Source of the DNA: Micromonospora yangpuensis
GTDB lineage: Bacteria > Actinomycetota > Actinomycetes > Mycobacteriales > Micromonosporaceae
Direction: 5' to 3'
Assembly (NCBI RefSeq): GCF_900091615.1
Contig: NZ_FMIA01000002.1
Coordinates: 5,704,001-5,768,000, forward strand
Length of the DNA: 64,000 nucleotides
Under the pieces are notes generated by a model. It was not told the DNA's origin, searched no databases, and saw only the letters and a program-made list of their open reading frames with translations. The position numbers and the translations under genes were made by a program. Shown here piece by piece: positions 1 through 64,000 of this stretch; within the stretch, counting starts at the first letter, position 1; the number at the start of each line of letters is the position of its first letter.

Positions 1-336
1 GACCCGCACCGCGTTCGCGGCGGTGAGTTCCCGGGCCCGCGCGTTGACGTCGACCGCCCAGACCGTGGCCGACGGGGCACACGAGGCGAGCACGCAGGTG
101 ATCGGCCCGAACCCGCAGCCGAGGTCGAGCAACGCGCCGGAGGTGGCGGCGCTGGGCAGGTCGGCCTTGCGCAGCAGCACCCCGGTGCCGGGGTCGAGCC
201 GGGCGGCGGAGAAGACCCCGCCGGCCGAGGCCAGGGTCCAGTCCCGGCCGGCGGCGCTGAATTCCACCTCACGGGGCGCGGCAGAGGTCGTCGGCTCGGC
301 GGTGAAGTAGTGGTCCCCGGTCGTCACGTCCGGCAT
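1..336 (-). CDS. Class I SAM-dependent methyltransferase, RsmC-like (5' part only)
   Basis: The reading frame opens with an ATG at the right and runs off the left edge, giving about 112 residues. It contains the SAM-binding motif LLDLGCGFGPI (about residues 67-77), followed by the acidic strand-2 motif WAVDVNARA, the pattern of class I methyltransferases. The start MPDVTTGDHYFTAEP resembles RsmC-type 16S rRNA G1207 methyltransferases of actinobacteria, which begin with a short segment leading to HYF. The catalytic NPP(F/Y) motif would lie outside the window, so the substrate cannot be confirmed. It is divergent from the membrane protein gene that begins at 438. Confidence 0.75.
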   Translation of the reverse strand, partial: MPDVTTGDHYFTAEPTTSAAPREVEFSAAGRDWTLASAGGVFSAARLDPGTGVLLRKADLPSAATSGALLDLGCGFGPITCVLASCAPSATVWAVDVNARARELTAANAVRV

Positions 337-437
337 TCTCGCACCGGGTGCCCGACAGCCCCTCGGGTGTCCCCGCGTGGTCGCTTGATTTTTCCGATTT
401 ATCCCCTAATGGGGCAATGGCCCCTACGCTACACATC

Positions 438-1754
438 ATGGTCTATCGGTATGAGTCCGGTGAGGACAGCCACCTGGAGCACCCGCGGCCCGGCACCGAG
501 CTTTCGGTGATCTCCGCCGGCCCGCCCGCCCGCCCCGGGCCCTCGCCGTCCCGTTTCCCCACGCCCACGCTGCCCCGGTCGAGCCGTCCGGCAACCGTCG
601 GCCACCCGTCGGCATCGATGCGCGCCGCCCACTCCACCACCTACCGGGTACGCGGCCCGCAGTCCGCCGCCGAACCGTACCCGGCCGACGCCGCGCACCC
701 GGCCGAACCGTATCCGCCGCAGACCGCACACCAGGCCGAACCGTATCCGCCGCAGACCGCACACCAGGCCGAACCGCTTCCGCCGCACACCGCGCACCAG
801 GCAACCCAGTTTCCGCCGCGGGTCTCCCACCACACCGAGCCGATCCCGCCGCACACCTCGGGCCGTCCGGTCGCGCAGCCGCTCGGGCCGTCCCGCACCC
901 GCTCGTCGGGCGGGCGGAACTGGCAGGTCCTCGTCGGTGGCGTCGCGGTGCTCGCGCTGCTCGCCCTCACCGGCCTGGGTGCCGCCGCCCTCGTCGTCGA
1001 CAGGTCCTCGCCACCGACGGTGACCCCGGTGGCCGGCCCGGCCGCCTCCCCGTCGGCGAAATCCGAGCCACCGCAGGGCATCGACTCCCGGGAGACCGAT
1101 CCGGCACCGCTGACCGCCAAGGAGGTCTTCGGCAGCCAGACGCTGACCCTCGGCTCCAGCGGGGCCTCGTACCAGGTGCTCAAGACCCAGTCCAGCGGCA
1201 GCTGCGCGGTCGCGGCCACCGACGAGATCGCCGACCTGCTGAGTCTGCTGGGCTGCAGCCAGGTGGTCCGGGCCACCCTGCGCTCCCCCGACGGCGAGCA
1301 CCTGGCCACCGCCGGGCTGTTCAACCTGACCGACCTGCACACCGCCGAGCGGGCCAGGGACCGGATCCGTGAGCTCCTCGACGACCGGCAGGGACGGCTG
1401 CGGGGCATGCCCGCCGACGACGACGAGACGACGGTGCTCGCCACCGCCCCGGCCCGCGTCGGCTGGCAGGTACGCGGCCACTACCTGGCGTACGCCGTGG
1501 TCACCCGGGCCGACGGCGCGGCCGCCGACGCGGACGACCAGACGGTACGCAGCGTGCTGTTCGACCTGATCGAGCTGCACCTCAACCAGGACGTGCTGGA
1601 GCGGCGGGCCAACGCGGGGGCGGCCAACCAGCCCACCGCGAGCCCCACCGAGCGCGCCGGGTCGCCGGCTGCGGACCCGGACCTCACCGAAGACCGCGAC
1701 GACGGCAACGGGTACGACCCGGAGGGCGCAGACCGCTCCGGCGACCAGGACTGA
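438..1754 (+). CDS. Proline-rich, single-pass membrane-anchored protein of unknown function
   Basis: A 438-residue protein I cannot assign to a named family. The N-terminal half (about residues 1-155) is proline-rich and carries six copies of an 11-residue repeat with core AEPYPPQTAHQ. A positively charged stretch is followed by one hydrophobic helix (about 157-182, VLVGGVAVLALLALTGLGAAALVV). The C-terminal domain (about 230-395) looks globular, has two cysteines about 18 residues apart, and ends in an acidic low-complexity tail. This suggests a cytoplasmic proline-rich arm and an extracytoplasmic domain. I chose the internal ATG (MVYRYESG) because in-frame sequence upstream looks like promoter DNA, with an AT-rich stretch at 385-410. 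There is no clear Shine-Dalgarno, so translation may be leaderless. Confidence 0.7.
   Translation: MVYRYESGEDSHLEHPRPGTELSVISAGPPARPGPSPSRFPTPTLPRSSRPATVGHPSASMRAAHSTTYRVRGPQSAAEPYPADAAHPAEPYPPQTAHQAEPYPPQTAHQAEPLPPHTAHQATQFPPRVSHHTEPIPPHTSGRPVAQPLGPSRTRSSGGRNWQVLVGGVAVLALLALTGLGAAALVVDRSSPPTVTPVAGPAASPSAKSEPPQGIDSRETDPAPLTAKEVFGSQTLTLGSSGASYQVLKTQSSGSCAVAATDEIADLLSLLGCSQVVRATLRSPDGEHLATAGLFNLTDLHTAERARDRIRELLDDRQGRLRGMPADDDETTVLATAPARVGWQVRGHYLAYAVVTRADGAAADADDQTVRSVLFDLIELHLNQDVLERRANAGAANQPTASPTERAGSPAADPDLTEDRDDGNGYDPEGADRSGDQD
669..866 (+). repeat. Six 33-bp in-frame tandem repeats
   Basis: Six consecutive 33-bp units start at 669, 702, 735, 768, 801 and 834. Units two and three are identical and the outer units are diverged. 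Each encodes 11 residues on the pattern (A/T)EPxPPxTAHQ inside the proline-rich arm of the surrounding membrane protein. The unit length keeps the frame, so copy-number change would only lengthen or shorten the arm. Confidence 0.9.
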
Positions 1755-1778
1755 GCCGGGCTCTCCGGAGCCGGCGGT

Positions 1779-2609
1779 TCAGGCCTCGGCGGGGACGCGG
1801 AGCCGACGGGTGAGTTCGGCCCGCCGGGCGTACTCCGTCGGGTCGGTCGGGTAGCCGACCTCGACCAGGGTGAGCCCGTGCGCCGGGGCCACGGTGACCT
1901 CGCTGGACCGTTCCCGCCGGGTCAGCAGGCCGGCCGGCCACTCCACCGGCCGGCGGCCGTCCCCGGCGACCAGCATCGCGCCGACCAGGCTGCGCACCAT
2001 GGCCTGGCAGAACGCGTCGGCCTGCACGGTGGCCACCAGCACCCCGTCGGCCTCCCGACGCCAGTCCAGCCGGGTCACCTCGCGCAGCGTGGTCGCGTTC
2101 TCCTTCCGCCGGCAGTACGCGGCGAAGTCGTGCTCCCCCACCAGTCCGGCCGCCGCGGCGTTCAGCGCGGTCAGGTCCAGCGGCCTGGGCCAGGCCAGGA
2201 TCTCGTGCCGGCGCAACGGCTGGGCACCGTACGGGGCATCGGTCACCCGGTACTCGTAGCGGCGCCAGGTGGCCGAGAACCGGGCGTCGAAGTCGGCGGG
2301 CACCTCGGTCATCGTCCGGACCCGCACGTCGGTGGGGAGCAGCCGGGCCAGCCGGCGCAGCAGTGACCCGGCCCGCTCCTGCCACACCTCGGTGGGCAGC
2401 TCCAGGTGGCAGACCTGGCCGGTGGCGTGCACCCCGGCGTCGGTCCGTCCGGCCACCGTCAACCCGGTCGCGGTACCCGGGCCGAGCACCAGGTCGAGGT
2501 GTTCGGTCAACACCCCGGCGACCGTACGCCGGTCGGGCTGGGCGGCCCAGCCGGAGAAACCCGTGCCGTCGTAGGCGACGTCCAGTCGTACCCGGGTCCG
2601 CTCGTGCAC
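1779..2609 (-). CDS. truA: tRNA pseudouridine(38-40) synthase TruA
   Basis: Isomerises uridines 38-40 in the anticodon arm of tRNAs to pseudouridine. The 276-residue protein opens with the family pattern LDVAYDGTGFSGWAAQP and has the catalytic motif GRTDAGVHATGQ, with nucleophile Asp57. Further on are the ARFSATWRRYEYRV and HDFAAYCRR blocks typical of TruA. The GTG start is favoured by a GGAGG six bases upstream; longer in-frame extensions run into the rplQ terminator. It is the last gene of the ribosomal protein cluster, behind rplQ, as in many actinobacteria, but a strong hairpin separates the two, so it may depend on read-through. Confidence 0.95.
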   Translation of the reverse strand: MHERTRVRLDVAYDGTGFSGWAAQPDRRTVAGVLTEHLDLVLGPGTATGLTVAGRTDAGVHATGQVCHLELPTEVWQERAGSLLRRLARLLPTDVRVRTMTEVPADFDARFSATWRRYEYRVTDAPYGAQPLRRHEILAWPRPLDLTALNAAAAGLVGEHDFAAYCRRKENATTLREVTRLDWRREADGVLVATVQADAFCQAMVRSLVGAMLVAGDGRRPVEWPAGLLTRRERSSEVTVAPAHGLTLVEVGYPTDPTEYARRAELTRRLRVPAEA

Positions 2610-2631
2610 CTCGTACCTCCGCCTGACGGTT

Positions 2632-2666
2632 CGGGCCCGGCACCCCACGAAGGGGTGCCGGGCCCG
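2632..2666 (-). terminator. Perfect 15-bp GC hairpin after rplQ
   Basis: Inverted repeat with arms 2632-2646 and 2652-2666 and a 5-nt loop, directly between the rplQ stop and the truA start. There is no U-tract, which is usual for hairpin terminators in high-GC actinobacteria. It probably ends or attenuates the alpha operon transcript. Confidence 0.75.
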
Positions 2667-2679
2667 ACGAAGCCTGTGC

Positions 2680-3240
2680 TCAGGCCTTGTTCTCGTTGAC
2701 CTCGTCGCTGTCCTCGCGGGCGGCGGCGGTGTCACCGGAAGCCGAGACCGGAGCCTCGGCGTCCTGGTCGGTGTCGGTCTTGGCCTGCGGGGTCTCCTCC
2801 GCCGGCGCGAGCGCCTCCACCTTGTCCTGCTGCGCCGCCTTGCGGGCGGCGGTCTTGTTGTTCGCCTTCGGCTCGGCGACCTGGAGCTCCTCGACCAGCT
2901 CGATGACCGCCATCGGAGCGGCGTCACCCTTACGCGGGCCGATCTTCACGATCCGGGTGTAGCCACCCGGACGGTTCGCGTACCGCGGCGCGATCTGGTC
3001 GAACAGGGAGTAGACCACGTCCTTGTCCTTGACGACGCCCAGCACCCGCCGACGGGACGCGAGGTCGCCCCGCTTGGCCTTGGTGATGAGCTGCTCGGCC
3101 AGCGGACGCAACCGCCGGGCCTTCGTCTCGGTGGTCTTGATCTTGCCGTGCTGGAACAGCGCGGTGGCCAGGTTGGCCAGCATCAGCCGCTCGTGCGCGG
3201 GGCTGCCGCCGAGGCGGGGGCCCTTGGTGGGCGTGGGCAT
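2680..3240 (-). CDS. rplQ: 50S ribosomal protein L17
   Basis: Large-subunit protein L17. The conserved N-terminal domain ([20 protein letters not shown] through about residue 120) contains the family blocks [22 protein letters not shown] and [20 protein letters not shown] in order. After it comes an Ala/Glu/Asp-rich tail of roughly 60 residues, making the protein 186 residues against about 120-130 in Escherichia coli; such tails are known in actinobacterial L17. It lies 34 bp after rpoA and is the last ribosomal gene of the alpha operon. Confidence 0.97.
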
Positions 3241-3274
3241 GCTAGGTGCTCCTCAGGTGTGGCGGCAGCGCGGA

Positions 3275-4297
3275 CTAGAGCTGCTCGGTCTCGCGGTAGT
3301 CGTCGGTGTCGTATTCGGCCTCACCGAAGGCGTCCACGACGTGCGCCGGGTCGAAGTTCGGGGCCGAGTCCTTCAGCCCCAGACCCATCCCGGCGAGCTT
3401 CATCTTGACCTCGTCGATCGACTTCTGACCGAAGTTCCGGATGTCGAGGAGGTCGGCCTCGGTGCGCCCGATCAGCTCACCAACGGAGTTGATGCCCTCG
3501 CGCTTGAGGCAGTTGTAGGAGCGGACGGTGAGGTCCAGCTCCTCGATCGGCAGGGCCAGGTCCGCCGCGAGCTGGGCGTCCTGCGGGGACGGCCCGATGT
3601 CGATGCCCTCCGCGGTCTCGTCCAGCTCCCGGGCCAGCCCGAAGAGCTCCACCAGCGTCGAACCGGCGGAGGCCAGCGCGGTACGCGGGCCCATCGACGG
3701 CTTGGTCTCGACGTCGATGATCAGCCGGTCGAAGTCGGTACGCTGCTCGACCCGGGTCGCCTCGACGCGGTACGTCACCTTCAGCACCGGCGAGTAGATC
3801 GAGTCGACCGGGATCCGGCCGATCTCCGCGCCGGCCTGCTTGTTCTGCGCCGCCGTCACGTAACCGCGGCCCCGCTCGACGGTCAGCTCCATGTCGAGCC
3901 GGCCCTTGCCGTTGAGGGTGGCGAGCTTGAGATCGGCGTTGTGCACCGAGACCCCGGCCGGCGGCTGGATGTCGCCCGCGGTGACGTCACCGGGGCCCTG
4001 CTTGCGCAGGTACATGCTGACCGGCTCGTCGTGCTCGGAGCTGACGCAGAGCTCCTTGATGTTCATGACGAGCTCGACCACGTCCTCCTTGACCCCGGGG
4101 ATCGTGGTGAACTCGTGCAGCACACCATCGATCTTGATCGAGGTCACCGCGGCGCCCGGGATGGACGACAGCAGCGTACGCCGCAGCGAGTTGCCCAGGG
4201 TGTAGCCGAAGCCCGGCTCCAGCGGCTCGATGGTGAACCGGGAACGGGTCTCGTTGATCGCCTCTTCGGAGAGAGACGGTCGCTGGCTGATGAGCAT
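3275..4297 (-). CDS. rpoA: DNA-directed RNA polymerase subunit alpha
   Basis: Alpha subunit, which dimerises to nucleate RNA polymerase assembly. Residues about 1-230 are the alpha-NTD ([32 protein letters not shown]). Residues about 245-320 are the DNA- and activator-contacting alpha-CTD ([20 protein letters not shown], then [11 protein letters not shown]). The 340-residue length is normal for actinobacteria. It sits between rpsD and rplQ in the classical alpha operon order. Confidence 0.98.
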
Positions 4298-4393
4298 TTC
4301 TTCTCTTCTCTTCCGGGACGCCCGCTATTTGACGTCCACGACAAAACCTGTTCCGGTGGCCCGCCCGAGCAGGCGGGCCACCGCAACGAGCCG

Positions 4394-5020
4394 CTACTTG
4401 GAGTAGAGCTCGACGATCAGCTGCTCCTGGACCTGGGTGTCGATCACCTGGCGGGCCGGGAGCGAGTGCACCAGCACCTTCATCTGGCTGGGGATGGCCT
4501 CGAGCCACGCCGGAACGGTCTTGGAACCGGCCTGGGCCTGCGCCACGACGAACGGGGTGAGCTCCTTGCTCTTGCCCCGGACCTCGATGATGTCGTGCTC
4601 CTTCACCCGGAACGACGGGATGTCGACCTTCTTGCCGTTCACGGTGAAGTGGCCGTGCTTGACCAGCTGCCGGGCCATGTCCCGGGAGTGGGCGAAGCCG
4701 GCCCGGTAGACCACGTTGTCCAGCCGCGACTCGAGGATCTGCAGCAGAACCTCACCCGTCTTGGCCTTCTTGCCCACGGCCTCCTCGTAGTAGCCGCGGA
4801 ACTGCTTCTCCAGCACGCCGTAGACCCGACGGGCCTTCTGCTTCTCGCGGAGCTGGAGCAGGTACTCCGTCTCCTTGGTGCGGCCGCGGCCGTGCTGTCC
4901 GGGCGGGAAGGGCCGGGACTCGAACGGGCACTTCGGGCCATCGCACTTGCTGCCCTTGAGGAACAGCTTCATCTTCTCCCGCCGGCAACGGCGGCAGTCT
5001 GCACCGGTGTAACGAGCCAT
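4394..5020 (-). CDS. rpsD: 30S ribosomal protein S4 (zinc-binding form)
   Basis: Primary 16S rRNA-binding assembly protein, 208 residues. The N-terminus keeps four cysteines in the pattern CRRC...CDGPKC (residues 9-31), the zinc-binding form of S4. The S4 RNA-binding domain follows at about residues 98-160 (LDNVVYRAGFAHSRDMARQLV, then GHFTVNGKKVDIPS). It is 13 bp downstream of rpsK and upstream of rpoA. In many bacteria S4 regulates its own operon; no S4-binding leader could be recognised here. Confidence 0.98.
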   Translation of the reverse strand: MARYTGADCRRCRREKMKLFLKGSKCDGPKCPFESRPFPPGQHGRGRTKETEYLLQLREKQKARRVYGVLEKQFRGYYEEAVGKKAKTGEVLLQILESRLDNVVYRAGFAHSRDMARQLVKHGHFTVNGKKVDIPSFRVKEHDIIEVRGKSKELTPFVVAQAQAGSKTVPAWLEAIPSQMKVLVHSLPARQVIDTQVQEQLIVELYSK

Positions 5021-5033
5021 CTCTCTCTACCTC

Positions 5034-5441
5034 TCAGACCCGACGACGCTTCGGCGGACGGCATCCGTTGTGCGGCTGCGGGGTGACGTCGGCGATCTGG
5101 CCGACCTCGAGGCCCACGGCCTGCAGCGAACGGATGGCGGTCTCCCGGCCGGAGCCGGGGCCCTTGACGAACACGTCGACCTTGCGCATGCCGTGCTCCA
5201 TCGCCCGACGCGCGGCGGCCTCGGCGGCCAGCTGCGCGGCGAACGGGGTCGACTTGCGCGAGCCCTTGAAGCCCACCTGGCCGGCGGAGGCCCAGGAGAT
5301 GACCGCACCGGTCGGGTCCGTGATGGACACGATGGTGTTGTTGAAGGTGCTCTTGATGTGCGCCTGCCCGTGGGCGACGTTCTTGCGTTCCTTGCGCCGG
5401 ACCTTCTTGACAGCGGCTCCGGCACGAGCCTTCGGTGGCAT
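5034..5441 (-). CDS. rpsK: 30S ribosomal protein S11
   Basis: Platform protein of the small subunit, 135 residues, usual length. The start [20 protein letters not shown] gives the basic N-terminal tail. The family core follows ([21 protein letters not shown], then [16 protein letters not shown]), and the C-terminus [13 protein letters not shown] is characteristic. It lies between rpsM and rpsD in conserved order. Confidence 0.98.
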
Positions 5442-5529
5442 AAGTCTGTGCGCTCCTAGTTGACTTTCCGCAGCGGGTTGCGGCCCGGCCCGCCTCGGCG
5501 GCGGCCGCTCCCGTCATCCGGTTAAAGAA

Positions 5530-5910
5530 CTACTTCTTGCCGGGCTTCTTCTTGCCGGCGACGGTCCGCTTCGGGCCCTTGCGGGTCCGCGCGTTGGTCT
5601 TGGTCCGCTGGCCACGCACGGGCAGGCCCCGGCGGTGCCGGATACCCGCGTAGCAGCCGATCTCGACCTTGCGGCGGATGTCAGCGGCGACCTCGCGGCG
5701 CAGGTCGCCTTCAACCTTGTAGTTGCCCTCGATGTGGTTCCGGAGCTGGACCAGCTCCTCGTCCGTGAGGTCCCGGGCGCGCTTGTCCGGCGAGATGCCG
5801 GTGGCGGCGAGCGTCTCCAGGGCACGGGTACGACCCATGCCGAAGATGTAGGTGAGCGCGATCTCCAACCGCTTCTCGCGGGGGATATCCACGCCGACTA
5901 GACGTGCCAT
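5530..5910 (-). CDS. rpsM: 30S ribosomal protein S13
   Basis: Head protein of the small subunit that contacts tRNA and the 50S subunit through bridge B1. The 126-residue sequence starts [20 protein letters not shown], has the helix-hairpin-helix block [22 protein letters not shown], the motif [20 protein letters not shown] and a lysine-rich C-terminal tail. It is in the conserved order infA-rpmJ-rpsM-rpsK. Confidence 0.98.
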
Positions 5911-6174
5911 GTGCGGGCGTACTCCTCGTGATGTGTGACGGAGGTGTGGACCCGTCCCTCCCCGCTACCGTCCGCCCCGTGCTGCCGGCGCGACCGCGCC
6001 GACGACCGGGAACGGTCGCTGCCCAAGCGGGCCCCGGCCTCCGACCGGGGGTCAACCACGAGAACGTACGCACTGCGTACCGCGCTCGGGGCTGGAACGA
6101 GCTGGTGAGATGTTGGCTGGATCTGCCACGCCGGGACGAACGCTCGACCGACCGTCACCGGCCGGTCGGGCGGA

Positions 6175-6288
6175 TCAGCCCTGGCGCTGCTTGTGGCGCG
6201 GGTCGGTGCAGATGACCATGACCCGGCCGTGCCGGCGGATAACCCGGCACTTGTTGCAGATCCTCTTGACGCTCGGCTTGACCTTCAC
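6175..6288 (-). CDS. rpmJ: 50S ribosomal protein L36 (zinc-binding form)
   Basis: The smallest ribosomal protein, 37 residues, read directly from the sequence as a GTG-initiated frame: [19 protein letters not shown], then [18 protein letters not shown]. The zinc ligands C11, C14, C27 and H32 are all present. An AAGG lies five bases before the GTG. It lies between infA and rpsM as in nearly all actinobacteria. Confidence 0.96.
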
Positions 6289-6383
6289 GGTTGCCTTACT
6301 TCCCATCTGGCCCTGGACCGCGACGAGGCGCGGCCCGGACGTCGAAGACGGACACGGGACGCCCCGGCCGTCGTCAGGCTCGG

Positions 6384-6605
6384 TTACTTGTAGCGGTAGA
6401 CGATGCGCCCGCGAGTCAGGTCGTACGGCGACAGTTCGACGACAACTCGGTCCTCCGGCAGGATACGGATGTAGTGCTGCCGCATCTTGCCGCTGATGTG
6501 AGCCAGGACCTTGTGGCCGTTCGCGAGCTCCACCCGGAACATGGCGTTCGGCAGGGGCTCGATGACCCGACCCTCGATCTCGATGGCTCCGTCTTTTTTC
6601 GGCAT
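6384..6605 (-). CDS. infA: Translation initiation factor IF-1
   Basis: IF-1 binds the ribosomal A site during initiation and strengthens IF-2 and IF-3. The 73-residue protein starts [20 protein letters not shown] and is a single OB-fold S1 domain with the family blocks [20 protein letters not shown] and [12 protein letters not shown] chose the ATG at 6605 because it follows a GGAGG and matches the universally conserved length; the upstream in-frame extension is not conserved. It probably heads the infA-rpmJ-rpsM-rpsK-rpsD-rpoA-rplQ transcript. Confidence 0.98.
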
Positions 6606-6833
6606 GTCCTCCGCTGTCCTGACGTCGGTTACTCCGGACGGCTCACAACGTCTTACACGGGCGACGGATGCAAGATCCGCCATCCCGCGCCAGCCGCGGC
6701 TCCGGCCCCACCGAAGCGCAGGGTGGGCATGCCGGAGTGGACGCTGTGCGCCGATCTGAAAGTGTACGCCCGCCCACCTGCGGACGCCAAACCGGCCACC
6801 CCGGTGTCCCCCGAACCGGACACCGCGGCCGGA

Positions 6834-7487
6834 TCAGGCGTTGACTCCGCCGTCCCGCCGGTGCTCCCACCCGTCCGGGCGGAGCTGCGGGTCGTCGCCG
6901 GGTGGGCTGATCGCCGGTGCCTCCGGCAGCGCTTCCCGCCCCAGCGCCCGCCGCTCGGCCTTCAACTCCCGCCGGCGGGCCCGCTTCTCGGCCTTGCGCA
7001 CCCGCTTGCGCTCCTGCTTCTCGGCCCACCGCTGCGGCTCACCCGTGCTGAGCCCGATCCCGGTCTGGACCAGCAGGACCACTCCCCACGGCCCGGCCAC
7101 CCAGCCGGGCCAGAAGTAGAGCACGTCGCCGGAGATCACCGAGATCATCGCCCAGACCACCAGCGAGATGCCGACCGCGGTCAGGTACGGCTCCCAGTTC
7201 TCCGCCAGCCACCGCGCGGTCACCGACCGGCCGGCTGTCGACCTCCCGGGGACCACCGGGTCGGCGGGGACGGGCCCGGCCACCGTGGCACCACCGGGAG
7301 CCGCCGCGACGGGCAGGTCGATGACCACGGCATCCAGTTCGCCGTACGTCCGGGCGGTGTACGTCCGCTGCAACCGCTCGTCGTACTCGTGCAGGTCCAG
7401 CCGGCCCTCGTCGAGCGCCACCCGCAACCGGTCGGCCACCGCCTGACGGTCCGCGTCGGCGGCCCGCATCCCGTCGCGTTCGTCCAT
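6834..7487 (-). CDS. DUF1707 domain membrane protein
   Basis: 217-residue protein. Residues about 7-60 form a DUF1707 (SHOCT-like) helical domain with the typical sequence MRAADADRQAVADRLRVAL, DEGRLDLHEYDERLQ and YGELDAVVIDLP. Two predicted membrane helices follow (about 115-135 and 140-160), then a very basic helical segment rich in Arg, Lys and Glu that may form a coiled coil, and a Pro/Gly tail. The function of the domain is unknown; it is widespread in actinobacteria and often found in cell-envelope proteins. The start is uncertain: MDERDGM is taken over an upstream ATG at 7514, and neither has a strong ribosome-binding site. It separates map from infA. Confidence 0.75.
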   Translation of the reverse strand: MDERDGMRAADADRQAVADRLRVALDEGRLDLHEYDERLQRTYTARTYGELDAVVIDLPVAAAPGGATVAGPVPADPVVPGRSTAGRSVTARWLAENWEPYLTAVGISLVVWAMISVISGDVLYFWPGWVAGPWGVVLLVQTGIGLSTGEPQRWAEKQERKRVRKAEKRARRRELKAERRALGREALPEAPAISPPGDDPQLRPDGWEHRRDGGVNA

Positions 7488-7561
7488 CCGCCAAGCATGC
7501 CACCGCCGGGCCACCCGGCCGCGCGGTGCGGCACCCCGCCCCGCGCCGGCCGGTCGGTCAG

Positions 7562-8413
7562 TCAGGCGGCCGGCGAGGTGGCGGGCTGGCGGGCGGTCAC
7601 CAGGTCACCGAGCCGCTCCCGACCGCCGTCCGGCGCGGTCAGCACCCACACCCCGTCGGGCAGGATCGCCATCGAGTGCTCGACGTGCGCGGCGACCGAC
7701 CTGTCCCGGGTCACCACCGTCCAGCCGTCGGAAAGCTCCACCGTACGCGGCGATCCCATCGTGATCATCGGCTCGATGGCCAGCGCCATCCCCGTCACCA
7801 GCCGGGGCCCCTTGCCCGGCCGGCCGTGGTTGAGCACGTGCGGGTCCTGGTGCATCTCGGTGCCGATACCGTGGCCACCGTAGCCGTCGACGATGCCGTA
7901 CCGGCCGGCCTTGCGGACCGCGTTCTCCACCGCGTGGGAGATGTCGGTCAGCCGGCCCTTTCCGCTGGCCGCACCCCGCGCCGCGGCGGCGATCCCGGCC
8001 CACATCGCGTCCTCGGCCACCTCGGCCATCCGCAGCAGCGCCGGGTCGGCCTCGCCCACGCCGACCGTGATCGCGGCGTCACCGTGCCAACCGTCCAACA
8101 CCGCACCGCAGTCGATCGAGATCAGGTCACCGTCCCGGAGCACCTGCTGCGGGCCGGGGATGGCGTGCACCACCTGCTCGTTGACCGAGGAGCAGATCGA
8201 GGCCGGGAAACCGTGGTAGCCCTTGAAGGACGGGACCGCCCCCGCCTCGCGGATCGTCGACTCGGCGATCGCGTCGAGATCGGCGGTGCTGACCCCCGGT
8301 GCCACCGCCTCCCGCATCCGCCGCAGGGCATCGGCGACCACCAGGCCGGCGGCCCGCATCTTCTCGATCTGCTCGGGGGTCTTCAGCTGGATGTCCAGCT
8401 GGTGACGGCGCAT
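7562..8413 (-). CDS. map: Methionine aminopeptidase, type I
   Basis: Removes the N-terminal methionine from nascent proteins. The 283-residue protein has the pita-bread fold signatures: GYHGFPASICSSVNEQVVHA, the metal ligands in SIDCGAVLDGWHGDAA, the catalytic His in GGHGIGTEMHQDP, and the Glu ligands in LAIEPMITMGS and AHVEHSMAI. It lies downstream of adk in the order secY-adk-map, standard for actinobacteria. The C-terminal extension past the last Glu ligand is normal. Confidence 0.96.
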   Translation of the reverse strand: MRRHQLDIQLKTPEQIEKMRAAGLVVADALRRMREAVAPGVSTADLDAIAESTIREAGAVPSFKGYHGFPASICSSVNEQVVHAIPGPQQVLRDGDLISIDCGAVLDGWHGDAAITVGVGEADPALLRMAEVAEDAMWAGIAAAARGAASGKGRLTDISHAVENAVRKAGRYGIVDGYGGHGIGTEMHQDPHVLNHGRPGKGPRLVTGMALAIEPMITMGSPRTVELSDGWTVVTRDRSVAAHVEHSMAILPDGVWVLTAPDGGRERLGDLVTARQPATSPAA

Positions 8414-8572
8414 GGAGGGTCAACCTTTCGTTGCCGGAACCGCGGCCGACGCCGCGGGCCGTTGCCTCAGCCGCAGTGCCCGCCCACACGTACGTGGCCG
8501 GACCGCAAGCGTACGTCGCGCGTGGTCGCCGCCGCAGCGGTAGTCGGTCCGCGTCGGGGCCGGTCCGGAGAC

Positions 8573-9226
8573 TCAGCCGCCGTACGAGCGCAGCGCGTCG
8601 ATGGCCCGCACGGTGACGTCCTCCACCGGACCGGTGGCGTCGATGCCGACCAGCTTGCCCTGGGCGCCGTAGTAGTCGACGAGCGGAGCGGTCTTCTCGG
8701 CGTACTCCCGCAGCCGGGCGGCGATGGTCTCCGGCTTGTCGTCGTCCCGCTGGAACAGGTCGGCGCCGCACCGGTCGCAGATGCCGTCCCGGGTGGTGGC
8801 GTCGAACTCGACGTGCCAGATCTTGCCGCAGCCCCGGCAGGTACGCCGGCCGGAGAGCCGCCGGATCACCTCGTCGTCGTCGACGACCAGCTCCAGCACC
8901 AGGTCCAGCGCGGTGCCGAGATCAGCGAGGAGCTTGTCCAGCGCGGCGGCCTGCGGCGTGGTCCGCGGGAAGCCGTCGAGCAGGAAGCCCTCGCTGGCGT
9001 CCGGCTCGGCGAGCCGGTCCCGGACCATGTTGATGGTCACCTCGTCCGGGACCAGCTTGCCGGCGTCCATGTACCGCTTGGCCTCGACCCCCAGGGGCGT
9101 GCCCTGGGAGACGTTGGCCCGGAAGATGTCCCCCGTCGAGATCTTCGGCACCGAGAGGTGCGCGGCGATGAACTCTGCCTGTGTGCCCTTGCCCGCACCC
9201 GGCGGGCCAACCAGAACGAGTCGCAT
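8573..9226 (-). CDS. adk: Adenylate kinase with zinc-type lid
   Basis: Interconverts AMP + ATP and 2 ADP. The 217-residue protein starts [20 protein letters not shown], with the P-loop at residues 7-14. The NMP-binding block [10 protein letters not shown] is present. The lid holds four cysteines in two CxxC pairs (CRGC and CDRC), which makes it the long, zinc-binding form. Its ATG directly follows the secY TAG with no spacing, so the two are almost certainly translationally coupled. Confidence 0.97.
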
Positions 9227-10555
9227 CTACCGCAGGAACCCTTCGTAGTTCCGCTGCATGAGCTGGCTCTCGATCTGCTTCACGGTCTCCAGACCGACAC
9301 CGACCATGATCAGCACAGCGGTACCGCCGAACGGGAAGTTGACGTACTGCTCGCTGTCCAGCCAGATGAAGAAGAAGTTCGGCAGGATCGAGATGATCGC
9401 CAGGTACAGCGCGCCCGGCAGGGTGATGCGGCTGAGGATGAAGTCGAGGTAGTCGGCGGTCGGCTTGCCGGGGCGGATGCCCGGCACGAAACCGCCGTAC
9501 TTCTTCATGTTGTCCGCGACCTCGGTCGGGTTGAACGTGATCGACACGTAGAAGTACGTGAAGAAGATGATGAGCAGGAAGTAGACCGAGATGTAGATCG
9601 GGCTGGTCGGGTTGACCAGGTTGTTCTGGATCCACGCCTGCGTCTTGCCCGGGTCGTTCTGGTCGAAGAACTGCAGGGCCAGCTGCGGCAGGTAGAGCAG
9701 CGAGGAACCGAAGATGACCGGGATGACACCCGCCTGGTTGACCTTCAACGGGATGTAGGTCGAGGTGCCGCCGTACATCCGCCGGCCGATCATCCGCTTG
9801 GCGTACTGCACCGGGATCCGGCGCTGCGCCTGCTCGATGAAGGTGACCGCGGTGATGACCACCAGGACCAGCGCGATGACCAGGGCGAACATCTCCCAGC
9901 CCTTGGTCTGCTTGATCTGCCAACCCTCGCTGGGCAGCCGCGCCGCGATCGAGGTGAAGATCAGCACGGACATGCCGTTGCCGACGCCCCGGTCGGTGAT
10001 CAGCTCGCCCAGCCACATGACCACGCCGGTGCCGGCGGTCATCGTCATGACCAGGACGGTCAGGGTCAGCCAGTCCGGGATGCCCGTCCCGGTGGGGATG
10101 ATCGGGAACTGGTCACACTGGTTGTTGAAGAGCTGACCGCTACGGGCCAACGCCACGAACGCCGAGGCCTGGAGCACGCCCAGACCCAGGGTCAGGTACC
10201 GGGTGTACTGGGTGATCTTCGCCTGGCCGGCCTGGCCCTCCTTGCGGAGCTGCTCCAGCCGGGGGATCACCACGGTCAGCAGCTGCAGGATGATCGACGC
10301 GGTGATGTAGGGCATGATGCCCAGCGCGAAGACCGAGAGCTGCAGAAGCGCGCCACCAGAGAAGAGGTTGAGCAGGTTCAGGACACCCGTCGCGCCGTTC
10401 TCCAGCGTGTCGAGGCAGCGTTGCACGTTGCCGTACGAGACGCCGGGGCTGGGGATAGTGGCACCGAGCCGATAGACCGCGATGATGCCTACTGTGAACA
10501 GCAGCTTCTTGCGCAGGTCAGGCGTACGGAACGCACTGAGAAAGGCGGACAGCAA
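9227..10555 (-). CDS. secY: Protein translocase channel subunit SecY
   Basis: Central pore of the Sec translocon. The 442-residue protein has about ten hydrophobic membrane segments. It begins MLSAFLSAFRTPDLRKKLLF and carries family motifs GINALSGGALL-like (NLFSGGALLQLSVFALGIMP), YLTLGLGVLQASAFVAL, the basic cytoplasmic loop RRIPVQYAKRMIGRRMYGG and the C-terminal GGTAVLIMVGVGLETVKQIE. It stands between rplO and adk in the spc operon order. A 232-bp gap to rplO may carry an internal promoter for secY-adk-map, but I could not assign one. Confidence 0.98.
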   Translation of the reverse strand: MLSAFLSAFRTPDLRKKLLFTVGIIAVYRLGATIPSPGVSYGNVQRCLDTLENGATGVLNLLNLFSGGALLQLSVFALGIMPYITASIILQLLTVVIPRLEQLRKEGQAGQAKITQYTRYLTLGLGVLQASAFVALARSGQLFNNQCDQFPIIPTGTGIPDWLTLTVLVMTMTAGTGVVMWLGELITDRGVGNGMSVLIFTSIAARLPSEGWQIKQTKGWEMFALVIALVLVVITAVTFIEQAQRRIPVQYAKRMIGRRMYGGTSTYIPLKVNQAGVIPVIFGSSLLYLPQLALQFFDQNDPGKTQAWIQNNLVNPTSPIYISVYFLLIIFFTYFYVSITFNPTEVADNMKKYGGFVPGIRPGKPTADYLDFILSRITLPGALYLAIISILPNFFFIWLDSEQYVNFPFGGTAVLIMVGVGLETVKQIESQLMQRNYEGFLR

Positions 10556-10787
10556 CTTCTTCCTCCTGCGCGAGGCGGGCCGCCGGTGAACCCTGGCGGG
10601 GCGGGGTGGGTGCCGGGCAGACGCCCGATATCCATAGCTGGGACAGGACTCTAACAGTCCTGTCCCCGTCTGGGCAGGTGTGCCCGGCTACATAAATCGA
10701 TTCCGATGTTACCTGGCCCACATGGTCCGGGCGCACCATGGCGCCCGCCAGTTCGACAACTGACGGGCGCCACGGGTCCGGACCGTT

Positions 10788-11231
10788 CTACAGCTCGGTG
10801 ACGCTGCCACCGGCGGCGGCGATCTTCTCCTTGGCCGACGCGCTGAACGCGTGCGCCGACACCTGGAGCGCCACCCCGCCGAGGTCCCCGGTGCCGAGCA
10901 CCTTGACCGGGTGACCCTTGCGGACCGCGCCGGCCTCGACCAGCTCGACCGGGCCGATCTGGCCGCCGTTGGGGAACAGCTCGGCGAGCCGGTCCAGGTT
11001 GACCACCTGGAAGACCACCTTGAACTTGTTCTTGAAGCCCTTCATCTTCGGCAGGCGCATGTGGATGGGCATCTGCCCACCCTCGAACGCCGGCGAGATG
11101 TTCTTGCGGGCCTTCGAGCCCTTCGTACCGCGACCGGCGGTCTTGCCCTTGGAGCCCTCGCCCCGACCCACCCGGGTCTTGGCGGTCTTGGACCCCGGCG
11201 CCGGACGCAGGTGGTGGACCTTGATCGTCAT
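10788..11231 (-). CDS. rplO: 50S ribosomal protein L15
   Basis: Late-assembly large-subunit protein, 147 residues. It opens [20 protein letters not shown], followed by the Gly/Lys/Arg-rich tail that threads into 23S rRNA and the globular domain [17 protein letters not shown] onward. Its ATG overlaps the TAA of rpmD by one base (TAATG), pointing to translational coupling. Confidence 0.98.
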
Positions 11232-11413
11232 TACTCGACCTCCTCGACCTTCACGAGGTGGCTGACCGTGAAGATCATGCCTCGGATCTCCGGTCGGTCC
11301 TCCTTGACCACCACGTCGTTGATCCGCTTGAGACCGAGCGAACGCAGCGACTCACGCTGGTTGCGCTTGGTCCCGATCTCGGACCGGAGCTGGGTGACCT
11401 TCAGGCGTGCCAT
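11231..11413 (-). CDS. rpmD: 50S ribosomal protein L30
   Basis: 60-residue large-subunit protein. [20 protein letters not shown] and the block [20 protein letters not shown] identify it. The ATG overlaps the rpsE stop (ATGA), and its own stop overlaps the rplO start, so rpsE-rpmD-rplO are coupled. The upstream in-frame extension lies inside rpsE and is not real. Confidence 0.97.
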
Positions 11414-12027
11414 CAGGATGCCACCCCCGCCCGCGACGCCAGCATGGCCGCCGGCGCGACGTCCTCCACCGGAAGACCACGACGGGCCGCGACGGCCTCC
11501 GGGGACTCGAGCCCCTTCAGCGCCGCCACCGTGGCGTGCACGATGTTGATCGGGTTGGACGAGCCGAGGCTCTTGGAGAGCACGTCGTGGATGCCGGCGC
11601 ACTCCAGCACGGCGCGCACCGGACCACCGGCGATGACACCCGTACCGGCCGAGGCCGGCTTGAGCAGCACCACACCGGCGGCGTCCTCGCCCGTGACCGG
11701 GTGCGGGATCGAGGCACCGATCCGCGGCACCTTGAAGAAGTGCTTCTTGGCCTCCTCGACGCCCTTGGCGATCGCCGCGGGCACCTCCTTGGCCTTTCCG
11801 TAGCCCACACCGACGGTGCCGTCGCCGTCGCCCACGATCACCAGGGCGGTGAAGCTGAAGCGACGACCACCCTTCACGACCTTGGCGACGCGGTTGATCG
11901 CGACGACCCGCTCGAGGTGCGGGGTCTTCTCGACGGGCGCGTTTCCGCGGCCGCCCTCACGGCGGTTGTCGCGGCGACCACCCTCGTTGCCACCGGACCC
12001 GCCGCCACGGCGCTGTTGACCTGGCAT
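11413..12027 (-). CDS. rpsE: 30S ribosomal protein S5
   Basis: Small-subunit protein with a role in decoding accuracy and mRNA unwinding at the entry channel. The 204-residue sequence has a low-complexity Gly/Arg/Asn-rich N-terminus of about 35 residues, then the dsRBD-like S5 domain ([20 protein letters not shown]) and the C-terminal domain ([20 protein letters not shown]). The N-terminal extension is longer than in Escherichia coli (about 167 residues) but common in actinobacteria. It is coupled to rpmD. Confidence 0.97.
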
Positions 12028-12059
12028 CAGCAGCCTTCCTCTCTCTCGTGACGGGGTTT

Positions 12060-12449
12060 CTAGAACTCGAGCCCGGCTTCGCGGGCGGCGTCGGCAAGCG
12101 CGGCGACCCGCCCCGCGTACCGGTTGCCACCGCGGTCAAAGACGACCTTCGAGACGCCGGCGGCCTTGGCCCGGTCGGCCAGGAGCGCGCCGACCTTGCC
12201 GGCCAGGGCGCTCTTGTCGCCCTCGGTGCCGCGCAGCGACACGTCCAGGGACGAGGCCGACGCCAGGGTGTGACCCTTGTTGTCGTCGACGACCTGGGCG
12301 GTGATGTGCCGCAGCGAACGGGTGACCACGAGGCGGGGACGCTCGGCGGTGCCGCTGACGTTCTTGCGGACCCGGAAGTGCCGACGCGCACGCCCGACGG
12401 CGCGCTTGGCGGCAACGCCGCGGCGGCGCTTGAGCAGCGTGGCGCTCAC
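12060..12449 (-). CDS. rplR: 50S ribosomal protein L18
   Basis: 5S rRNA-binding protein, 129 residues. GTG start; family blocks [20 protein letters not shown] and the C-terminal [20 protein letters not shown] are present. The GTG overlaps the rplF stop (GTGA), so rplF and rplR are coupled. It lies between rplF and rpsE in the spc order. Confidence 0.97.
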
Positions 12450-12988
12450 TTCTTACCTGCCTTTCCGGCCTTGCGGCGGATGACCTCGCCCTGGTACTTG
12501 ACACCCTTGCCCTTGTACGGCTCCGGCGGGCGGATCTTCCGAATGTTGGCGGCGACCTCACCGACCTGCTGCTTGTCGATGCCGGCCACGTGGAACAGGG
12601 TCGGCCGCTCCACCGTGAAGGTGATGCCGTCCGGCGCGGGGACCAGCACCGGGTGCGAGAACCCGAGCGCGAACTCCAGGTCCTTGCCCTTGGCGGTGAC
12701 CCGGTAACCGGTACCGGCGATCTCCAGGCTCTTGCGGTAACCCTCGGTGACGCCGACGATCATGTTGGCGACCAGGGTACGGCTCAGGCCGTGCAGTTCC
12801 TTGGCCTTGCGCTCGTCGTTCGGCCGGTTCACCAGCAGCTGGCCGTCCTCGGCCCGCTCCGCGGTGATCGGCGCGGCGAGCGTGTGCGACAGCTCGCCCT
12901 TCGGGCCCTTGACCCTGACGGTCTGCCCGTCAATGGTGATGTCGACGCCGGAAGGCACCGGGATCGACTTACGTCCAATACGCGACAT
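12446..12988 (-). CDS. rplF: 50S ribosomal protein L6
   Basis: Large-subunit protein near the GTPase centre, 180 residues, two tandem L6 folds. It begins [20 protein letters not shown], and the C-terminal RNA-binding signature is [22 protein letters not shown]. An in-frame ATG further upstream (13036) lies in the rpsH spacer and would add a non-conserved extension, so the ATG at 12988 was chosen. Confidence 0.98.
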
Positions 12989-13004
12989 TTCTACCTGTCT
13001 CCCG

Positions 13005-13412
13005 TTACCAGACGAAGGCGAGGACTTCCCCGCCAACGCTCCGCTTGCGGGCCTGCCGGTCGGTGAGCAGCCCCTGGGACGTCGAAATGATCGCCACGCC
13101 GAGGCCGCCGAGCACCCGCGGGAGCCCGTCCGACTTGGCGTACACCCGGAGACCGGGCTTGGACACGCGCTTGATGCCGGCCAGGCTCCGCTCGCGGTTC
13201 TGGCCGTACTTCAGCTCGACGACCAGTCGCTTGCCGACGGCACCCTCCTCGGGCTCCTCGACCGACCAGGTGGCGATGTAGCCCTCGGACTTCAGGACCT
13301 CGGCGATGTTCGCCTTGATCTTGGAGTAGGGCATCGTCACCTGGTCGTGGTACGCCTGGTTGGCGTTACGCAGACGCGTGAGCATGTCTGCGATCGGGTC
13401 GGTCATCGTCAT
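13005..13412 (-). CDS. rpsH: 30S ribosomal protein S8
   Basis: 16S rRNA-binding protein and, in many bacteria, the translational repressor of the spc operon. The 135-residue form begins [20 protein letters not shown] and ends with the signature [20 protein letters not shown] and VLAFVW. Two neighbouring ATGs are possible; the upstream one matches the conserved actinobacterial N-terminus. Confidence 0.98.
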
Positions 13413-13527
13413 GGATATCGTCAGCCTTTCTCGCCGGGGTTCCCGGGGCTCCAAGCCCCGGGCCTACGGCGAAGAGCAATACATGATCGGTGCAAGGGCC
13501 CCGGCGTGAGCCGGGGCGCGTTCGCCC

Positions 13528-13713
13528 TTACCAGGAAGCCTTGGACACGCCCGGCAGCTCACCGCGGTGAGCCATCTCCCGGATGCACACCCGGCAGAGA
13601 CCGAACTTGCGGTAGACCGCCTTGGGGCGCCCGCACCGCTGGCAGCGGGTGTACGCGCGAACCGAGAACTTCGGCTTCGCGGCCGCCTTGAGGATCAGCG
13701 CCTTCTTGGCCAT
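13528..13713 (-). CDS. rpsN: 30S ribosomal protein S14, type Z
   Basis: 61-residue zinc-containing S14. The four ligands are in [20 protein letters not shown], and the C-terminus [17 protein letters not shown] is typical. This is the C+ (zinc-dependent) form; the long C- paralogue used under zinc limitation is not in the window. It is one base downstream of rplE. Confidence 0.98.
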
Positions 13714-13714
13714 C

Positions 13715-14284
13715 TCAGTTCTCCTTGAACGGGAAGCCCAGGAGCTTGAGCAGCGCCCGGCCCTCGTCGTCGGTCGTGGCGGTCGTGACCACCGTGATGT
13801 CCATGCCCCGCTGCCGATCGATCTTGTCCTGGTCGATCTCGTGGAACACCGACTGCTCGGTCAGACCGAACGTGTAGTTGCCGTGCCCGTCGAGCTTGCG
13901 CCCGTCCAGACCGCGGAAGTCGCGGATACGCGGCAGCGCGATCGACAGCAGCCGGTCCAGGAACTCCCACATCCGGTCGCCCCGGAGGGTGACCTTCGCG
14001 CCGATCGGCATGCCCTCACGCAGCTTGAACTGCGCGATGGACTTGGTCGCCCGCCGTACCTGCGGCTTCTGGCCGGTGATGGTGGCCAGGTCCCGGACGG
14101 CGCCGTCGATCAGCTTGGCGTCCCGGGCGGCCTCGCCGACACCCATGTTGACGACGATCTTGACCAGCCGCGGCACCTGCATGGGGTTGCCGTAGCTGTG
14201 CTGCTCCTGCAGCTTGGCCACGATCTCGTTGCGGTACCGCTCCTTGAGGCGCGGCATGGTCGTGGTTTCGGTAGCCGTGGTCAT
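13715..14284 (-). CDS. rplE: 50S ribosomal protein L5
   Basis: 5S rRNA-binding protein that also contacts P-site tRNA, 189 residues. Family blocks are [39 protein letters not shown] and [21 protein letters not shown] short Thr-rich N-terminus ([17 protein letters not shown]) precedes the conserved start. Its ATG overlaps the rplX stop (ATGA). Confidence 0.98.
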
Positions 14285-14598
14285 CAGAGGTCCTTACCGG
14301 TGCTACGCGCGATGCGGACCTTCTGGCCACTGTCGTCGATACGGTAACCGACCCGGGTCGGCTTCCCCTCGGAGTCCAGGATCTGCACGTTGGAAACGTG
14401 GATCGGGGCCTCCTGGGTGACGATGCCACCGGTCTTGGCGCCGCGCTGGGTGGTGCTGACGCGGGTGTGCTTCTTGACCCGGTTCACGCCCTCGACCAGG
14501 ACCTTGTCCTGCCGCGGGTAGGCCTGGATGACCTTGCCCTTGGCACCCTTGTCCTTGCCGGCGATGACGATGACCGTGTCGCCCTTCTTGATCTTCAT
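14284..14598 (-). CDS. rplX: 50S ribosomal protein L24
   Basis: Assembly initiator of the large subunit, 104 residues with a KOW domain: [20 protein letters not shown], then [20 protein letters not shown]. The ATG at 14598 follows a GGGAGG sequence. The 82-bp spacer to rplN (14599-14680) contains repeated GAGCGA/GTGAGCGA words resembling dispersed repeats of high-GC actinobacteria. Confidence 0.98.
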
Positions 14599-14680
14599 GC
14601 CCGCGCCTCCCTGCGGTCGGCGCGCGCCTGAAGCTTGCACCTACTGAGCCTGTCGGTTCGCTCACGTCGCTCGCTCACGG

Positions 14681-15049
14681 TCACAACACCTCCGGAGCGA
14701 GAGAAATGATCTTCATGAACCGCTTGTCCCGCAGCTCCCGACCCACCGGGCCGAAGATACGGGTACCGCGCGGGTCGCCACCGTCCTTGATGATGACGGC
14801 GGCGTTCTCGTCGAAGCGAATGTACGAGCCGTCCGGCCGCCGCCGCTCCTTGGCGGTGCGGACGATGACGGCCTTGACGACGTCGCCCTTCTTCACACCG
14901 GCACCCGGGATCGCGTCCTTGACCGTGGCCACGATGACGTCGCCGATACTCGCGTAGCGCCGACCGGAGCCACCGAGAACCCGGATGCACAGGATCTCCC
15001 GGGCACCCGTGTTGTCGGCGACGCGCAGTCGCGACTCCTGCTGAATCAC
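14681..15049 (-). CDS. rplN: 50S ribosomal protein L14
   Basis: Large-subunit interface protein, 122 residues, full length. It begins [20 protein letters not shown], with the family signature [20 protein letters not shown], and ends [20 protein letters not shown]. It lies between rpsQ and rplX and opens the spc section. Confidence 0.98.
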
Positions 15050-15146
15050 GTCTATCTCCTATGTCTGCCGGTTCTCCGGCCGCCTGCCGCAGCCGGAGCC
15101 TGGCGGAACCTGCGCCCGACTGACGCCGGGCGAGTTCGAGCCTTCG

Positions 15147-15431
15147 CTACTTGGCCTTTTCCAGGATCTCCACGATCCGCCAACGCTTGGTGGCGGAGAG
15201 CGGCCGGGTCTCCATGATCAGGACCCGGTCGCCGGTACCGGCGGCGTTCTGCTCGTCGTGCACCTTCAGCTTGCTGGTCCGGCGCATGATCTTGCCGTAC
15301 AGCGCGTGCTTGACCCGGTCCTCGACCTCGACGACGACGGTCTTGTCCATCTTGTCGCTGACCACCAGGCCCTCACGGACCTTACGGCGCGCCCGCACGG
15401 GAGCCGCGGTGGTGTTGTCGGTCTCGCTCAT
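15147..15431 (-). CDS. rpsQ: 30S ribosomal protein S17
   Basis: 16S rRNA 5' domain-binding protein, 94 residues, OB fold. The family signature [20 protein letters not shown] and the later block [20 protein letters not shown] are present after a short variable N-terminus. Its ATG overlaps the rpmC stop by four bases, so the S10 operon tail rplP-rpmC-rpsQ is tightly coupled. Confidence 0.98.
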
Positions 15432-15664
15432 GATGCAGTCACCTCAGTCGGCGCAGCCGAGAGCCCCAGCTCGCGCTCACGCATGATCGTGTAGATCCGG
15501 GCGATCTCCCGACGGATGACCTGCAGCCGCCGGTTGTTGTCAAGCTGCCCGGTTGCGGCCTGCACGCGGAGGTTGAACAGCTCCGCCTTGGCCTCCCGCA
15601 GCTTCGTGACCAGCTCCTCCTCGGAGAGCTCACGCAGCTCGGAGGCCTTAACGCCCGCTGCCAT
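15428..15664 (-). CDS. rpmC: 50S ribosomal protein L29
   Basis: Helical large-subunit protein at the tunnel exit, 78 residues: [20 protein letters not shown] and the signature [20 protein letters not shown]. The ATG overlaps the rplP stop (ATGA), and the stop overlaps the rpsQ start. Confidence 0.97.
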
Positions 15665-16089
15665 CAGGACTCACCCACTTCGCGCGTCACAATTCGGCAC
15701 TTCATCGGGAGCTTGTGGATCGCGCGACGCATGGCCTCGCGCGCGATCTGCTCGTTGGGGAAGGACATCTCGAACAGGATCCGTCCCGGCTTCACGTTGG
15801 CCACCCACCACTCGGGCGAACCCTTACCGGAACCCATCCGGGTCTCGGCCGGCTTCTTGGTCAGGGCCTGGTCCGGGAAGACCGAGATCCAGACCTTGCC
15901 ACCACGCTTGATGTGGCGGGTCATCGCGATACGCGCCGACTCGATCTGGCGGTTGGTCACGTACGCCGGCTCCAGAGCCTGGATCCCGAACTCGCCGAAG
16001 ACCACCCGGTTACCGCCCTTGGACGCGCCACTGCGGTCCGGGTGGTGCGGCTTGCGGAAGCCCTTCGGGGGCTTGCGCGGCATCAGCAT
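15664..16089 (-). CDS. rplP: 50S ribosomal protein L16
   Basis: Large-subunit protein needed for peptidyl transfer and A-site tRNA placement, 141 residues. It starts [20 protein letters not shown] and has the family blocks [20 protein letters not shown] and [20 protein letters not shown]. The N-terminus reads [10 protein letters not shown], slightly longer than the usual PRRVKHRK-type start. An AGGAGG eight bases before the ATG supports the start. Confidence 0.98.
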
Positions 16090-16092
16090 CTG

Positions 16093-16962
16093 TCAGCCCT
16101 CCTGCTGCGTTTCTGCCGGCTGAGTGGCGACCGCGGCGACAGCGGCGCTGTCGACCGGCTCGCCGCTCGGCGTCTCGGCCTGCTGCGCGACCGTGGTCGC
16201 GGCGGCGGCCCGGCCGGCCTCGGTACCGCCGGAGGTCGTGCCGGACGAACCGGACCGACCACGACGCGGCCGCTCGGGGCGGTCACCGCGGTCCCGGCGC
16301 GGGCGCGACGGAGCCTCGGCCGGAGTCTCCCGACCCGGCACCGCGTCACCCTTGTAGATCCAGACCTTCACGCCGATCCGGCCGAAGGTGGTACGGGCCT
16401 CGAAGAAGCCGTACTCGATGTTGGCCCGCAGCGTGTGCAGCGGCACCCGGCCCTCGCGGTAGAACTCGGTCCGGCTCATCTCGGCACCACCGAGGCGGCC
16501 CGAGACCTGGACCCGGATGCCCTTGCAGACCGGGTTCTTCATGGCCGACTGCATCGCCTTGCGCATCGCCCGACGGAAGCTGACCCGGCTGGAGAGCTGC
16601 TCGGCCACGCCCTGGGCAACCAGCTGCGCGTCCGACTCGGGGTTCTTCACCTCGATGATGTTCAGCTGCACCTGCTTGCCGGTGAGCTTCTCCAGCTTGC
16701 CGCGGATCTTGTCGGCCTCCGCACCCTTACGGCCGATGACGATGCCCGGCCGGGCGGTGTGGATGTCGACCCGGACCCGGTCGCGGGTGCGCTCGATGTC
16801 GACCTTGGAGATGCCGGCCCGCTCCAGCCCACTGGACATCATCCGGCGGATCTTGACGTCCTCGCCGATGTAGTCCTTGTAGAGCTTGTCCGCGAACCAG
16901 CGGGACTTCCAGTCGGTCGAGATGCCGAGCCGGAACCCGTGCGGGTGAACCTTCTGACCCAT
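16093..16962 (-). CDS. rpsC: 30S ribosomal protein S3
   Basis: mRNA entry-channel protein with helicase function. Residues 1-210 are conserved ([22 protein letters not shown] domain with [21 protein letters not shown]-terminal domain [20 protein letters not shown]). They are followed by a tail of about 70 residues rich in Arg, Gly, Thr and Ala. The 289-residue total is longer than the Escherichia coli protein (233); tails like this are common in actinobacteria. Its ATG overlaps the rplV stop. Confidence 0.97.
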
Positions 16963-17459
16963 TACTCGGCGCCCTCCGTCTTGCTCTGCGTCTCCGCCGG
17001 CTCAGCCTGCTTCGTCTCGGCCGGCTCAGCCTGCTTGGCCTCCGCCTGCTTCACCGGAGCGGCCTTCTTCGCCGCGGACTTCTTCGGCGCAGCCGGCGCG
17101 ACAGCCTCGACCGCCACGGTGATGTGGCAGGTCCGCTTGCGGATCCGGTACGCCCGGCCCTGGGCCCGCGGCTGGAACCGCTTCATCGTCGGGCCCTCGT
17201 CGACGTACGCCTCGCTGACGAGCAGCGCGTCGGGGTCCAGCCGCTCGTTGTTCTCCGCGTTGGCGATCGCGCTCGCGAGCACCTTGTACACCTGCTCACT
17301 CGCCGCCTGCGGCGCGAACTGCAGCACCGTGAGCGCCTCCTTCGCGGGCAGGCCGCGGACGAGGTTGACCACCCGGCGCGCCTTCATCGGCGAAATGCGC
17401 ACGTGTCGCGCAATCGCCCGCGCGCCCGGAAGCACCGGAGCGTCGCCCTTTCCTGGCAT
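16962..17459 (-). CDS. rplV: 50S ribosomal protein L22
   Basis: Large-subunit protein lining the exit tunnel. The conserved part is [20 protein letters not shown] onward, with the tunnel beta-hairpin around [20 protein letters not shown]. About 50 residues of Lys/Ala/Glu/Pro-rich tail follow, including three [15 protein letters not shown] repeats, for a total of 165 residues against 110-125 usually. The hairpin residues relevant to macrolides look ordinary. Confidence 0.97.
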
Positions 17460-17499
17460 CGCTGTAACCCCTTGATCCTCTATCCGTATGCCCGCGGCT

Positions 17500-17781
17500 T
17501 CAGCGCCGGCGGCTCTTCCGGTCGTCCTTCTCGTGACCCTTGAACGTACGGGTCAACGCGAACTCGCCGAGCTTGTGCCCGACCATCGCCTCGGTCACGA
17601 ACACCGGGACGTGCTTACGTCCGTCGTGCACCGCGATCGTGTGCCCCAGGAAGTCCGGGGTGATCGTCGAGCGCCGCGACCAGGTCTTGATGACGTTCTT
17701 GGTGCCCTTTTCGTTCTGCAGCTCCACCTTCTTGAGCAGGTGGCCGTCCACGAACGGGCCCTTCTTCAGGCTGCGAGGCAT
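17500..17781 (-). CDS. rpsS: 30S ribosomal protein S19
   Basis: Small-subunit head protein, 93 residues, full length: [20 protein letters not shown], then [20 protein letters not shown] and [19 protein letters not shown]. It is in the order rplB-rpsS-rplV of the S10 operon. Confidence 0.98.
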
Positions 17782-17793
17782 CTTCTATCTCCC

Positions 17794-18633
17794 TCAGCCG
17801 CGCTTACGCGTGGCGTAGCGACGGCGGACGATCAGCCGGTCACTCGGCTGGCCCTTGCGACGGGTACGGCCCTCGGGCTTACCCTGCGGGTTGACCGGGT
17901 GGCGACCACCGGAGGTCTTACCCTCACCACCACCGTGCGGGTGGTCGACCGGGTTCATGGCGACACCACGGACGGTCGGGCGCTTGCCCTTCCACCGCAT
18001 CCGGCCGGCCTTGCCCCAGTTGATGTTCGACTGGTCGGCGTTGCCGATCTCGCCGATGCTGGCGCGGCAGCGCACGTCGACCCGCCGGATCTCACCGGAG
18101 GGCATCCGCAGGGTCGCGTACGCGCCCTCGCGGCCGAGCAGCTGGATGCCGACGCCGGCCGAACGGGCCAGCTTCGCGCCACCGCCGGGCCGCAGCTCCA
18201 CCGCGTGGATGGTGCTACCGACCGGGATGTTGCGCAGCGGCAGGTTGTTGCCCGGCTTGATGTCCGCGCCCGGACCCGACTCGACGGCGTCGCCCTGCTT
18301 CAGGTCCTTCGGCGCGAGGATGTAGCGCTTCTCGCCGTCGGCGTAGTGCAGCAGCGCGATCCGCGCGGTGCGGTTCGGGTCGTACTCGATGTGGGCGACC
18401 TTCGCCGGTACGCCGTCCTTGTCGACCCGCTTGAAGTCGATCAGACGGTACTGGCGCTTGTGCCCGCCACCGTGGTGCCGCGCGGTGATCCGGCCGTGGA
18501 CGTTACGTCCGCCCTTCTTCGGCAGCGGAGCCAGCAGCGACTTCTCCGGCGTGGACCGGGTGATCTCGGCGAAGTCGGCGACGCTGGAGCCGCGTCGGCC
18601 CGGCGTCGTCGGCTTGTACTTACGGATAGCCAT
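17794..18633 (-). CDS. rplB: 50S ribosomal protein L2
   Basis: Core large-subunit protein at the peptidyl transferase region, 279 residues. It begins [20 protein letters not shown]. The conserved C-terminal signature [18 protein letters not shown], which contains the functionally important histidine, is intact. It lies between rplW and rpsS. Confidence 0.98.
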
Positions 18634-18645
18634 TGTCTACACCCC

Positions 18646-18948
18646 TCAGCTGACCGGGCCGCCGAAGGCCTCGATACGGTCACCGTCAGCCAGCTTCACG
18701 ATCGCCCGCTTGGTCGCCTTGCGCTGACCGAAACCGGTCTTGGTGCGCTTGCGCTTGCCCTGGCGGTTGAGCGTGTTGACCGTCAGGACGCGGACGTTGA
18801 AGATCTGCTGGATAGCGATCTTGATCTCAGTCTTGTTCGCGTCCGGGTGCACCAGGAAGGTGTACCAGTTCCGGTTCAGCTCGCTGTAGCTCTTCTCCGA
18901 GACGACCGGCGCCACGATGATGTCGCGCGGATCGGCAATCGTGCTCAC
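18646..18948 (-). CDS. rplW: 50S ribosomal protein L23
   Basis: Tunnel-exit protein, docking site for trigger factor and SRP, 100 residues. Family blocks are [20 protein letters not shown] and [20 protein letters not shown]. Its start overlaps the rplD stop by four bases. Confidence 0.98.
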
Positions 18949-19595
18949 TTGCCACCCTCCTCGGTGGTCTCGGCGGGCACACCCAGGAACTCGTCCAGGG
19001 CGTCCTTGGTGAAGACCACGTCGTCGGCCACCAGCACGTCGTACGTGTTGAGCTGGCCGGCCTCGATCAGGTGCACCCGCGGCTCGTTGCGCAGGGACAG
19101 CCAGTTCAGCTCGTCGGTGGCGGCCAGCACGACCAGCACCCGGCGGGCCTCGGTCACCTTGAGCAGCGTGGCCAGGGCAGCCTTGGTCGACGGCTTCTCG
19201 CCCGAGACGAACGCCTCGACGACGTGCACCTGCCCGGCGCGGGCCCGGTCGGAGAGGGCGCCACGCAGGGCGGCGGCCTTCATCTTCTTCGGGGTCCGCT
19301 GGCTGTAGTCGCGCGGCACGGGACCGTGGACCACGCCACCGCCGGCGAACTGCGGCGCGCGGATCGAGCCCTGCCGGGCCCGACCGGTGCCCTTCTGCTT
19401 GTACGGCTTCTTGCCGCCACCGGCGACCTCGCCGCGGGTCTTGGTCTTGTGCGTGCCCTGCCGGGCAGCCGCGAGCTGAGCCACCACTACCTGGTGCATC
19501 AGCGCGACGTTCGCCTGGACGTCGAAGATGTCGGCCGGCAGCTCGACGGAGCCGCTCTTGCTGCCTTCGACGGTGAGGACGTCAACGGTGGTCAC
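18945..19595 (-). CDS. rplD: 50S ribosomal protein L4
   Basis: Large-subunit protein that reaches into the exit tunnel and, in many bacteria, regulates the S10 operon. The 216-residue sequence has the extended loop signature [20 protein letters not shown] and the C-terminal [20 protein letters not shown]. It overlaps rplC by four bases. Confidence 0.98.
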
Positions 19596-20257
19596 TTGGC
19601 CACACCGCCCTTCTTCACCTTGGACTTGGCCGCCGAGCGGACCAGGACCAGCGCGCCCTTCGGGCCGGGAATGGCACCGCGGACGAGCAGGAGGTTGTTC
19701 TCGGTGTCGACCGCCTGGACGGTCAGGTTCTGAACGGTGTAGCGCACGCCACCCATCCGGCCCGCCATCCGGGTGCCCTTGAAGACGCGACCCGGGGTGG
19801 CGCAGGCGCCGATGGAGCCCGGCGAACGGTGCTTGCGCTCGACACCGTGGCTGGCGCGCAGACCGTGGAAGCCGTGCCGCTTCATCGGGCCGGCGTAGCC
19901 CTTGCCCTTGGTCTTGCCGGTCACGTCGATGACGGCCCCGGCCGGGAACGCCTCGACCGTGACCTCCTGACCGAGCGAGTAGTCGGCGGCGTCGTTGGTG
20001 CGCAGCTCGACGATGTGCCGGCGCGGCGCCACGTCCGCCTTCGCGTAGTGCCCGCTGACCGGCTTCTTCACCTTGCGCGGGTCGATCGTGCCGTACGCCA
20101 GCTGGACCGCTGAGTAACCGTCCTTCTCGGCGCTACGAACCTGGCTGATGACGCACGGGCCGGCCTGAACCACGGTCACGGGCACAACCTTGTTGTTGTC
20201 CCAGACCTGGGTCATACCGAGCTTGGCGCCCAGGATCCCCTTGACTTGCCTGTCCAT
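19592..20257 (-). CDS. rplC: 50S ribosomal protein L3
   Basis: Early-assembly large-subunit protein near the peptidyl transferase centre, 221 residues. It begins [20 protein letters not shown] and has the signature [20 protein letters not shown] and [13 protein letters not shown]. Its stop overlaps the rplD ATG (ATGA). Confidence 0.98.
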
Positions 20258-20268
20258 TTGTCCGGTCC

Positions 20269-20577
20269 CTACAGCTTGATCTCGATGTCGACGCCAGCCG
20301 GCAGGTCGAGGCGCATGAGCGAGTCGACCGTCTTCGGGGTCGGGTCGATGATGTCGATCAGTCGCTTGTGCGTACGCATCTCGAAGTGCTCGCGCGAGTC
20401 CTTGTACTTGTGCGGCGAGCGGATGACGCAGAAACGGTTGATCTCCGTGGGCAGCGGCACCGGGCCCGCGACCTGCGCCCCGGTACGCGTCACCGTCTCG
20501 ACGATCTTCCGAGCCGAGGAGTCGACGACCTCGTGGTCATAGGCCTTGAGCCGGATGCGGATCTTCTGTCCCGCCAT
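20269..20577 (-). CDS. rpsJ: 30S ribosomal protein S10
   Basis: Small-subunit protein, also the NusG/NusB partner in antitermination, and first gene of the S10 operon. The 102-residue protein begins [20 protein letters not shown] and contains the signature [20 protein letters not shown]. An in-frame extension upstream to 20802 lies in the leader and is not conserved. The leader carries a motif shared with the rpsL leader. Confidence 0.98.
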
Positions 20578-20655
20578 GGTGGCTTCTGTTCCTTCTCTCG
20601 ATGCCGCTGTGTTGCGGGTGCCCGTACCGGCTGGCACAGGCCCTCTTCGCCGACC

Positions 20656-20674
20656 CCCGCGGTCGGGCGTGTCG
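20656..20674 (-). promoter_or_regulatory. 19-nt leader motif upstream of rpsJ, identical to one upstream of rpsL
   Basis: On the minus strand the sequence is CGACACGCCCGACCGCGGG, about 80 nt before the rpsJ start; the identical 19 bases occur at 25472-25490 before rpsL. Here it continues into GGTCGG and can fold as a CCGACC/GGTCGG stem with a GCGGG loop. A TTGACC at 20728-20733 could be a -35 box, but no convincing -10 follows it. The element is probably transcribed leader RNA; its role is unknown to me. This accounts for most of the 20578-20770 gap. Confidence 0.5.
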
Positions 20675-20770
20675 CGCCCAGTGGCCAGGCTCCGCCCCGG
20701 GATACCGGAGCGATCTGACCGCGCGTGGGTCAAGGCGCCGATCGCACTACCGCGACCTGAACGCCGTGCG

Positions 20771-20805
20771 AGGGTGGTTGGCAACCAGGGGTCGCCAACC
20801 ACCCT
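20771..20805 (-). terminator. Perfect 12-bp hairpin after tuf
   Basis: Inverted repeat with arms 20771-20782 and 20794-20805 and an 11-nt loop, about 120 bp beyond the tuf stop and before the rpsJ leader. It has no U-tract. It probably separates the str operon from the S10 operon. Confidence 0.65.
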
Positions 20806-20927
20806 ACGCCCGACTGTCCCTCCGCCCGGCGATTCGGCAGAAACCGAACTCGGACGGCGAACCGTCGTTACGCAACCTGACTAGTATGCCGCAACACCGG
20901 CGGCGACGCTAATCGGGGTTACCCAGG

Positions 20928-22121
20928 TCACTTGACGATCTTGGTGACGAACCCGGCGCCGACGGTGCGGCCACCCTCGCGAATCGCGAACTTGAGGTTC
21001 TCCTCCATGGCGATGGGCTGGATCAGCTTCACCGACATCGAGGTGTTGTCACCCGGCATGACCATCTCGGTGCCCTCGGGGAGGGTGACGACACCGGTGA
21101 CGTCCGTGGTACGGAAGTAGAACTGGGGACGGTAGTTCTGGAAGAACGGGGTGTGCCGGCCACCCTCCTCCTTGGAGAGGATGTAGACGGTCGCCTCGAA
21201 CTCCGTGTGCGGGGTCGTGGTGCCCGGCTTGATGACCACCATGCCGCGCTCGACGTCCTCGCGCTTGGTGCCCCGCAGCAGCAGGCCGACGTTCTCACCT
21301 GCGCGGGCGTCGTCCAGGGTCTTGCGGAACATCTCGATCGCGGTGACCTTGGTCTTGAAGCCCTTCTCGCGGATGCCGACGACCTCGACGTCCTCGTTCG
21401 GGAGCAGCACGCCACGCTCGACACGACCGGTGACGACGGTGCCACGACCGGTGATCGTGAACACGTCCTCGACCGGCATGAGGAACGGCTTCTCGGTCTC
21501 GCGCTCGGGCTGCGGGATCGCGGTGTCGACCGCGCTCATCAGCTCGAGCAGCTTCTCGGTCCAGACCGGGTCGCCCTCGAGCGCCTTCAGCGCGGAGACC
21601 TGGACGACCGGCAGGTCGTCACCCGGGTACTCCTGAGCCGAGAGCAACTCGCGGACCTCGAGCTCGACGAGCTCCAGGAGCTCCTCGTCGTCGACCATGT
21701 CGCTCTTGTTGAGCGCCACGACGATGTACGGCACGCCGACCTGACGGGCCAGCAGCACGTGCTCGCGGGTCTGCGGCATCGGGCCGTCGGTCGCCGCGAC
21801 CACCAGGATCGCGCCGTCCATCTGCGCGGCACCGGTGATCATGTTCTTGATGTAGTCGGCGTGCCCGGGGCAGTCGACGTGCGCGTAGTGCCGCGCCTCG
21901 GTCTGGTACTCGACGTGTGCGATCGAGATCGTGATACCGCGGGCCTTCTCCTCCGGCGCCTTGTCGATCTCGTCGAACGGCGTGTACGGGTTGAGGTCCG
22001 GGTACTGGTCGTGCAGGACCTTGGTGATGGCCGCCGTCAGCGTCGTCTTACCGTGGTCGATGTGACCAATGGTGCCGATGTTGACGTGCGGCTTAGTCCG
22101 CTCGAACTTAGCCTTCGCCAC
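20928..22121 (-). CDS. tuf: Elongation factor Tu
   Basis: GTPase that delivers aminoacyl-tRNA to the ribosome. The 397-residue protein has G1 ([10 protein letters not shown]), the switch-I region with [15 protein letters not shown]3 ([12 protein letters not shown]), G4 (NKSD) and G5 (SALK), then beta-barrel domains 2 and 3 ending [15 protein letters not shown]. It is the last gene of rpsL-rpsG-fusA-tuf, with a 218-bp spacer to fusA that may hold its own promoter. Confidence 0.99.
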
Positions 22122-22339
22122 TGGTGTCCTCCTGTGGACTTCTTGGTTCGTACGCCCGGCACGCCTACTCGGCGCTCAGGACTCTGTCGACAGCCTTTCC
22201 GGCCTGGCGGCCGGAGAGCCTTGTGGGTTCTGCGGCGGTGAAGCCTACAGGCCCGGTCTCACGCAACCCGACCGTGGGGGCCACGGGCGGAAGGAACCTC
22301 CCGCGGCCACCGACGGATCATCGGATCTGCTCAGGTGAG

Positions 22340-24436
22340 TCACTCACCCGTCGCCTTGGCAATGATCTCCTTCGCGACGCTCTGGGGAACCTCGGCGTAG
22401 GAGTCGAACTGCATGCTGTAGCTAGCCCGGCCCTGGGTCTTCGACCGCAGGTCGCCGACGTAGCCGAACATCTCCGACAACGGCACCAGAGCGCGGACGA
22501 CACGGGCGCCGTTGCGCTCCTCCATCGCCTGGATGATGCCGCGGCGGGAGTTGAGGTCGCCGATGACGTCACCCATGTTCTCCTCCGGAGAGGTGACCTC
22601 AACAGCCATCATCGGCTCGAGGAGTGCGGGATCGGCCTTGCGGGCCGCCTCCTTCATCACCATCGAGCCGGCGATCTTGAACGCCATTTCCGACGAGTCG
22701 ACCTCGTGGTACTGGCCGTCCAGCAGCGTCAGCTTGACACCCACCAGCGGGAAGCCGGCGAGAATGCCGTACTGCATCGCGTCCTGGGCCCCGGCGTCCA
22801 CCGACGGGATGAACTCCCGCGGGATACGACCACCGGTGACGGCGTTGGCGAACTCGTAGGTCGGAGCGTCGTTACCCAGCGGCAGCGGCTCGACGCTCAC
22901 GATCACGCGGGCGTACTGGCCGGAGCCACCGGTCTGCTTCTTGTGGGTGTACTCGATCTTCTCCACCTTGCGGCGGACGGTCTCCCGGTACGCCACCTGC
23001 GGCTTGCCGATGTTCGCCTCGACGTTGAACTCGCGGCGCATCCGGTCGACCAGGATGTCCAGGTGCAGCTCGCCCATGCCGGAGATGACCGTCTGACCGG
23101 TCTGGTCGTCCAGCTTGACGCGGAAGGTCGGGTCCTCCTCGGCCAGCCGCTGGATGGCGGTGCTGAGCTTCTCCTGGTCGGCCTTGGTCTTCGGCTCGAT
23201 GGCCACCTCGATGACCGGCTCGGGGAAGGTCATCGACTCCAGGATCACCGGCTTCGCCGGGTCGCAGAGGGTGTCACCGGTGGTGGTCTGCTTCAGACCC
23301 TGCACCGCGATGATGTCGCCAGCCTTGGCGGAGCTGCGCTCCTCCCGCTTGTTGGCGTGCATCTGGTAGATCTTGCCGATCCGCTCCTTGCGGTCCTTGG
23401 TGGAGTTGACCACCTGGGAGCCGGACTCGACCACGCCGGAGTAGACCCGGACGTAGGTGAGCTTGCCGAGGTGCTTGTCGGTCTGGATCTTGAAGGCCAG
23501 GCCGGAGAAGGGCTCGGAGGTCGAGGGCTTGCGCAGCAGCGGGGTCTCGCCGTCGGTCGCCGTACCCTCGATCGCCGGGATGTCCAGCGGCGAGGGCAGG
23601 AAGTCGATGACCGCGTCGAGCATCGGCTGGACGCCCTTGTTCTTGAACGCCGAACCGCAGAGCACCGGGTTGGCCTTGCTGGCGATGGTGGCCCGCCGGA
23701 TGGCGGCCTTGATCTCCTCGGCGGAGATCTCCTCGCCCTCCAGGTACTTCTCCATGACCGAGTCGTCGACGTCGGCCAGGGTCTCCATCAGCTTCTCGCG
23801 CCACTCGGCCGCGGAGTCGGCCAGGTCGGCCGGGATCTCCTCGATCGCGTAGTCCTCACCCTTCTGGGTCTCCCCACGCCAGGTGAGGGCGCGCATGCCG
23901 ATCAGGTCGACGACGCCGATGTGGTCGCCCTCGAGCCCGATCGGGATCTGGAGCACCAGCGGGGTGGCGTTGAGCCGGTCGATCATCATCTGCACGCAGC
24001 GGAAGAAGTCGGCACCGGTCCGGTCGAGCTTGTTGACGAAGCACATCCGCGGGACGTCGTACTTGTCGGCCTGGCGCCAGACGTTCTCCGTCTGGGGCTC
24101 CACGCCGGCGACACCGTCGTAGACCGCCACCGCACCGTCCAGCACCCGCAGCGACCGCTCGACCTCGACCGTGAAGTCGACGTGGCCGGGCGTGTCGATG
24201 ATCTGGATCGTGTGGCCCTTCCACTCACACTTCGTGGCGGCGGAGGTGATGGTGATCCCCCGCTCCTGCTCCTGCTCCATCCAGTCCATGACGGCGGCGC
24301 CCTCGTGGACCTCACCGATCTTGTACGTGATGCCGGTGTAGAACAGGATCCGCTCGGTGGTCGTGGTCTTACCGGCATCGATGTGCGCCATGATGCCGAT
24401 GTTGCGTACGTTGGCGAGCGCGTCTGCGGCGGCCAC
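22340..24436 (-). CDS. fusA: Elongation factor G
   Basis: GTPase driving translocation. The 698-residue protein has G1 ([15 protein letters not shown]), switch I with [16 protein letters not shown]3 ([16 protein letters not shown]) and G4 (NKLD), then domains II-V, including [16 protein letters not shown] in domain IV and the C-terminal [20 protein letters not shown]. The length is normal. It lies in str operon order after rpsG. Confidence 0.99.
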
Positions 24437-24476
24437 TTCAGTCCCTACTTATCGTCGTCCCGACACAACTGGTGTT

Positions 24477-24505
24477 GGTTCCGGCGCCGGTCCGGCGCCG
24501 GAACC
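24477..24505 (-). terminator. Perfect 12-bp hairpin between rpsG and fusA
   Basis: Inverted repeat with arms 24477-24488 and 24494-24505 and a 5-nt loop, immediately after the rpsG stop. It has no U-tract, so it may attenuate transcription or protect the rpsL-rpsG mRNA 3' end rather than stop transcription completely. Confidence 0.6.
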
Positions 24506-24511
24506 AGGCTG

Positions 24512-24982
24512 TTACCAGCGGTAGTGCGCGAAGGCCTTGTTGGACTCCGCCATCTTGTGCGTGTCCTCGCGCCGCTTGACGGCGGCACCCAGACCGTTGC
24601 TCGCGTCCAGCAGCTCGTTCATCAGCCGCTCGACCATCGTCTTCTCCCGGCGGGCCTTGGAGTAGGTCACCAGCCAGCGCAGACCGAGGGTGGTCGCGCG
24701 CGCCGGGCGAACCTCGACCGGCACCTGGTACGTGGCGCCACCGACCCGGCGGCTGCGCACCTCGAGCGTCGGCTTGACGTTGTCCATCGCCCGCTTCAGG
24801 GTGACGACCGGGTCGGTGCCGGACTTCTCGCGGCAGCCCTCCAGGGCCGCGTACACGATGCGCTCGGCGAGCTGGCGCTTGCCGCGCAGAAGGATCTTGT
24901 TCACCAACTGGGTGACCAGCGGCGAGTTGTACACCGGGTCAGCGACCAGCGGCTTCCGCGGAGCGGGTCCCTTACGCGGCAT
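24512..24982 (-). CDS. rpsG: 30S ribosomal protein S7
   Basis: Assembly initiator of the 30S head, 156 residues, normal length. It begins [20 protein letters not shown] and has the signature [20 protein letters not shown] and ends [12 protein letters not shown]. It follows rpsL by one base. An upstream in-frame extension lies inside rpsL and is rejected. Confidence 0.98.
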
Positions 24983-24983
24983 G

Positions 24984-25358
24984 TCAGCTCTTCTCCTTCT
25001 TCGCGCCGTAGCGGCTGCGCGCCTGCTTGCGGTTACGGACACCCTGGGTGTCCAGCGAACCGCGAACGATCTTGTAACGCACGCCGGGGAGGTCCTTCAC
25101 CCGGCCGCCGCGCACGAGCACGATCGAGTGCTCCTGCAGGTTGTGACCGACGCCCGGGATGTAGGCGGTCACCTCGATCTGGCTGCTGAGCTTGACACGA
25201 GCGACCTTGCGGAGCGCCGAGTTCGGCTTCTTGGGGGTGGTGGTGTACACGCGGGTGCACACCCCGCGCCGCTGAGGACTACCCTTCAGCGCCGGGGTCT
25301 TGGTCTTGGTCGTCTTGGCCTGGCGGCCCTTTCGGACCAGCTGCTGGATGGTGGGCAC
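24984..25358 (-). CDS. rpsL: 30S ribosomal protein S12
   Basis: Decoding-centre protein, 124 residues with a GTG start ([13 protein letters not shown]). The streptomycin-relevant lysines in [12 protein letters not shown] and [13 protein letters not shown] are present in wild-type form, so ribosomal streptomycin resistance is not expected from this gene. It is first in rpsL-rpsG-fusA-tuf and has a leader of roughly 290 nt with a clear promoter. Longer in-frame readings extend into the leader and are not conserved. Confidence 0.98.
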
Positions 25359-25471
25359 CGGGTTTCTCCGCTCCCTTCGGCCGCGTTCGCGGCCGCGCCG
25401 TTGCTCGTTGGCCGTCCTGCTGGGCGACCCTCCTACATTCCGGCCGAGGCCACCTCGCGGAGGTCCCGGCA

Positions 25472-25490
25472 CCCGCGGTCGGGCGTGTCG
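25472..25490 (-). promoter_or_regulatory. 19-nt leader motif upstream of rpsL, identical to one upstream of rpsJ
   Basis: On the minus strand the bases are CGACACGCCCGACCGCGGG, about 114 nt before the rpsL GTG and downstream of the rpsL promoter, so inside the transcribed leader. The 19 bases match 20656-20674 exactly, while the flanks differ. Confidence 0.5.
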
Positions 25491-25660
25491 CCCTCGCACG
25501 GCCCGGTGTCGGCGCTCACCCGCGCACCGGAGTGTTACCACCGCACCCGCGAATCACCGCCGGTACGGGTATGTGGCTTTGTCGTGTCGTCGCGCGATCA
25601 CCGGGTCACCGGGTCCGACGCACACACGAGTTGCCCAGGCAGGCCTGAGCACAAGCGGAA

Positions 25661-25689
25661 ATAGTACCTACCACAGGGGCACAGGTCAA
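25661..25689 (-). promoter_or_regulatory. Promoter of the rpsL-rpsG-fusA-tuf operon
   Basis: On the minus strand a TTGACC (-35, 25684-25689) and TACTAT (-10, 25661-25666) are separated by 17 bp, a near-consensus sigma-70 type promoter. Transcription would start around 25654, leaving a leader of about 295 nt. The remainder of the 25359-25867 gap holds no gene that I can support. Confidence 0.8.
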
Positions 25690-25867
25690 AACGGAACGGT
25701 CCCGACCGGCCCGTCAGCCGGCCCGACCTGATAGCTCCGTCGAGCTGACAACGGCCCGAGCGCTCGGCTCGTCGTCCCCGCCCACCCACGATGGGCACCC
25801 ACGACCGCAAGTGTAGCCGCTTGCCCCGCTGCCGGCTCAGCACCCCCGAGCCGGGCAGCCGAGCCGG

Positions 25868-26539
25868 TCAGGCGTAGGTGACCAGCAGGGCCACCGTCAG
25901 GCCGAGCAGACTGAGCAGCGCCCCCACCCCGCCACAGCTGATGCCGGCGATGGCGACGCCTCGACCGGTGAAGTGCACCGCGGGCGGTGCCGCCGGGCGA
26001 CGGATCTGTCGCAGCCCGAGCAGACCCGCCACGGTCGCCCCCGCGCCGGCCAGGAAGCCCAGCAGGGTGAACGCGCCGGCGGCCCAGGCACCGCCCAGCT
26101 CCTGCGCGGCGATGCCCAGGCAGCCGACCAGCAACGACACCAGGATCGAGGCGATCCCGGCGACCAGCGCACCCACCGCCAGGCCGGAGGTCACCGGCGC
26201 GACGTCGAGGTGCACCACGCCGAAGGGCGTACCGGGCACCGGGTCGACCCGCTTCGGCGGCCGGAGAGCGTCGGGCGGTGGCGGTGGCACCCCGGGCCGC
26301 CCCTGGCCCGCACCCCCGCCGCCGGGCGGCGCCGGCGCCCACTGCTGGCCCACCGCTGCCGGCGGCCACTCCCCCGGCGGCGGTGCGGGCTGCCACGGCG
26401 ACTGGGGCGCCGGTGGGGCGTACCCGGCCGGTGGGGCGTCCGGGCGGGCCCACTGGCTCGGTCCGGCCGCCGGCTCGTCGGGTGACCCGGCGGACTGCCG
26501 CCCCGGCTCTGCTCCGGACGGCCACGCCGGTTCCGTCAC
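25868..26539 (-). CDS. DUF4190-like small membrane protein
   Basis: 223-residue protein with a GTG start supported by AGGAGG five bases upstream. The first about 110 residues are Pro/Gly/Ala-rich and probably disordered. The rest has three to four hydrophobic segments (VTSGLAVGALVAGIASILVS, AGAFTLLGFLAGAGATVAGL, GVAIAGISCGGVGALLSLLG), arranged like DUF4190 proteins, whose function is not known. It lies between rpoC and the rpsL promoter. A 17-bp repeat array lies directly upstream. Confidence 0.7.
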   Translation of the reverse strand: MTEPAWPSGAEPGRQSAGSPDEPAAGPSQWARPDAPPAGYAPPAPQSPWQPAPPPGEWPPAAVGQQWAPAPPGGGGAGQGRPGVPPPPPDALRPPKRVDPVPGTPFGVVHLDVAPVTSGLAVGALVAGIASILVSLLVGCLGIAAQELGGAWAAGAFTLLGFLAGAGATVAGLLGLRQIRRPAAPPAVHFTGRGVAIAGISCGGVGALLSLLGLTVALLVTYA

Positions 26540-26550
26540 CTGGTCCTCCT

Positions 26551-26618
26551 GTCGGAAAGTACAGCCTGTCGGGAAGTACGGCGGGTCGGGAAGTGTGGCG
26601 GGTCGGGAAGTGCGGCGG
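26551..26618. repeat. Four 17-bp tandem repeats upstream of the DUF4190-like gene
   Basis: Units start at 26551, 26568, 26585 and 26602, each on the pattern GTCGGGAAGTRYGGCGG (plus strand). The first is more diverged. They end 12 bp before the GTG start of the minus-strand membrane protein gene, so they occupy its promoter or leader. Confidence 0.85.
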
Positions 26619-26703
26619 CCGTGCGGGGCGGCGACGGTCACCGGCCAGGTTACCGCCGCGGGCGGTACCGGTCCGCCCCGGTCGGGCGGCGTCACCCGGT
26701 CGC

Positions 26704-27084
26704 TCAGTCGATGTTCGGGGCGAAGTCCTGCCCCGTCGGGGCCTCGGCGAGCCGGACCAGCCCGGTCACCACCGCCGCGACCAGGGTCACCGCCACCAAC
26801 ACCAGGCCCGCCCAGGCCAGGCGTTCGCCCCGCCGTAGCCAGGCCGCGCCGGTGAGGAACCCACCCGAGGCGTACGCCTCCCGGCGGGCCTGGCGGGCCA
26901 GTTGCAGGGCCAGCGTGGCCGGGACCACGCCCCCGACGAAGAGCCCGGTGAGCGCGCCGACCAGCCCCAACGCGAAGACCGCACGGGCCTTCGTGGAGCG
27001 GACCGGTTCGGGGTCGAGCGGGTGGCGCGGCGGCTGGGGCGCGACGGGCACCGGCCCGGGTGCGGTCGTCATGTCTCCCATCAT
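26704..27084 (-). CDS. Small membrane protein of unknown function
   Basis: 126-residue protein with a short Pro-rich N-terminus and two to three hydrophobic segments (ARAVFALGLVGALTGLFVGG, LAWAGLVLVAVTLVAAVVTG). It resembles DUF4190-type proteins in layout but I cannot name the family. The start is uncertain between two nearby ATGs (27084 or 27072). It lies downstream of the rpoC terminator and reads in the same direction, about 165 bp before the DUF4190-like gene. Confidence 0.6.
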   Translation of the reverse strand: MMGDMTTAPGPVPVAPQPPRHPLDPEPVRSTKARAVFALGLVGALTGLFVGGVVPATLALQLARQARREAYASGGFLTGAAWLRRGERLAWAGLVLVAVTLVAAVVTGLVRLAEAPTGQDFAPNID

Positions 27085-27120
27085 GCCCGCCCGCCCCGAC
27101 GGTGTCGGCCGCAGTGCCGA

Positions 27121-27150
27121 CGAGGCCCCCGGCAGGTGCCGGGGGCCTCG
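27121..27150 (-). terminator. Perfect 13-bp hairpin after rpoC
   Basis: Inverted repeat with arms 27121-27133 and 27138-27150 and a 4-nt loop, starting 16 bp beyond the rpoC stop. It is the likely terminator of the rpoB-rpoC transcript. Confidence 0.8.
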
Positions 27151-27166
27151 TGGTGAATCAACAGAT

Positions 27167-30100
27167 CTAGCGGTACGACCCGAAGTCGAAGTCGTCCAGC
27201 GGAACCGCCTGCCCGCTGGCCGGTCCGAAACCGTAGTCGGTCTCCGGGTACCCGGTCATCGAGTAGACCTTGGCCTTCGCCTCCTCGGTCGGCTCGACCC
27301 GGACGTTGCGGTACTTGCTGATGCCGGTACCCGCCGGGATGAGCTTTCCGATGATCACGTTCTCCTTCAGGCCGATCAGCGAGTCGCTGCGGGCGTGGAT
27401 CGCCGCGTCCGTCAGCACCCGGGTGGTCTCCTGGAAGGAGGCCGCCGACAGCCAGGAGTCGGTGGCCAGCGACGCCTTGGTGATACCCATCAGCACCGGA
27501 CGACCGGCGGCGGGCTCGCCGCCCTCGCCGACGAGCCGGCGGTTCTCCGACTCGAACAGCGCCCGGTCGACAAGCACGCCCGGCAGGAACTCGGTCGAGC
27601 CGGAGTCGATGACCGTCACCCGCTTGAGCATCTGGCGGATGATGATCTCGATGTGCTTGTCGTGGATGAGCACACCCTGCGAGCGGTAGACCTCCTGGAC
27701 CTCCTGGGTCAGGTGGACCTGGACCGCCCGCGGGCCGAGGATGCGCAGCAGCTCGTGCGGGTCGATGGTGCCCTCGGTGAGCTTCTCGCCGACCTCGACG
27801 TGGTCGCCGTCGTGGGTCCGCAGCCGGACCCGCTTGGAGATCTTGTCGTAGACGATCTCGTCGCTGCCGTCGTCCGGCACCACGATGATCTTCCGGGACC
27901 GCTCGGCGTCCTCGATCCGGACCCGGCCCGGGGTGTCGGCGATGGGCGCCTTGCCCTTCGGGATCCGGGCCTCGAAGATCTCCTGGACCCGCGGCAGACC
28001 CTGGGTGATGTCCTCACCCGCGACACCACCGGTGTGGAAGGTACGCATCGTCAGCTGCGTACCCGGCTCACCGATCGACTGGGCGGCGATGATGCCGACC
28101 GCCTCGCCGACGTCGACGGTCTTACCGGTCGGCAGCGACCGGCCGTAGCAGGCACCGCAGACGCCCAGCTTCGACTCGCAGGTGAGCACGCTGCGTACCC
28201 GCACCGTCTCCACCCCGGCGGCGACGATCCGGTCGACCCCGATCGAGTTGATGTCCTGACCGCGCTCGGCGACGACGGTGCCGTCCGGCCCCTTGATGTC
28301 GTCGGCCAGGGTCCGCGCGTGCACGCTGGTCTCGGCGTGCTCGTGGACGTACAGCTTGCCGTCGCGCCGCTCGCCGATCTGCATCGGGATGGCCCGGTCG
28401 GTGCCGCAGTCCTCCTCGCGGATGATGACGTCCTGCGAGACGTCCACCAGACGCCGGGTCAGGTAACCCGAGTCGGCGGTCCGCAGCGCGGTGTCCGCCA
28501 GACCCTTACGGGCACCGTGCGTGGAGATGAAGTACTCCAGCACGGACAGACCCTCCCGGTACGACGCCTTGATGGGTCGCGGGATGATCTCACCCTTCGG
28601 GTTGGCCACCAGACCACGGATCGCGGCGATCTGACGGAGCTGGAGCAGGTTACCGCGGGCACCCGAGTTGATCATCTTCCACAGCGGGTTCTCCTGCGGC
28701 AGCGCCGTGTCCATCTCCTTGGCGACCTCGTTCGTCGCCTTGGTCCAGATCTCGATGAGTTCGCCGCGTCGCTCCTCGGCGGTCATCAGACCACGCTGGT
28801 ACTGCTTGTCGATCCGGTCGGCTTCCGTCTCGTACCGCTCCAGGATCTCCCGCTTGCGCGGCGGAGCGATGACGTCCTCCATGCCGATCGTCACGCCGGA
28901 CCAGGTGGCCCAGTGGAAACCGGCCTCCTTGAGCCCGTCCAGGGTGGCCGCGAGAGCCACCTTGGGGAACCGCTCGGCGAGGTCGTTGACGATCGCCGAG
29001 AGCTGACCCTTGCGGATCTCGTAGTTCACGAAGCGGTAGCCGTGCGGCAGCGTCTCGTTGAACAGCACCCGGCCCAGGGTCGTCTCCACCGTCAGCGGGT
29101 CACCCTCGACCCAGCCCTCCGGGGAGACCCACGGCTGGGCACCGGCGCCGTTGTCGACGCCGACCACGCCCCGCAGCCGGATCTTCACCGGGGCCTGCAG
29201 GTGCAGCTCGCCACTGTCGAACGCCATCCGGGCCTCGGCGTCGGAGCTGAACGCCCGACCCTCTCCCTGCTCACCGGGGGTGAGGTGGGTGAGGTGGTAG
29301 AGCCCGATGACCATGTCCTGGGTGGGCATGGTGACCGGCTTGCCGTCGGCCGGCTTGAGGATGTTGTTCGACGACAGCATCAGGATCCGCGCCTCGGCCT
29401 GGGCCTCGGCGGACAGCGGCACGTGCACCGCCATCTGGTCACCGTCGAAGTCGGCGTTGAACGCGGTGCAGACCAGCGGGTGGATCTGGATGGCCTTGCC
29501 CTCGACCAGCTGCGGCTCGAAGGCCTGGATGCCCAGCCGGTGCAGGGTCGGCGCCCGGTTGAGCAGCACCGGGTGCTCGCCGATGACCTCTTCCAGCACG
29601 TCCCACACGACCGGCCGCTGCCGCTCGACCATCCGCTTGGCGGACTTGATGTTCTGCGCGTGGTTGAGGTCCACCAGCCGCTTCATCACGAACGGCTTGA
29701 ACAGCTCCAGCGCCATCTGCTTGGGCAGACCGCACTGGTGCAGCTTCAGCTTCGGGCCGACCACGATGACCGAACGGCCGGAGTAGTCGACGCGCTTGCC
29801 GAGCAGGTTCTGCCGGAACCGGCCCTGCTTGCCCTTGAGCATGTCCGACAGCGACTTCAGCGGGCGGTTACCCGGACCGGTGACCGGCCGACCCCGACGG
29901 CCGTTGTCGAACAGCGCGTCGACGGCCTCCTGGAGCATCCGCTTCTCGTTGTTGACGATGATCTCGGGCGCGCCCAGGTCGATCAGCCGCTTGAGCCGGT
30001 TGTTCCGGTTGATCACCCGGCGGTACAGGTCGTTCAGGTCGCTGGTGGCGAAGCGGCCACCGTCGAGCTGCACCATCGGCCGCAGGTCCGGCGGGATCAC

Positions 30101-31069
30101 CGGTACGCAGTCCAGCACCATGCCCAGCGGGGAGTTGCGGGTGTTCAGGAACGCCGCGACGACCTTCAGCCGCTTGAGCGCCCGGATCTTCCGCTGGCCC
30201 TTGCCGGAGCGGATGGTCTCGCGCAGGCTCTCCGCCTCGGCGTCGAGGTCCATGTTCTGGACCAGCGCCTTGATCGCCTCGGCGCCCATGGCACCGGTGA
30301 AGTACTCGCCGAACCGGTCCCGCAGCTCGCGGTAGAGCAGCTCGTCGGTGACCAGCTGCTTCGAGTCCAGCTTGCGGAAGGTGTCCAGCACCTCGTCCAG
30401 GCGGTCGATCTCGCGCTGGGCCCGGTCGCGGATCTGGCGCATCTCGCGCTCTCCGCCCTCCTTGACCTTGCGCCGGACGTCCGCCTTCGCGCCCTCGGCC
30501 TCCAGCTCGGCCAGGTCGGCCTCGAGCTTGGCGGCCCGCTTCTCGATCTCCGAGTCACGGCTGTTCTCGGACTGCCGCTTCTCGGCCAGGATCTCGTTCT
30601 CGATGGTCGAGAGGTCCCGGTGCCGCGCCTCGGCGTCCACGCTCGTGATCACGTACGAGGCGAAGTAGATGATCTTTTCGAGGTCCTTGGGGGCGAGGTC
30701 CAGCAGGTAGCCCAGCCGGCTCGGCACGCCCTTGAAGTACCAGATGTGGGTCACCGGAGCGGCCAGCTCGATGTGCCCCATGCGCTCCCGGCGAACCTTG
30801 GAGCGGGTCACCTCGACGCCGCAGCGCTCACAGATGATGCCCTTGAACCGGACCCGCTTGTACTTACCGCAGTAGCACTCCCAGTCCCGCTGCGGACCGA
30901 AGATCTTCTCGCAGAAGAGCCCGTCCTTTTCCGGCTTCAGGGTGCGGTAGTTGATCGTCTCAGGCTTCTTGACCTCGCCATGCGACCACTGACGGATGTC
31001 GTCTGCGGTGGCGAGCCCAATGCGCAGCTCGTCGAAGAAGTTGACGTCGAGCACTTGGTTATCCCTCAC
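27167..31069 (-). CDS. rpoC: DNA-directed RNA polymerase subunit beta prime
   Basis: Catalytic subunit of RNA polymerase, 1300 residues, typical for actinobacteria. The N-terminal zinc ribbon (CYCG...CERCGVEV) is present. The catalytic Mg-binding motif NADFDGD lies at residues 538-544. The second zinc site uses CGTDRA and [13 protein letters not shown]. The bridge and trigger-helix region has [10 protein letters not shown]. It follows rpoB by 72 bp and ends before a strong terminator. Confidence 0.99.
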
Positions 31070-31141
31070 ATCAAGTCAGCTCGGTTGATGGTTCGGCGGA
31101 TCGGGTGCGGCGGCGGGTAACCGTCGCCGCACCCGGCCCGA

Positions 31142-34100
31142 TCAGACTTCGTCGACGCTGCTCACACCCTCGTTGGGGCGGCGGGAGAGGTCGATGCCGA
31201 GTTCCTCCGCCGCCCGGAACACCTCGTCGTCGGTCTCGCGCATCTCCAGGGCGACACCGTCGCTGGAGAGCACTTCGACGTTGAGGCAGAGCGACTGGAG
31301 CTCCTTGAGCAACACCTTGAACGACTCCGGAATGCCCGGCTCCGGAATGTTCTCGCCCTTGACGATCGCCTCGTAGACCTTGACCCGGCCCAGGACGTCG
31401 TCGGACTTGATGGTCAGCAGTTCCTGCAGGGCGTACGCGGCACCGTACGCCTGCATGGCCCAGCACTCCATCTCACCGAAGCGCTGACCACCGAACTGCG
31501 CCTTACCACCCAACGGCTGCTGCGTGATCATCGAGTACGGACCGGTCGACCGGGCGTGGATCTTGTCGTCGACCAGGTGGTTGAGCTTCAGGATGTAGAT
31601 GTAACCGACCGCGATCGGGTCCGGCAACGGCTCGCCGGAGCGACCGTCGAAGAGCCGGGCCTTACCGCTGGAGCCGATCAGCTGCTTGCCGTCCCGGTTG
31701 GGCAGGGTCGACGCGAGCAGACCGGAGATCTCCTCCTCGCGGGCACCGTCGAAGACCGGGGTGGCCACGTTGCTGTCCGGCACGGACTCGTGCGCCTCGA
31801 TCGAGCGCAGCTGGCGCTTCCACTCGGCGTCGTCACCGTCCACGCTCCACCCGGTCTTGGCCACCCAACCGAGGTGGGTCTCCAGGACCTGGCCGATGTT
31901 CATCCGGCTCGGCACACCGAGCGGATTGAGCACGATGTCGACCGGGGTGCCATCCTCCAGGAACGGCATGTCCTCGATCGGCAGGATCTTGGAGATGACA
32001 CCCTTGTTGCCGTGCCGGCCGGCGAGCTTGTCGCCGTCCTGGATCTTCCGCTTCTGGGCGACGTAGACCCGGACCAGCTCGTTGACGCCCGGGGGCAGCT
32101 CGTCGCCGTCCTCGCGGGAGAAGGTACGCACGCCGATCACCGTGCCGGTCTCGCCGTGCGGCACCTTCAGCGAGGTGTCCCGGACTTCCCGGGCCTTCTC
32201 ACCGAAGATCGCCCGCAGCAGTCGCTCCTCCGGGGTCAGCTCGGTCTCGCCCTTGGGCGTGACCTTGCCGACCAGGATGTCGCCGGGGACGACCTCGGCG
32301 CCGATCCGGATGATGCCGCGCTCGTCGAGGTCGGCGAGCATCTCCTCGCTGACGTTCGGGATGTCGCGGGTGATCTCCTCCGGGCCGAGCTTGGTGTCCC
32401 GGGCGTCGACCTCGTGCTCCTCGATGTGGATCGAGGTGAGCACGTCCTGCTGCACGAGGCGCTGCGACAGGATGATCGCGTCCTCGTAGTTGTGGCCCTC
32501 CCAGCACATGAACGCCACCAGCAGGTTGCGTCCGAGCGCCATCTCGCCCTCGTCGGTGCAGGGACCGTCGGCGATGACCTGGCCGGCCTCGACCCGGTCG
32601 CCCTCGAAGACCACCGGCTTCTGGTTGACGCAGGAGCCGGCGTTGGAGCGGCGGAACTTGTGCAACAGGTACGTCCGGCGGTGGCCGTCGTCCTGGTGGA
32701 TGGTGATGTAGTCGGCGCAGAGATCCTCGATGACACCACCGACCTCGGCGACCACCACGTCACCGGCGTCAACCGCGGCACGGTACTCCATGCCCGTACC
32801 CACCAGCGGCGACTCGGCCTTGACCAGCGGCACCGCCTGGCGCTGCATGTTCGCGCCCATCAGGGCCCGGTTGGCGTCGTCGTGCTCGAGGAACGGGATC
32901 ATCGCGGTCGCGACCGAGGTCATCTGCCGCGGCGAGACGTCCATGTAGTCCACGGCGCCCGGGATCACGTCCTCGGTCTCGCCACCCTTACGGCGACACA
33001 GCACCCGGTCCTCGGCGAACGTGCCGTCGGCCCGCAGCGGGGCGTTGGCCTGCGCCTTGACGAACCGGTCCTCCTCGTCCGCGGTCAGGTAGTCGATCTG
33101 GTCGGTGACCCGACCCTCGATGACCTTCCGGTACGGCGTCTCGATGAAGCCGAACGGGTTGACCCGGGCGAAGGTGGAGAGCGCGCCGATCAGGCCGATG
33201 TTCGGGCCTTCCGGCGTCTCGATCGGGCACATCCGGCCGTAGTGGGACGGGTGCACGTCGCGGACCTCGAAGCCGGCCCGCTCCCGGGACAGACCACCCG
33301 GGCCGAGCGCGCTCAGCCGGCGCCGGTGGGTCAGGCCCGCCAGCGGGTTGGTCTGGTCCATGAACTGGGACAGCTGCGAGGTGCCGAAGAACTCCCGGAT
33401 CGCCGCCACCACCGGGCGGATGTTGATCAGGGTCTGCGGCGTGATCGCCTCGACGTCCTGCGTGGTCATCCGCTCCCGGACGACCCGCTCCATCCGGGAC
33501 AGGCCGACCCGGACCTGGTTCTGGATCAGCTCGCCCACGGTACGCAGGCGACGGTTGCCGAAGTGGTCGATGTCGTCGGCCTCGTAGCCCTCCTCACCGG
33601 CGTGCAGCCGGCAGAGGTACTCCACGGTGGCGACGATGTCGTCCTCGGTCAGGGTGCCGGTGGTGATCGGCACGCCCACTTCGAGCTTCTTGTTGAACTT
33701 GTACCGACCGACCTTGGCGACGTCGTACCGCTTCGGGTTGAAGAAGAGGTTGTCGAGCAGGGTCTGGGCGTTCTCGCGGGTCGGCGGCTCGCCAGGGCGC
33801 AACTTCCGGTAGATGTCGAGTAGCGCCTCGTCCTGACCGGCGATGTGGTCCTTCTCGAGCGTGGTCATCATCAGCTCGGACCAACCGAACCGCTCACGGA
33901 TCTGCTCGGCCGACCATCCGACGGCCTTGAGCAGGACGGTGACGGCCTGCCGACGCTTACGGTCGATGCGGACGCCGACCGTGTCGCGCTTGTCGATGTC
34001 GAACTCCAGCCAGGCACCCCGGCTCGGGATGACCTTGACGCTGGACAGATCGCGGTCGGAGGTCTTGTCCGGCTCCTTGGAGAAGTACACGCCCGGCGAG

Positions 34101-34582
34101 CGGACGAGCTGGCTGACCACCACGCGCTCGGTGCCGTTGATAATGAAGGTGCCCTTCGGCGTCATCATCGGGAAGTCACCCATGAACACCGTCTGGCTCT
34201 TGATCTCGCCAGTGGTGTTGTTGGTGAACTCCGCGGTCACGAAGAGCGGAGCGCAGTAGGTCAGGTCCTTCTCCTTGCACTCCTCGATCGAGGCCTTGAC
34301 CTCGTCGAAGCGCGGCGCCGAGAAGGAGAGCGACATGGTGCCGGAGAAGTCCTCAATGGGACTGATCTCGTCGAGGATCTCCGCGAGACCCGAGCGTGCG
34401 TGCGGGTCGTCCGCCGACCGGCCCTGCCAAGCCTCGTTGCCGACGAGCCAGTCGAAGGACTCGTTCTGGATGGCGAGAAGGTTGGGGACCTCGAGGTGTT
34501 CGGTGATCCTGCCGAAGGAAACTCGGCGGGGTGCGAAAGCGCTCGACGTACGACTGGTCTTCGCAGGGCGGGAAGCTGCCAA
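31142..34582 (-). CDS. rpoB: DNA-directed RNA polymerase subunit beta
   Basis: Beta subunit of RNA polymerase, 1146 residues. Conserved blocks include [50 protein letters not shown] and the C-terminal [20 protein letters not shown]. The rifampicin region (around residues 402-427) keeps the Asp, His and Ser most often altered in resistance (D409, H419, S424). Compared with Escherichia coli it has Thr at the N518 position and Ala at the S522 position. A promoter is visible upstream, so it can be transcribed separately from rplJ-rplL. Confidence 0.99.
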
Positions 34583-34708
34583 GATGCGTCCTTCCGAGGA
34601 CCGGTGCTGCAGAACGGCTGGTACGCGTGCACTCCAATGACCCCACCGGAATTATCCAGAATCGGACATTCCGAGCAGGGGTCAAGTCGGAAGGCAGCGC
34701 AAACTAGC

Positions 34709-34737
34709 AGTGTAGCCGAACGGCTAACCGCTGTCCA
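34709..34737 (-). promoter_or_regulatory. Probable rpoB promoter
   Basis: On the minus strand TGGACA (-35, 34732-34737) and TACACT (-10, 34709-34714) are 17 bp apart. The predicted start lies near 34702, about 120 nt before the rpoB ATG. The gap 34583-35188 otherwise contains only the rplL-side hairpin; no open frame there looks like a gene. Confidence 0.65.
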
Positions 34738-35091
34738 GCCCAACCCACAGGTCGTCGCGGAGCGGTCCTCGGAACCCGCCGAAGCAGGGGTCCCGCGGGC
34801 GCTCGGAACGCGTCGTTCCTGCGGGCCGCCCGTGGTGTCACGGCCAACGGTGTCGCGGCGTGCGTCGCCGCTGCCACACCGGTGCCGCTGCCATTACCCA
34901 CGTGATGGCCGTTGCAAGCGCGGAAGGTCTTGCTGTGTCTCAGCGTGCCTGTCGGGCCGGTGTCACGTCAAGGGCCGGCCCTACGGGTGAGAACTTCTTT
35001 CCCGCCGTGGACGTTCCCCGGACGTGACCCGGCTGCCCGATGCCCGGCACCGATGCCCTGGTCACGCCGCCGGCACCCGGGTGGACACCAA

Positions 35092-35133
35092 CACGGCGGG
35101 CGGTGACCCGTTCCCGGATCACCGCCCGCCGTG
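35092..35133 (-). terminator. Perfect 15-bp hairpin between rplL and rpoB
   Basis: Inverted repeat with arms 35092-35106 and 35119-35133 and a 12-nt loop, about 55 bp beyond the rplL stop. In Escherichia coli an attenuator sits at the same place to lower rpoBC relative to L7/L12 expression; the same role is inferred here. Confidence 0.75.
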
Positions 35134-35188
35134 ACACGGTGTGCGCCGGCTCACGTCAGCCGGTCCACCGCGTCTGGTGGAACTCAGG

Positions 35189-35575
35189 TCACTTGAGGGT
35201 GACCTTGGCACCCTCGCCCTCGAGCTTGGCCTTGGCCTTCTCGGCGGTCTCCTTGTTGACCTTCTCCAGGATGGCCTTCGGCGCGGACTCGACCGCGTCC
35301 TTGGCCTCCTTGAGGCCCAGGCCGGTCAGCTCACGCACGACCTTGATGACCTGGATCTTCTTGCCACCGTCGGCCTCGAGGACGACGTCGAACTCGTCCT
35401 TCTCCTCCTCGGCGGGGGCGGCGGCGCCACCGTCACCGGCGGCGGCGGCAACCGCGACCGGAGCCGCGGCGGTGACCTCGAAGGTCTCCTCGAACTGCTT
35501 CACGAACTCGGAGAGCTCGATCAGCGTCATCTCCTTGAACGCGTCGAGCAGCTCGTCGGTGCTGAGCTTCGCCAT
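35189..35575 (-). CDS. rplL: 50S ribosomal protein L7/L12
   Basis: Multicopy stalk protein that recruits translational GTPases, 128 residues. The N-terminal dimerisation helices ([20 protein letters not shown]), an Ala/Gly-rich hinge around residues 37-55 and the C-terminal domain with [20 protein letters not shown] are all present. It follows rplJ by 53 bp. Confidence 0.98.
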
Positions 35576-35628
35576 GTCTGGCGTCCTTTCTAAAGGTTGA
35601 CTGAGAACGTGGGTACGCCGCGCGGCCT

Positions 35629-36177
35629 TCAGGCCGCCTCGGCGCCCTCCTGCTCGCGCTTCTTGTCCGCCAGGGCGGCCGCCGCGCGGGCGGCCTTGGA
35701 GAGCGGAGCCTGGAACAGGGCCGCGGCCTTGCTCAGGTTGCCCTTCATCGCGCCGGCCAGCTTGGCCAGCAGCACCTCACGGGACTCCAGGTCGGCGAGC
35801 TTCGTGACCTCGGCCGCGGAAATGGCCCGGCCCTCGAAGACGCCGCCCTTGATGACGAGCTTCGGGTTGGCCTTCGCGAAGTCGCGAAGCCCCTTCGCCG
35901 CCTCGACGACGTCGCCCGAAACGAAAGTCAGCGCGGTAGGACCGGTGAACAGCTCGTCGAGGCCGGAGATGCCCGCGTCCGTCGCGGCACGCTTGGCCAG
36001 CGTGTTCTTCGCGACCGTGTAGCTGGTCTCCTTGCCGAGCGTGCGCCGCAGCTGGGTGATCTGGGAAACCGTCAGACCGCGGTACTCGGTCAGCACGGTG
36101 GCGCCCGAGCTACGGAAGCTCTCGGTCAGCTCCGCGACGGCCGTGGCCTTGTCGGCCCGGATCGGCTTGTCCGCCAT
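35629..36177 (-). CDS. rplJ: 50S ribosomal protein L10
   Basis: Base of the L7/L12 stalk, 182 residues. It begins [20 protein letters not shown] and contains [20 protein letters not shown] and the C-terminal helix that binds L12 dimers. L10 with L12 usually binds its own leader; a matching leader structure lies just upstream. The in-frame extension past the ATG lies in that leader. Confidence 0.98.
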
Positions 36178-36249
36178 GTCCCTCCTCTCTCGTTGCTCGA
36201 GGCTGGTCACCGTCCCCGGCGGGTGCCGGGGACGGTGGCGGAGGCATCG

Positions 36250-36385
36250 CGGCAACAGAAAAGCCCCGGCGCAGGGCGCACGGGGCGAGGTCGGCGGAGA
36301 TCATCGCGGTCTGCCGACCACGAGATGCTGCCGAAGTTCGCTTGCCGCCCTGCGCGGGTCGCCCGTCTTCGCGGGACCTTCGACC
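36250..36385 (-). ncRNA. L10-type ribosomal protein leader with terminator-like hairpin
   Basis: In the rplJ leader the minus strand reads AAGGTCCCGCGAAGACGGGC, then GACCCGCGCAGGGCGGCAAG, the sequence style of the L10 leader that binds L10/L12. It is followed by a hairpin with outer arms 36263-36267 and 36282-36286 and inner GCGC pairs, then TTTTCTGTT. The hairpin plus U-run suggests an attenuator. I could not run a covariance-model search. The rest of the 36178-36623 gap holds the rplA hairpin and probably the rplJ promoter. Confidence 0.65.
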
Positions 36386-36578
36386 ATGCCGGAGCATGGT
36401 GACCAGCGGTCTCTGGGTGGATCCTCATACACAACAACATGTACGACGCTGTGCAGCTTACGCGGCGTCACGCCGTTCCACCAAATGCTCCGACGTGTCC
36501 CCGCTCACGTGCCCGGACGCCGGACGCGGCTTCCGTCGGCCCTGCCCTGCCCGCGGCGCACTGCGGGGCGAGACGAAG

Positions 36579-36608
36579 CGGGGCCCCGCCACAGGTGGCG
36601 GGGCCCCG
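36579..36608 (-). terminator. Perfect 14-bp hairpin after rplA
   Basis: Inverted repeat with arms 36579-36592 and 36595-36608, just after the rplA stop. The nominal loop is only two bases, so the innermost pairs will open. It separates rplK-rplA from the rplJ-rplL leader. Confidence 0.75.
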
Positions 36609-36623
36609 GTCATGCGACGTCGC

Positions 36624-37340
36624 TCAGGCCTCGGCCGAGTCCTCACGCAGGTTCTTCACCACGTTGGGGTCGATCGGGACGCCCGGCCCCATGGTGGTGG
36701 TCAGGGTGACCTTGCGCAGGTACTTGCCCTTGGCCGCGGACGGCTTGGCCCGCAGCACCTCGTCCAGGACCGCAGCGTAGTTGTCGATCAGCTGGGTGGC
36801 CGAGAAGGACGCCTTGCCGATGATCAGGTGCAGGTTCGAGTGCTTGTCCACCCGGAAGGCGATCTTGCCGCCCTTGATGTCCGTGACCGCCTTGGTGACG
36901 TCCATGGTCACCGTGCCGGTCTTCGGGTTCGGCATCAGGCCGCGCGGGCCCAGGATCCGCGCGATCCGGCCGATCTTGGCCATCTGGTCCGGCGTGGCGA
37001 TCGCCGCGTCGAAGTCCAGCCAGCCACCCTGGATCCGGGCGACCAGCTCGTCGGTGCCCACCTCGTCCGCGCCCGCCGCGACGGCCTCCTCGGCCTTCGC
37101 GCCGGCGGCGAAGACGATCACGCGGGCGGTCTTGCCGGTACCGTGCGGCAGGTTGACCGTGCCACGGACCATCTGGTCCGCCTTGCGGGGGTCGACGCCG
37201 AGGCGCATGGCGACCTCGACCGTGGCGTCGAACTTGGCGCTGGTGGTGTCCTTGGCGAGCGTGATCGCCTCAGCCGGGTGGTAGAGCTTCGAGCGGTCGA
37301 TGGCCTCGGCGGCCTTGCGGTAGGTCTTGCTGCGCTGCAT
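36624..37340 (-). CDS. rplA: 50S ribosomal protein L1
   Basis: L1 stalk protein and, in many bacteria, translational repressor of its own operon, 238 residues. It begins [20 protein letters not shown] and has the signature [20 protein letters not shown]. It lies 186 bp after rplK. An L1-binding site was not identified. Confidence 0.98.
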
Positions 37341-37526
37341 GTCTGGTGTGCTCCTGTGGTTTCTGGCGGGCCGCGGTCACCGCGTGCCCTCCCACGGTCG
37401 GATCTGGTCTGCCGGCGTCAGCCGGCGGCTGCCCCACTGCCGACGTTCCGGCGGCGGGGCCGGATCACCGACGGCTGTCGGTGGGCCCGGTTGCCGACGC
37501 TCGGCCGGCGGGCCGGTCGAGCGACG

Positions 37527-37958
37527 TCAGTCGGCGACGTTCAGGCCCATCGACCGGGCGGTGCCGGCGATGATCTTCTCGGCGTGCTCGATGTCGTTGG
37601 CGTTGAGGTCGGCCATCTTCTTCTCGGCGATCTCCCGCAGCTGCGCGCGGGTCACCGAGCCGACCTTCTCCTTGTGCGGGACGCCCGAACCCTTCTGCAC
37701 ACCGGCGGCCTTGGCCAGCAGCCGGGCGGCGGGCGGGGTCTTCAGCACGAAGGTGAAGGACCGGTCCTCGTACACGCTGATCTCGGCGGGGACGACGTCG
37801 CCCCGCTGGGACTCGGTCTGCGCGTTGTAGGACTTGCAGAACTCCATGATGTTCACGCCGTGCTGGCCGAGCGCGGGGCCGACCGGCGGCGCCGGCGTGG
37901 CCTGGCCCGCCGGCAGCTGAAGCGTGAACGTCTTGACGAGCTTCTTCTTCGGAGGCAT
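37527..37958 (-). CDS. rplK: 50S ribosomal protein L11
   Basis: GTPase-centre protein, 143 residues; target region for thiopeptides and the stringent response. It begins [20 protein letters not shown], has the proline-rich [21 protein letters not shown]-terminal domain, and ends with [14 protein letters not shown]. The longer frame upstream of the ATG reaches into the nusG spacer and is rejected. Confidence 0.98.
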
Positions 37959-38134
37959 GTCACTTCCTGGGGCTTGAAACTGGGGAAAGCGCCGGCCGCG
38001 GGCGCGCACGGTCAGCACGATGCGACGACGGCGACGTTCTAGGGTAGCGCAGCATCCGCCACCCCTTACGCCGAGGTACGGCCTGGGGCCGGGACAGACG
38101 CGCCGGCGGTGGGTCACCCCACCGCCGGCACCGG

Positions 38135-38857
38135 TCAGATCTTGGCGACCTGGTTGAAGTTGAGCTCGACCGGCGTCTCCCGGCCGAAGATCGACACCAG
38201 CACCTTCAGCTTCTGCTGGTCGACGTTGATCTCACTGATCGTGGCCGGCAGCGAGGCGAACGCACCGTCGGTGACCGTGACCGAGTCGCCGACCTCGAAG
38301 TCGAGGACCCGGACCTCCGGCTTGGCCTTCTTCTGCTCGGTCTCGACCGCCGGGGCCAGCCACTTGAGCACCTCGTCGAGGCTCAGCGGCGCCGGCCGGT
38401 CGGCCCGGTCGGTCGCCCCCACGAAGCCGGTGACCCCAGGGGTGTTGCGGACGCAGGAGTAGGACTCGGCGGTCAGCTCCATCCGGACCAGGATGTAACC
38501 GGGGAAGACCTTGGCCTGGATCTGGGAACGCTTGCCGTTCTTGACCTCGACCTCCTCCCGGGTCGGCACCTCGACCTGGTAGATGTAGTCCTCCATGTCG
38601 AGGGACGTGATCCGGGTCTCGAGGTTGGTCTTCACCTTGTTCTCGTAGCCGGCGTACGAGTGCACCACGTACCAGTCGCCCGGCGCGTAGCGCAGCTTCT
38701 GCCGCAGCTCGGCAACCGGGTCGTAGTTCTCGTCCGGCTCGGGCTCGGTGGTCGGGAACTCCGGCTCGCTGGCGGCCTCGACCGACTCGTCACTCGCCGC
38801 CGTCGCCACCGCGGACTGCTCGTCCTCGGGTCTGGCGGTCTCGTCGTACTCAGGCAC
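38135..38857 (-). CDS. nusG: Transcription termination/antitermination factor NusG
   Basis: Binds RNA polymerase and links transcription to translation or Rho. The 240-residue protein has an acidic low-complexity N-terminus of about 60 residues, then the NGN domain ([20 protein letters not shown], then [20 protein letters not shown]) and the C-terminal KOW domain ([20 protein letters not shown]). The acidic extension is usual in actinobacteria. It lies 38 bp after secE. Confidence 0.97.
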
Positions 38858-38895
38858 GCTCGCTCACTTCCGTCACTATCGGCTCAGTCGGCCGG

Positions 38896-39306
38896 TCAGC
38901 TGGGGTTACCGAAGACCCACAGCACGCCCTTCGCGAAGGCGAAGTCAAGCCCGGCCACGATCGTCAACATCACCGTGACGAAGACGACCACCACGGCGGT
39001 GTAGGTCAGCAACTCCTTGCGGGTCGGCCAGATGACCTTACGCAATTCGGCCACGACCTCGCGGAAGAACCGCGCCACGCGGCCGAACGGGCCGACCCGG
39101 TCGCCGTCGGACTTGGTCTTCGGCCGGCTCTCCGACGACTCGACCCGAGCCTTGGACGAGGTCGCACCAGCACCGCTGGCAACCGGTTCTTTAGCACCGG
39201 TGGCGTCGTCGCCGGCCACGTCGTCGCTGGCGGTCTCGTCGACGACGTCCTCGTCGTGCTGACGGTCGTCGCCGGCGTCCTCGCCGCGCCGCTTGTTCTC
39301 GGCCAC
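38896..39306 (-). CDS. secE: Preprotein translocase subunit SecE
   Basis: Clamp subunit of the Sec channel, 136 residues. A hydrophilic, acidic N-terminus of about 75 residues is followed by the conserved amphipathic helix (FREVVAELRKVIWPTRKELL) and a single membrane helix (YTAVVVVFVTVMLTIVAGLD). The GTG start (MAENKRRGEDAG) has a GGAGGG four bases upstream. It lies between tRNA-Trp and nusG, as in most actinobacteria. Confidence 0.95.
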   Translation of the reverse strand: MAENKRRGEDAGDDRQHDEDVVDETASDDVAGDDATGAKEPVASGAGATSSKARVESSESRPKTKSDGDRVGPFGRVARFFREVVAELRKVIWPTRKELLTYTAVVVVFVTVMLTIVAGLDFAFAKGVLWVFGNPS

Positions 39307-39517
39307 TTCGCCCTCCGTCGCGGGAAATCGGGGTCGCACGCCGGATGGGCGTACGCGGCGCTGGTCACGCCAGCCGGACCACACCGTCCCGCGACGGGCC
39401 GCGGCCGGCGGACCGACCGGGTGGGTCCGTTGCTCGGAACCACCCCGCCGCTGCCACCACCACGGGCCGGACGCCGCCGGAGGCGGCGCGACCCACGGAA
39501 CGGTCAGGCCTGAGGCG

Positions 39518-39590
<73 letters not shown>

Positions 39591-39719
39591 GTGCGGCAAC
39601 ACTCGCCCCACCCGGCCACAGCAGACCGAGCAGGGGTCACATGCCCCACGGCGGACCAGTGTACGGGTACCGGCACCAGTTTCCCAACCGGTCTGGCCGC
39701 CACGCGTGGCGACCCGCCG

Positions 39720-40112
39720 TCAGCGCCGGGTCCGTACCGTCGCCCGGGCCTGCGAGAGCACCTTCTCACCCTGGCATACCGCGGTCACGTCGAGCCTGGT
39801 GAGGCCCTCGTCGGTGACCTCACGGACCTTCGCCGACACCTCGATCTCGGTGCCCTGCTCGTCGTCCGGGACGACCACCGGGCGGGCGAACCGGACGTTG
39901 TACTCGACCACGGCGTCGGGGGCACCGGCCCACTCCGCCACGGCCCGGCCGACCAGGGCCATGGTGAACATCCCGTGGGCGATCACCCCCGGCAGCCCGA
40001 CCTTCGTCGCGACCCGGTCGCTCCAGTGGATCGGGTTGAGGTCACCCGAGGCGCCGGCGTAGCGGACCAGATCCGCGCGGGTCACCCGGTACGTCCTGAC
40101 CGGCAGCTCCAT
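39720..40112 (-). CDS. MaoC-like (R)-hydroxyacyl dehydratase, HadB type
   Basis: 130-residue hot-dog fold protein. It carries the hydratase-2 signature: the catalytic Asp/His motif in GDLNPIHWSDRVATKVGLPG, then IAHGMFTMALVGR. In mycobacteria HadB is the catalytic subunit of the fatty-acid elongation dehydratase. In actinobacteria without mycolates the role of this pair is less clear, perhaps in fatty acid synthesis. The start follows GGGAGGG and is one base after the stop of its partner, so the two are coupled and probably form a heterodimer. Confidence 0.85.
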   Translation of the reverse strand: MELPVRTYRVTRADLVRYAGASGDLNPIHWSDRVATKVGLPGVIAHGMFTMALVGRAVAEWAGAPDAVVEYNVRFARPVVVPDDEQGTEIEVSAKVREVTDEGLTRLDVTAVCQGEKVLSQARATVRTRR

Positions 40113-40113
40113 C

Positions 40114-40560
40114 TCAGCCCTCCCCACGTACGACGAACTTCGACCAGAGCGTGACCACCGGCTCGCCGGCGGCGGTGGCGATCTCGGTCCGGGTGGTCAG
40201 GAAGTCGTGCCCACCGCGCTGGGTGATCTCCTCGATGGTGGCCCGGCAGACCAGCTCGTCCCCGGCGACCACCGGGCGGGTGTAGACGAACCGCTGGTCG
40301 CCGTGGACCAGCCGGGAGAAGTCGACGCCGAGCTGCGGGTCGGTGAAGATCTGCTGGCTGGCGCGCTCGGAGACCACGACGGGGAAGGTCGGCGGGGCCA
40401 CCACGTCGGGGTGGCCGAGCGACCGGGCGGCCTCCGGGTCGTGGTGGGCCGGGTCGTCGGCGCCGATCGCCGTGGCGAACTCGCGGATCTTTTCGCGGCC
40501 CACCTGATAGGGGGCGGTCGGCGGATAACTCCGGCCGACGAAGGACGGGTCCATGGGCAT
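40114..40560 (-). CDS. Hot-dog dehydratase partner subunit, HadA type (FAS1-like dehydratase domain)
   Basis: 148-residue MaoC-N-type protein: MDPSFVGRSYPPTAPYQVGR, then IREFATAIGADDPAHHDPEA and VAPPTFPVVVSERASQQI. It matches the non-catalytic, substrate-binding HadA/HadC partner in fold and position (rpmG, hadA, hadB, tRNA-Trp, secE). The start could be either of two ATGs six bases apart; no Shine-Dalgarno is evident. Confidence 0.85.
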   Translation of the reverse strand: MPMDPSFVGRSYPPTAPYQVGREKIREFATAIGADDPAHHDPEAARSLGHPDVVAPPTFPVVVSERASQQIFTDPQLGVDFSRLVHGDQRFVYTRPVVAGDELVCRATIEEITQRGGHDFLTTRTEIATAAGEPVVTLWSKFVVRGEG

Positions 40561-40681
40561 GTCGAGAACCTACACGGAACGCACGAAAGCCGATCCGGGG
40601 GCGGACGGGCGGGGAATCCGCGCATCCGTGCCGGATCGGCGATCGGGTGTATCGGGCCGGCCGGCTCGCGCCGGCCGCAGG

Positions 40682-40849
40682 TCAGCGGGTCTCGCGGTGG
40701 ACCGTGTGCTTGCCGTCCCGGGGGCAGAACTTCTTCAGCTCGATGCGGTCCGGGTCGTTACGGCGGTTCTTGCGCGTGATGTAGTTGCGCTCCTTGCACT
40801 CCACACACGCCAAAGTGATCTTCGGCCGGACATCGGTAGCCTTCGCCAC
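40682..40849 (-). CDS. rpmG: 50S ribosomal protein L33 with three of four zinc cysteines
   Basis: 55-residue protein read from a GTG with a GGAAGG nine bases upstream: [20 protein letters not shown], then [20 protein letters not shown] and [15 protein letters not shown]. Zinc-ribbon L33 forms normally have two CxxC pairs. Here the first is intact (C15, C18) but the second reads CPRD (C41 and D44), so Asp stands where the fourth Cys is expected. It is downstream of tRNA-Thr and tRNA-Met and upstream of the hadAB pair. Confidence 0.93.
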
Positions 40850-40982
40850 GGCGGAGTGCCTTCCTCGCTAACGGAAACAACTACGGCGCATCAGCGTACG
40901 CGCTGACGGCCTGGACATGCAAAGCGGGCGCCCAGTGGCGCCCGTCCCATCGACCACCGGGAACGGACCTGATGGCCGAAAG

Positions 40983-41055
40983 TAGCGGTGGCCGGACTTG
41001 AACCGGCGACACAACGATTATGAGCCGTTTGCTCTACCATCTGAGCTACACCGCC
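40983..41055 (-). tRNA. tRNA-Met (CAU), elongator type
   Basis: Minus-strand cloverleaf with D arm TAGCTCAGATGGTAGAGCA, anticodon loop CTCATAA (CAU) and T arm GGTTCAAGTCC. The acceptor is GGCGGTG/CACCGCT, with a G-U first pair, and the discriminator is A. The lack of initiator features and its place beside tRNA-Thr ahead of rpmG favour the elongator; a CAU tRNA could also be an Ile lysidine substrate. Confidence 0.92.
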
Positions 41056-41081
41056 GTGGGTGGGTCCAGCCGGACCCGTTG

Positions 41082-41154
41082 AGCCCCCTTACGGAATCGA
41101 ACCGTAGACCTTCTCCTTACCATGGAGACGCTCTGCCGACTGAGCTAAGGGGGC
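41082..41154 (-). tRNA. tRNA-Thr (GGU)
   Basis: Minus-strand cloverleaf with acceptor GCCCCCT/AGGGGGC, D arm TAGCTCAGTCGGCAGAGCG, anticodon loop ATGGTAA (GGU) and T arm GGTTCGATTCC. It lies 26 bp upstream of tRNA-Met and is probably co-transcribed with it. Confidence 0.95.
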
Positions 41155-41280
41155 CTGCGCGATCTCCCCGTGGGGCGCGCAGGGGTAAGAGTACACGGCC
41201 CGCCCCCGCAGGTGAAATCGGATCCCCCGGCCACCGTCGCCGGAAGCTCCGCCCCTGGTCAGAGCGGTTTATCGGCCGCC

Positions 41281-43809
41281 TCAGTGCACCGCGCGCAGCC
41301 GGGGCAGATCCACCGCCGCGGCGGTCTCCGGCTCGATCTGGGCACCGAACCAGGCGGCCAGCCGCTCGTACGGCAGCGGCCGGCTGAACAGGAAGCCCTG
41401 CCCGATCTCGCAGCCGATGTCCTGGAGCAGCTCCAGGGTCAGCTCGCTCTCCACCCCCTCGGCGACCACGGTCAGCCCGAACTGCTGGGAGAGGGTCACC
41501 ACCGCGTTGACGATGGCCAGGTCACCCGGGTCGGTCGCCATGCCCTGGACGAACGAGCGGTCCACCTTCACCTCGTGCACCGGCAGCCGGCGCAGGTAGG
41601 CAAGCGAGGTGGCCCCGGTGCCGAAGTCGTCCACCGAGAGCCGTACCCCGAGGTCCCGCAGTCGACGCAGGGTGGGGATCGGCCGGTCGGTGCCGTCGAG
41701 CACCCCCGACTCCCGGATCTCGAAGGTGAGCCGGTGCGGTGGCACGCCGTACTCGGCGAGCAGCTCGCGTACCTGGTCGGGGAAGTGCCGGTCGGTGAGC
41801 GTACGGGCGGAGAGGTTGACCGAGACGGCGAGCGGCTGGTCGGCGTGCGCCCAGTCCCGACTGCGCCGCAGCCCCTCCCGCAGCACCAGCTCGGTGAGCC
41901 GACCGAGCTGGCCGGTGTGTTCGGCGACCGCGACGAAGTCCTCCGGCGCGACCGCGCCGTGCGCCTGGTGCTCCCACCGGGCCAGGCACTCCACCCCGAC
42001 CAGCCGGCGGTCCCGCAGCGTCACCTTTGGCTGGAAGTAGACCTGCACGTCCCCGTCGTCCAGCGCCCGGCGCAGGTCGCCGGCGAGGCCGAGCCGGTGC
42101 AGCGCCCGCGACTCCAACGCCGGGTTGAAGACCTGCACGTTCCCGGGTACGGACTTGGCCGCCATCGCGGCCAGGTCCACCCGTTGCAGCAGGGTCACCG
42201 CGTCGCTGCCGTGATCCGGGTGTACGGCGACCCCGACGGCCGTGTCGACGTCCAGGGTCAGCGCGTCGAAGACCATCTCGTCGCGGATCTGCTCCCGCAG
42301 GCTGGCGGCCAGCTCGACGGCGGCGTCCACGTCCTCCAGCCGGAGCGTGACCAGGAACTCGTCCCCGCCGGCCCGGCCCACCAGGGCGGCCGACGGGGCG
42401 CTGGCGCGCAGTCGCTCGGCCACCTCGGCGAGCACCTTGTCCCCGGCGGCGTGCCCGAGCGACTCGTTCACCTGCCGCAGCCCGTCCACGTCGAAGAGCA
42501 GCACGGCGACCACCTCGCCGGGGGCCCGGATCTTCACCGCCTCGCCGAGCGCCGCGGTGATCCGCCGCCGGTTGGGCAGCTTGGTCAACGTGTCGTGGTA
42601 CGCGTCGTGCCGGAGCTGGTCGACCAGCCGGGAGTTCTCCAGCGCGACCGCGGCATGCGCGGCGACCGTCTCGAAGACGGGGATGTCGTCCGCGGTGAAG
42701 TGGTTGGTGTCCCCGAGCCGGTTGACCACCTCCAGGGTGCCGATGACCACCTGGCCGGAGCGCAGCGGGAGGATCACCACGTCCTTGATCCGTTCGACCC
42801 GCAGGCTCGCCCGCAGGTCGGTCTCCCCGCGCAGCCGGGCGCCGACGGCGACCATCCGCGCCTCCCGCAGGGCCCGTTCCCGAAGCTCGGTCGGCGCCAT
42901 CGCCACGTCCAACAGGCCGGCGTCGTCGGCCCGGGCGGTCAGCAGGACCTCCGGGTGCCGGCCCTGCGCGGGCAGCCAGAGGGTGGCGTACTCCGCCTGC
43001 ATGACCCCCCGGACCCGGTCCAGCAGGGCGTCGACCAGGGTCCCGTCGTGCCCGCTCTCGGTCATCGCCCGGGTCAACTGGTAGAGGTCACCGAGCGTCC
43101 GGTGCTGGCGCAGGAACTGGGTGTAGGAGCGGTAGACCAGGCCGAGCGCCAGCGCGAAGGCCACCAGCAGGACGATCCCCCACCGGTCGGTGACCAGCGT
43201 GATGAGGACCAGCAGGCCGATCACCACGTTGATCAGCCCGGCCAGCAACGCCGGCGGCGAGGTACGGATCAGGTGCCAGCCGGCCTGCCAGCCCTGCACC
43301 ACGGTGTTGACGGCGGCGACCGCCGCCAGGGTGACGAAGTGGTAGACACCGGTCGCCACCAGGAGCACGCCCCAGGTGGCCGGTCCGACACCCTCGTGCT
43401 CGGGCAGCGCCAGCAGGGCCATCTCGGCCAGCGACGTCGCCGCCGCGGCGAGGACGACGTTGAACCAGAACTTGACAGGCGCGAGCCGCCGCCACATCTG
43501 CACGATCAGCGCGGCCGACGTGTAGGCCAGCACCACGGAGAGCGGTGGCAGCAGATAGAAGGCCACCACGAGGGGAATCTCGGCAAGAATCACGCCGAAC
43601 GCCTGCCGGCGGACGACGATACTGATGATCGGCAGTACCGCACCGATCATCACCACGAGCATTGCCAGGGTGGCTGGCCACTCCCCGACCGCCGGATCGG
43701 CCACCAACGCGAGAATCGTCGAACAGACGACCGCGATGACGGCCAACAGGCCAGTGATCAGCCAGGCGTTCTCGGTCGACCGGGATGACCGGGGCCGGCG
43801 TGCGACCAT
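41281..43809 (-). CDS. Membrane-bound GGDEF/EAL cyclic-di-GMP protein with GAF-like sensor
   Basis: 842-residue protein. About eight hydrophobic segments fill residues 15-250. A GAF-like region follows (about 270-430). The diguanylate cyclase domain has an intact GGDEF at 481-485. The phosphodiesterase domain has ECL at 607-609 in place of EAL, but its other signature residues are kept (SVNLSART, DDFGTG, KVDRSFV, VAEGVES). It may make or degrade cyclic di-GMP, or both. The ATG at 43809 follows GGAGGG. A tiny exported peptide is encoded just upstream in the same direction. Confidence 0.93.
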   Translation of the reverse strand: MVARRPRSSRSTENAWLITGLLAVIAVVCSTILALVADPAVGEWPATLAMLVVMIGAVLPIISIVVRRQAFGVILAEIPLVVAFYLLPPLSVVLAYTSAALIVQMWRRLAPVKFWFNVVLAAAATSLAEMALLALPEHEGVGPATWGVLLVATGVYHFVTLAAVAAVNTVVQGWQAGWHLIRTSPPALLAGLINVVIGLLVLITLVTDRWGIVLLVAFALALGLVYRSYTQFLRQHRTLGDLYQLTRAMTESGHDGTLVDALLDRVRGVMQAEYATLWLPAQGRHPEVLLTARADDAGLLDVAMAPTELRERALREARMVAVGARLRGETDLRASLRVERIKDVVILPLRSGQVVIGTLEVVNRLGDTNHFTADDIPVFETVAAHAAVALENSRLVDQLRHDAYHDTLTKLPNRRRITAALGEAVKIRAPGEVVAVLLFDVDGLRQVNESLGHAAGDKVLAEVAERLRASAPSAALVGRAGGDEFLVTLRLEDVDAAVELAASLREQIRDEMVFDALTLDVDTAVGVAVHPDHGSDAVTLLQRVDLAAMAAKSVPGNVQVFNPALESRALHRLGLAGDLRRALDDGDVQVYFQPKVTLRDRRLVGVECLARWEHQAHGAVAPEDFVAVAEHTGQLGRLTELVLREGLRRSRDWAHADQPLAVSVNLSARTLTDRHFPDQVRELLAEYGVPPHRLTFEIRESGVLDGTDRPIPTLRRLRDLGVRLSVDDFGTGATSLAYLRRLPVHEVKVDRSFVQGMATDPGDLAIVNAVVTLSQQFGLTVVAEGVESELTLELLQDIGCEIGQGFLFSRPLPYERLAAWFGAQIEPETAAAVDLPRLRAVH

Positions 43810-43871
43810 ACCGTTCCCTCCGCCAGCGACGTCGAGCCGCGGCCAACCACCCTGGGCTGGCCCTGTGGGTA

Positions 43872-44012
43872 TTACCGGAGCACCGAACCGCCAAGCGGCG
43901 CGGCCCACTCCCAGCCACCCTGAACATCAAAGTTCGCTCCGCCGGCCAGGACGGCCACAGCGGCGAGAGCGAGCAGGCAGCCAGCGAGACGGCTGACCCT
44001 TCGAGCAGACAT
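43872..44012 (-). CDS. 46-residue exported or membrane peptide
   Basis: Short frame with a good ribosome-binding site (CAGGAG five bases before ATG). It begins MSARRVSRLAGCLLALAAVA, a typical basic-plus-hydrophobic signal sequence, and ends with an aromatic/Gly stretch (GGWEWAAPLGGSVLR). No conserved domain is recognisable. It is 62 bp upstream of the GGDEF/EAL gene on the same strand. Signal-like N-terminus and ribosome site are seen; that it is translated is inferred. Confidence 0.5.
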   Translation of the reverse strand: MSARRVSRLAGCLLALAAVAVLAGGANFDVQGGWEWAAPLGGSVLR

Positions 44013-44316
44013 GGTCGCTCCTGTCACGAGTACGTCGGAGTGAGTGAAGGTTCCACGATGGTGCCACACGGCCAGCAGGCGTAAAAGCGGAGAACGCCGC
44101 AGCCTGGCACCGTAGCCGGCTAAATCATCCGTTCGATGTCGGAGCCCGTCCCTCCGGCCCAGATCGCGTCACCGCAGGTCCGCCCCTTGCTACAGAACAT
44201 GCAAATTGCGACCAGCACCTCGAACCGCGCGGATCCCGGGCTGCACTGCAGCTGCATCTGCCACCGCATCTGCAGATGCACCTGCACCACAGTGGACGGA
44301 ACGCTTTAGTGGCATT
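44013..44316. other. Intergenic region with CTGCA-rich cluster and 14-bp palindrome
   Basis: No gene is supported here. At 44238-44289 the words CTGCA and GCATCTGC recur several times, with a perfect 14-bp palindrome GCATCTGCAGATGC at 44266-44279. The cluster ends about 30 bp before the ATG of the frameshifted gene at 44317, so it is placed like an operator array for that gene and the phosphatase behind it. Confidence 0.5.
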
Positions 44317-44665
44317 ATGACCAATTTGTACGATGATCTGGCTACGACGGCGCGGCGAGCCCCGCGCGCCGCATTGCTCCCGGTCATCGAATGAACCGCG
44401 ACAGCGCATCTCCGGGCCCGGGACCCGCCCTGCCACTACCACGTTCAGTTGGCAGAGCAGGCCCCAACGGACCATCCTCGTCGTCGCGGGAGTACACGCG
44501 CTCGGCTCGGTCGGCGCGGTCGACTACCTCACCCGCAACCTGCCCGATCTCTACGCCCAGGTCGGCACCCACTGCTTCTCTATGGTCGTCCGCAGCGAAC
44601 ACGACGGTGACACGGTGACCAGGAGCGAACTCGCATGCCCGCCACGAATCCACGCCCAGACGTAG
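44317..44665 (+). pseudogene. Probable frameshifted small gene upstream of the PP2C phosphatase
   Basis: An ATG at 44317 opens MTNLYDDLATTARRAPRAAL, then LPVIE and a TGA at 44392. Dropping one base at that point continues into an open frame to 44665 (EPRQRISGPG, later TILVVAGVHALGSVGAVDYL, NLPDLYAQVGTHCFSMVVRS, CPPRIHAQT). The second part reads like real protein but has no convincing start of its own. Together they would give about 115 residues. The frame ends 31 bp inside the PP2C gene, suggesting coupling. It may be a pseudogene, a sequencing error or a programmed frameshift. The family is unknown to me. Confidence 0.45.
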
Positions 44666-45465
44666 TCACCGCCGAGCGGGCCGGACGAGACCGCCCCACC
44701 GAAGACCGCATCTTCACCACACCCGACGCCGTCATCGTGCTCGACGGCGCATCGCAGCCGGAAAAGACCAGCCGCGACGGCGGATGGCTGGCCGAGCAGG
44801 TCGGGCAACACCTTCGTCAACTCCTGACCGAACACCCCCGGGCCGATCTGACCGACACACTCGCCGAGGCGATCGGCCACGTCCGCGACGGGCACACCCT
44901 GCGACCCGGCAGCGGGCCGTCGACGACGGTGAGCATCGTCCGATGGACCAGCGACGACATCGACGTTCTGGTGCTCGGCGACAGCCCCGCCATCCTGCTC
45001 ACCCGTGGCGGCGAGATCCACCAGGTCCGCGACGACCGGCTCTCCCGAGTCGCCTCCGACCAGCGGGCAGAGCTGTACAACGCCGTACGACGACGGGGTG
45101 GGTTCGGCTTTCAGCACGTCGCGGAGTGGACGGCGCTGGTCCAGGCGCAGCAGCGCGCCCGCAACACTCCGGGCGGCTACTGGATCGTCGAAGCCGACCC
45201 GGAGGCTGCCCGCCACGCTGTCCGTGCGAGTTGGCCGGTCAGCGACATCGCGGCCGTACTGACGATGACCGACGGGGTGGCCGACGGCATGGATTCGTAC
45301 CGGGTGCCGGCAAGTTGGACGGCGGCTTTCGCCCTCGCCGACGAGCACCCGACACTGCTCGTCGAGGCCGTGCACCAGGCCGAGGAAGGCGACGCCGACG
45401 GACGACGCTGGCCCCGCAGCAAGCAGCATGATGACAAGGCAGTAGCCCTGATCCGGTTCAGGTGA
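44635..45465 (+). CDS. PP2C-family serine/threonine phosphatase-like protein
   Basis: 276-residue stand-alone PPM/PP2C domain. The metal-binding aspartates are recognisable: D24 in the N-terminal PTEDR, D37-G38 in VIVLDGAS, G115-D116 in LVLGDSP, D213-G214 in MTDGVAD and D266-D267 in HDDKAVAL. No sensor domain, signal peptide or membrane segment is visible, so it should be cytosolic. An AGGAG lies nine bases before the ATG. It overlaps the preceding frameshifted gene and may act on a phosphoprotein in the same pathway, but the substrate is unknown. Confidence 0.8.
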   Translation: MPATNPRPDVVTAERAGRDRPTEDRIFTTPDAVIVLDGASQPEKTSRDGGWLAEQVGQHLRQLLTEHPRADLTDTLAEAIGHVRDGHTLRPGSGPSTTVSIVRWTSDDIDVLVLGDSPAILLTRGGEIHQVRDDRLSRVASDQRAELYNAVRRRGGFGFQHVAEWTALVQAQQRARNTPGGYWIVEADPEAARHAVRASWPVSDIAAVLTMTDGVADGMDSYRVPASWTAAFALADEHPTLLVEAVHQAEEGDADGRRWPRSKQHDDKAVALIRFR

Positions 45466-45606
45466 CCAGAGCGAGACTCATGGTTTACGACGGATTGCAG
45501 GACGTCCGTGATCTAGGCCGACTCAACGCGTACGATCTGGTGTTTCAGTCCCGCCGCCGGCCGCTAATCGACGCGCGGACCACTATCCGCCCATGCCCAC
45601 AGTGAG

Positions 45607-46389
45607 TCAGTAGGAGCTCATCCAGCGGAACGCCGAGACGATCACCGCCAGGGTGGCGACGCCCCACACGATGTTCCGGCCGGTGCCGGCCCAGAACAGG
45701 TAGGCGACCTGAGCGACCACGAAGACCGCCGTCAGGGCCAGGTCGACGAAGAGCAGCACGATGGTGAGCGCCAAGCGCATCAGGAACCAGACGAAGCCAA
45801 GTCCGCACCACTTGCCGATGGTCGAGTCGTCGTAGGCCCAGCGGGTGAACACGAAGGGCTTGTACAGGGAGGAGTCCCAGCCCTTGTCCCACTTCGCGCC
45901 CACCTTGGACCAGTACGATTCGCCACCCTCCTTGACCGTCGCTTGATCCACCCGCTTGAACTGCACCTTCTTGACCGCGCCGTCGGTGACATCGATCAGG
46001 ACTTGCCCGTCTTTCACCTGGATCGTGGTGGTTCCGTTGACGACCACGGTGAGCTGATCACCGCCGGCCTGAACCCTGAAGACCTGATCAAATCCGGACT
46101 TTCCCTTGCTGCGGTCGCGAAGCAGGACGTATATCGCATCCTTACCGCGCGACGGAAGGGAGTAGTCGGCACCGACCGAGAACTCACCGATCGGAGTGAC
46201 GACACTCGGCGTCTCACCCTCGACAGCCACGCCGTTCGGTCCGACCGTCAACGCCACCGGCAGCAGCACGGGCTTGTAACGGACCTTGCCGGAGGTCTCT
46301 GGGTCACAGCCGGTGAGAACCAGGCACAACAGTACGAGGCTCACCCACACAGCATGATCGCGGGTCGAGCGCCGGCGCGGAGACGGCAA
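45607..46389 (-). CDS. Putative lipoprotein with C-terminal membrane domain, unknown family
   Basis: A frame of at least 247 residues. Near the N-terminus VWVSLVLLCLVLTGCDPET contains a lipobox (LTGC), indicating lipidation after signal peptidase II cleavage. The middle (about 45-165) is hydrophilic and predicted beta-rich (VEGETPSVVTPIGEFSVGAD, QLTVVVNGTTTIQVKDGQVL). The last about 75 residues hold two to three hydrophobic helices (WCGLGFVWFLMRLALTIVLL, LALTAVFVVAQVAYLFWAGT). A lipoprotein that also carries C-terminal membrane helices is unusual. The start is unclear: I used a TTG at 46389 that supplies the basic n-region. It converges on the PP2C gene. Confidence 0.6.
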   Translation of the reverse strand: MPSPRRRSTRDHAVWVSLVLLCLVLTGCDPETSGKVRYKPVLLPVALTVGPNGVAVEGETPSVVTPIGEFSVGADYSLPSRGKDAIYVLLRDRSKGKSGFDQVFRVQAGGDQLTVVVNGTTTIQVKDGQVLIDVTDGAVKKVQFKRVDQATVKEGGESYWSKVGAKWDKGWDSSLYKPFVFTRWAYDDSTIGKWCGLGFVWFLMRLALTIVLLFVDLALTAVFVVAQVAYLFWAGTGRNIVWGVATLAVIVSAFRWMSSY

Positions 46390-46727
46390 ATCTGGCGGAC
46401 GAGGCGTCAGCGATACCCCTTGCCGAGTAACGGCACCTACGGTCAACGCACACCGTCCACTTGACCTGCACAGATTGACGCCAGAGCAGTTACTGCACGC
46501 AGCCGCATGGTTACGAGTGTCTCGCAGGTGGTCAAGACGCGCTGCGCCCTGTGGCATCGCCCTCATCGAAGCGCGTCACCGATCTTATCGTTCATGGTGT
46601 CGCCGCCGTCGATCGTCGACGGAACGCGGGAGTGCCACACGGACCGCCCTCGGCCAGGGCCGGGGGAGTGTCAACCGAACCCGGGGCAGTCCCGCCAGCG
46701 AGATTGAGCGGGACTGAGTGAGACTCA
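46390..46727. other. Intergenic region upstream of the lipoprotein gene
   Basis: Several open frames cross this stretch on both strands, but none has a ribosome-binding site or recognisable protein. A small inverted repeat AGTCCCGC/GCGGGACT is visible at about 46688-46715. It should hold the promoter of the lipoprotein gene; no clear -35/-10 pair was found. Confidence 0.4.
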
Positions 46728-46775
46728 AAGAAGAGGCCCCTGACCGGCGTTCGCGCTGGTCAGGGGCCTCTTCTT
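46728..46775. terminator. Perfect 18-bp bidirectional hairpin next to tRNA-Tyr
   Basis: Inverted repeat with arms 46728-46745 and 46758-46775 (AAGAAGAGGCCCCTGACC and its complement), loop 12 nt. The A/T-rich outer ends give a partial U-tract on both strands. It directly follows the 3' end of tRNA-Tyr and is the strongest terminator in the window. Confidence 0.9.
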
Positions 46776-46783
46776 GCACCTGG

Positions 46784-46864
46784 TGGCGGGTAGAGGATTC
46801 GAACCTCTGAAGCTTTCGCGACGGATTTACAGTCCGCTCCCATTGGCCGCTCGGGCAACCCGCC
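46784..46864 (-). tRNA. tRNA-Tyr (GUA)
   Basis: Minus-strand class II tRNA of about 81 nt with acceptor GGCGGGT/ACCCGCC, D arm TGCCCGAGCGGCC, anticodon loop CTGTAAA (GUA), a long variable arm and T arm GGTTCGAATCC, discriminator A. A strong terminator follows directly. Confidence 0.96.
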
Positions 46865-47014
46865 AGGGCGTACCACCACGCTGTGCGCGGCGGCGGATGC
46901 AAGGATAGCGGTTGCTCCCGGCCCCGGCGCAACCGGGTACGGTCGGTGGGTCTGCCGCTGGCACCAGTGGGCAGGGATACGTGTACGAGACCGCCGGACA
47001 GCAGGAGCATGAGC

Positions 47015-47509
47015 ATGGCAGCGAACCCGTCGTTCGACATCGTCAGCAAGGTCGACCGCCAGGAGGTCGACAACGCCCTCCGCCAGGCGGAGCGGGAGCT
47101 GTCGACGCGGTTCGACTTCCGGGGCACCGGTGCGGAGATCACCTGGTCGGGCGAGGAAGCGATCAGCCTCCAAGCGGAGACCGAGGAGCGGGTCGTGGCC
47201 GCCCTGGACGTCTTCAAGGAGAAGCTGGTCAAGCGGAACATCTCGCTCAAGTCGCTGGACGCCGGCGACCCGAAGCCCTCCGGCAAGATCTTCAAGCTGG
47301 ACTGCAAGGTCGTCCAGGGTATCGAGTCGGAGAAGGCCAAGGCGATCAGCAAGAAGATCCGGGACGAGGGCCCGAAGGGTGTGCAGGCGCAGATCCAGGG
47401 CGACCAGCTGCGGGTGACCGGCAAGAAGAAGGACGACCTGCAGGCGATCATCGCGCTGCTCAAGGCCGAGGACTTCGGCATCGCCCTCCAGTTCACCAAC
47501 TACCGCTGA
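47015..47509 (+). CDS. YajQ-family nucleotide-binding protein
   Basis: 164-residue DUF520/YajQ protein: [20 protein letters not shown], then [30 protein letters not shown] and the C-terminal [16 protein letters not shown]. Family members bind nucleotides, and one in Xanthomonas binds cyclic di-GMP and acts as a transcription co-factor. The GGDEF/EAL gene 3 kb away makes such a role worth considering, but this is inference. The ATG at 47015 has an AGGAG seven bases upstream; the longer frame to the left crosses the tRNA region and is not real. Confidence 0.93.
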
Positions 47510-47545
47510 CGGGTTCACCACCTACCGCCGACGGCGGAGCCGCCC

Positions 47546-47601
47546 AAAGATCTTGGAAGAAACCGGCCCATACGGACGGGCATAATCTTCCCAAGATCTT
47601 T
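47546..47601. terminator. Hairpin A with AAGATCTTGG arms, downstream of the YajQ gene
   Basis: Arms 47546-47560 (AAAGATCTTGGAAGA) and 47586-47601 pair with one bulged base, and GCCC/GGGC inside extends the stem. It begins 37 bp after the YajQ-type stop and is well placed as its terminator. The CCAAGATCTT word recurs in hairpin B and again at 47789-47798. Confidence 0.7.
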
Positions 47602-47724
47602 AGCCTGTTCCAGACACCCCACAGGCGCGCAAAAAGGGCAAGCAGGCGCAAAGCCGGCACCGATTTCCGGTCGACCGCGCCACCCCATGCGCCCCCATCA
47701 CCGCCGAAGCGGGCTCCGAGGTGA

Positions 47725-47769
47725 ATCTTGGACACTTACCGTTCTATTTGGACGGTAAGTGTCCAAGAT
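47725..47769. repeat. Hairpin B: perfect 18-bp inverted repeat sharing the CCAAGATC word
   Basis: Arms 47725-47742 (ATCTTGGACACTTACCGT) and 47752-47769 are exact complements around a 9-nt loop. It lies in the convergent gap between the YajQ gene and the MFS gene. The outer arm repeats the AAGATC/TTGG word of hairpin A, so both may derive from one dispersed palindromic family. Confidence 0.75.
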
Positions 47770-47817
47770 CTACCCCGATCGGGCTCGTCCAAGATCTTCA
47801 GGACCCGTCCAGGCTGA

Positions 47818-47888
47818 CGAGGGCCAGGCAGGCCAATAAAGCCAGGCCAGCCGACAAGGGCCAGGCCAGCCAACAAGGGCCAGGCGGC
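47818..47888. repeat. Imperfect 19-bp tandem repeats before the MFS stop
   Basis: Three to four units on the pattern AAGGGCCAGGCCAGCCRAC run from about 47818; the clearest are 47837-47855 and 47856-47874. They end at the MFS stop codon. No function is apparent. Confidence 0.7.
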
Positions 47889-49175
47889 TCAGGCGGGCTC
47901 GGGGGTGAGGGTGTCTTCGGGGCGTACCGGGGAGTGTTTTTCGGCTCGGGTGAGGGGGCCGGCCGGTAGCGCGGCGACCAGGGCTCCCACCGCGACCGTC
48001 GCGCCGGCGAAGAGGAACGCGCCGGGGACGCCGCCGCCGTGGTCGATGATCAGGCCGGCGCCCGCGCCGCCGGCCGCGCTGGCACCGACCGACATGGTCA
48101 CCACCCAGGTGTACGCCTCGTTCAGCATGCCGTTCGGGGTGATCCGGCCGACCAGGGTGTTCTCCAGGGTCAGTGCCGGGGCGATCAGCGCGCCTCCGAC
48201 GACGAGGGCCACGCCCAGCGCGAGGGGTCCCGGCATCATCGCGAAGACGGCGAACGAGCCGGCCACCCCGGCGAGCAGCCAGGCGAAGAGGCGGGTCATG
48301 TTGGCCGCCGGTGCCCGGGTGCCGAACCAGACTCCCCCGACGGCACTGCCGATGCCCCAGACGGCCAGCAGGATGCCGGCCAGTCCCTCGGCCGCGCCGT
48401 CGCCGGCCTGGGAGCCGGCGTGGGCGCTGGCGAAGGCGGGGACGGTGACGCCGGCCGCGCCGAAGGCGGCACCGATGCCGGCGACGCAGACCAGCAGGGC
48501 CGGGAAGCCGGGTACGGCGAGCGGGCCGAGGCCCCGGGCGTGGTGCTCGCGGGCGTGCGGGCGCCAGCCGCGCATGACCCGGCCGAGCGCCACCACGAGC
48601 GTGCCGCCCAGGGTGACCACGGCCGCGCCGAGCAGGGCGGTGGCGGCGTCGGCGAGCAGGACGAAGGCGGCCACCAGCAGGGGCCCGAGCACGAAGACCA
48701 ACTCGAAGAGGGTGGTCTCGGCGGCCAGGGCGGTGTTACGCAGGTGGTACCGGCCGGTGGCGGGGGCGGTGAGGTCGTTCCAGGCGCCCCGGATCGCGGC
48801 GGTGAGTGGCGGGTACGTCGCTCCGGCCACCGCCGAGGCCAGGTAGATCCAGGTCAGCGCCGCCGGCCCGGAGCGGCTGGCGAGCAGCAGCCCGACCAGG
48901 GCCAGCGGGTGGGCGACGGCGGTGAGCAGCAGGACCGGGGTGGGGCCGACACGGTCGGCGATCCGGCCGGCGACCGGGCTGAGCACCGCACCGGAGAGCG
49001 CGTAGAGACCGCCGGCGACGGCGGCGAGCGAGTAGCGTCCGGTCACCTGTTCCACGACGAGCAGCAGGGCCAGCGGTGTCATGCCGATGCCGAGCCGGCC
49101 GACGATCCCGGTGACCAGCAGTACGGGTGCGCCGGGGATCTGCCACACCCTCAGGTAGCGACCGAACGCGGCCAT
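47889..49175 (-). CDS. Major facilitator superfamily transporter
   Basis: 428-residue integral membrane protein with about twelve hydrophobic segments. It begins [20 protein letters not shown]. The loop between helices 2 and 3 reads [18 protein letters not shown], matching the MFS motif A pattern GRxxDRxG. A central basic loop ([16 protein letters not shown]) separates the halves. Many similar actinobacterial proteins are annotated as efflux pumps, but the substrate cannot be read here. The ATG at 49175 is preceded by AGGGGG; an upstream extension to 49259 lacks support. Confidence 0.85.
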
Positions 49176-49260
49176 GCGGACCCCCTGGTAATGAGCGAAA
49201 GACCGTACGACCCTAACGCCGGGGTGGCGTCGGGCGACATGGTTTTCTCGCTCACACACA

Positions 49261-49298
49261 CTCCGCCCACGTCCGGCACGGGCCGGACGTGGGCGGAG
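49261..49298 (-). terminator. Perfect 17-bp hairpin downstream of htpX
   Basis: Inverted repeat with arms 49261-49277 and 49282-49298 and a 4-nt loop, about 70 bp beyond the htpX stop. It has no U-tract. It probably terminates htpX before the MFS gene. Confidence 0.75.
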
Positions 49299-49366
49299 GA
49301 CGGTGGGTCGGTCGGCGCGGGCAGCAGCCGGACCAGCGCTGGAAGCGGGACCGGGGCAGGAGCTGG

Positions 49367-50242
49367 TCAGCGCTGGAAGCGGACCGGCCCGCTGTTGGCT
49401 GCCATCTGCTCCAGTCGGCGTACCCGCTCCTCCATCGGCGGGTGGGTGGCGAACATGGCGGCCATCCCACCACCCTTCTTGAACGGGTTGTCGATCATCA
49501 GGTGGGCGGTGCTGGTCAGCTGGCCCTCGGCGGGCAGCGGCCGCAGCTGGGTACCCGCGTGGATCTTGCGAAGCGCGCTGGCCAGGGCCAACGGGTCACG
49601 GGTCAGTTCGGCGCCGGAGGCGTCCGCCTGGAACTCCCGGCTGCGGCTGATCGCCAGCTGGATCACCGTGGCGGCCAGCGGGCCGAGGATGATGGTGACC
49701 AGCAGCACCAGCGGGTTGGGGCCGTTCTCGTTGCGGCCGCCCAGGGGGATGAACAGGGCCAGGTTCGCCAGCATGGTGATGATGCCGGCCAGGCCGGCGG
49801 CGACGCTGGAGATCAGGATGTCCCGGTTGTAGACGTGCGACAGCTCGTGGCCGATCACGCCGCGCAGCTCGCGGTAGTCGAGGATCTCGGTGATCCCCTG
49901 GGTGACGCAGACCGCGGCGTTCTGCGGGTTGCGGCCGGTGGCGAAGGCGTTGGGCTGCGCGGTGGGGCTCAGGTAGAGCCGGGGCATCGGCTGGTTGGCC
50001 TCGGTGGCCAGCTCCCGCGCCATCCGGTACAGCTCGGGGAACTGCGCCTCGCTCACCGGTTGCGCCCGCATCGAGCGCAGCGCGAGCTTGTCGGAGAAGA
50101 AGTAGGTGACGCCGTTCATCACCAGCGAGACGGCGACGGCGACGACCAGTCCGCCACTGCCGCCGAACCAGTAGCCCACCGCCAGGATCAGCGAGGTGAG
50201 CAGGCCCAGCAGGGCGGCGGTCTTCAGACGGTTGTGGTGCAC
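49367..50242 (-). CDS. htpX: Membrane zinc metalloprotease HtpX (M48 family)
   Basis: Membrane protease for quality control of membrane proteins. The 291-residue protein has two N-terminal membrane helices, the zinc motif HELSH in [14 protein letters not shown], two further hydrophobic segments, and a third-ligand region [17 protein letters not shown] with the Glu. The C-terminus has [18 protein letters not shown], typical of HtpX. The second of two GTG codons (50242) was chosen because GGAG lies five bases upstream. It is between the MFS gene and nuoN. Confidence 0.95.
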
Positions 50243-50334
50243 GATCACTCCTTCGGTGCACGGATCGGACGCTCGATACCGCTGACCGGTGCAACAGACC
50301 GGTACCCCACAACAGTCCGTCTAATGACTGTGAG

Positions 50335-51840
50335 TTACCTGAGAGCGGTGAGCTCCAGCACCAGTTGGGGAGCCAGGCCGACCAGCACGGCCAGGACCGT
50401 CGCCACCGCCAGCGCGGCCAGCACCGAGGCCGCCGGCCGCCCCGACGACAACCCAGCGTGATCGTCGCCCGAGGCGGTCACAGGAGCCGACGCGGCGGGG
50501 GCGTACAGGGTGGCGGTCAGGCGCAGGTAGTACGCCAGGCCGATCACCGCGTTCAGCGCCACCACCACGGCCAGCGCGGCCGAGCCGCCGGTCAGCAACG
50601 ACCGGACCACGGTCACCTTGGCGAAGAGGCCGGCCAGCCCCGGCGGCAGCCCGGCCAGCCCGACCAACGCCAGCCCGAACGCCGCCGCGACCCACGGATG
50701 CCGGCGGGCGGCACCCCGCAGGTCCCGCACCGTGCCGCCGTCCGCGCCCGCCGGGCGCAGCGCCACCAGCGCCGCGAACGCGCCGAACTCCAACAGCACG
50801 AAGAAGACCGCGTACGCCACCGCTGCCGCGTACGCCACCGCGGCGGCCTCCCCGGTGCGGCCGGTGGTCAGCGCGAGCGCCCCGAGCGGGGCCAGGATGT
50901 AGCCGGCCTGGGCCACCGACGACCAGGCGAGCAGCCGGACCGTCCGGCGTTGGCGCAGCGCCACCAGGTTGCCGACGGTCATCGTCAGCACCGCGAGCAG
51001 AGCCAGCACCGGCCCGGTGACGGTCGCCGGCAGCGCGTACTGGACCACGGCGAGCAGGGCCACCACGCCGCCCAGCTTCGAGGCGGTGGAGAGGTACGCG
51101 GCCACCGGCACCGACGCGCCGTCGTAGGTGGCCGGCGCCCAGGCGTGGAACGGCACCGCGGCCACCTTGAAGGCCAGCCCGAGCACCACCAGCGTCACCG
51201 CGGCGGTGGCCAACGGCAGCTCGGTCAGCTCCGGGCGCTCGGCGAAGACCGCGCCGAGCCGGTCCAGGTGCAGTCCACCGGTGACCGCGTAGAGCAGCGC
51301 CGCGCCGAGCAGGGTGAGCGTGGTGGCCACCACGCTGACCACGAAGAAGGTGACCGCCGCCTCGGCGCTGGCCAGGCTGCCCCGCCGCAGCCCGACCAGG
51401 ACGTAGATCGGCAGGGTGAGCGTCTCCACCGCCACGATCAGGGTGATCAGGTCGCCGGCCGCGCCGAGCACCACCCCGCCGGTCATCGAGGCGGCCAGCA
51501 GGAAGGTGTACTCCCCCGTCGGCGACCGGCCGGCCCGCAGCAGTGGCCCGGAGAGCCCCAGCACACCGAGGGTGAGCAGGGCGAACACCCCGGCCACCAG
51601 GGCCGCCCGGTCGTTCATCACCCAGGAGCAGTCGGTGCCCACGCAGAACGTCCGCCGGGGCTCGCCGACGCCCACCACGACGGCGGCGAGCACCGTGCCG
51701 ACCGCCCCGAGGGCGGCCACCGCCACCGTCACCCGGTCCCGCGACACCAGCAGGTCGGCCAGGAGCACCAGCACCGCCGTACCGGCCGCCAGGTACGCCG
51801 GCAGCAACGCCACGTGGTCGATGCTCTGCACCACACTCAT
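50335..51840 (-). CDS. nuoN: NADH-quinone oxidoreductase subunit N
   Basis: One of the three antiporter-like proton-pumping subunits of complex I, 501 residues with about fourteen membrane helices. Signatures include LTLPIYVLVGLRRGSLASAE, FKVAAVPFHAWAPATYDGAS with the key Lys and Glu region, and VRLLAWSSVAQAGYILAPLG. It starts MSVVQSIDHVALLPAYLAAG behind GGAGGAG and is the last gene of the nuo cluster, 16 bp after nuoM. Confidence 0.97.
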   Translation of the reverse strand: MSVVQSIDHVALLPAYLAAGTAVLVLLADLLVSRDRVTVAVAALGAVGTVLAAVVVGVGEPRRTFCVGTDCSWVMNDRAALVAGVFALLTLGVLGLSGPLLRAGRSPTGEYTFLLAASMTGGVVLGAAGDLITLIVAVETLTLPIYVLVGLRRGSLASAEAAVTFFVVSVVATTLTLLGAALLYAVTGGLHLDRLGAVFAERPELTELPLATAAVTLVVLGLAFKVAAVPFHAWAPATYDGASVPVAAYLSTASKLGGVVALLAVVQYALPATVTGPVLALLAVLTMTVGNLVALRQRRTVRLLAWSSVAQAGYILAPLGALALTTGRTGEAAAVAYAAAVAYAVFFVLLEFGAFAALVALRPAGADGGTVRDLRGAARRHPWVAAAFGLALVGLAGLPPGLAGLFAKVTVVRSLLTGGSAALAVVVALNAVIGLAYYLRLTATLYAPAASAPVTASGDDHAGLSSGRPAASVLAALAVATVLAVLVGLAPQLVLELTALR

Positions 51841-51856
51841 GATCTACTCCTCCACC

Positions 51857-53395
51857 TTATGGTGCGAGCACCTCGACGAGGGCGGTCACCGGGGCGGCGG
51901 CCACGCCGAGGACCAGGGTGGGGGCCAGGCCGATGGCCAGGGCGAGCAGCACCAGCGGCGTCCAGGCGGTCAGTTCCGCACCGGCCAGGCGGGGCTCCAG
52001 CGCACCCACCGCCGGGCTGGGTCGGCCGTGGGTGACCCGGCGCAACAACCGCAGCAGGTACGCCGCGGTCAGCGCCCCGCCGACCGCCGCGAGCACGCCG
52101 AGGGTGATCCAGAACGCCCCACCCCGCTGTACGGCGGCGATCACCGCCAGTGCCTCCCCCCAGAAGCCGGCCAGGCCGGGCAGGCCGAGCGAGGCGACGG
52201 CGGCGAAGCCGAGCAACCCGGCCAGTCGGGGCGCGGCGTCGCGCAGCCCGGACAGCTGCGCCAACGATCCGGTGCCGGTACGGTCCTTGACCGCCCCGGC
52301 CAGGAAGAACAGCAGCGCGGTGAGCACCCCGTGGGCGATGTTGCCGATCAGCGCCGCCTGGATGCCGGTGGCGGTGAGCGTGGCGATCCCGAGCAGCACG
52401 AAGCCCATGTGCCCGACGCTGGAGTACGCGATCAGCCGCTTCAACTCGTCCTGGGCCAGGCAGATCAGGGCCCCGATCAGGATGGCGGCCACCGCCAGCA
52501 CCCCGAGCACCGGGGCGACCTGCCGGGCGCCCTCCGGGGCGACTCCCACCGCGACCCGGATCAGGCCGTACGTGCCCATCTTGAGCAGTACCCCGGCGAG
52601 CACGACGCTGCCGACGGTGGGTGCCTGGGTGTGCGCGTCGGGCAGCCACGAGTGCAGCGGCCAGAGTGGGCTCTTCACCGCGAAGGCCAGCCCGAGCAGG
52701 ATGAACGCGGCCAGCTGGGTGCCCCGGGACAGCCCGTCGCCGCCGGTGAGCGTGACCAGGTCGGCGGTGCCGGCGGCGGTGACCACGAGGTAGACCCCGA
52801 CCAGCAGGAGCACCGAGCCGAAGAGGGTGTAGAGGGCGAACTTGCGACCCGCCGCCCGGGCCGCGTCCCGGGCCGACCGGCCGTCCCCGGTGGCGCTGCC
52901 GCCCCAGCCGACGATGATCGCGTACATCGGCAGCAGGACGACCTCGAAGAAGAGGAAGAAGAGCACCAGGTCCAGGGCGAGGAAGGTGCCCAGGATGCCC
53001 ACCTCGACCACCAGCAACAGCGCCACCAACGCCCGGCCGCTGCCACCGGCCGGCACCTTCCAGACGGTGTACCCGCAGCAGAGCAGGGTGAGCAGGGCGG
53101 TCAGCACCACCAGGGGCCAGGAGATGCCGTCCACGCCGAGGTGGAACCGCAGCTCCAGGCCGGGCACCCAGGGCAGGTCGAGCTGGTGCCAGGGGCGTAC
53201 CGCCGGGGCGTCGGCGGCCCAGGCCGTCCAGGTCCGCTCCCCGGTGGCCAGCAGCACCGCCGCGAGCAGGGTCAGGCCGGCGAAGACCGTACCGACCAGG
53301 CGGGCCGCCCGGTCCCGGGGCCACGCGGCGACCACCACCGCGCCGAGGGCCGGCACCGCCAGGACCGCGACCAGCAGCAACTCCCCGATCCTCAT
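51857..53395 (-). CDS. nuoM: NADH-quinone oxidoreductase subunit M
   Basis: Proton-pumping subunit, 512 residues with about fourteen membrane helices. Signatures are FHLGVDGISWPLVVLTALLT, LFFLFFEVVLLPMYAIIVGW with the conserved Glu, FAVKSPLWPLHSWLPDAHTQ and LKRLIAYSSVGHMGFVLLGI. The ATG follows GAGGAG. A 139-bp very GC-rich spacer (53396-53534) separates it from nuoL; long frames crossing the spacer are not genes. Confidence 0.97.
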   Translation of the reverse strand: MRIGELLLVAVLAVPALGAVVVAAWPRDRAARLVGTVFAGLTLLAAVLLATGERTWTAWAADAPAVRPWHQLDLPWVPGLELRFHLGVDGISWPLVVLTALLTLLCCGYTVWKVPAGGSGRALVALLLVVEVGILGTFLALDLVLFFLFFEVVLLPMYAIIVGWGGSATGDGRSARDAARAAGRKFALYTLFGSVLLLVGVYLVVTAAGTADLVTLTGGDGLSRGTQLAAFILLGLAFAVKSPLWPLHSWLPDAHTQAPTVGSVVLAGVLLKMGTYGLIRVAVGVAPEGARQVAPVLGVLAVAAILIGALICLAQDELKRLIAYSSVGHMGFVLLGIATLTATGIQAALIGNIAHGVLTALLFFLAGAVKDRTGTGSLAQLSGLRDAAPRLAGLLGFAAVASLGLPGLAGFWGEALAVIAAVQRGGAFWITLGVLAAVGGALTAAYLLRLLRRVTHGRPSPAVGALEPRLAGAELTAWTPLVLLALAIGLAPTLVLGVAAAPVTALVEVLAP

Positions 53396-53534
53396 CCGGT
53401 CTCCTCGGCTCGCGACCGGCCGACCCGGCCAGTTGGTCGCCGGCCGGCCCGGCACTGGACCGGACCGCGCCCGGCCGGTCGGCACCGGACCGGCCGGCCC
53501 CGGCCGACCCGGCGCGGTGACGCGTTCGCGGTGG

Positions 53535-55553
53535 TCATGTCAGTCCGCCGATCACGATGGCGGCCAGGCCGAGCAGCAGCGCGCCGGCCAGGACGCCGGC
53601 GGCGGCCCGGGGCAGCGCGGCGCGGTGCAGTTGGGCCAGGCCGCCGCCCAGGCCCCGGGCACCCCGTCCGGTGCCCTCCACCGCGCCGTCGACCACCACC
53701 AGATCGGCGGTACGGGCCAGTCGGGCGAGCGCCCGGACCGGGCGTACCACCAGGGTCTGTTGGAGGTCGTCGAGGCGGAAGCCGGCGGCGAAGAGCGACC
53801 CCAGCGGACCGAGGGCGCGGGCCGGGTCGGCGGCCGGGTCGCCGCGCCAGCCGGCCCAGGCCAGCCCGGCCCCTACCAGCAGGAGCACGGTCGGCAGCAG
53901 CAACGCCGGCCCGAGGTGGACCAGCTCCCCGGCGGAGGCTGAGGCGGAAGCGGAGGTGCCGGCGGCGTCAGCGGTGGCCGGGGTGAACAGCCGGTCGGCG
54001 AAGGCCGGCCAGAACGCGGCCAGCCCGAGCAGCGCGGAGGGCACCGTCAGCAGCAGCACCGGCCAACGCAACACCGCCGGCGGGTCGTGCGGGTGCAGCA
54101 GCGGATCCCGCAGCTCGCCGAAGAAGACCCGCAGCAGCAGCCGGGTGGCGTACCAGGCGGTGACCACCACCCCGAGCAGCCCGGCCAGCCAGACCAGCCA
54201 CGCCACCCAGCCCGGCGCGGGGCCGGTGCCGTCCAGCGCGGCGGTCTGGGCCACCGCGAGCACGCCGTCCTTGCTCCAGAAGCCGGCCAGCGGGGGCACG
54301 CCGGCCAGCGCGCCCAGCCCGACCAGGGTGCACCAGAAGGTCACCGGCATGCTGCGGCGCAGCCCGCCCATCCGGGACATCGACGCGGTGCCCAGCGCGT
54401 GGATCACCACCCCGGCGGCCAGGAACAGCAGCGCCTTGAACGCGGCGTGGGTGAGCAGGTGGAACAGCGCCGCCGGGGGTGAGCCGACGGCGAGGGCTCC
54501 GGTCATGTAGCCGAGCTGGGAGACCGTCGACCAGGCGAGTACCCGCTTGAGGTCGTCCTGGGCGGTGGCCGCGAACGCGCCGAGCAGCAGGGTCACCGAG
54601 GCCATCACGCCGAGCACGACCAGCGCGGTCGGGCTGGCCGCGAAGAGCGGCCAGAGCCGGGTGAGCGCGTACACCCCGGCGGCGACCATGGTGGCGGCGT
54701 GGATCAACGCGGAGATCGGGGTCGGGCCGGCCATCGCGTCCGGCAGCCAGGTGTGCAGCGGGAACTGGGCGCTCTTGCCGGCCACCCCGGCCAGCAGCAG
54801 CAGGCAGGCGGCGGTGAGCGTGGTGGTGCTGTGCGAGTGGGCGAGCACGTCGGCGATCCGGAAACTGCCGGCGCTCACCCCGAGCAGCGCGATGCCGAGC
54901 AGGAAACCGACGTCGCCGACCCGGGTGACCAGGAACGCCTTCATCGCGGCGGCCGGGGCCTCGGGCAGCCGGCGGTCGTGGGCGATGAGCAGGTACGAGC
55001 AGATGCCCATCACCTCCCAGCCGACCAGCAGCATGACCAGGTCCCCGGCGACCACCACGGTCAGCATGGCGGCGGTGAAGAGGCTGATCTGCGCGGCGTA
55101 CGGCGGGTACCGGTGGTCGACCTCGCCGTCGTCGGCGGGCCCCGACCGCAGGTAGCCGACCGAGTAGACCTGCACGGCCAGGGCGACGGCGGCCACCGCC
55201 ACCGCGACCAGCGCGGCGGCACCGTCCAGGCGTACCCCGAGGGTGATCGTCAGGCCGCCCAGCTCCAGCCAGGTGGTGCTGGTCTCGGTCGGGCCGTCCA
55301 GGCCGACCAGCAGGGCGAGAGCGACGGCGAGGGCACCGGCCGCGCCGGCCACCCCCAGCCCGATCGCCACCGGCCGCGCCGGCCCCTCGCCGCGCGCCGC
55401 CGCGCCGCCGGCCGGACCCGGCGACGAGCCAGCCGCGCCGCGTGCAGACCCCGCCGCGCCGGTCGCGACGCGCGACGCGGGCGGCAGGAGCAACCCCGCC
55501 AACCCGGCGACCAGGGGTACGGCCGGCAGCAGCGCCCCGAGCAGTCCGTTCAC
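53535..55553 (-). CDS. nuoL: NADH-quinone oxidoreductase subunit L
   Basis: Distal proton-pumping subunit with the long lateral helix, 672 residues. Signatures are WELVGICSYLL-like (LVGWEVMGICSYLLIAHDRR), FPLHTWLPDAMAGPTPISAL, LKRVLAWSTVSQLGYMTGAL and MSRMGGLRRSMPVTF. It begins at a GTG that overlaps the nuoK stop as GTGA. A Gly/Ala/Pro-rich insertion of about 35 residues sits near residues 25-60, longer than usual. Confidence 0.97.
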   Translation of the reverse strand: MNGLLGALLPAVPLVAGLAGLLLPPASRVATGAAGSARGAAGSSPGPAGGAAARGEGPARPVAIGLGVAGAAGALAVALALLVGLDGPTETSTTWLELGGLTITLGVRLDGAAALVAVAVAAVALAVQVYSVGYLRSGPADDGEVDHRYPPYAAQISLFTAAMLTVVVAGDLVMLLVGWEVMGICSYLLIAHDRRLPEAPAAAMKAFLVTRVGDVGFLLGIALLGVSAGSFRIADVLAHSHSTTTLTAACLLLLAGVAGKSAQFPLHTWLPDAMAGPTPISALIHAATMVAAGVYALTRLWPLFAASPTALVVLGVMASVTLLLGAFAATAQDDLKRVLAWSTVSQLGYMTGALAVGSPPAALFHLLTHAAFKALLFLAAGVVIHALGTASMSRMGGLRRSMPVTFWCTLVGLGALAGVPPLAGFWSKDGVLAVAQTAALDGTGPAPGWVAWLVWLAGLLGVVVTAWYATRLLLRVFFGELRDPLLHPHDPPAVLRWPVLLLTVPSALLGLAAFWPAFADRLFTPATADAAGTSASASASAGELVHLGPALLLPTVLLLVGAGLAWAGWRGDPAADPARALGPLGSLFAAGFRLDDLQQTLVVRPVRALARLARTADLVVVDGAVEGTGRGARGLGGGLAQLHRAALPRAAAGVLAGALLLGLAAIVIGGLT

Positions 55554-55933
55554 CGGTCAGCCTCCCCGTGCGTGCCGGTGCCGCTCGTGGCCGCCTCGGT
55601 CGAGTGTGCGGTGGCCTCCAGCTCAGGGCCCTCGGTCAGCGGCACCTCGTCCACCGCGACGCTGGCCCGCAGCCGGTAGAACTGGAGCACGATGGCCAGC
55701 CCCACCCCGATCTCGGCGGCGGCGAGCACGATCACGAAGAGCGCGAAGACCTGACCGCTCTGCGGCAGCGTGGCCCGGACGGTGGTGTCCGCGGTGATCA
55801 GGACCAGGTTGACCGCGTTCAGCATCAGCTCGACGGCCATCAGCACCAGCACGGCGTTGCGGCGGCGCAGTACGCCGTAGACGCCCAGACCGAACAGGAG
55901 CGCCGCGGTGACGTACGGGATGACCGGCCTCAC
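55550..55933 (-). CDS. nuoK: NADH-quinone oxidoreductase subunit K
   Basis: Three-helix membrane subunit, 127 residues. It has VIPYVTAALLFGLGVYGVLR, LMAVELMLNAVNLVLI with the conserved Glu and VFALFVIVLAAAEIGVGLAI with the second Glu. A hydrophilic tail of about 30 residues, rich in Glu, Thr and Ala, extends the usual 100-residue length. GTG start overlapping nuoJ (GTGA) and stop overlapping nuoL. Confidence 0.96.
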   Translation of the reverse strand: MRPVIPYVTAALLFGLGVYGVLRRRNAVLVLMAVELMLNAVNLVLITADTTVRATLPQSGQVFALFVIVLAAAEIGVGLAIVLQFYRLRASVAVDEVPLTEGPELEATAHSTEAATSGTGTHGEADR

Positions 55934-56439
55934 CGTCGCCGCCCCCGACCGATGTCCGGGCGGGACAGCACGATCGCCCCGATCAGGGCGGACAGCAACA
56001 GCACCGAGAGCACCTCGAAGGGGAGCACCCAGCTGCGGAAGATCTGGTCGCCGAGCCGTTCGGCGGTACCCGCCTCGGGCAGGTCCACGGTCGACCACCG
56101 GTACGCGTCGACCATCAGCACGGTGAGCCCGAGTCCACTGCCGCCGCCGATCAGCGCGGCCGGCCAGCCCGGCCGGTCCAGGTCGTCGGAGGCGCCGATC
56201 GGGGCCCGGGTGAGCATCACCGCGAAGAGCAGCAGCACCACCACCGCGCCGACGTAGATCAGCACCTGCACCCAGGCGACCAGCTCCGCGCCGAGGACCA
56301 GGAAGATCCCGGCCACCGCGCCGAGGCAGACCACCAGGTACAGGCCGGCCCGGACCAGGTGGCTGGTCCCCACCACCAGCGCGCCGGCACCGACGGCCAC
56401 CGCGCCGAGGGCCAGCAGCAGCACGTCCACCCCGGTCAC
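55930..56439 (-). CDS. nuoJ: NADH-quinone oxidoreductase subunit J
   Basis: Membrane subunit with the pi-bulge helix that links quinone chemistry to pumping, 169 residues and five hydrophobic segments. Signatures are [20 protein letters not shown] and [20 protein letters not shown]. The GTG start overlaps the nuoI stop (GTGA). It is coupled to nuoI and nuoK. Confidence 0.96.
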
Positions 56440-57206
56440 GGGGCGGTGCCCTCGTCCGGACCCGGACCCTCCTGACCGGACGTCGCCGGGCGGGCTGGGG
56501 GCGCACCCCGTTCGGATTGCGGGGCCGCGGCGGGCGGCGGGGCGGCCTCGGCTTGCGGAGCGGCGGCCCCGGGCGACGGGGCGGCGGCGGCCGGGCGGGC
56601 TGCGGGCGTACCTCGGGGGGCGGTGGGGCGGGCGGGGGGCGCGGTGGGGGCGGCGGCCTTGCGCGCGGCGGCGGTCTCCTCCTTGGCCGGCTCGCCGTTG
56701 CGGTCGTGCGCGGGCGGCGGTGGCACGGTGGCCATCCACTCGCCCAGGTGGTCCTTGTCGTGCAGCAGGTCCTTGATGTCGTACTCGGCGTACTCGAACT
56801 CGGGTGACCAGTAGAGCGCGTCGAAGGGGCAGACCTCGATGCAGATGCCGCAGTACATGCAGAGCGAGAAGTCGATGTCGAAGCGGTCGAGCACGTTGCG
56901 CTGCCGGGGGCGGGCGGCGCCGGGCACCGCCACCTCCTCCTTGTGCGAGTCGATGTAGATGCACCAGTCCGGACACTCCCGGGCGCAGAGCATGCAGACC
57001 GTGCAGTTCTCCTCGGACAACGCGATCACCCCCCGGGAGCGGGGTGGCAGCTCGGGGGCCACGTCCGGGTACTGCTGGGTGGTCGAGCGGCGGGTCATCG
57101 TCTTGAGGGTGACCGCCAGTCCCTTCGCCAGGCCGGCGCCGGGCAGGCTGCGCTCGCTACGTTCGCCGGGCAGGCTGCGCTCACTGCGGTCACCGTGCTC
57201 GCTCAT
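56436..57206 (-). CDS. nuoI: NADH-quinone oxidoreductase subunit I (2x 4Fe-4S)
   Basis: Carries iron-sulfur clusters N6a and N6b between the NuoG arm and the quinone site. The 256-residue protein has two ferredoxin motifs, [12 protein letters not shown] and [12 protein letters not shown], and the block [17 protein letters not shown]. Two features are odd: an N-terminal duplicated [13 protein letters not shown] repeat (27-bp DNA repeat) and a Pro/Ala-rich tail of about 95 residues after the conserved domain. nuoH should precede it but does not; nuoI opens the nuoI-N block and needs its own promoter. The ATG at 57206 is favoured over 57215. Confidence 0.95.
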
Positions 57207-57325
57207 GTCGACCATCCTGCCCTGTGTGCCCGGCGCGCGCGACCACCACCCGACTCTTCGCGGCGGTACCGTACCGGTGGGGAGAACGACGCACCGGACG
57301 TGACCGCTGTGAGGAGTGACCGTCG

Positions 57326-57898
57326 ATGACCGCCGCGCTGTCCAGCGAGCCGCCCGAGGGCGGGTGGACGACGGACGACCTCGACGCCCTGCCCGACGAC
57401 GGGCGTCGCCGTGAACTGCTCGATGGAGTGCTGCTCGTGTCCCCCTCCCCCACCGCCGCCCACCAGACCATCGCCATGCGACTCGGCGTCGCGCTGGAGT
57501 CGGAGAGCCCCGACGACTACCAGGTGACCCAGGGGGTCGAGGTACGGATCAACCGTTCCCGCTGCTTCATCCCGGACGTCCTGGTCACCACGGCGACGGC
57601 GGCCCAGCGTCGCCCGGCCCGGTACGAGCCGCACGAGGTGGTGCTCGCCGTGGAGATCGTGTCACCGAGCACCCGCTCGATCGACCGGGTGCTGAAGCCC
57701 ACCCTCTACGCCCAGGCCGGCATCCCGTTCTACTGGCGGATCGAGACCGAGAGCGGCGAGCTGGTGGTGCACACGCACCGGCTCGACCCGGTGGCCGAGG
57801 TCTACGCCGAAACCGGCCGGTGGACGAAGTTCGTCGACACCGGGGAGCCGTTCCCGGTGAACCTGTCCATCGCCCGGCTCACCCCCCGGTACCTCTGA
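57326..57898 (+). CDS. Uma2-family (DUF820) PD-(D/E)XK nuclease-fold protein
   Basis: 190-residue protein with the Uma2 layout: [40 protein letters not shown], the acidic strand [10 protein letters not shown] and [20 protein letters not shown], which match the D...ExV...K arrangement of the restriction-endonuclease fold. Uma2 proteins are abundant in actinobacteria and cyanobacteria; their biological role is not settled, and mobility-linked functions are suspected. A GAGGAG lies ten bases before the ATG. It is divergent from nuoI and is the first gene of the block that splits nuo. Confidence 0.88.
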
Positions 57899-57958
57899 GC
57901 CCACTGCCGGCGCCCCGGCGGTGGGCGGCCAAGGTCTCAGCGGCGGGCGGCCAAGGTC

Positions 57959-58549
57959 TCAGGGGCGGGCGGCCAGCCGGGTGAGGTGGGTGTCGATCTC
58001 GGCGCGGGCCTCGGCCGGGCTGAGCGCGGCGTAGAGCAGCCGTAGCGTCACCCCGTCCAGCACGGTGGCCAGCTCCCCGGCGGCCTGCGGCACGTCGACG
58101 TCGGCGGCGATGCTGCCGTCGGCGCGGGCCAGGTCGATCAGGCGGGCGAGGTTGGCGCGTAGCTCGACGGCGTTCTCCCGCATGATGGCCGCGATCTGCT
58201 CGTCGATCAGCGCCTCGGCGGTCAGCATCAGCCAGACCCGCGACTCGAAGATCCGCTCCTCGTCCAGCGGGACGAGCTGGACCACGGCCAGCCGCAGGGT
58301 CTCCAGCGCGCTCGGCCCGGTGGGCAGCGCCCGGGCCCGCCGGACCACCCGGTCGACCAGGTACGCCATGGCGGCCCGGACCATCAGCTCCCGGGTCGGC
58401 AGGTAGTGCTGGGCCGTCGCCAGCGGCATCCCCGCCTCGCCCGCGACGGCCCGGACGGTGGTGCCGGCCACGCCGGTACGGCTCAGCACGGCGCAGGCGG
58501 CCGCCCCGAGTCGGCTCCGACGCTCCTCGTGGTCCACGACCTTCGGCAT
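57959..58549 (-). CDS. TetR-family transcriptional regulator
   Basis: 196-residue regulator. The N-terminal HTH (about residues 10-55) reads RLGAAACAVLSRTGVAGTTV, then VAGEAGMPLATAQHYLPTRE. The rest is the helical ligand-binding domain (RLAVVQLVPLDEERIFESRV). A conserved hydrolase-like C-terminal arrangement resembles TetR_C_6-type regulators, but the ligand is unknown. It is divergent from the CPBP protease gene; a perfect 28-bp operator lies between the two starts, so it very probably represses that gene and perhaps itself. Confidence 0.9.
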   Translation of the reverse strand: MPKVVDHEERRSRLGAAACAVLSRTGVAGTTVRAVAGEAGMPLATAQHYLPTRELMVRAAMAYLVDRVVRRARALPTGPSALETLRLAVVQLVPLDEERIFESRVWLMLTAEALIDEQIAAIMRENAVELRANLARLIDLARADGSIAADVDVPQAAGELATVLDGVTLRLLYAALSPAEARAEIDTHLTRLAARP

Positions 58550-58569
58550 GTCATGATCGTACGTGATCG

Positions 58570-58597
58570 GTCGCTTGACCGATATAGGTCAAGCGAC
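58570..58597. promoter_or_regulatory. TetR operator: perfect 11-bp inverted repeat
   Basis: GTCGCTTGACC at 58570-58580 and its complement at 58587-58597 flank a 6-bp GATATA centre. It lies in the 61-bp gap between the divergent TetR and CPBP genes and covers the -35 and spacer of the CPBP promoter. Confidence 0.85.
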
Positions 58598-58603
58598 TAA
58601 TCT
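58575..58603 (+). promoter_or_regulatory. Promoter of the CPBP protease gene, overlapping the operator
   Basis: TTGACC (-35, 58575-58580) and TAATCT (-10, 58598-58603) are 17 bp apart. The -10 ends seven bases before the ATG at 58611, so the transcript should begin at or next to the start codon and be leaderless; no Shine-Dalgarno is present, which agrees. Confidence 0.75.
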
Positions 58604-58610
58604 CCTCGCC

Positions 58611-59336
58611 ATGACCGCCGACCTTGCCCCGAAAAGCCCCGCTACGACCCCCGGCTTCGCCCGGTTCACCTGGCCCGATCTGGCGATCGTGCTCGCGGTC
58701 GGCTTCGGTCTGGCCAACGCCCCGGTGGCGAACTTCCTCGCCCGGGGCCCGGCCGCCCTGGGCGCCTCCGAACTGCTCGCCAGCATCCTCGCCTGGCTGC
58801 TGATCAACGGGGTCCAACTGCTGGTCGGCCTCGCCGTGACGTACCACCGCTTCGGCGAGATCCGCCGGCCGCTGCTGCTGACCCGGCCCACCGCCGGCAA
58901 CCTGCGCGCCGCGACCTGGTGGGGGCTGGCCAAGGCCGGGCTCACCCTCGGCCTGCTCCTGGCACTGCCGGCGGCGCTCACCGCGGACGGCGGCGGCGAG
59001 GGCGGCTACCCGCCCGGCAGCCTGCTCGCCCAGTTCACCTTCGCCTTCTTCTTCGGCGCCATCGCCTCCCCGATCTACGAGGAGGTGCTCTACCGGGGCG
59101 TCTTCTTCCAGGGCCTGGCCGCCCGGCTCCCGGCGCTGGCCGCGATCGGGATCTCCGCCGGCTTCTTCGCGGTGATGCACCTGCCCCGGGTCTTCAACAC
59201 CATCAGCGCGCTCTTCGCCGGCCTGCTCTTCGCCTGGCTGCTGCACCGCTACCGCAACCTCTGGGTGCCGATCCTCGCCCACACGGTGAGCAACGGGACC
59301 CTCATCGTGCTCGCCTTCGCCGCCCAGGTCGCCTGA
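58611..59336 (+). CDS. CPBP-family intramembrane glutamic protease
   Basis: 241-residue membrane protein with about six to eight hydrophobic segments. The CPBP (Abi/Rce1-type) motifs are intact: EE at 157-158 with Arg162 (EEVLYRG), then FFAVMHLPR with the second-motif His, and LAHTVSNG with the third-motif His and Asn. Such proteases act within the membrane; in bacteria some are linked to bacteriocin immunity or surface-protein processing. Expression is probably controlled by the divergent TetR regulator. The start is chosen from promoter spacing, since there is no ribosome-binding site. Confidence 0.88.
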   Translation: MTADLAPKSPATTPGFARFTWPDLAIVLAVGFGLANAPVANFLARGPAALGASELLASILAWLLINGVQLLVGLAVTYHRFGEIRRPLLLTRPTAGNLRAATWWGLAKAGLTLGLLLALPAALTADGGGEGGYPPGSLLAQFTFAFFFGAIASPIYEEVLYRGVFFQGLAARLPALAAIGISAGFFAVMHLPRVFNTISALFAGLLFAWLLHRYRNLWVPILAHTVSNGTLIVLAFAAQVA

Positions 59337-59360
59337 GCCCCGGCCTTCCCGCCGTCCGCT

Positions 59361-59469
59361 GCCCGTACCGCGCGGTGAACCCTGGCCTGAGCGGCCCGAG
59401 CCTGCAGCACCGCGCGGCCTGAGCCCGTACCGCGCGGCCTGAGCCCGCGCCGCGGCCTGAGCGGGCCGG
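59361..59469. repeat. Imperfect 20-bp GC tandem repeats
   Basis: Units on the pattern GAGCCCGTACCGCGCGGCCT recur; the clearest are 59401-59420, 59421-59440 and 59441-59458 (shortened). They lie between the CPBP gene and the reductase gene. No coding or regulatory meaning is evident. Confidence 0.65.
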
Positions 59470-59584
59470 CCGGTGCCGGGTCGGCGGGGGCGTGGCCGAG
59501 GTCGCGGTGGGCGTTGCCGGGTCGCTGGGTAAGGGATCGGACATGATGGGACCGACTGGACCTGCAACGGTGGAGGACGACGCA

Positions 59585-60628
59585 ATGGCGGAGAGCAACG
59601 GCGCGGCGACGCAGACCGGCGGCAAGTACGTCGAGCCGGGCGGCGAGTTCACCCGAGACCAGCGGTACATCGCCACCCGGATCACCGCCGACGGGCGGGA
59701 CGGGTACCCGGTGGAGCCCGACCGGTACCGGCTGGTGGTCAGCCGGGCCTGCCCCTGGGCCAACCGCATGATCATCGTACGGCGGTTGCTCGGCCTGGAG
59801 GAGGCGCTGCCGATGGCGGTGGCCGGGCCGACCCACGACGCCCGGAGCTGGACCTTCGACCTGGACCCGGACGGGCGGGACCCGGTGCTCGGCATCGAGC
59901 GGCTGGGCGAGGCGTTCTACGCCCGGTTCCCCGACTACGACCGGGGGATCACCGTGCCGGCCATCGTCGACGTGCCGACCGGGCAGGTGGTCACCAACGA
60001 CTACGCGCAGATGACCCTGGACCTCTCCACCGAGTGGACCGCGTACCACCGCCAGGGCGCGCCGCAGCTCTACCCGGAGCACCTGCGGGCCGAGATCGAC
60101 GAGGTAAACAAGGTGGTCTTCGCCGACGTCAACAACGGCGTGTACCGGTGCGGGTTCGCCGGCAGCCAGGAGGCGTACGAGAAGGCGTACCGGCGGCTCT
60201 TCGAGCGGCTGGACTGGCTCAGCGACCGACTCACCGAGCAGCGGTACCTGGTCGGCGACACCATCACCGAGGCCGACGTCCGGCTCTTCACCACGCTGGT
60301 CCGCTTCGATCCGGTCTACCACGGCCACTTCAAGTGCAACCGGCAGAAGCTGAGCGAGATGCCGGTGCTGTGGGCGTACGCGCGGGACCTCTTCGCCACC
60401 CCCGGCTTCGGCGACACCATCGACTTCGACCACATCAAGCGGCACTACTACGAGGTGCACCGGGACATCAACCCGACCGGGATCGTGCCGCTCGGCCCCG
60501 ACCTGGTCAACTGGCTCAGCCCGCACGGGCGCGAGGCGCTCGGCGGCCGGCCCTTCGGCGACGGCACTCCCCCGCCGCCACCCGCCCCGGCCGAGCAGGT
60601 CCCCCCCGCACACACCCCACTCGCCTGA
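59585..60628 (+). CDS. Glutathionyl-hydroquinone reductase-like protein (Xi-class GST)
   Basis: 347-residue protein of the YqjG/ECM4 family, which reduces glutathionyl- (in actinobacteria perhaps mycothiol-) conjugated hydroquinones. The redox Cys56 lies in RACPWANRMII. Family blocks TVPAIVDVPTGQVVTNDYAQ, VNNGVYRCGFAGSQEAYEKA and DVRLFTTLVRFDPVYHGHFK follow. A Pro-rich tail of about 25 residues ends the protein. The ATG at 59585 follows a GGAGG. Because actinobacteria generally lack glutathione, the true thiol partner is an inference. Confidence 0.9.
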   Translation: MAESNGAATQTGGKYVEPGGEFTRDQRYIATRITADGRDGYPVEPDRYRLVVSRACPWANRMIIVRRLLGLEEALPMAVAGPTHDARSWTFDLDPDGRDPVLGIERLGEAFYARFPDYDRGITVPAIVDVPTGQVVTNDYAQMTLDLSTEWTAYHRQGAPQLYPEHLRAEIDEVNKVVFADVNNGVYRCGFAGSQEAYEKAYRRLFERLDWLSDRLTEQRYLVGDTITEADVRLFTTLVRFDPVYHGHFKCNRQKLSEMPVLWAYARDLFATPGFGDTIDFDHIKRHYYEVHRDINPTGIVPLGPDLVNWLSPHGREALGGRPFGDGTPPPPPAPAEQVPPAHTPLA

Positions 60629-60642
60629 CCCCCCACCCCGAA

Positions 60643-60699
60643 TGCAAGGAAGGGCCCCTTCCTAACGCTTTTTGTATAGGAAGGGGCCCTTCCTATACA
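60643..60699. repeat. Palindromic repeat, copy 1
   Basis: Nested palindrome. Outer arms 60647-60664 and 60677-60694 are exact 18-bp complements, and each arm is itself nearly palindromic (GGAAGGG/CCCTTCC). The loop is 12 bp. It begins 15 bp after the reductase stop. Two further members lie at 62129-62183 and 63342-63395. It could act as a terminator. Confidence 0.88.
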
Positions 60700-60873
60700 C
60701 GCGGCACCGCCAGCCGGGGCGACCACTGAGAGCCATCACACATTCACCTTGCGTGTTCAATAGTTAACACGGCCGTCAATCGAACCTGGTCGACTTAGGG
60801 GGTCCGGCCCGGTGACCCACCGCCGGAGTCGGATCGGTCTGTCCATTGTGGACTCCCTGAGGAGGATCGAGCC

Positions 60874-62133
60874 TTGCGCAAGCTGGGTAGCAGAACCGCA
60901 CGTCTGGGCGTACTCGCCGGGTTTCTCACCGGCGTACTCGTCGCCACCACCGCTCCCGCGAACGCGGTGCCGGGCACCGCGGAGCCGGGTCGGGCCACGC
61001 CCGCCCCGCTGCTGGCCGCCGGTGCGCCGGCCGCGCCGGACCGGTACGTCGTGGTGCTCTCCGAGAAGCCCGCCGACACCGCCCGATCCAGCCAGGCCGC
61101 CCGGTCGATCACGGTGGCCGAGGCCGCCGGCGGCACGGTACTCAACCGCTACACCCAGGTCCTCGACGGGTACGCCGCCCACCTGCCCCCGGCCGCTCTC
61201 GCAGCGGTCCGCAACGACCCGGCGGTGGCGTACGTCGAGCCGGACACGGTCGTCCGGGGTGGTCCGGTCAACCGGGTGTCGACCCCCCAGGCGGTGCAGC
61301 CGAACCCGCCGTCCTGGGGGCTGGACCGCATCGACCAGCACTACCTGCCGCTGAACAACAGCTTCGGGTACACCACCACCGGCAGCGGCGTCACCGCCTA
61401 CGTCTTCGACTCCGGCATCCGCGCCACCCACGTCGACTTCGGCACCCGAGCCGCCGGGGCGTACGACGCGGTCGGTGACGGCAACGGCACCAACGACTGC
61501 CACGGGCACGGTACGCACGTCGCCGGCACCATCGGCGGCACCACGTACGGGGTGGCCAAGGCGGTGACGATCCGGGCGGTCCGGGTCCTGCAGTGCGACA
61601 ACTCCGGCTGGACCACCGACCTCATCGAAGGCCTCGACTGGGTCGCCGCCAACCACGCCGCGGTCTCGGTGGCCAACTTCAGCCTCCAGGGCTACGGCAC
61701 CGCCCCGAGCGTGGCCGTCGAGAACCTGATCGACTCGGGCGTCTACCCGGTCTTCATCGCCAACAACTTCAACACCGACGCCTGCACCAACGGCCCCCGG
61801 TCGACGCGCGGCATCACCGTGGCGGCGACCGACAGCACCGACAACCGGGCCTCGTTCTCCAGCTACGGCAGCTGCGTCGACGTCTTCGCCCCCGGGGTGG
61901 ACATCACCTCCGCCGGCATCGCCTCGAACACCGCGGTCGCCGCCGGCTGGGGCGGCACCTCGATGGCCGCCCCGCATGTCACCGGCTGGCTGGCCCGCTA
62001 CCGGCAGTCGAACCCGACGGCCACGCTGGCGACGGCCAAGTCCGCCCTGATCGCCGCCGCGACCACCGGCGTGGTGATCAACCCGGGCCCCGGCTCCCCC
62101 AACCGCCTCCTCTACGCCGCCCCTAGCTTGTAA
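60874..62133 (+). CDS. Secreted subtilisin-like serine protease (S8 family)
   Basis: 419-residue exported protease. TTG start behind GAGGAGG. Residues 1-31 are a signal peptide (MRKLGSRTARLGVLAGFLTG, ending PANA). Residues about 50-125 are an I9-type propeptide (DRYVVVLSEKP). The catalytic domain has Asp179 (YVFDSGI), His212 (HGTHVAG) and Ser363 (GGTSMAAPHV). The oxyanion region reads VFIANNFNTDAC. There is no C-terminal binding domain. Its TAA lies inside palindromic repeat copy 2, so the last residues (APSL) may have been altered when the repeat arrived. Confidence 0.95.
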   Translation: MRKLGSRTARLGVLAGFLTGVLVATTAPANAVPGTAEPGRATPAPLLAAGAPAAPDRYVVVLSEKPADTARSSQAARSITVAEAAGGTVLNRYTQVLDGYAAHLPPAALAAVRNDPAVAYVEPDTVVRGGPVNRVSTPQAVQPNPPSWGLDRIDQHYLPLNNSFGYTTTGSGVTAYVFDSGIRATHVDFGTRAAGAYDAVGDGNGTNDCHGHGTHVAGTIGGTTYGVAKAVTIRAVRVLQCDNSGWTTDLIEGLDWVAANHAAVSVANFSLQGYGTAPSVAVENLIDSGVYPVFIANNFNTDACTNGPRSTRGITVAATDSTDNRASFSSYGSCVDVFAPGVDITSAGIASNTAVAAGWGGTSMAAPHVTGWLARYRQSNPTATLATAKSALIAAATTGVVINPGPGSPNRLLYAAPSL

Positions 62134-62183
62134 GGAAGGGCCCCTGTTAACGCTTTCGGTATAGAAGGGGACCCTTCTAACGC
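62129..62183. repeat. Palindromic repeat, copy 2 (contains the protease stop codon)
   Basis: Begins TGTAAGGAAGGGCCCC; the TAA is the stop of the S8 protease. The core TGTTAACGCTTTCGGTATAG matches copy 3 closely. The insertion sequence begins four bases beyond its right edge. Confidence 0.85.
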
Positions 62184-62186
62184 CTA

Positions 62187-63207
62187 GGCCGTGTTTCGTA
62201 GGGCGGCGTTGTTGGGGCGTGGCGGTGGTCGCTAATGGGAGAGGTCTCCGGTAGTTGGTTCAGCGACCAAGCTGGAACTTCACACCGGAGACCTCGTGCC
62301 GAGCGTAGCGGCAGCGAGGCGACATGACCTGACCGACGTGCAGTGGGCGGTCCTCGAGCCGTTGCTGCCTGCGGGAACGGGTCATGCTCGGCCGCGCAGA
62401 TGGACCATGAGACTGATCATCGACGGGATCCGGTGGCGGGTCCGGACCGGATCACCATGGCGGGACGTGCCCGCGTCCTACCCGCCGTGGCAGACCTTGT
62501 ACCGGTGGTTCCGGCGCTGGCAGCGCGACGGCGTCTGGGCGCAGATCCTCACCTCGTTGCAGGCCCTGGCGGACGCGGCGGGGTTGATCGGCTGGACGGT
62601 GAGCGTGGACTCGACCATCAGCCGCGCCCACCAGCACGCCGATGGGGCCCGCCGTGACGGGCAGGCGCAGAAGGAGCCACCCGGTGGTGTGCAGACCGAG
62701 CCGGCAGGTCACGGCCTCGGCTGGTCAAGGGGCGGCTGGACCACCAAGACCCATCTGGCCTGCGAGCAGGGCCGCAAACTGATGGCCATGGTGGTGACCG
62801 CCGGACAACACGGCGACAGCCCACAGTTCATCCCCGTACTGGCCAAACTACGTGTCCCCCGCGCCGGTGGCGGCCGGCCCCGGACCCGCCCCGACATGGT
62901 GCTGGCCGACAAGGCGTACACGTCCAAAGCCAACCGAGCCCACCTACGATCCCGGGGCATCCGAGCGTGCATCCCGAGCAAGGCCGACCAGGACGCCCAC
63001 CGCAAGGCCAAAGGGTCCAAAGGCGGACGCCCACCCGCCTTCGACCCCGAGGTCTACCGCCTGCGTCACGCCGTGGAGTGCGGCATCAACCAGCTCAAAC
63101 ACCACCGCGCCATGGCCACCAGATACGACAAACTCGCCGTGCGCTACGAAGCCACCCTCACCATCGCCGCCATCAACCAATGGCTCCGCGCACTACGAAA
63201 CACGGCC
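62187..63207 (+). mobile_element. IS5-type insertion sequence, complete
   Basis: About 1.02 kb, bounded by inverted repeats. With the flanking TA included the match is 17 bp perfect: TAGGCCGTGTTTCGTAG at 62185-62201 and its complement at 63193-63209. The flanking TA on both sides looks like a 2-bp target duplication. It contains one transposase gene. The intact ends and uninterrupted frame suggest a recent, possibly active, insertion. Confidence 0.93.
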
Positions 63208-63210
63208 TAA
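62296..63210 (+). CDS. IS5-family DDE transposase
   Basis: 304-residue single-frame transposase with the N-terminal DUF4096-type domain ([20 protein letters not shown]) and the RNase-H-like DDE core: Asp105 in [11 protein letters not shown], Asp205 in [13 protein letters not shown] and Glu261 in [18 protein letters not shown] start with GGAG five bases upstream. The stop TAA straddles the element edge: the right terminal repeat encodes the last codons, and the stop comes from the flanking TA plus one host base. Confidence 0.95.
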
Positions 63211-63341
63211 CGGGCACCGCCTCAGCACACGGCACCGCCTCAGCGCACGGCACGGTGTGGCCTGGCCGAGGGAAGCCACCTCGGTCAGGCCACCCGCCCG
63301 CTGCCATCCGCCCGCTGCCGGTCGCGCGACCCGCTGCCGGC

Positions 63342-63395
63342 GTGAGAAAGGTTCCCCTCTATACCGGAAGCGTTAACAGGGGGCCCTTCCTTACA
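63342..63395. repeat. Palindromic repeat, copy 3 (contains the nuoH stop codon)
   Basis: Inverted relative to copy 2. Read on the minus strand it begins TGTAAGGAAGGGCCCCC, and its TAA is the stop codon of nuoH. The core TGTTAACGCTTCCGGTATAG differs from copy 2 at one base. Confidence 0.85.
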
Positions 63396-64000
63396 GGGCG
63401 AGGCGGACGGCGGCGGTGAGGACGAGCTGGGCGAGGGCGGCCGGCACCAGCACCAGCCAGCAGAGCCGCTGCAACTGGTCCTCACGCAGCCGCGGGTACG
63501 ACACCCGCAGCCAGATGATCACGAAGGAGACGGCGAAGACCTTCAGCAGCGTCCAGAGCCAGCCGAGCTGGGCGTCGGCGAACGGCCCCTGCCAGCCACC
63601 GAGGAAGAGCACCGTGGTCAACGCGGCGATCACCACGATCCCGACGTACTCGGCGAGCAGGAAGAAGGCGAACCGCAGCCCGCTGTACTCGGTCATGTAG
63701 CCGAAGACCAGCTCGGAGTCGGCTACCGGCATGTCGAACGGGGGACGCCGGATCTCGGCCAGCCCGGCGACGAAGAACACGATCATCGCGGGGGCCTGCC
63801 AGAGCAGCCACCAGGGCTGCCACGCCTCGACGATCCCGGAGAGACTCAACGTGCCGGCCGCCATCGCCACCGACGCGGCGGCCAGCACCAGGGGCAGCTC
63901 GTAGCCGAGCAGCTGCGCCGCCCCCCGCAACCCGCCCAGCAGGCTGTACTTGTTGGCCGAGGCCCAGGCGGACATCAACACCGCGAGCACGCCGATGCCC
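63391..64000 (-). CDS. nuoH: NADH-quinone oxidoreductase subunit H (3' part)
   Basis: The C-terminal about 202 residues of NuoH, running off the right edge. It forms part of the quinone chamber of complex I. Signatures are SANKYSLLGGLRGAAQLLGY, the quinone-site loop FVAGLAEIRRPPFDMPVADS with its acidic residues, VFGYMTEYSGLRFAFFLLAE and WLRVSYPRLREDQLQRL. The stop TAA lies inside palindromic repeat copy 3. Its normal downstream neighbour nuoI is about 6.2 kb away. Confidence 0.97.
   Translation of the reverse strand, partial: GIGVLAVLMSAWASANKYSLLGGLRGAAQLLGYELPLVLAAASVAMAAGTLSLSGIVEAWQPWWLLWQAPAMIVFFVAGLAEIRRPPFDMPVADSELVFGYMTEYSGLRFAFFLLAEYVGIVVIAALTTVLFLGGWQGPFADAQLGWLWTLLKVFAVSFVIIWLRVSYPRLREDQLQRLCWLVLVPAALAQLVLTAAVRLAL

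Follow-up and report, generated by a model that had tools for sequence, protein, structure and literature searches.

Gene content of the split nuo locus

The 64,000-nt stretch of Micromonospora yangpuensis DNA analysed here, referred to as the window, carries nuoI-N genes that are separated from nuoH by six other genes, and the question is whether this is the main complex I operon of the cell, broken by a recent insertion, or an arrangement of another kind.

Six nuo genes, all on the minus strand, lie on one side of the gap: nuoN2, coding for an antiporter-like subunit (50335-51840; Pfam Proton_antipo_M, 34% identity to the NuoN1 of the same genome); nuoM2 (51857-53485; Proton_antipo_M, 35% to NuoM1), whose real start may be more internal; nuoL2 (53535-55553; NCBIfam NDH_I_L above cut-off, 41% to NuoL1); nuoK2 (55550-55924; NCBIfam NuoK, 48% to NuoK1); nuoJ2 (55930-56439; NCBIfam NuoJ models below cut-off, 37% to NuoJ1 across 51 residues) and nuoI2 (56436-57206; Fer4 domains, NuoI models below cut-off, start inferred from alignment). 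On the other side nuoH2 (63391-64000, minus strand; Pfam NADHdh) runs past the end of the window to about C2:5768353. The gap covers 57207-63390 (6,184 bp), with the ATG start of nuoI2 at 57206 and the stop codon of nuoH2 at 63391-63393. Coordinates and Pfam assignments confirmed the nuoH-nuoI split described by the sequence-only reading, with nuoI-N kept on the same strand and in the same order, and Pfam also supported its mostly plus-strand content of Uma2, TetR, CPBP, quinone-type reductase, subtilisin and IS5 genes.

Five of the six gap genes are on the plus strand, opposing the nuo genes. They code for a Uma2-family protein (57326-57898; Pfam), a CPBP/Rce1-like intramembrane protease (58611-59336; Pfam), a GST-fold protein resembling glutathionyl-hydroquinone reductase (GST/GHR; 59585-60628; Pfam), a subtilisin-type protease (60874-62133; Pfam S8 and I9) and the transposase (NF033580; ORF 62296-63210 by Pfam) of an IS5-group insertion sequence (62185-63209) with 21-nt terminal inverted repeats that are 95% complementary. 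The starts of the CPBP and GST genes were chosen by the analyst. The nearest PDB chains of the GST-fold protein are named glutathione S-transferase, YqjG and glutathionyl hydroquinone reductase. The TetR-family regulator (57959-58549, minus strand; Pfam TetR_C_6 above cut-off) is the only gap gene co-directed with nuo; an imperfect inverted repeat with 19-nt arms, 84% complementary, lies between it and the CPBP gene (58565-58602) and is likely the TetR operator. No Rfam family was found at the gathering threshold within 56000-64000.

A palindromic repeat of about 54 bp, starting AAGGAAGGGCCCC, was seen at 60646-60700, 62132-62185 and 63340-63392 of the window, and also at L100 7417, L010 6012 and L105 2873 (L numbers denote fetched loci). 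By eye it has about 40 genomic sites among the matches listed, 40 of 512 candidates having been scored; IS copies are included in the 84 matches listed, and a single site can count in both orientations. In the window both the subtilase gene and nuoH2 use the TAA that opens the repeat as their stop codon, and the repeat may double as stop codon and terminator.

A second complex I gene set in five places

The sequence-only reading took the locus for a broken main complex I operon, and had stated beforehand that a second complete nuo cluster would tell against this. A family search of the genome (6.52 Mb, two contigs) recovered such a cluster, a complete and contiguous nuoA-N, at C2:505222-521800, with Pfam support for A-D, H, E, F, G and J-N. 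The genome has two NuoH genes, one in this intact cluster and the other in the window. The window copy is a second complex I set and not the main complex I of the cell, so the claim of a broken main operon did not hold.

This second set, nuo2, comprises eleven subunits (A2, B2, C2, D2 and H2-N2) spread over five places: nuoI2-N2 in the window; nuoC2-H2, with NuoC2 at C2:5768743-5769102 directly upstream of nuoH2; NuoB2 at C2:5776571, about 7 kb beyond C2-H2; NuoA2 at C2:1069610 (1.07 Mb); and NuoD2 at C2:6105123 (6.10 Mb), about 336 kb from H2. Genes for a Zn-dehydrogenase, a sigma factor and a DUF2252 protein, among others, lie between C2 and B2. In the best BLASTP stretch of each pair, identity between nuo2 and the canonical set was 34-48% across all eleven subunits.

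No nuoE, nuoF or nuoG was found between C2 and H2, which were spaced by less than 600 nt in 66 of 66 loci; as far as seen at the nuo2 loci, the set is of the kind that lacks E, F and G, the NADH module. An ORF upstream of nuoH2 that was first read as NuoG was rejected, since the region holds nuoC2 followed by unrelated genes. The "GDH" query ORF used in the locus comparison was also set aside: it overlaps nuoC2 on the other strand, and its short extra pieces are probably nuoC2 read backwards.

Conservation and constraint of nuo2

The scattering could mean that nuo2 is a decaying paralogue on its way out, as several junctions of the cluster have come apart, A2 and D2 lie at a great distance and cargo genes are decaying inside the gap. 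Against this, all eleven subunits are retained, and median pN/pS versus relatives was far under 1 (H2 0.14, I2 0.18, D2 0.18, M2 0.33, N2 0.38, L2 0.43). Stops were absent from the aligned stretches of H2 (23), L2 (27), N2 (24) and D2 (30), and were found in 2 of 27 for I2 and 1 of 25 for M2. NuoB2 and NuoI2 retain their cluster cysteines, and L2, M2 and N2 their invariant Glu and Lys. By an eye count D2 is present in at least 77 of 81 family genomes, not being listed for G002, G005, G013 and G038; G013, G038 and the incomplete G005 gave matches only at the strength of the canonical copy. H2 was present in at least 73 of the 81 among the matches listed. At E 1e-90, D2 was not found in 10 listed genomes of the same order from another family. 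Decay is quite improbable.

Nuo2 proteins might also swap with canonical subunits to give hybrid complexes, with no complex of their own, as was raised for Streptomyces nuo2 (PMC9239103) and, for the antiporter subunits, in PMC3765725. The second set found here is complete, down to its own C2 and D2, and the two sets diverge strongly (34-48%), including at the N2/quinone site of NuoD, which makes such swapping unlikely.

The nuoH2-nuoI2 junction across relatives

For comparison with relatives, the surroundings of nuoI2 were taken from 80 named loci, the best of 569, which belong to Micromonosporaceae, Streptosporangiales and a few metagenome genomes. A junction was scored as open when the gap was at least 600 nt, with gene ends extrapolated from tblastn hits, and loci without one of the two genes on the correct strand were omitted from its count. 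The H|I junction was open in 55 of 71 loci, and the 16 below 600 nt were all at 215 nt or less. B|C was open in 32/57, A|B in 6/23 and I|J in 6/79; the other five of the eight non-H|I junctions never reached 600 nt (C|H 0/66, J|K 0/77, K|L 0/76, L|M 0/72, M|N 0/73). A2 was within the fetched stretch in 23 of the 80 loci: only 3 of these belong to the 59 Micromonosporaceae-like loci, and 20 to the group of 21 others.

A FastTree tree of 78 rows was built, in which 28 of 75 inner branches are weak and from which L037, L072 and L077 were left out for having too few tree genes. The H|I state was known for 70 rows, window included (55 split, 15 contiguous), the remaining eight having no measurable H2-I2 gap. 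Within the Micromonospora clade every row of known state is split (24 rows, the window and 23 relatives); outside this clade 31 rows are split and 15 contiguous. The state changes at least 13 times on the tree. Shuffled labels gave a mean of 13.7 changes, with 187 of 500 shuffles at or below the 13 observed, and the split state thus clusters on the tree no more than by chance. Judged from these counts, H2|I2 broke long ago and has done so repeatedly.

In Virgisporangium (L067, 10001-20435) nuoH2 is on the opposite strand, about 3.5 kb past nuoN2, which is another route to the separation of H2 from I2. Micromonospora pattaloongensis (L058), in which H2 and I2 are contiguous, is not placed within the Micromonospora clade by the Nuo2 tree.

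Cargo in the gap

The gap contents were counted in 27 Micromonospora-clade loci, four of which end before H2, with L037 left out. The GST/GHR gene was found in the gap of all 27, and traces of Uma2 in 17, 12 of them near full length; both are old cargo. CPBP fragments were found in two loci (L015, L029), a 47-aa TetR fragment in one (M. sonchi, L029) and a subtilase in one (L023), and the window thus keeps whole copies where relatives show remnants. The IS5 element was absent from the gaps of all 27. Three further copies, 99-100% identical, are present in the genome, pointing to recent insertion, and among the cargo only the IS5 copy looks recent.

A recent 6.2 kb accessory insertion into the main complex I operon, the history given by the sequence-only reading, would account for the presence between nuoH and nuoI of six genes unrelated to complex I, one of them from a recent IS5 copy. 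It is contradicted by the complete nuoA-N elsewhere in the genome, by the split state of all 23 clade relatives whose gap could be measured, and by the GST/GHR gene shared by all 27 clade loci, together with the decayed TetR and CPBP pieces in the gaps of two relatives. Recent insertion into a sole complex I is ruled out by these findings, and the insertion history in any such form is hardly credible.

Elsewhere the gaps hold other genes: in 14 Streptosporangiales-type loci members of one gene cluster, represented in the test by a Ser/Thr protein kinase, in ten Micromonosporaceae loci, clade members included, SnoaL, and in three Salinispora loci EamA (a single representative tested for each of the last two). 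Histidine-kinase-type genes occupy the gaps of L033 and L047 and a glucosaminidase gene that of L069. The cargo, by these assignments, differs by lineage and is of ordinary content.

This bears on whether the cargo is functionally tied to the complex, with the hydroquinone reductase-like protein working on the quinone of the complex. The GST/GHR gene is retained throughout the clade with a median pN/pS of 0.27 and zero stops in 27 aligned stretches, as would be expected of such a link (Uma2: 0.41, with a stop in 1 of 13). However, the gene was not seen in the fetched loci beyond the Micromonospora clade, it lies on the opposite strand, Salinispora has another gene between it and H2, and the representatives from other gaps are the kinases, SnoaL and EamA named above. 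No evidence tying this reductase functionally to complex I emerged, and we regard such a link as very doubtful.

A promoter-like block ahead of nuoI2

In an alignment of 22 sequences, window included, the sequence directly before nuoI2 was strongly conserved and that farther upstream was not; nine of 30 relatives, whose anchor motif was missed, are omitted from this footprint. In the window the block (57204-57242, minus strand) consists of TCGCGC, 17 nt, CAGGAT, 7 nt and ATG, an arrangement of the leaderless type, CAGGAT seven bases before the ATG resembling a leaderless -10 element. The second ATG is the likely start of nuoI2, since in L023 and L027 the first is not in frame. The N-terminus of nuoI2 (57150-57206 of the window) varies in length among relatives and has GAGCGAGCGCAGCGAGC-like sequence.

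The sequence-only reading had asked for a promoter of nuoI-N within about 120 bp before nuoI, and a conserved promoter-like block, detected by sequence comparison only, sits there. A scan of 56900-63600 for the sigma-70 consensus flagged no promoter-like site, which argues against a textbook sigma-70 promoter at nuoI2.

The strict pattern was found near nuoI2 in 50 of the 59 Micromonosporaceae-like loci, the same sequences from which it was drawn up, and matched only twice elsewhere on the two strands of the 80 loci, 2.98 Mb in total. Three of the nine loci missing it (L047, L054 and L069) have a measured gap and are split. Another block occupies the equivalent position in the remaining 21 loci, of which 20 are from Streptosporangiales and one is from a metagenome; a second strict pattern, drawn up after viewing them, is present in 11 and absent in 10. 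L060, L079 and L072 have neither block, and their H2 and I2 overlap by about 57-60 nt (extrapolated ends). The -10/ATG part was found in 9 of the 15 loci with contiguous H2-I2, so the promoter-like block is probably older than the H2|I2 breaks.

Taken with the junction counts, the locus comparison shows nuoI2-N2 as a block whose inner junctions are rarely or never open and which is headed by its own promoter-like block, and H2|I2 as the site where the cluster repeatedly opens and acquires lineage-specific passenger genes.

NuoD2 and the adjoining methyltransferase gene

A gene for a putative methyltransferase of the MidA/COG1565 fold (Pfam PF02636) adjoins nuoD2 in 27 of 30 family loci; it was not seen beside D2 in three of the 30 and in 19 of 28 further class loci, some of the flanks being cut. 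Its product has about 16-24% identity to solved family members, and its structure model has a mean pLDDT of 72.8. The gene is less constrained, with a median pN/pS of 0.50 and a stop in 2 of 27 aligned stretches.

In mitochondria, NDUFAF7/MidA methylates Arg85 of NDUFS2. NuoD2 has an arginine equivalent to bovine Arg85, within the motif HRGAEK in 30 of 30 D2 loci, whereas the canonical NuoD of the host (NuoD1, HTGIEK) has Thr at this site, as do Thermus NuoD and that of 8e9g (Mycolicibacterium). In E. coli an arginine at the equivalent site is present and unmodified; an Arg there thus need not carry methylation. At the quinone-site positions of NuoD2 the His is kept, but all 58 distinct D2 loci listed have Trp where other NuoD have Tyr, and menaquinone reduction by nuo2 is therefore not assured.

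These residues suggest that nuo2 could be a distinct actinobacterial class of complex I, with a NuoD2 arginine methylated by a dedicated MidA homologue and a Trp-for-Tyr quinone pocket, a tentative reading to which we give somewhat less than an even chance. If it is true, actinobacteria would pair a complex I bearing a methyl mark of the mitochondrial type with a canonical enzyme unable to carry one, and the acceptor of Nuo2, or the potential at which it works, may be different. The putative partnership of MidA and NuoD2 is unexpected and can be tested. A bacterium that has two NuoD proteins, one with the Arg and the other lacking it, would allow study of what Arg85 methylation does in complex I assembly. 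A study on the proteobacterial origin of MidA methylation is reportedly in print; no report of MidA with NuoD in actinobacteria was found in the open-licence literature, among the matches listed.

A joint explanation

The findings are best explained together, with a probability of roughly 80%, if the window holds part of an eleven-subunit nuo2 encoded in five loci, H2|I2 reopens ahead of the nuoI2 promoter, the separate units build one complex and a MidA-like enzyme methylates NuoD2. The break would be tolerated since the nuoI2 promoter preceded it, and an insertion ahead of nuoI2 would then cost little. The pieces would be separate transcription units yielding one membrane complex. Nuo2 would take electrons from a low-potential donor, most likely ferredoxin docking on NuoI2, deliver them to menaquinone and pump protons; the MidA-like enzyme would methylate the NuoD2 arginine during assembly.

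The tempting reading of a broken main complex I is thereby corrected, and two testable points take its place. One is that five loci encode a single large membrane enzyme, the breaks in its cluster falling at a junction that probably had a promoter beforehand, which would be a simple rule for surviving operon breaks. The other is the role of Arg85 methylation, open to study in a host with both kinds of NuoD.

Comparison with known systems

What is already known is a nuo2 with a detached nuoD2 in Streptomyces; the remainder was not found in the literature searched, and neither a nuoH/nuoI split nor a promoter-marked break is reported in the open-licence literature, among the matches listed.

The enzyme encoded beside nuoD2 resembles NDUFAF7/MidA in its fold, its Pfam family and the target arginine in NuoD2, but differs in its low identity to the solved members and is a putative methyltransferase known from sequence and a model.

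The Streptomyces nuo2 (SCO4599-SCO4608) is contiguous save for nuoD2 and apparently transcribed as an operon, according to PMC3765725 and PMC8388888. PMC9239103 calls its function unclear and gives the set as being without NuoC, D, E, F, G and L. As far as these sources describe it, the likeness lies in a second set whose loci show no E, F or G and in nuoD2 being apart; D2 was not found in any of our 80 loci (stretches up to ±10 kb) and thus stands apart as in Streptomyces. In contrast, A2, B2 and H2-N2 of Streptomyces, which is known here by description only, are described as a single contiguous operon, whereas nuo2 is in five pieces here, and NuoC2 is present here and none is named for the Streptomyces set in those descriptions. 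NuoC2 was seen at L010 2353-3204, and a Streptomyces nuoC2 may have been overlooked.

The nuoABCDHIJKLMN of Desulfitobacterium hafniense codes for an 11-subunit enzyme whose electron donor is given as unknown in PMC11238625. By that description nuo2 has the identical eleven subunits and likewise shows no NADH module at its loci; the genes form one operon in D. hafniense and stand in five loci here, in a Micromonospora host that also encodes the full 14-subunit enzyme.
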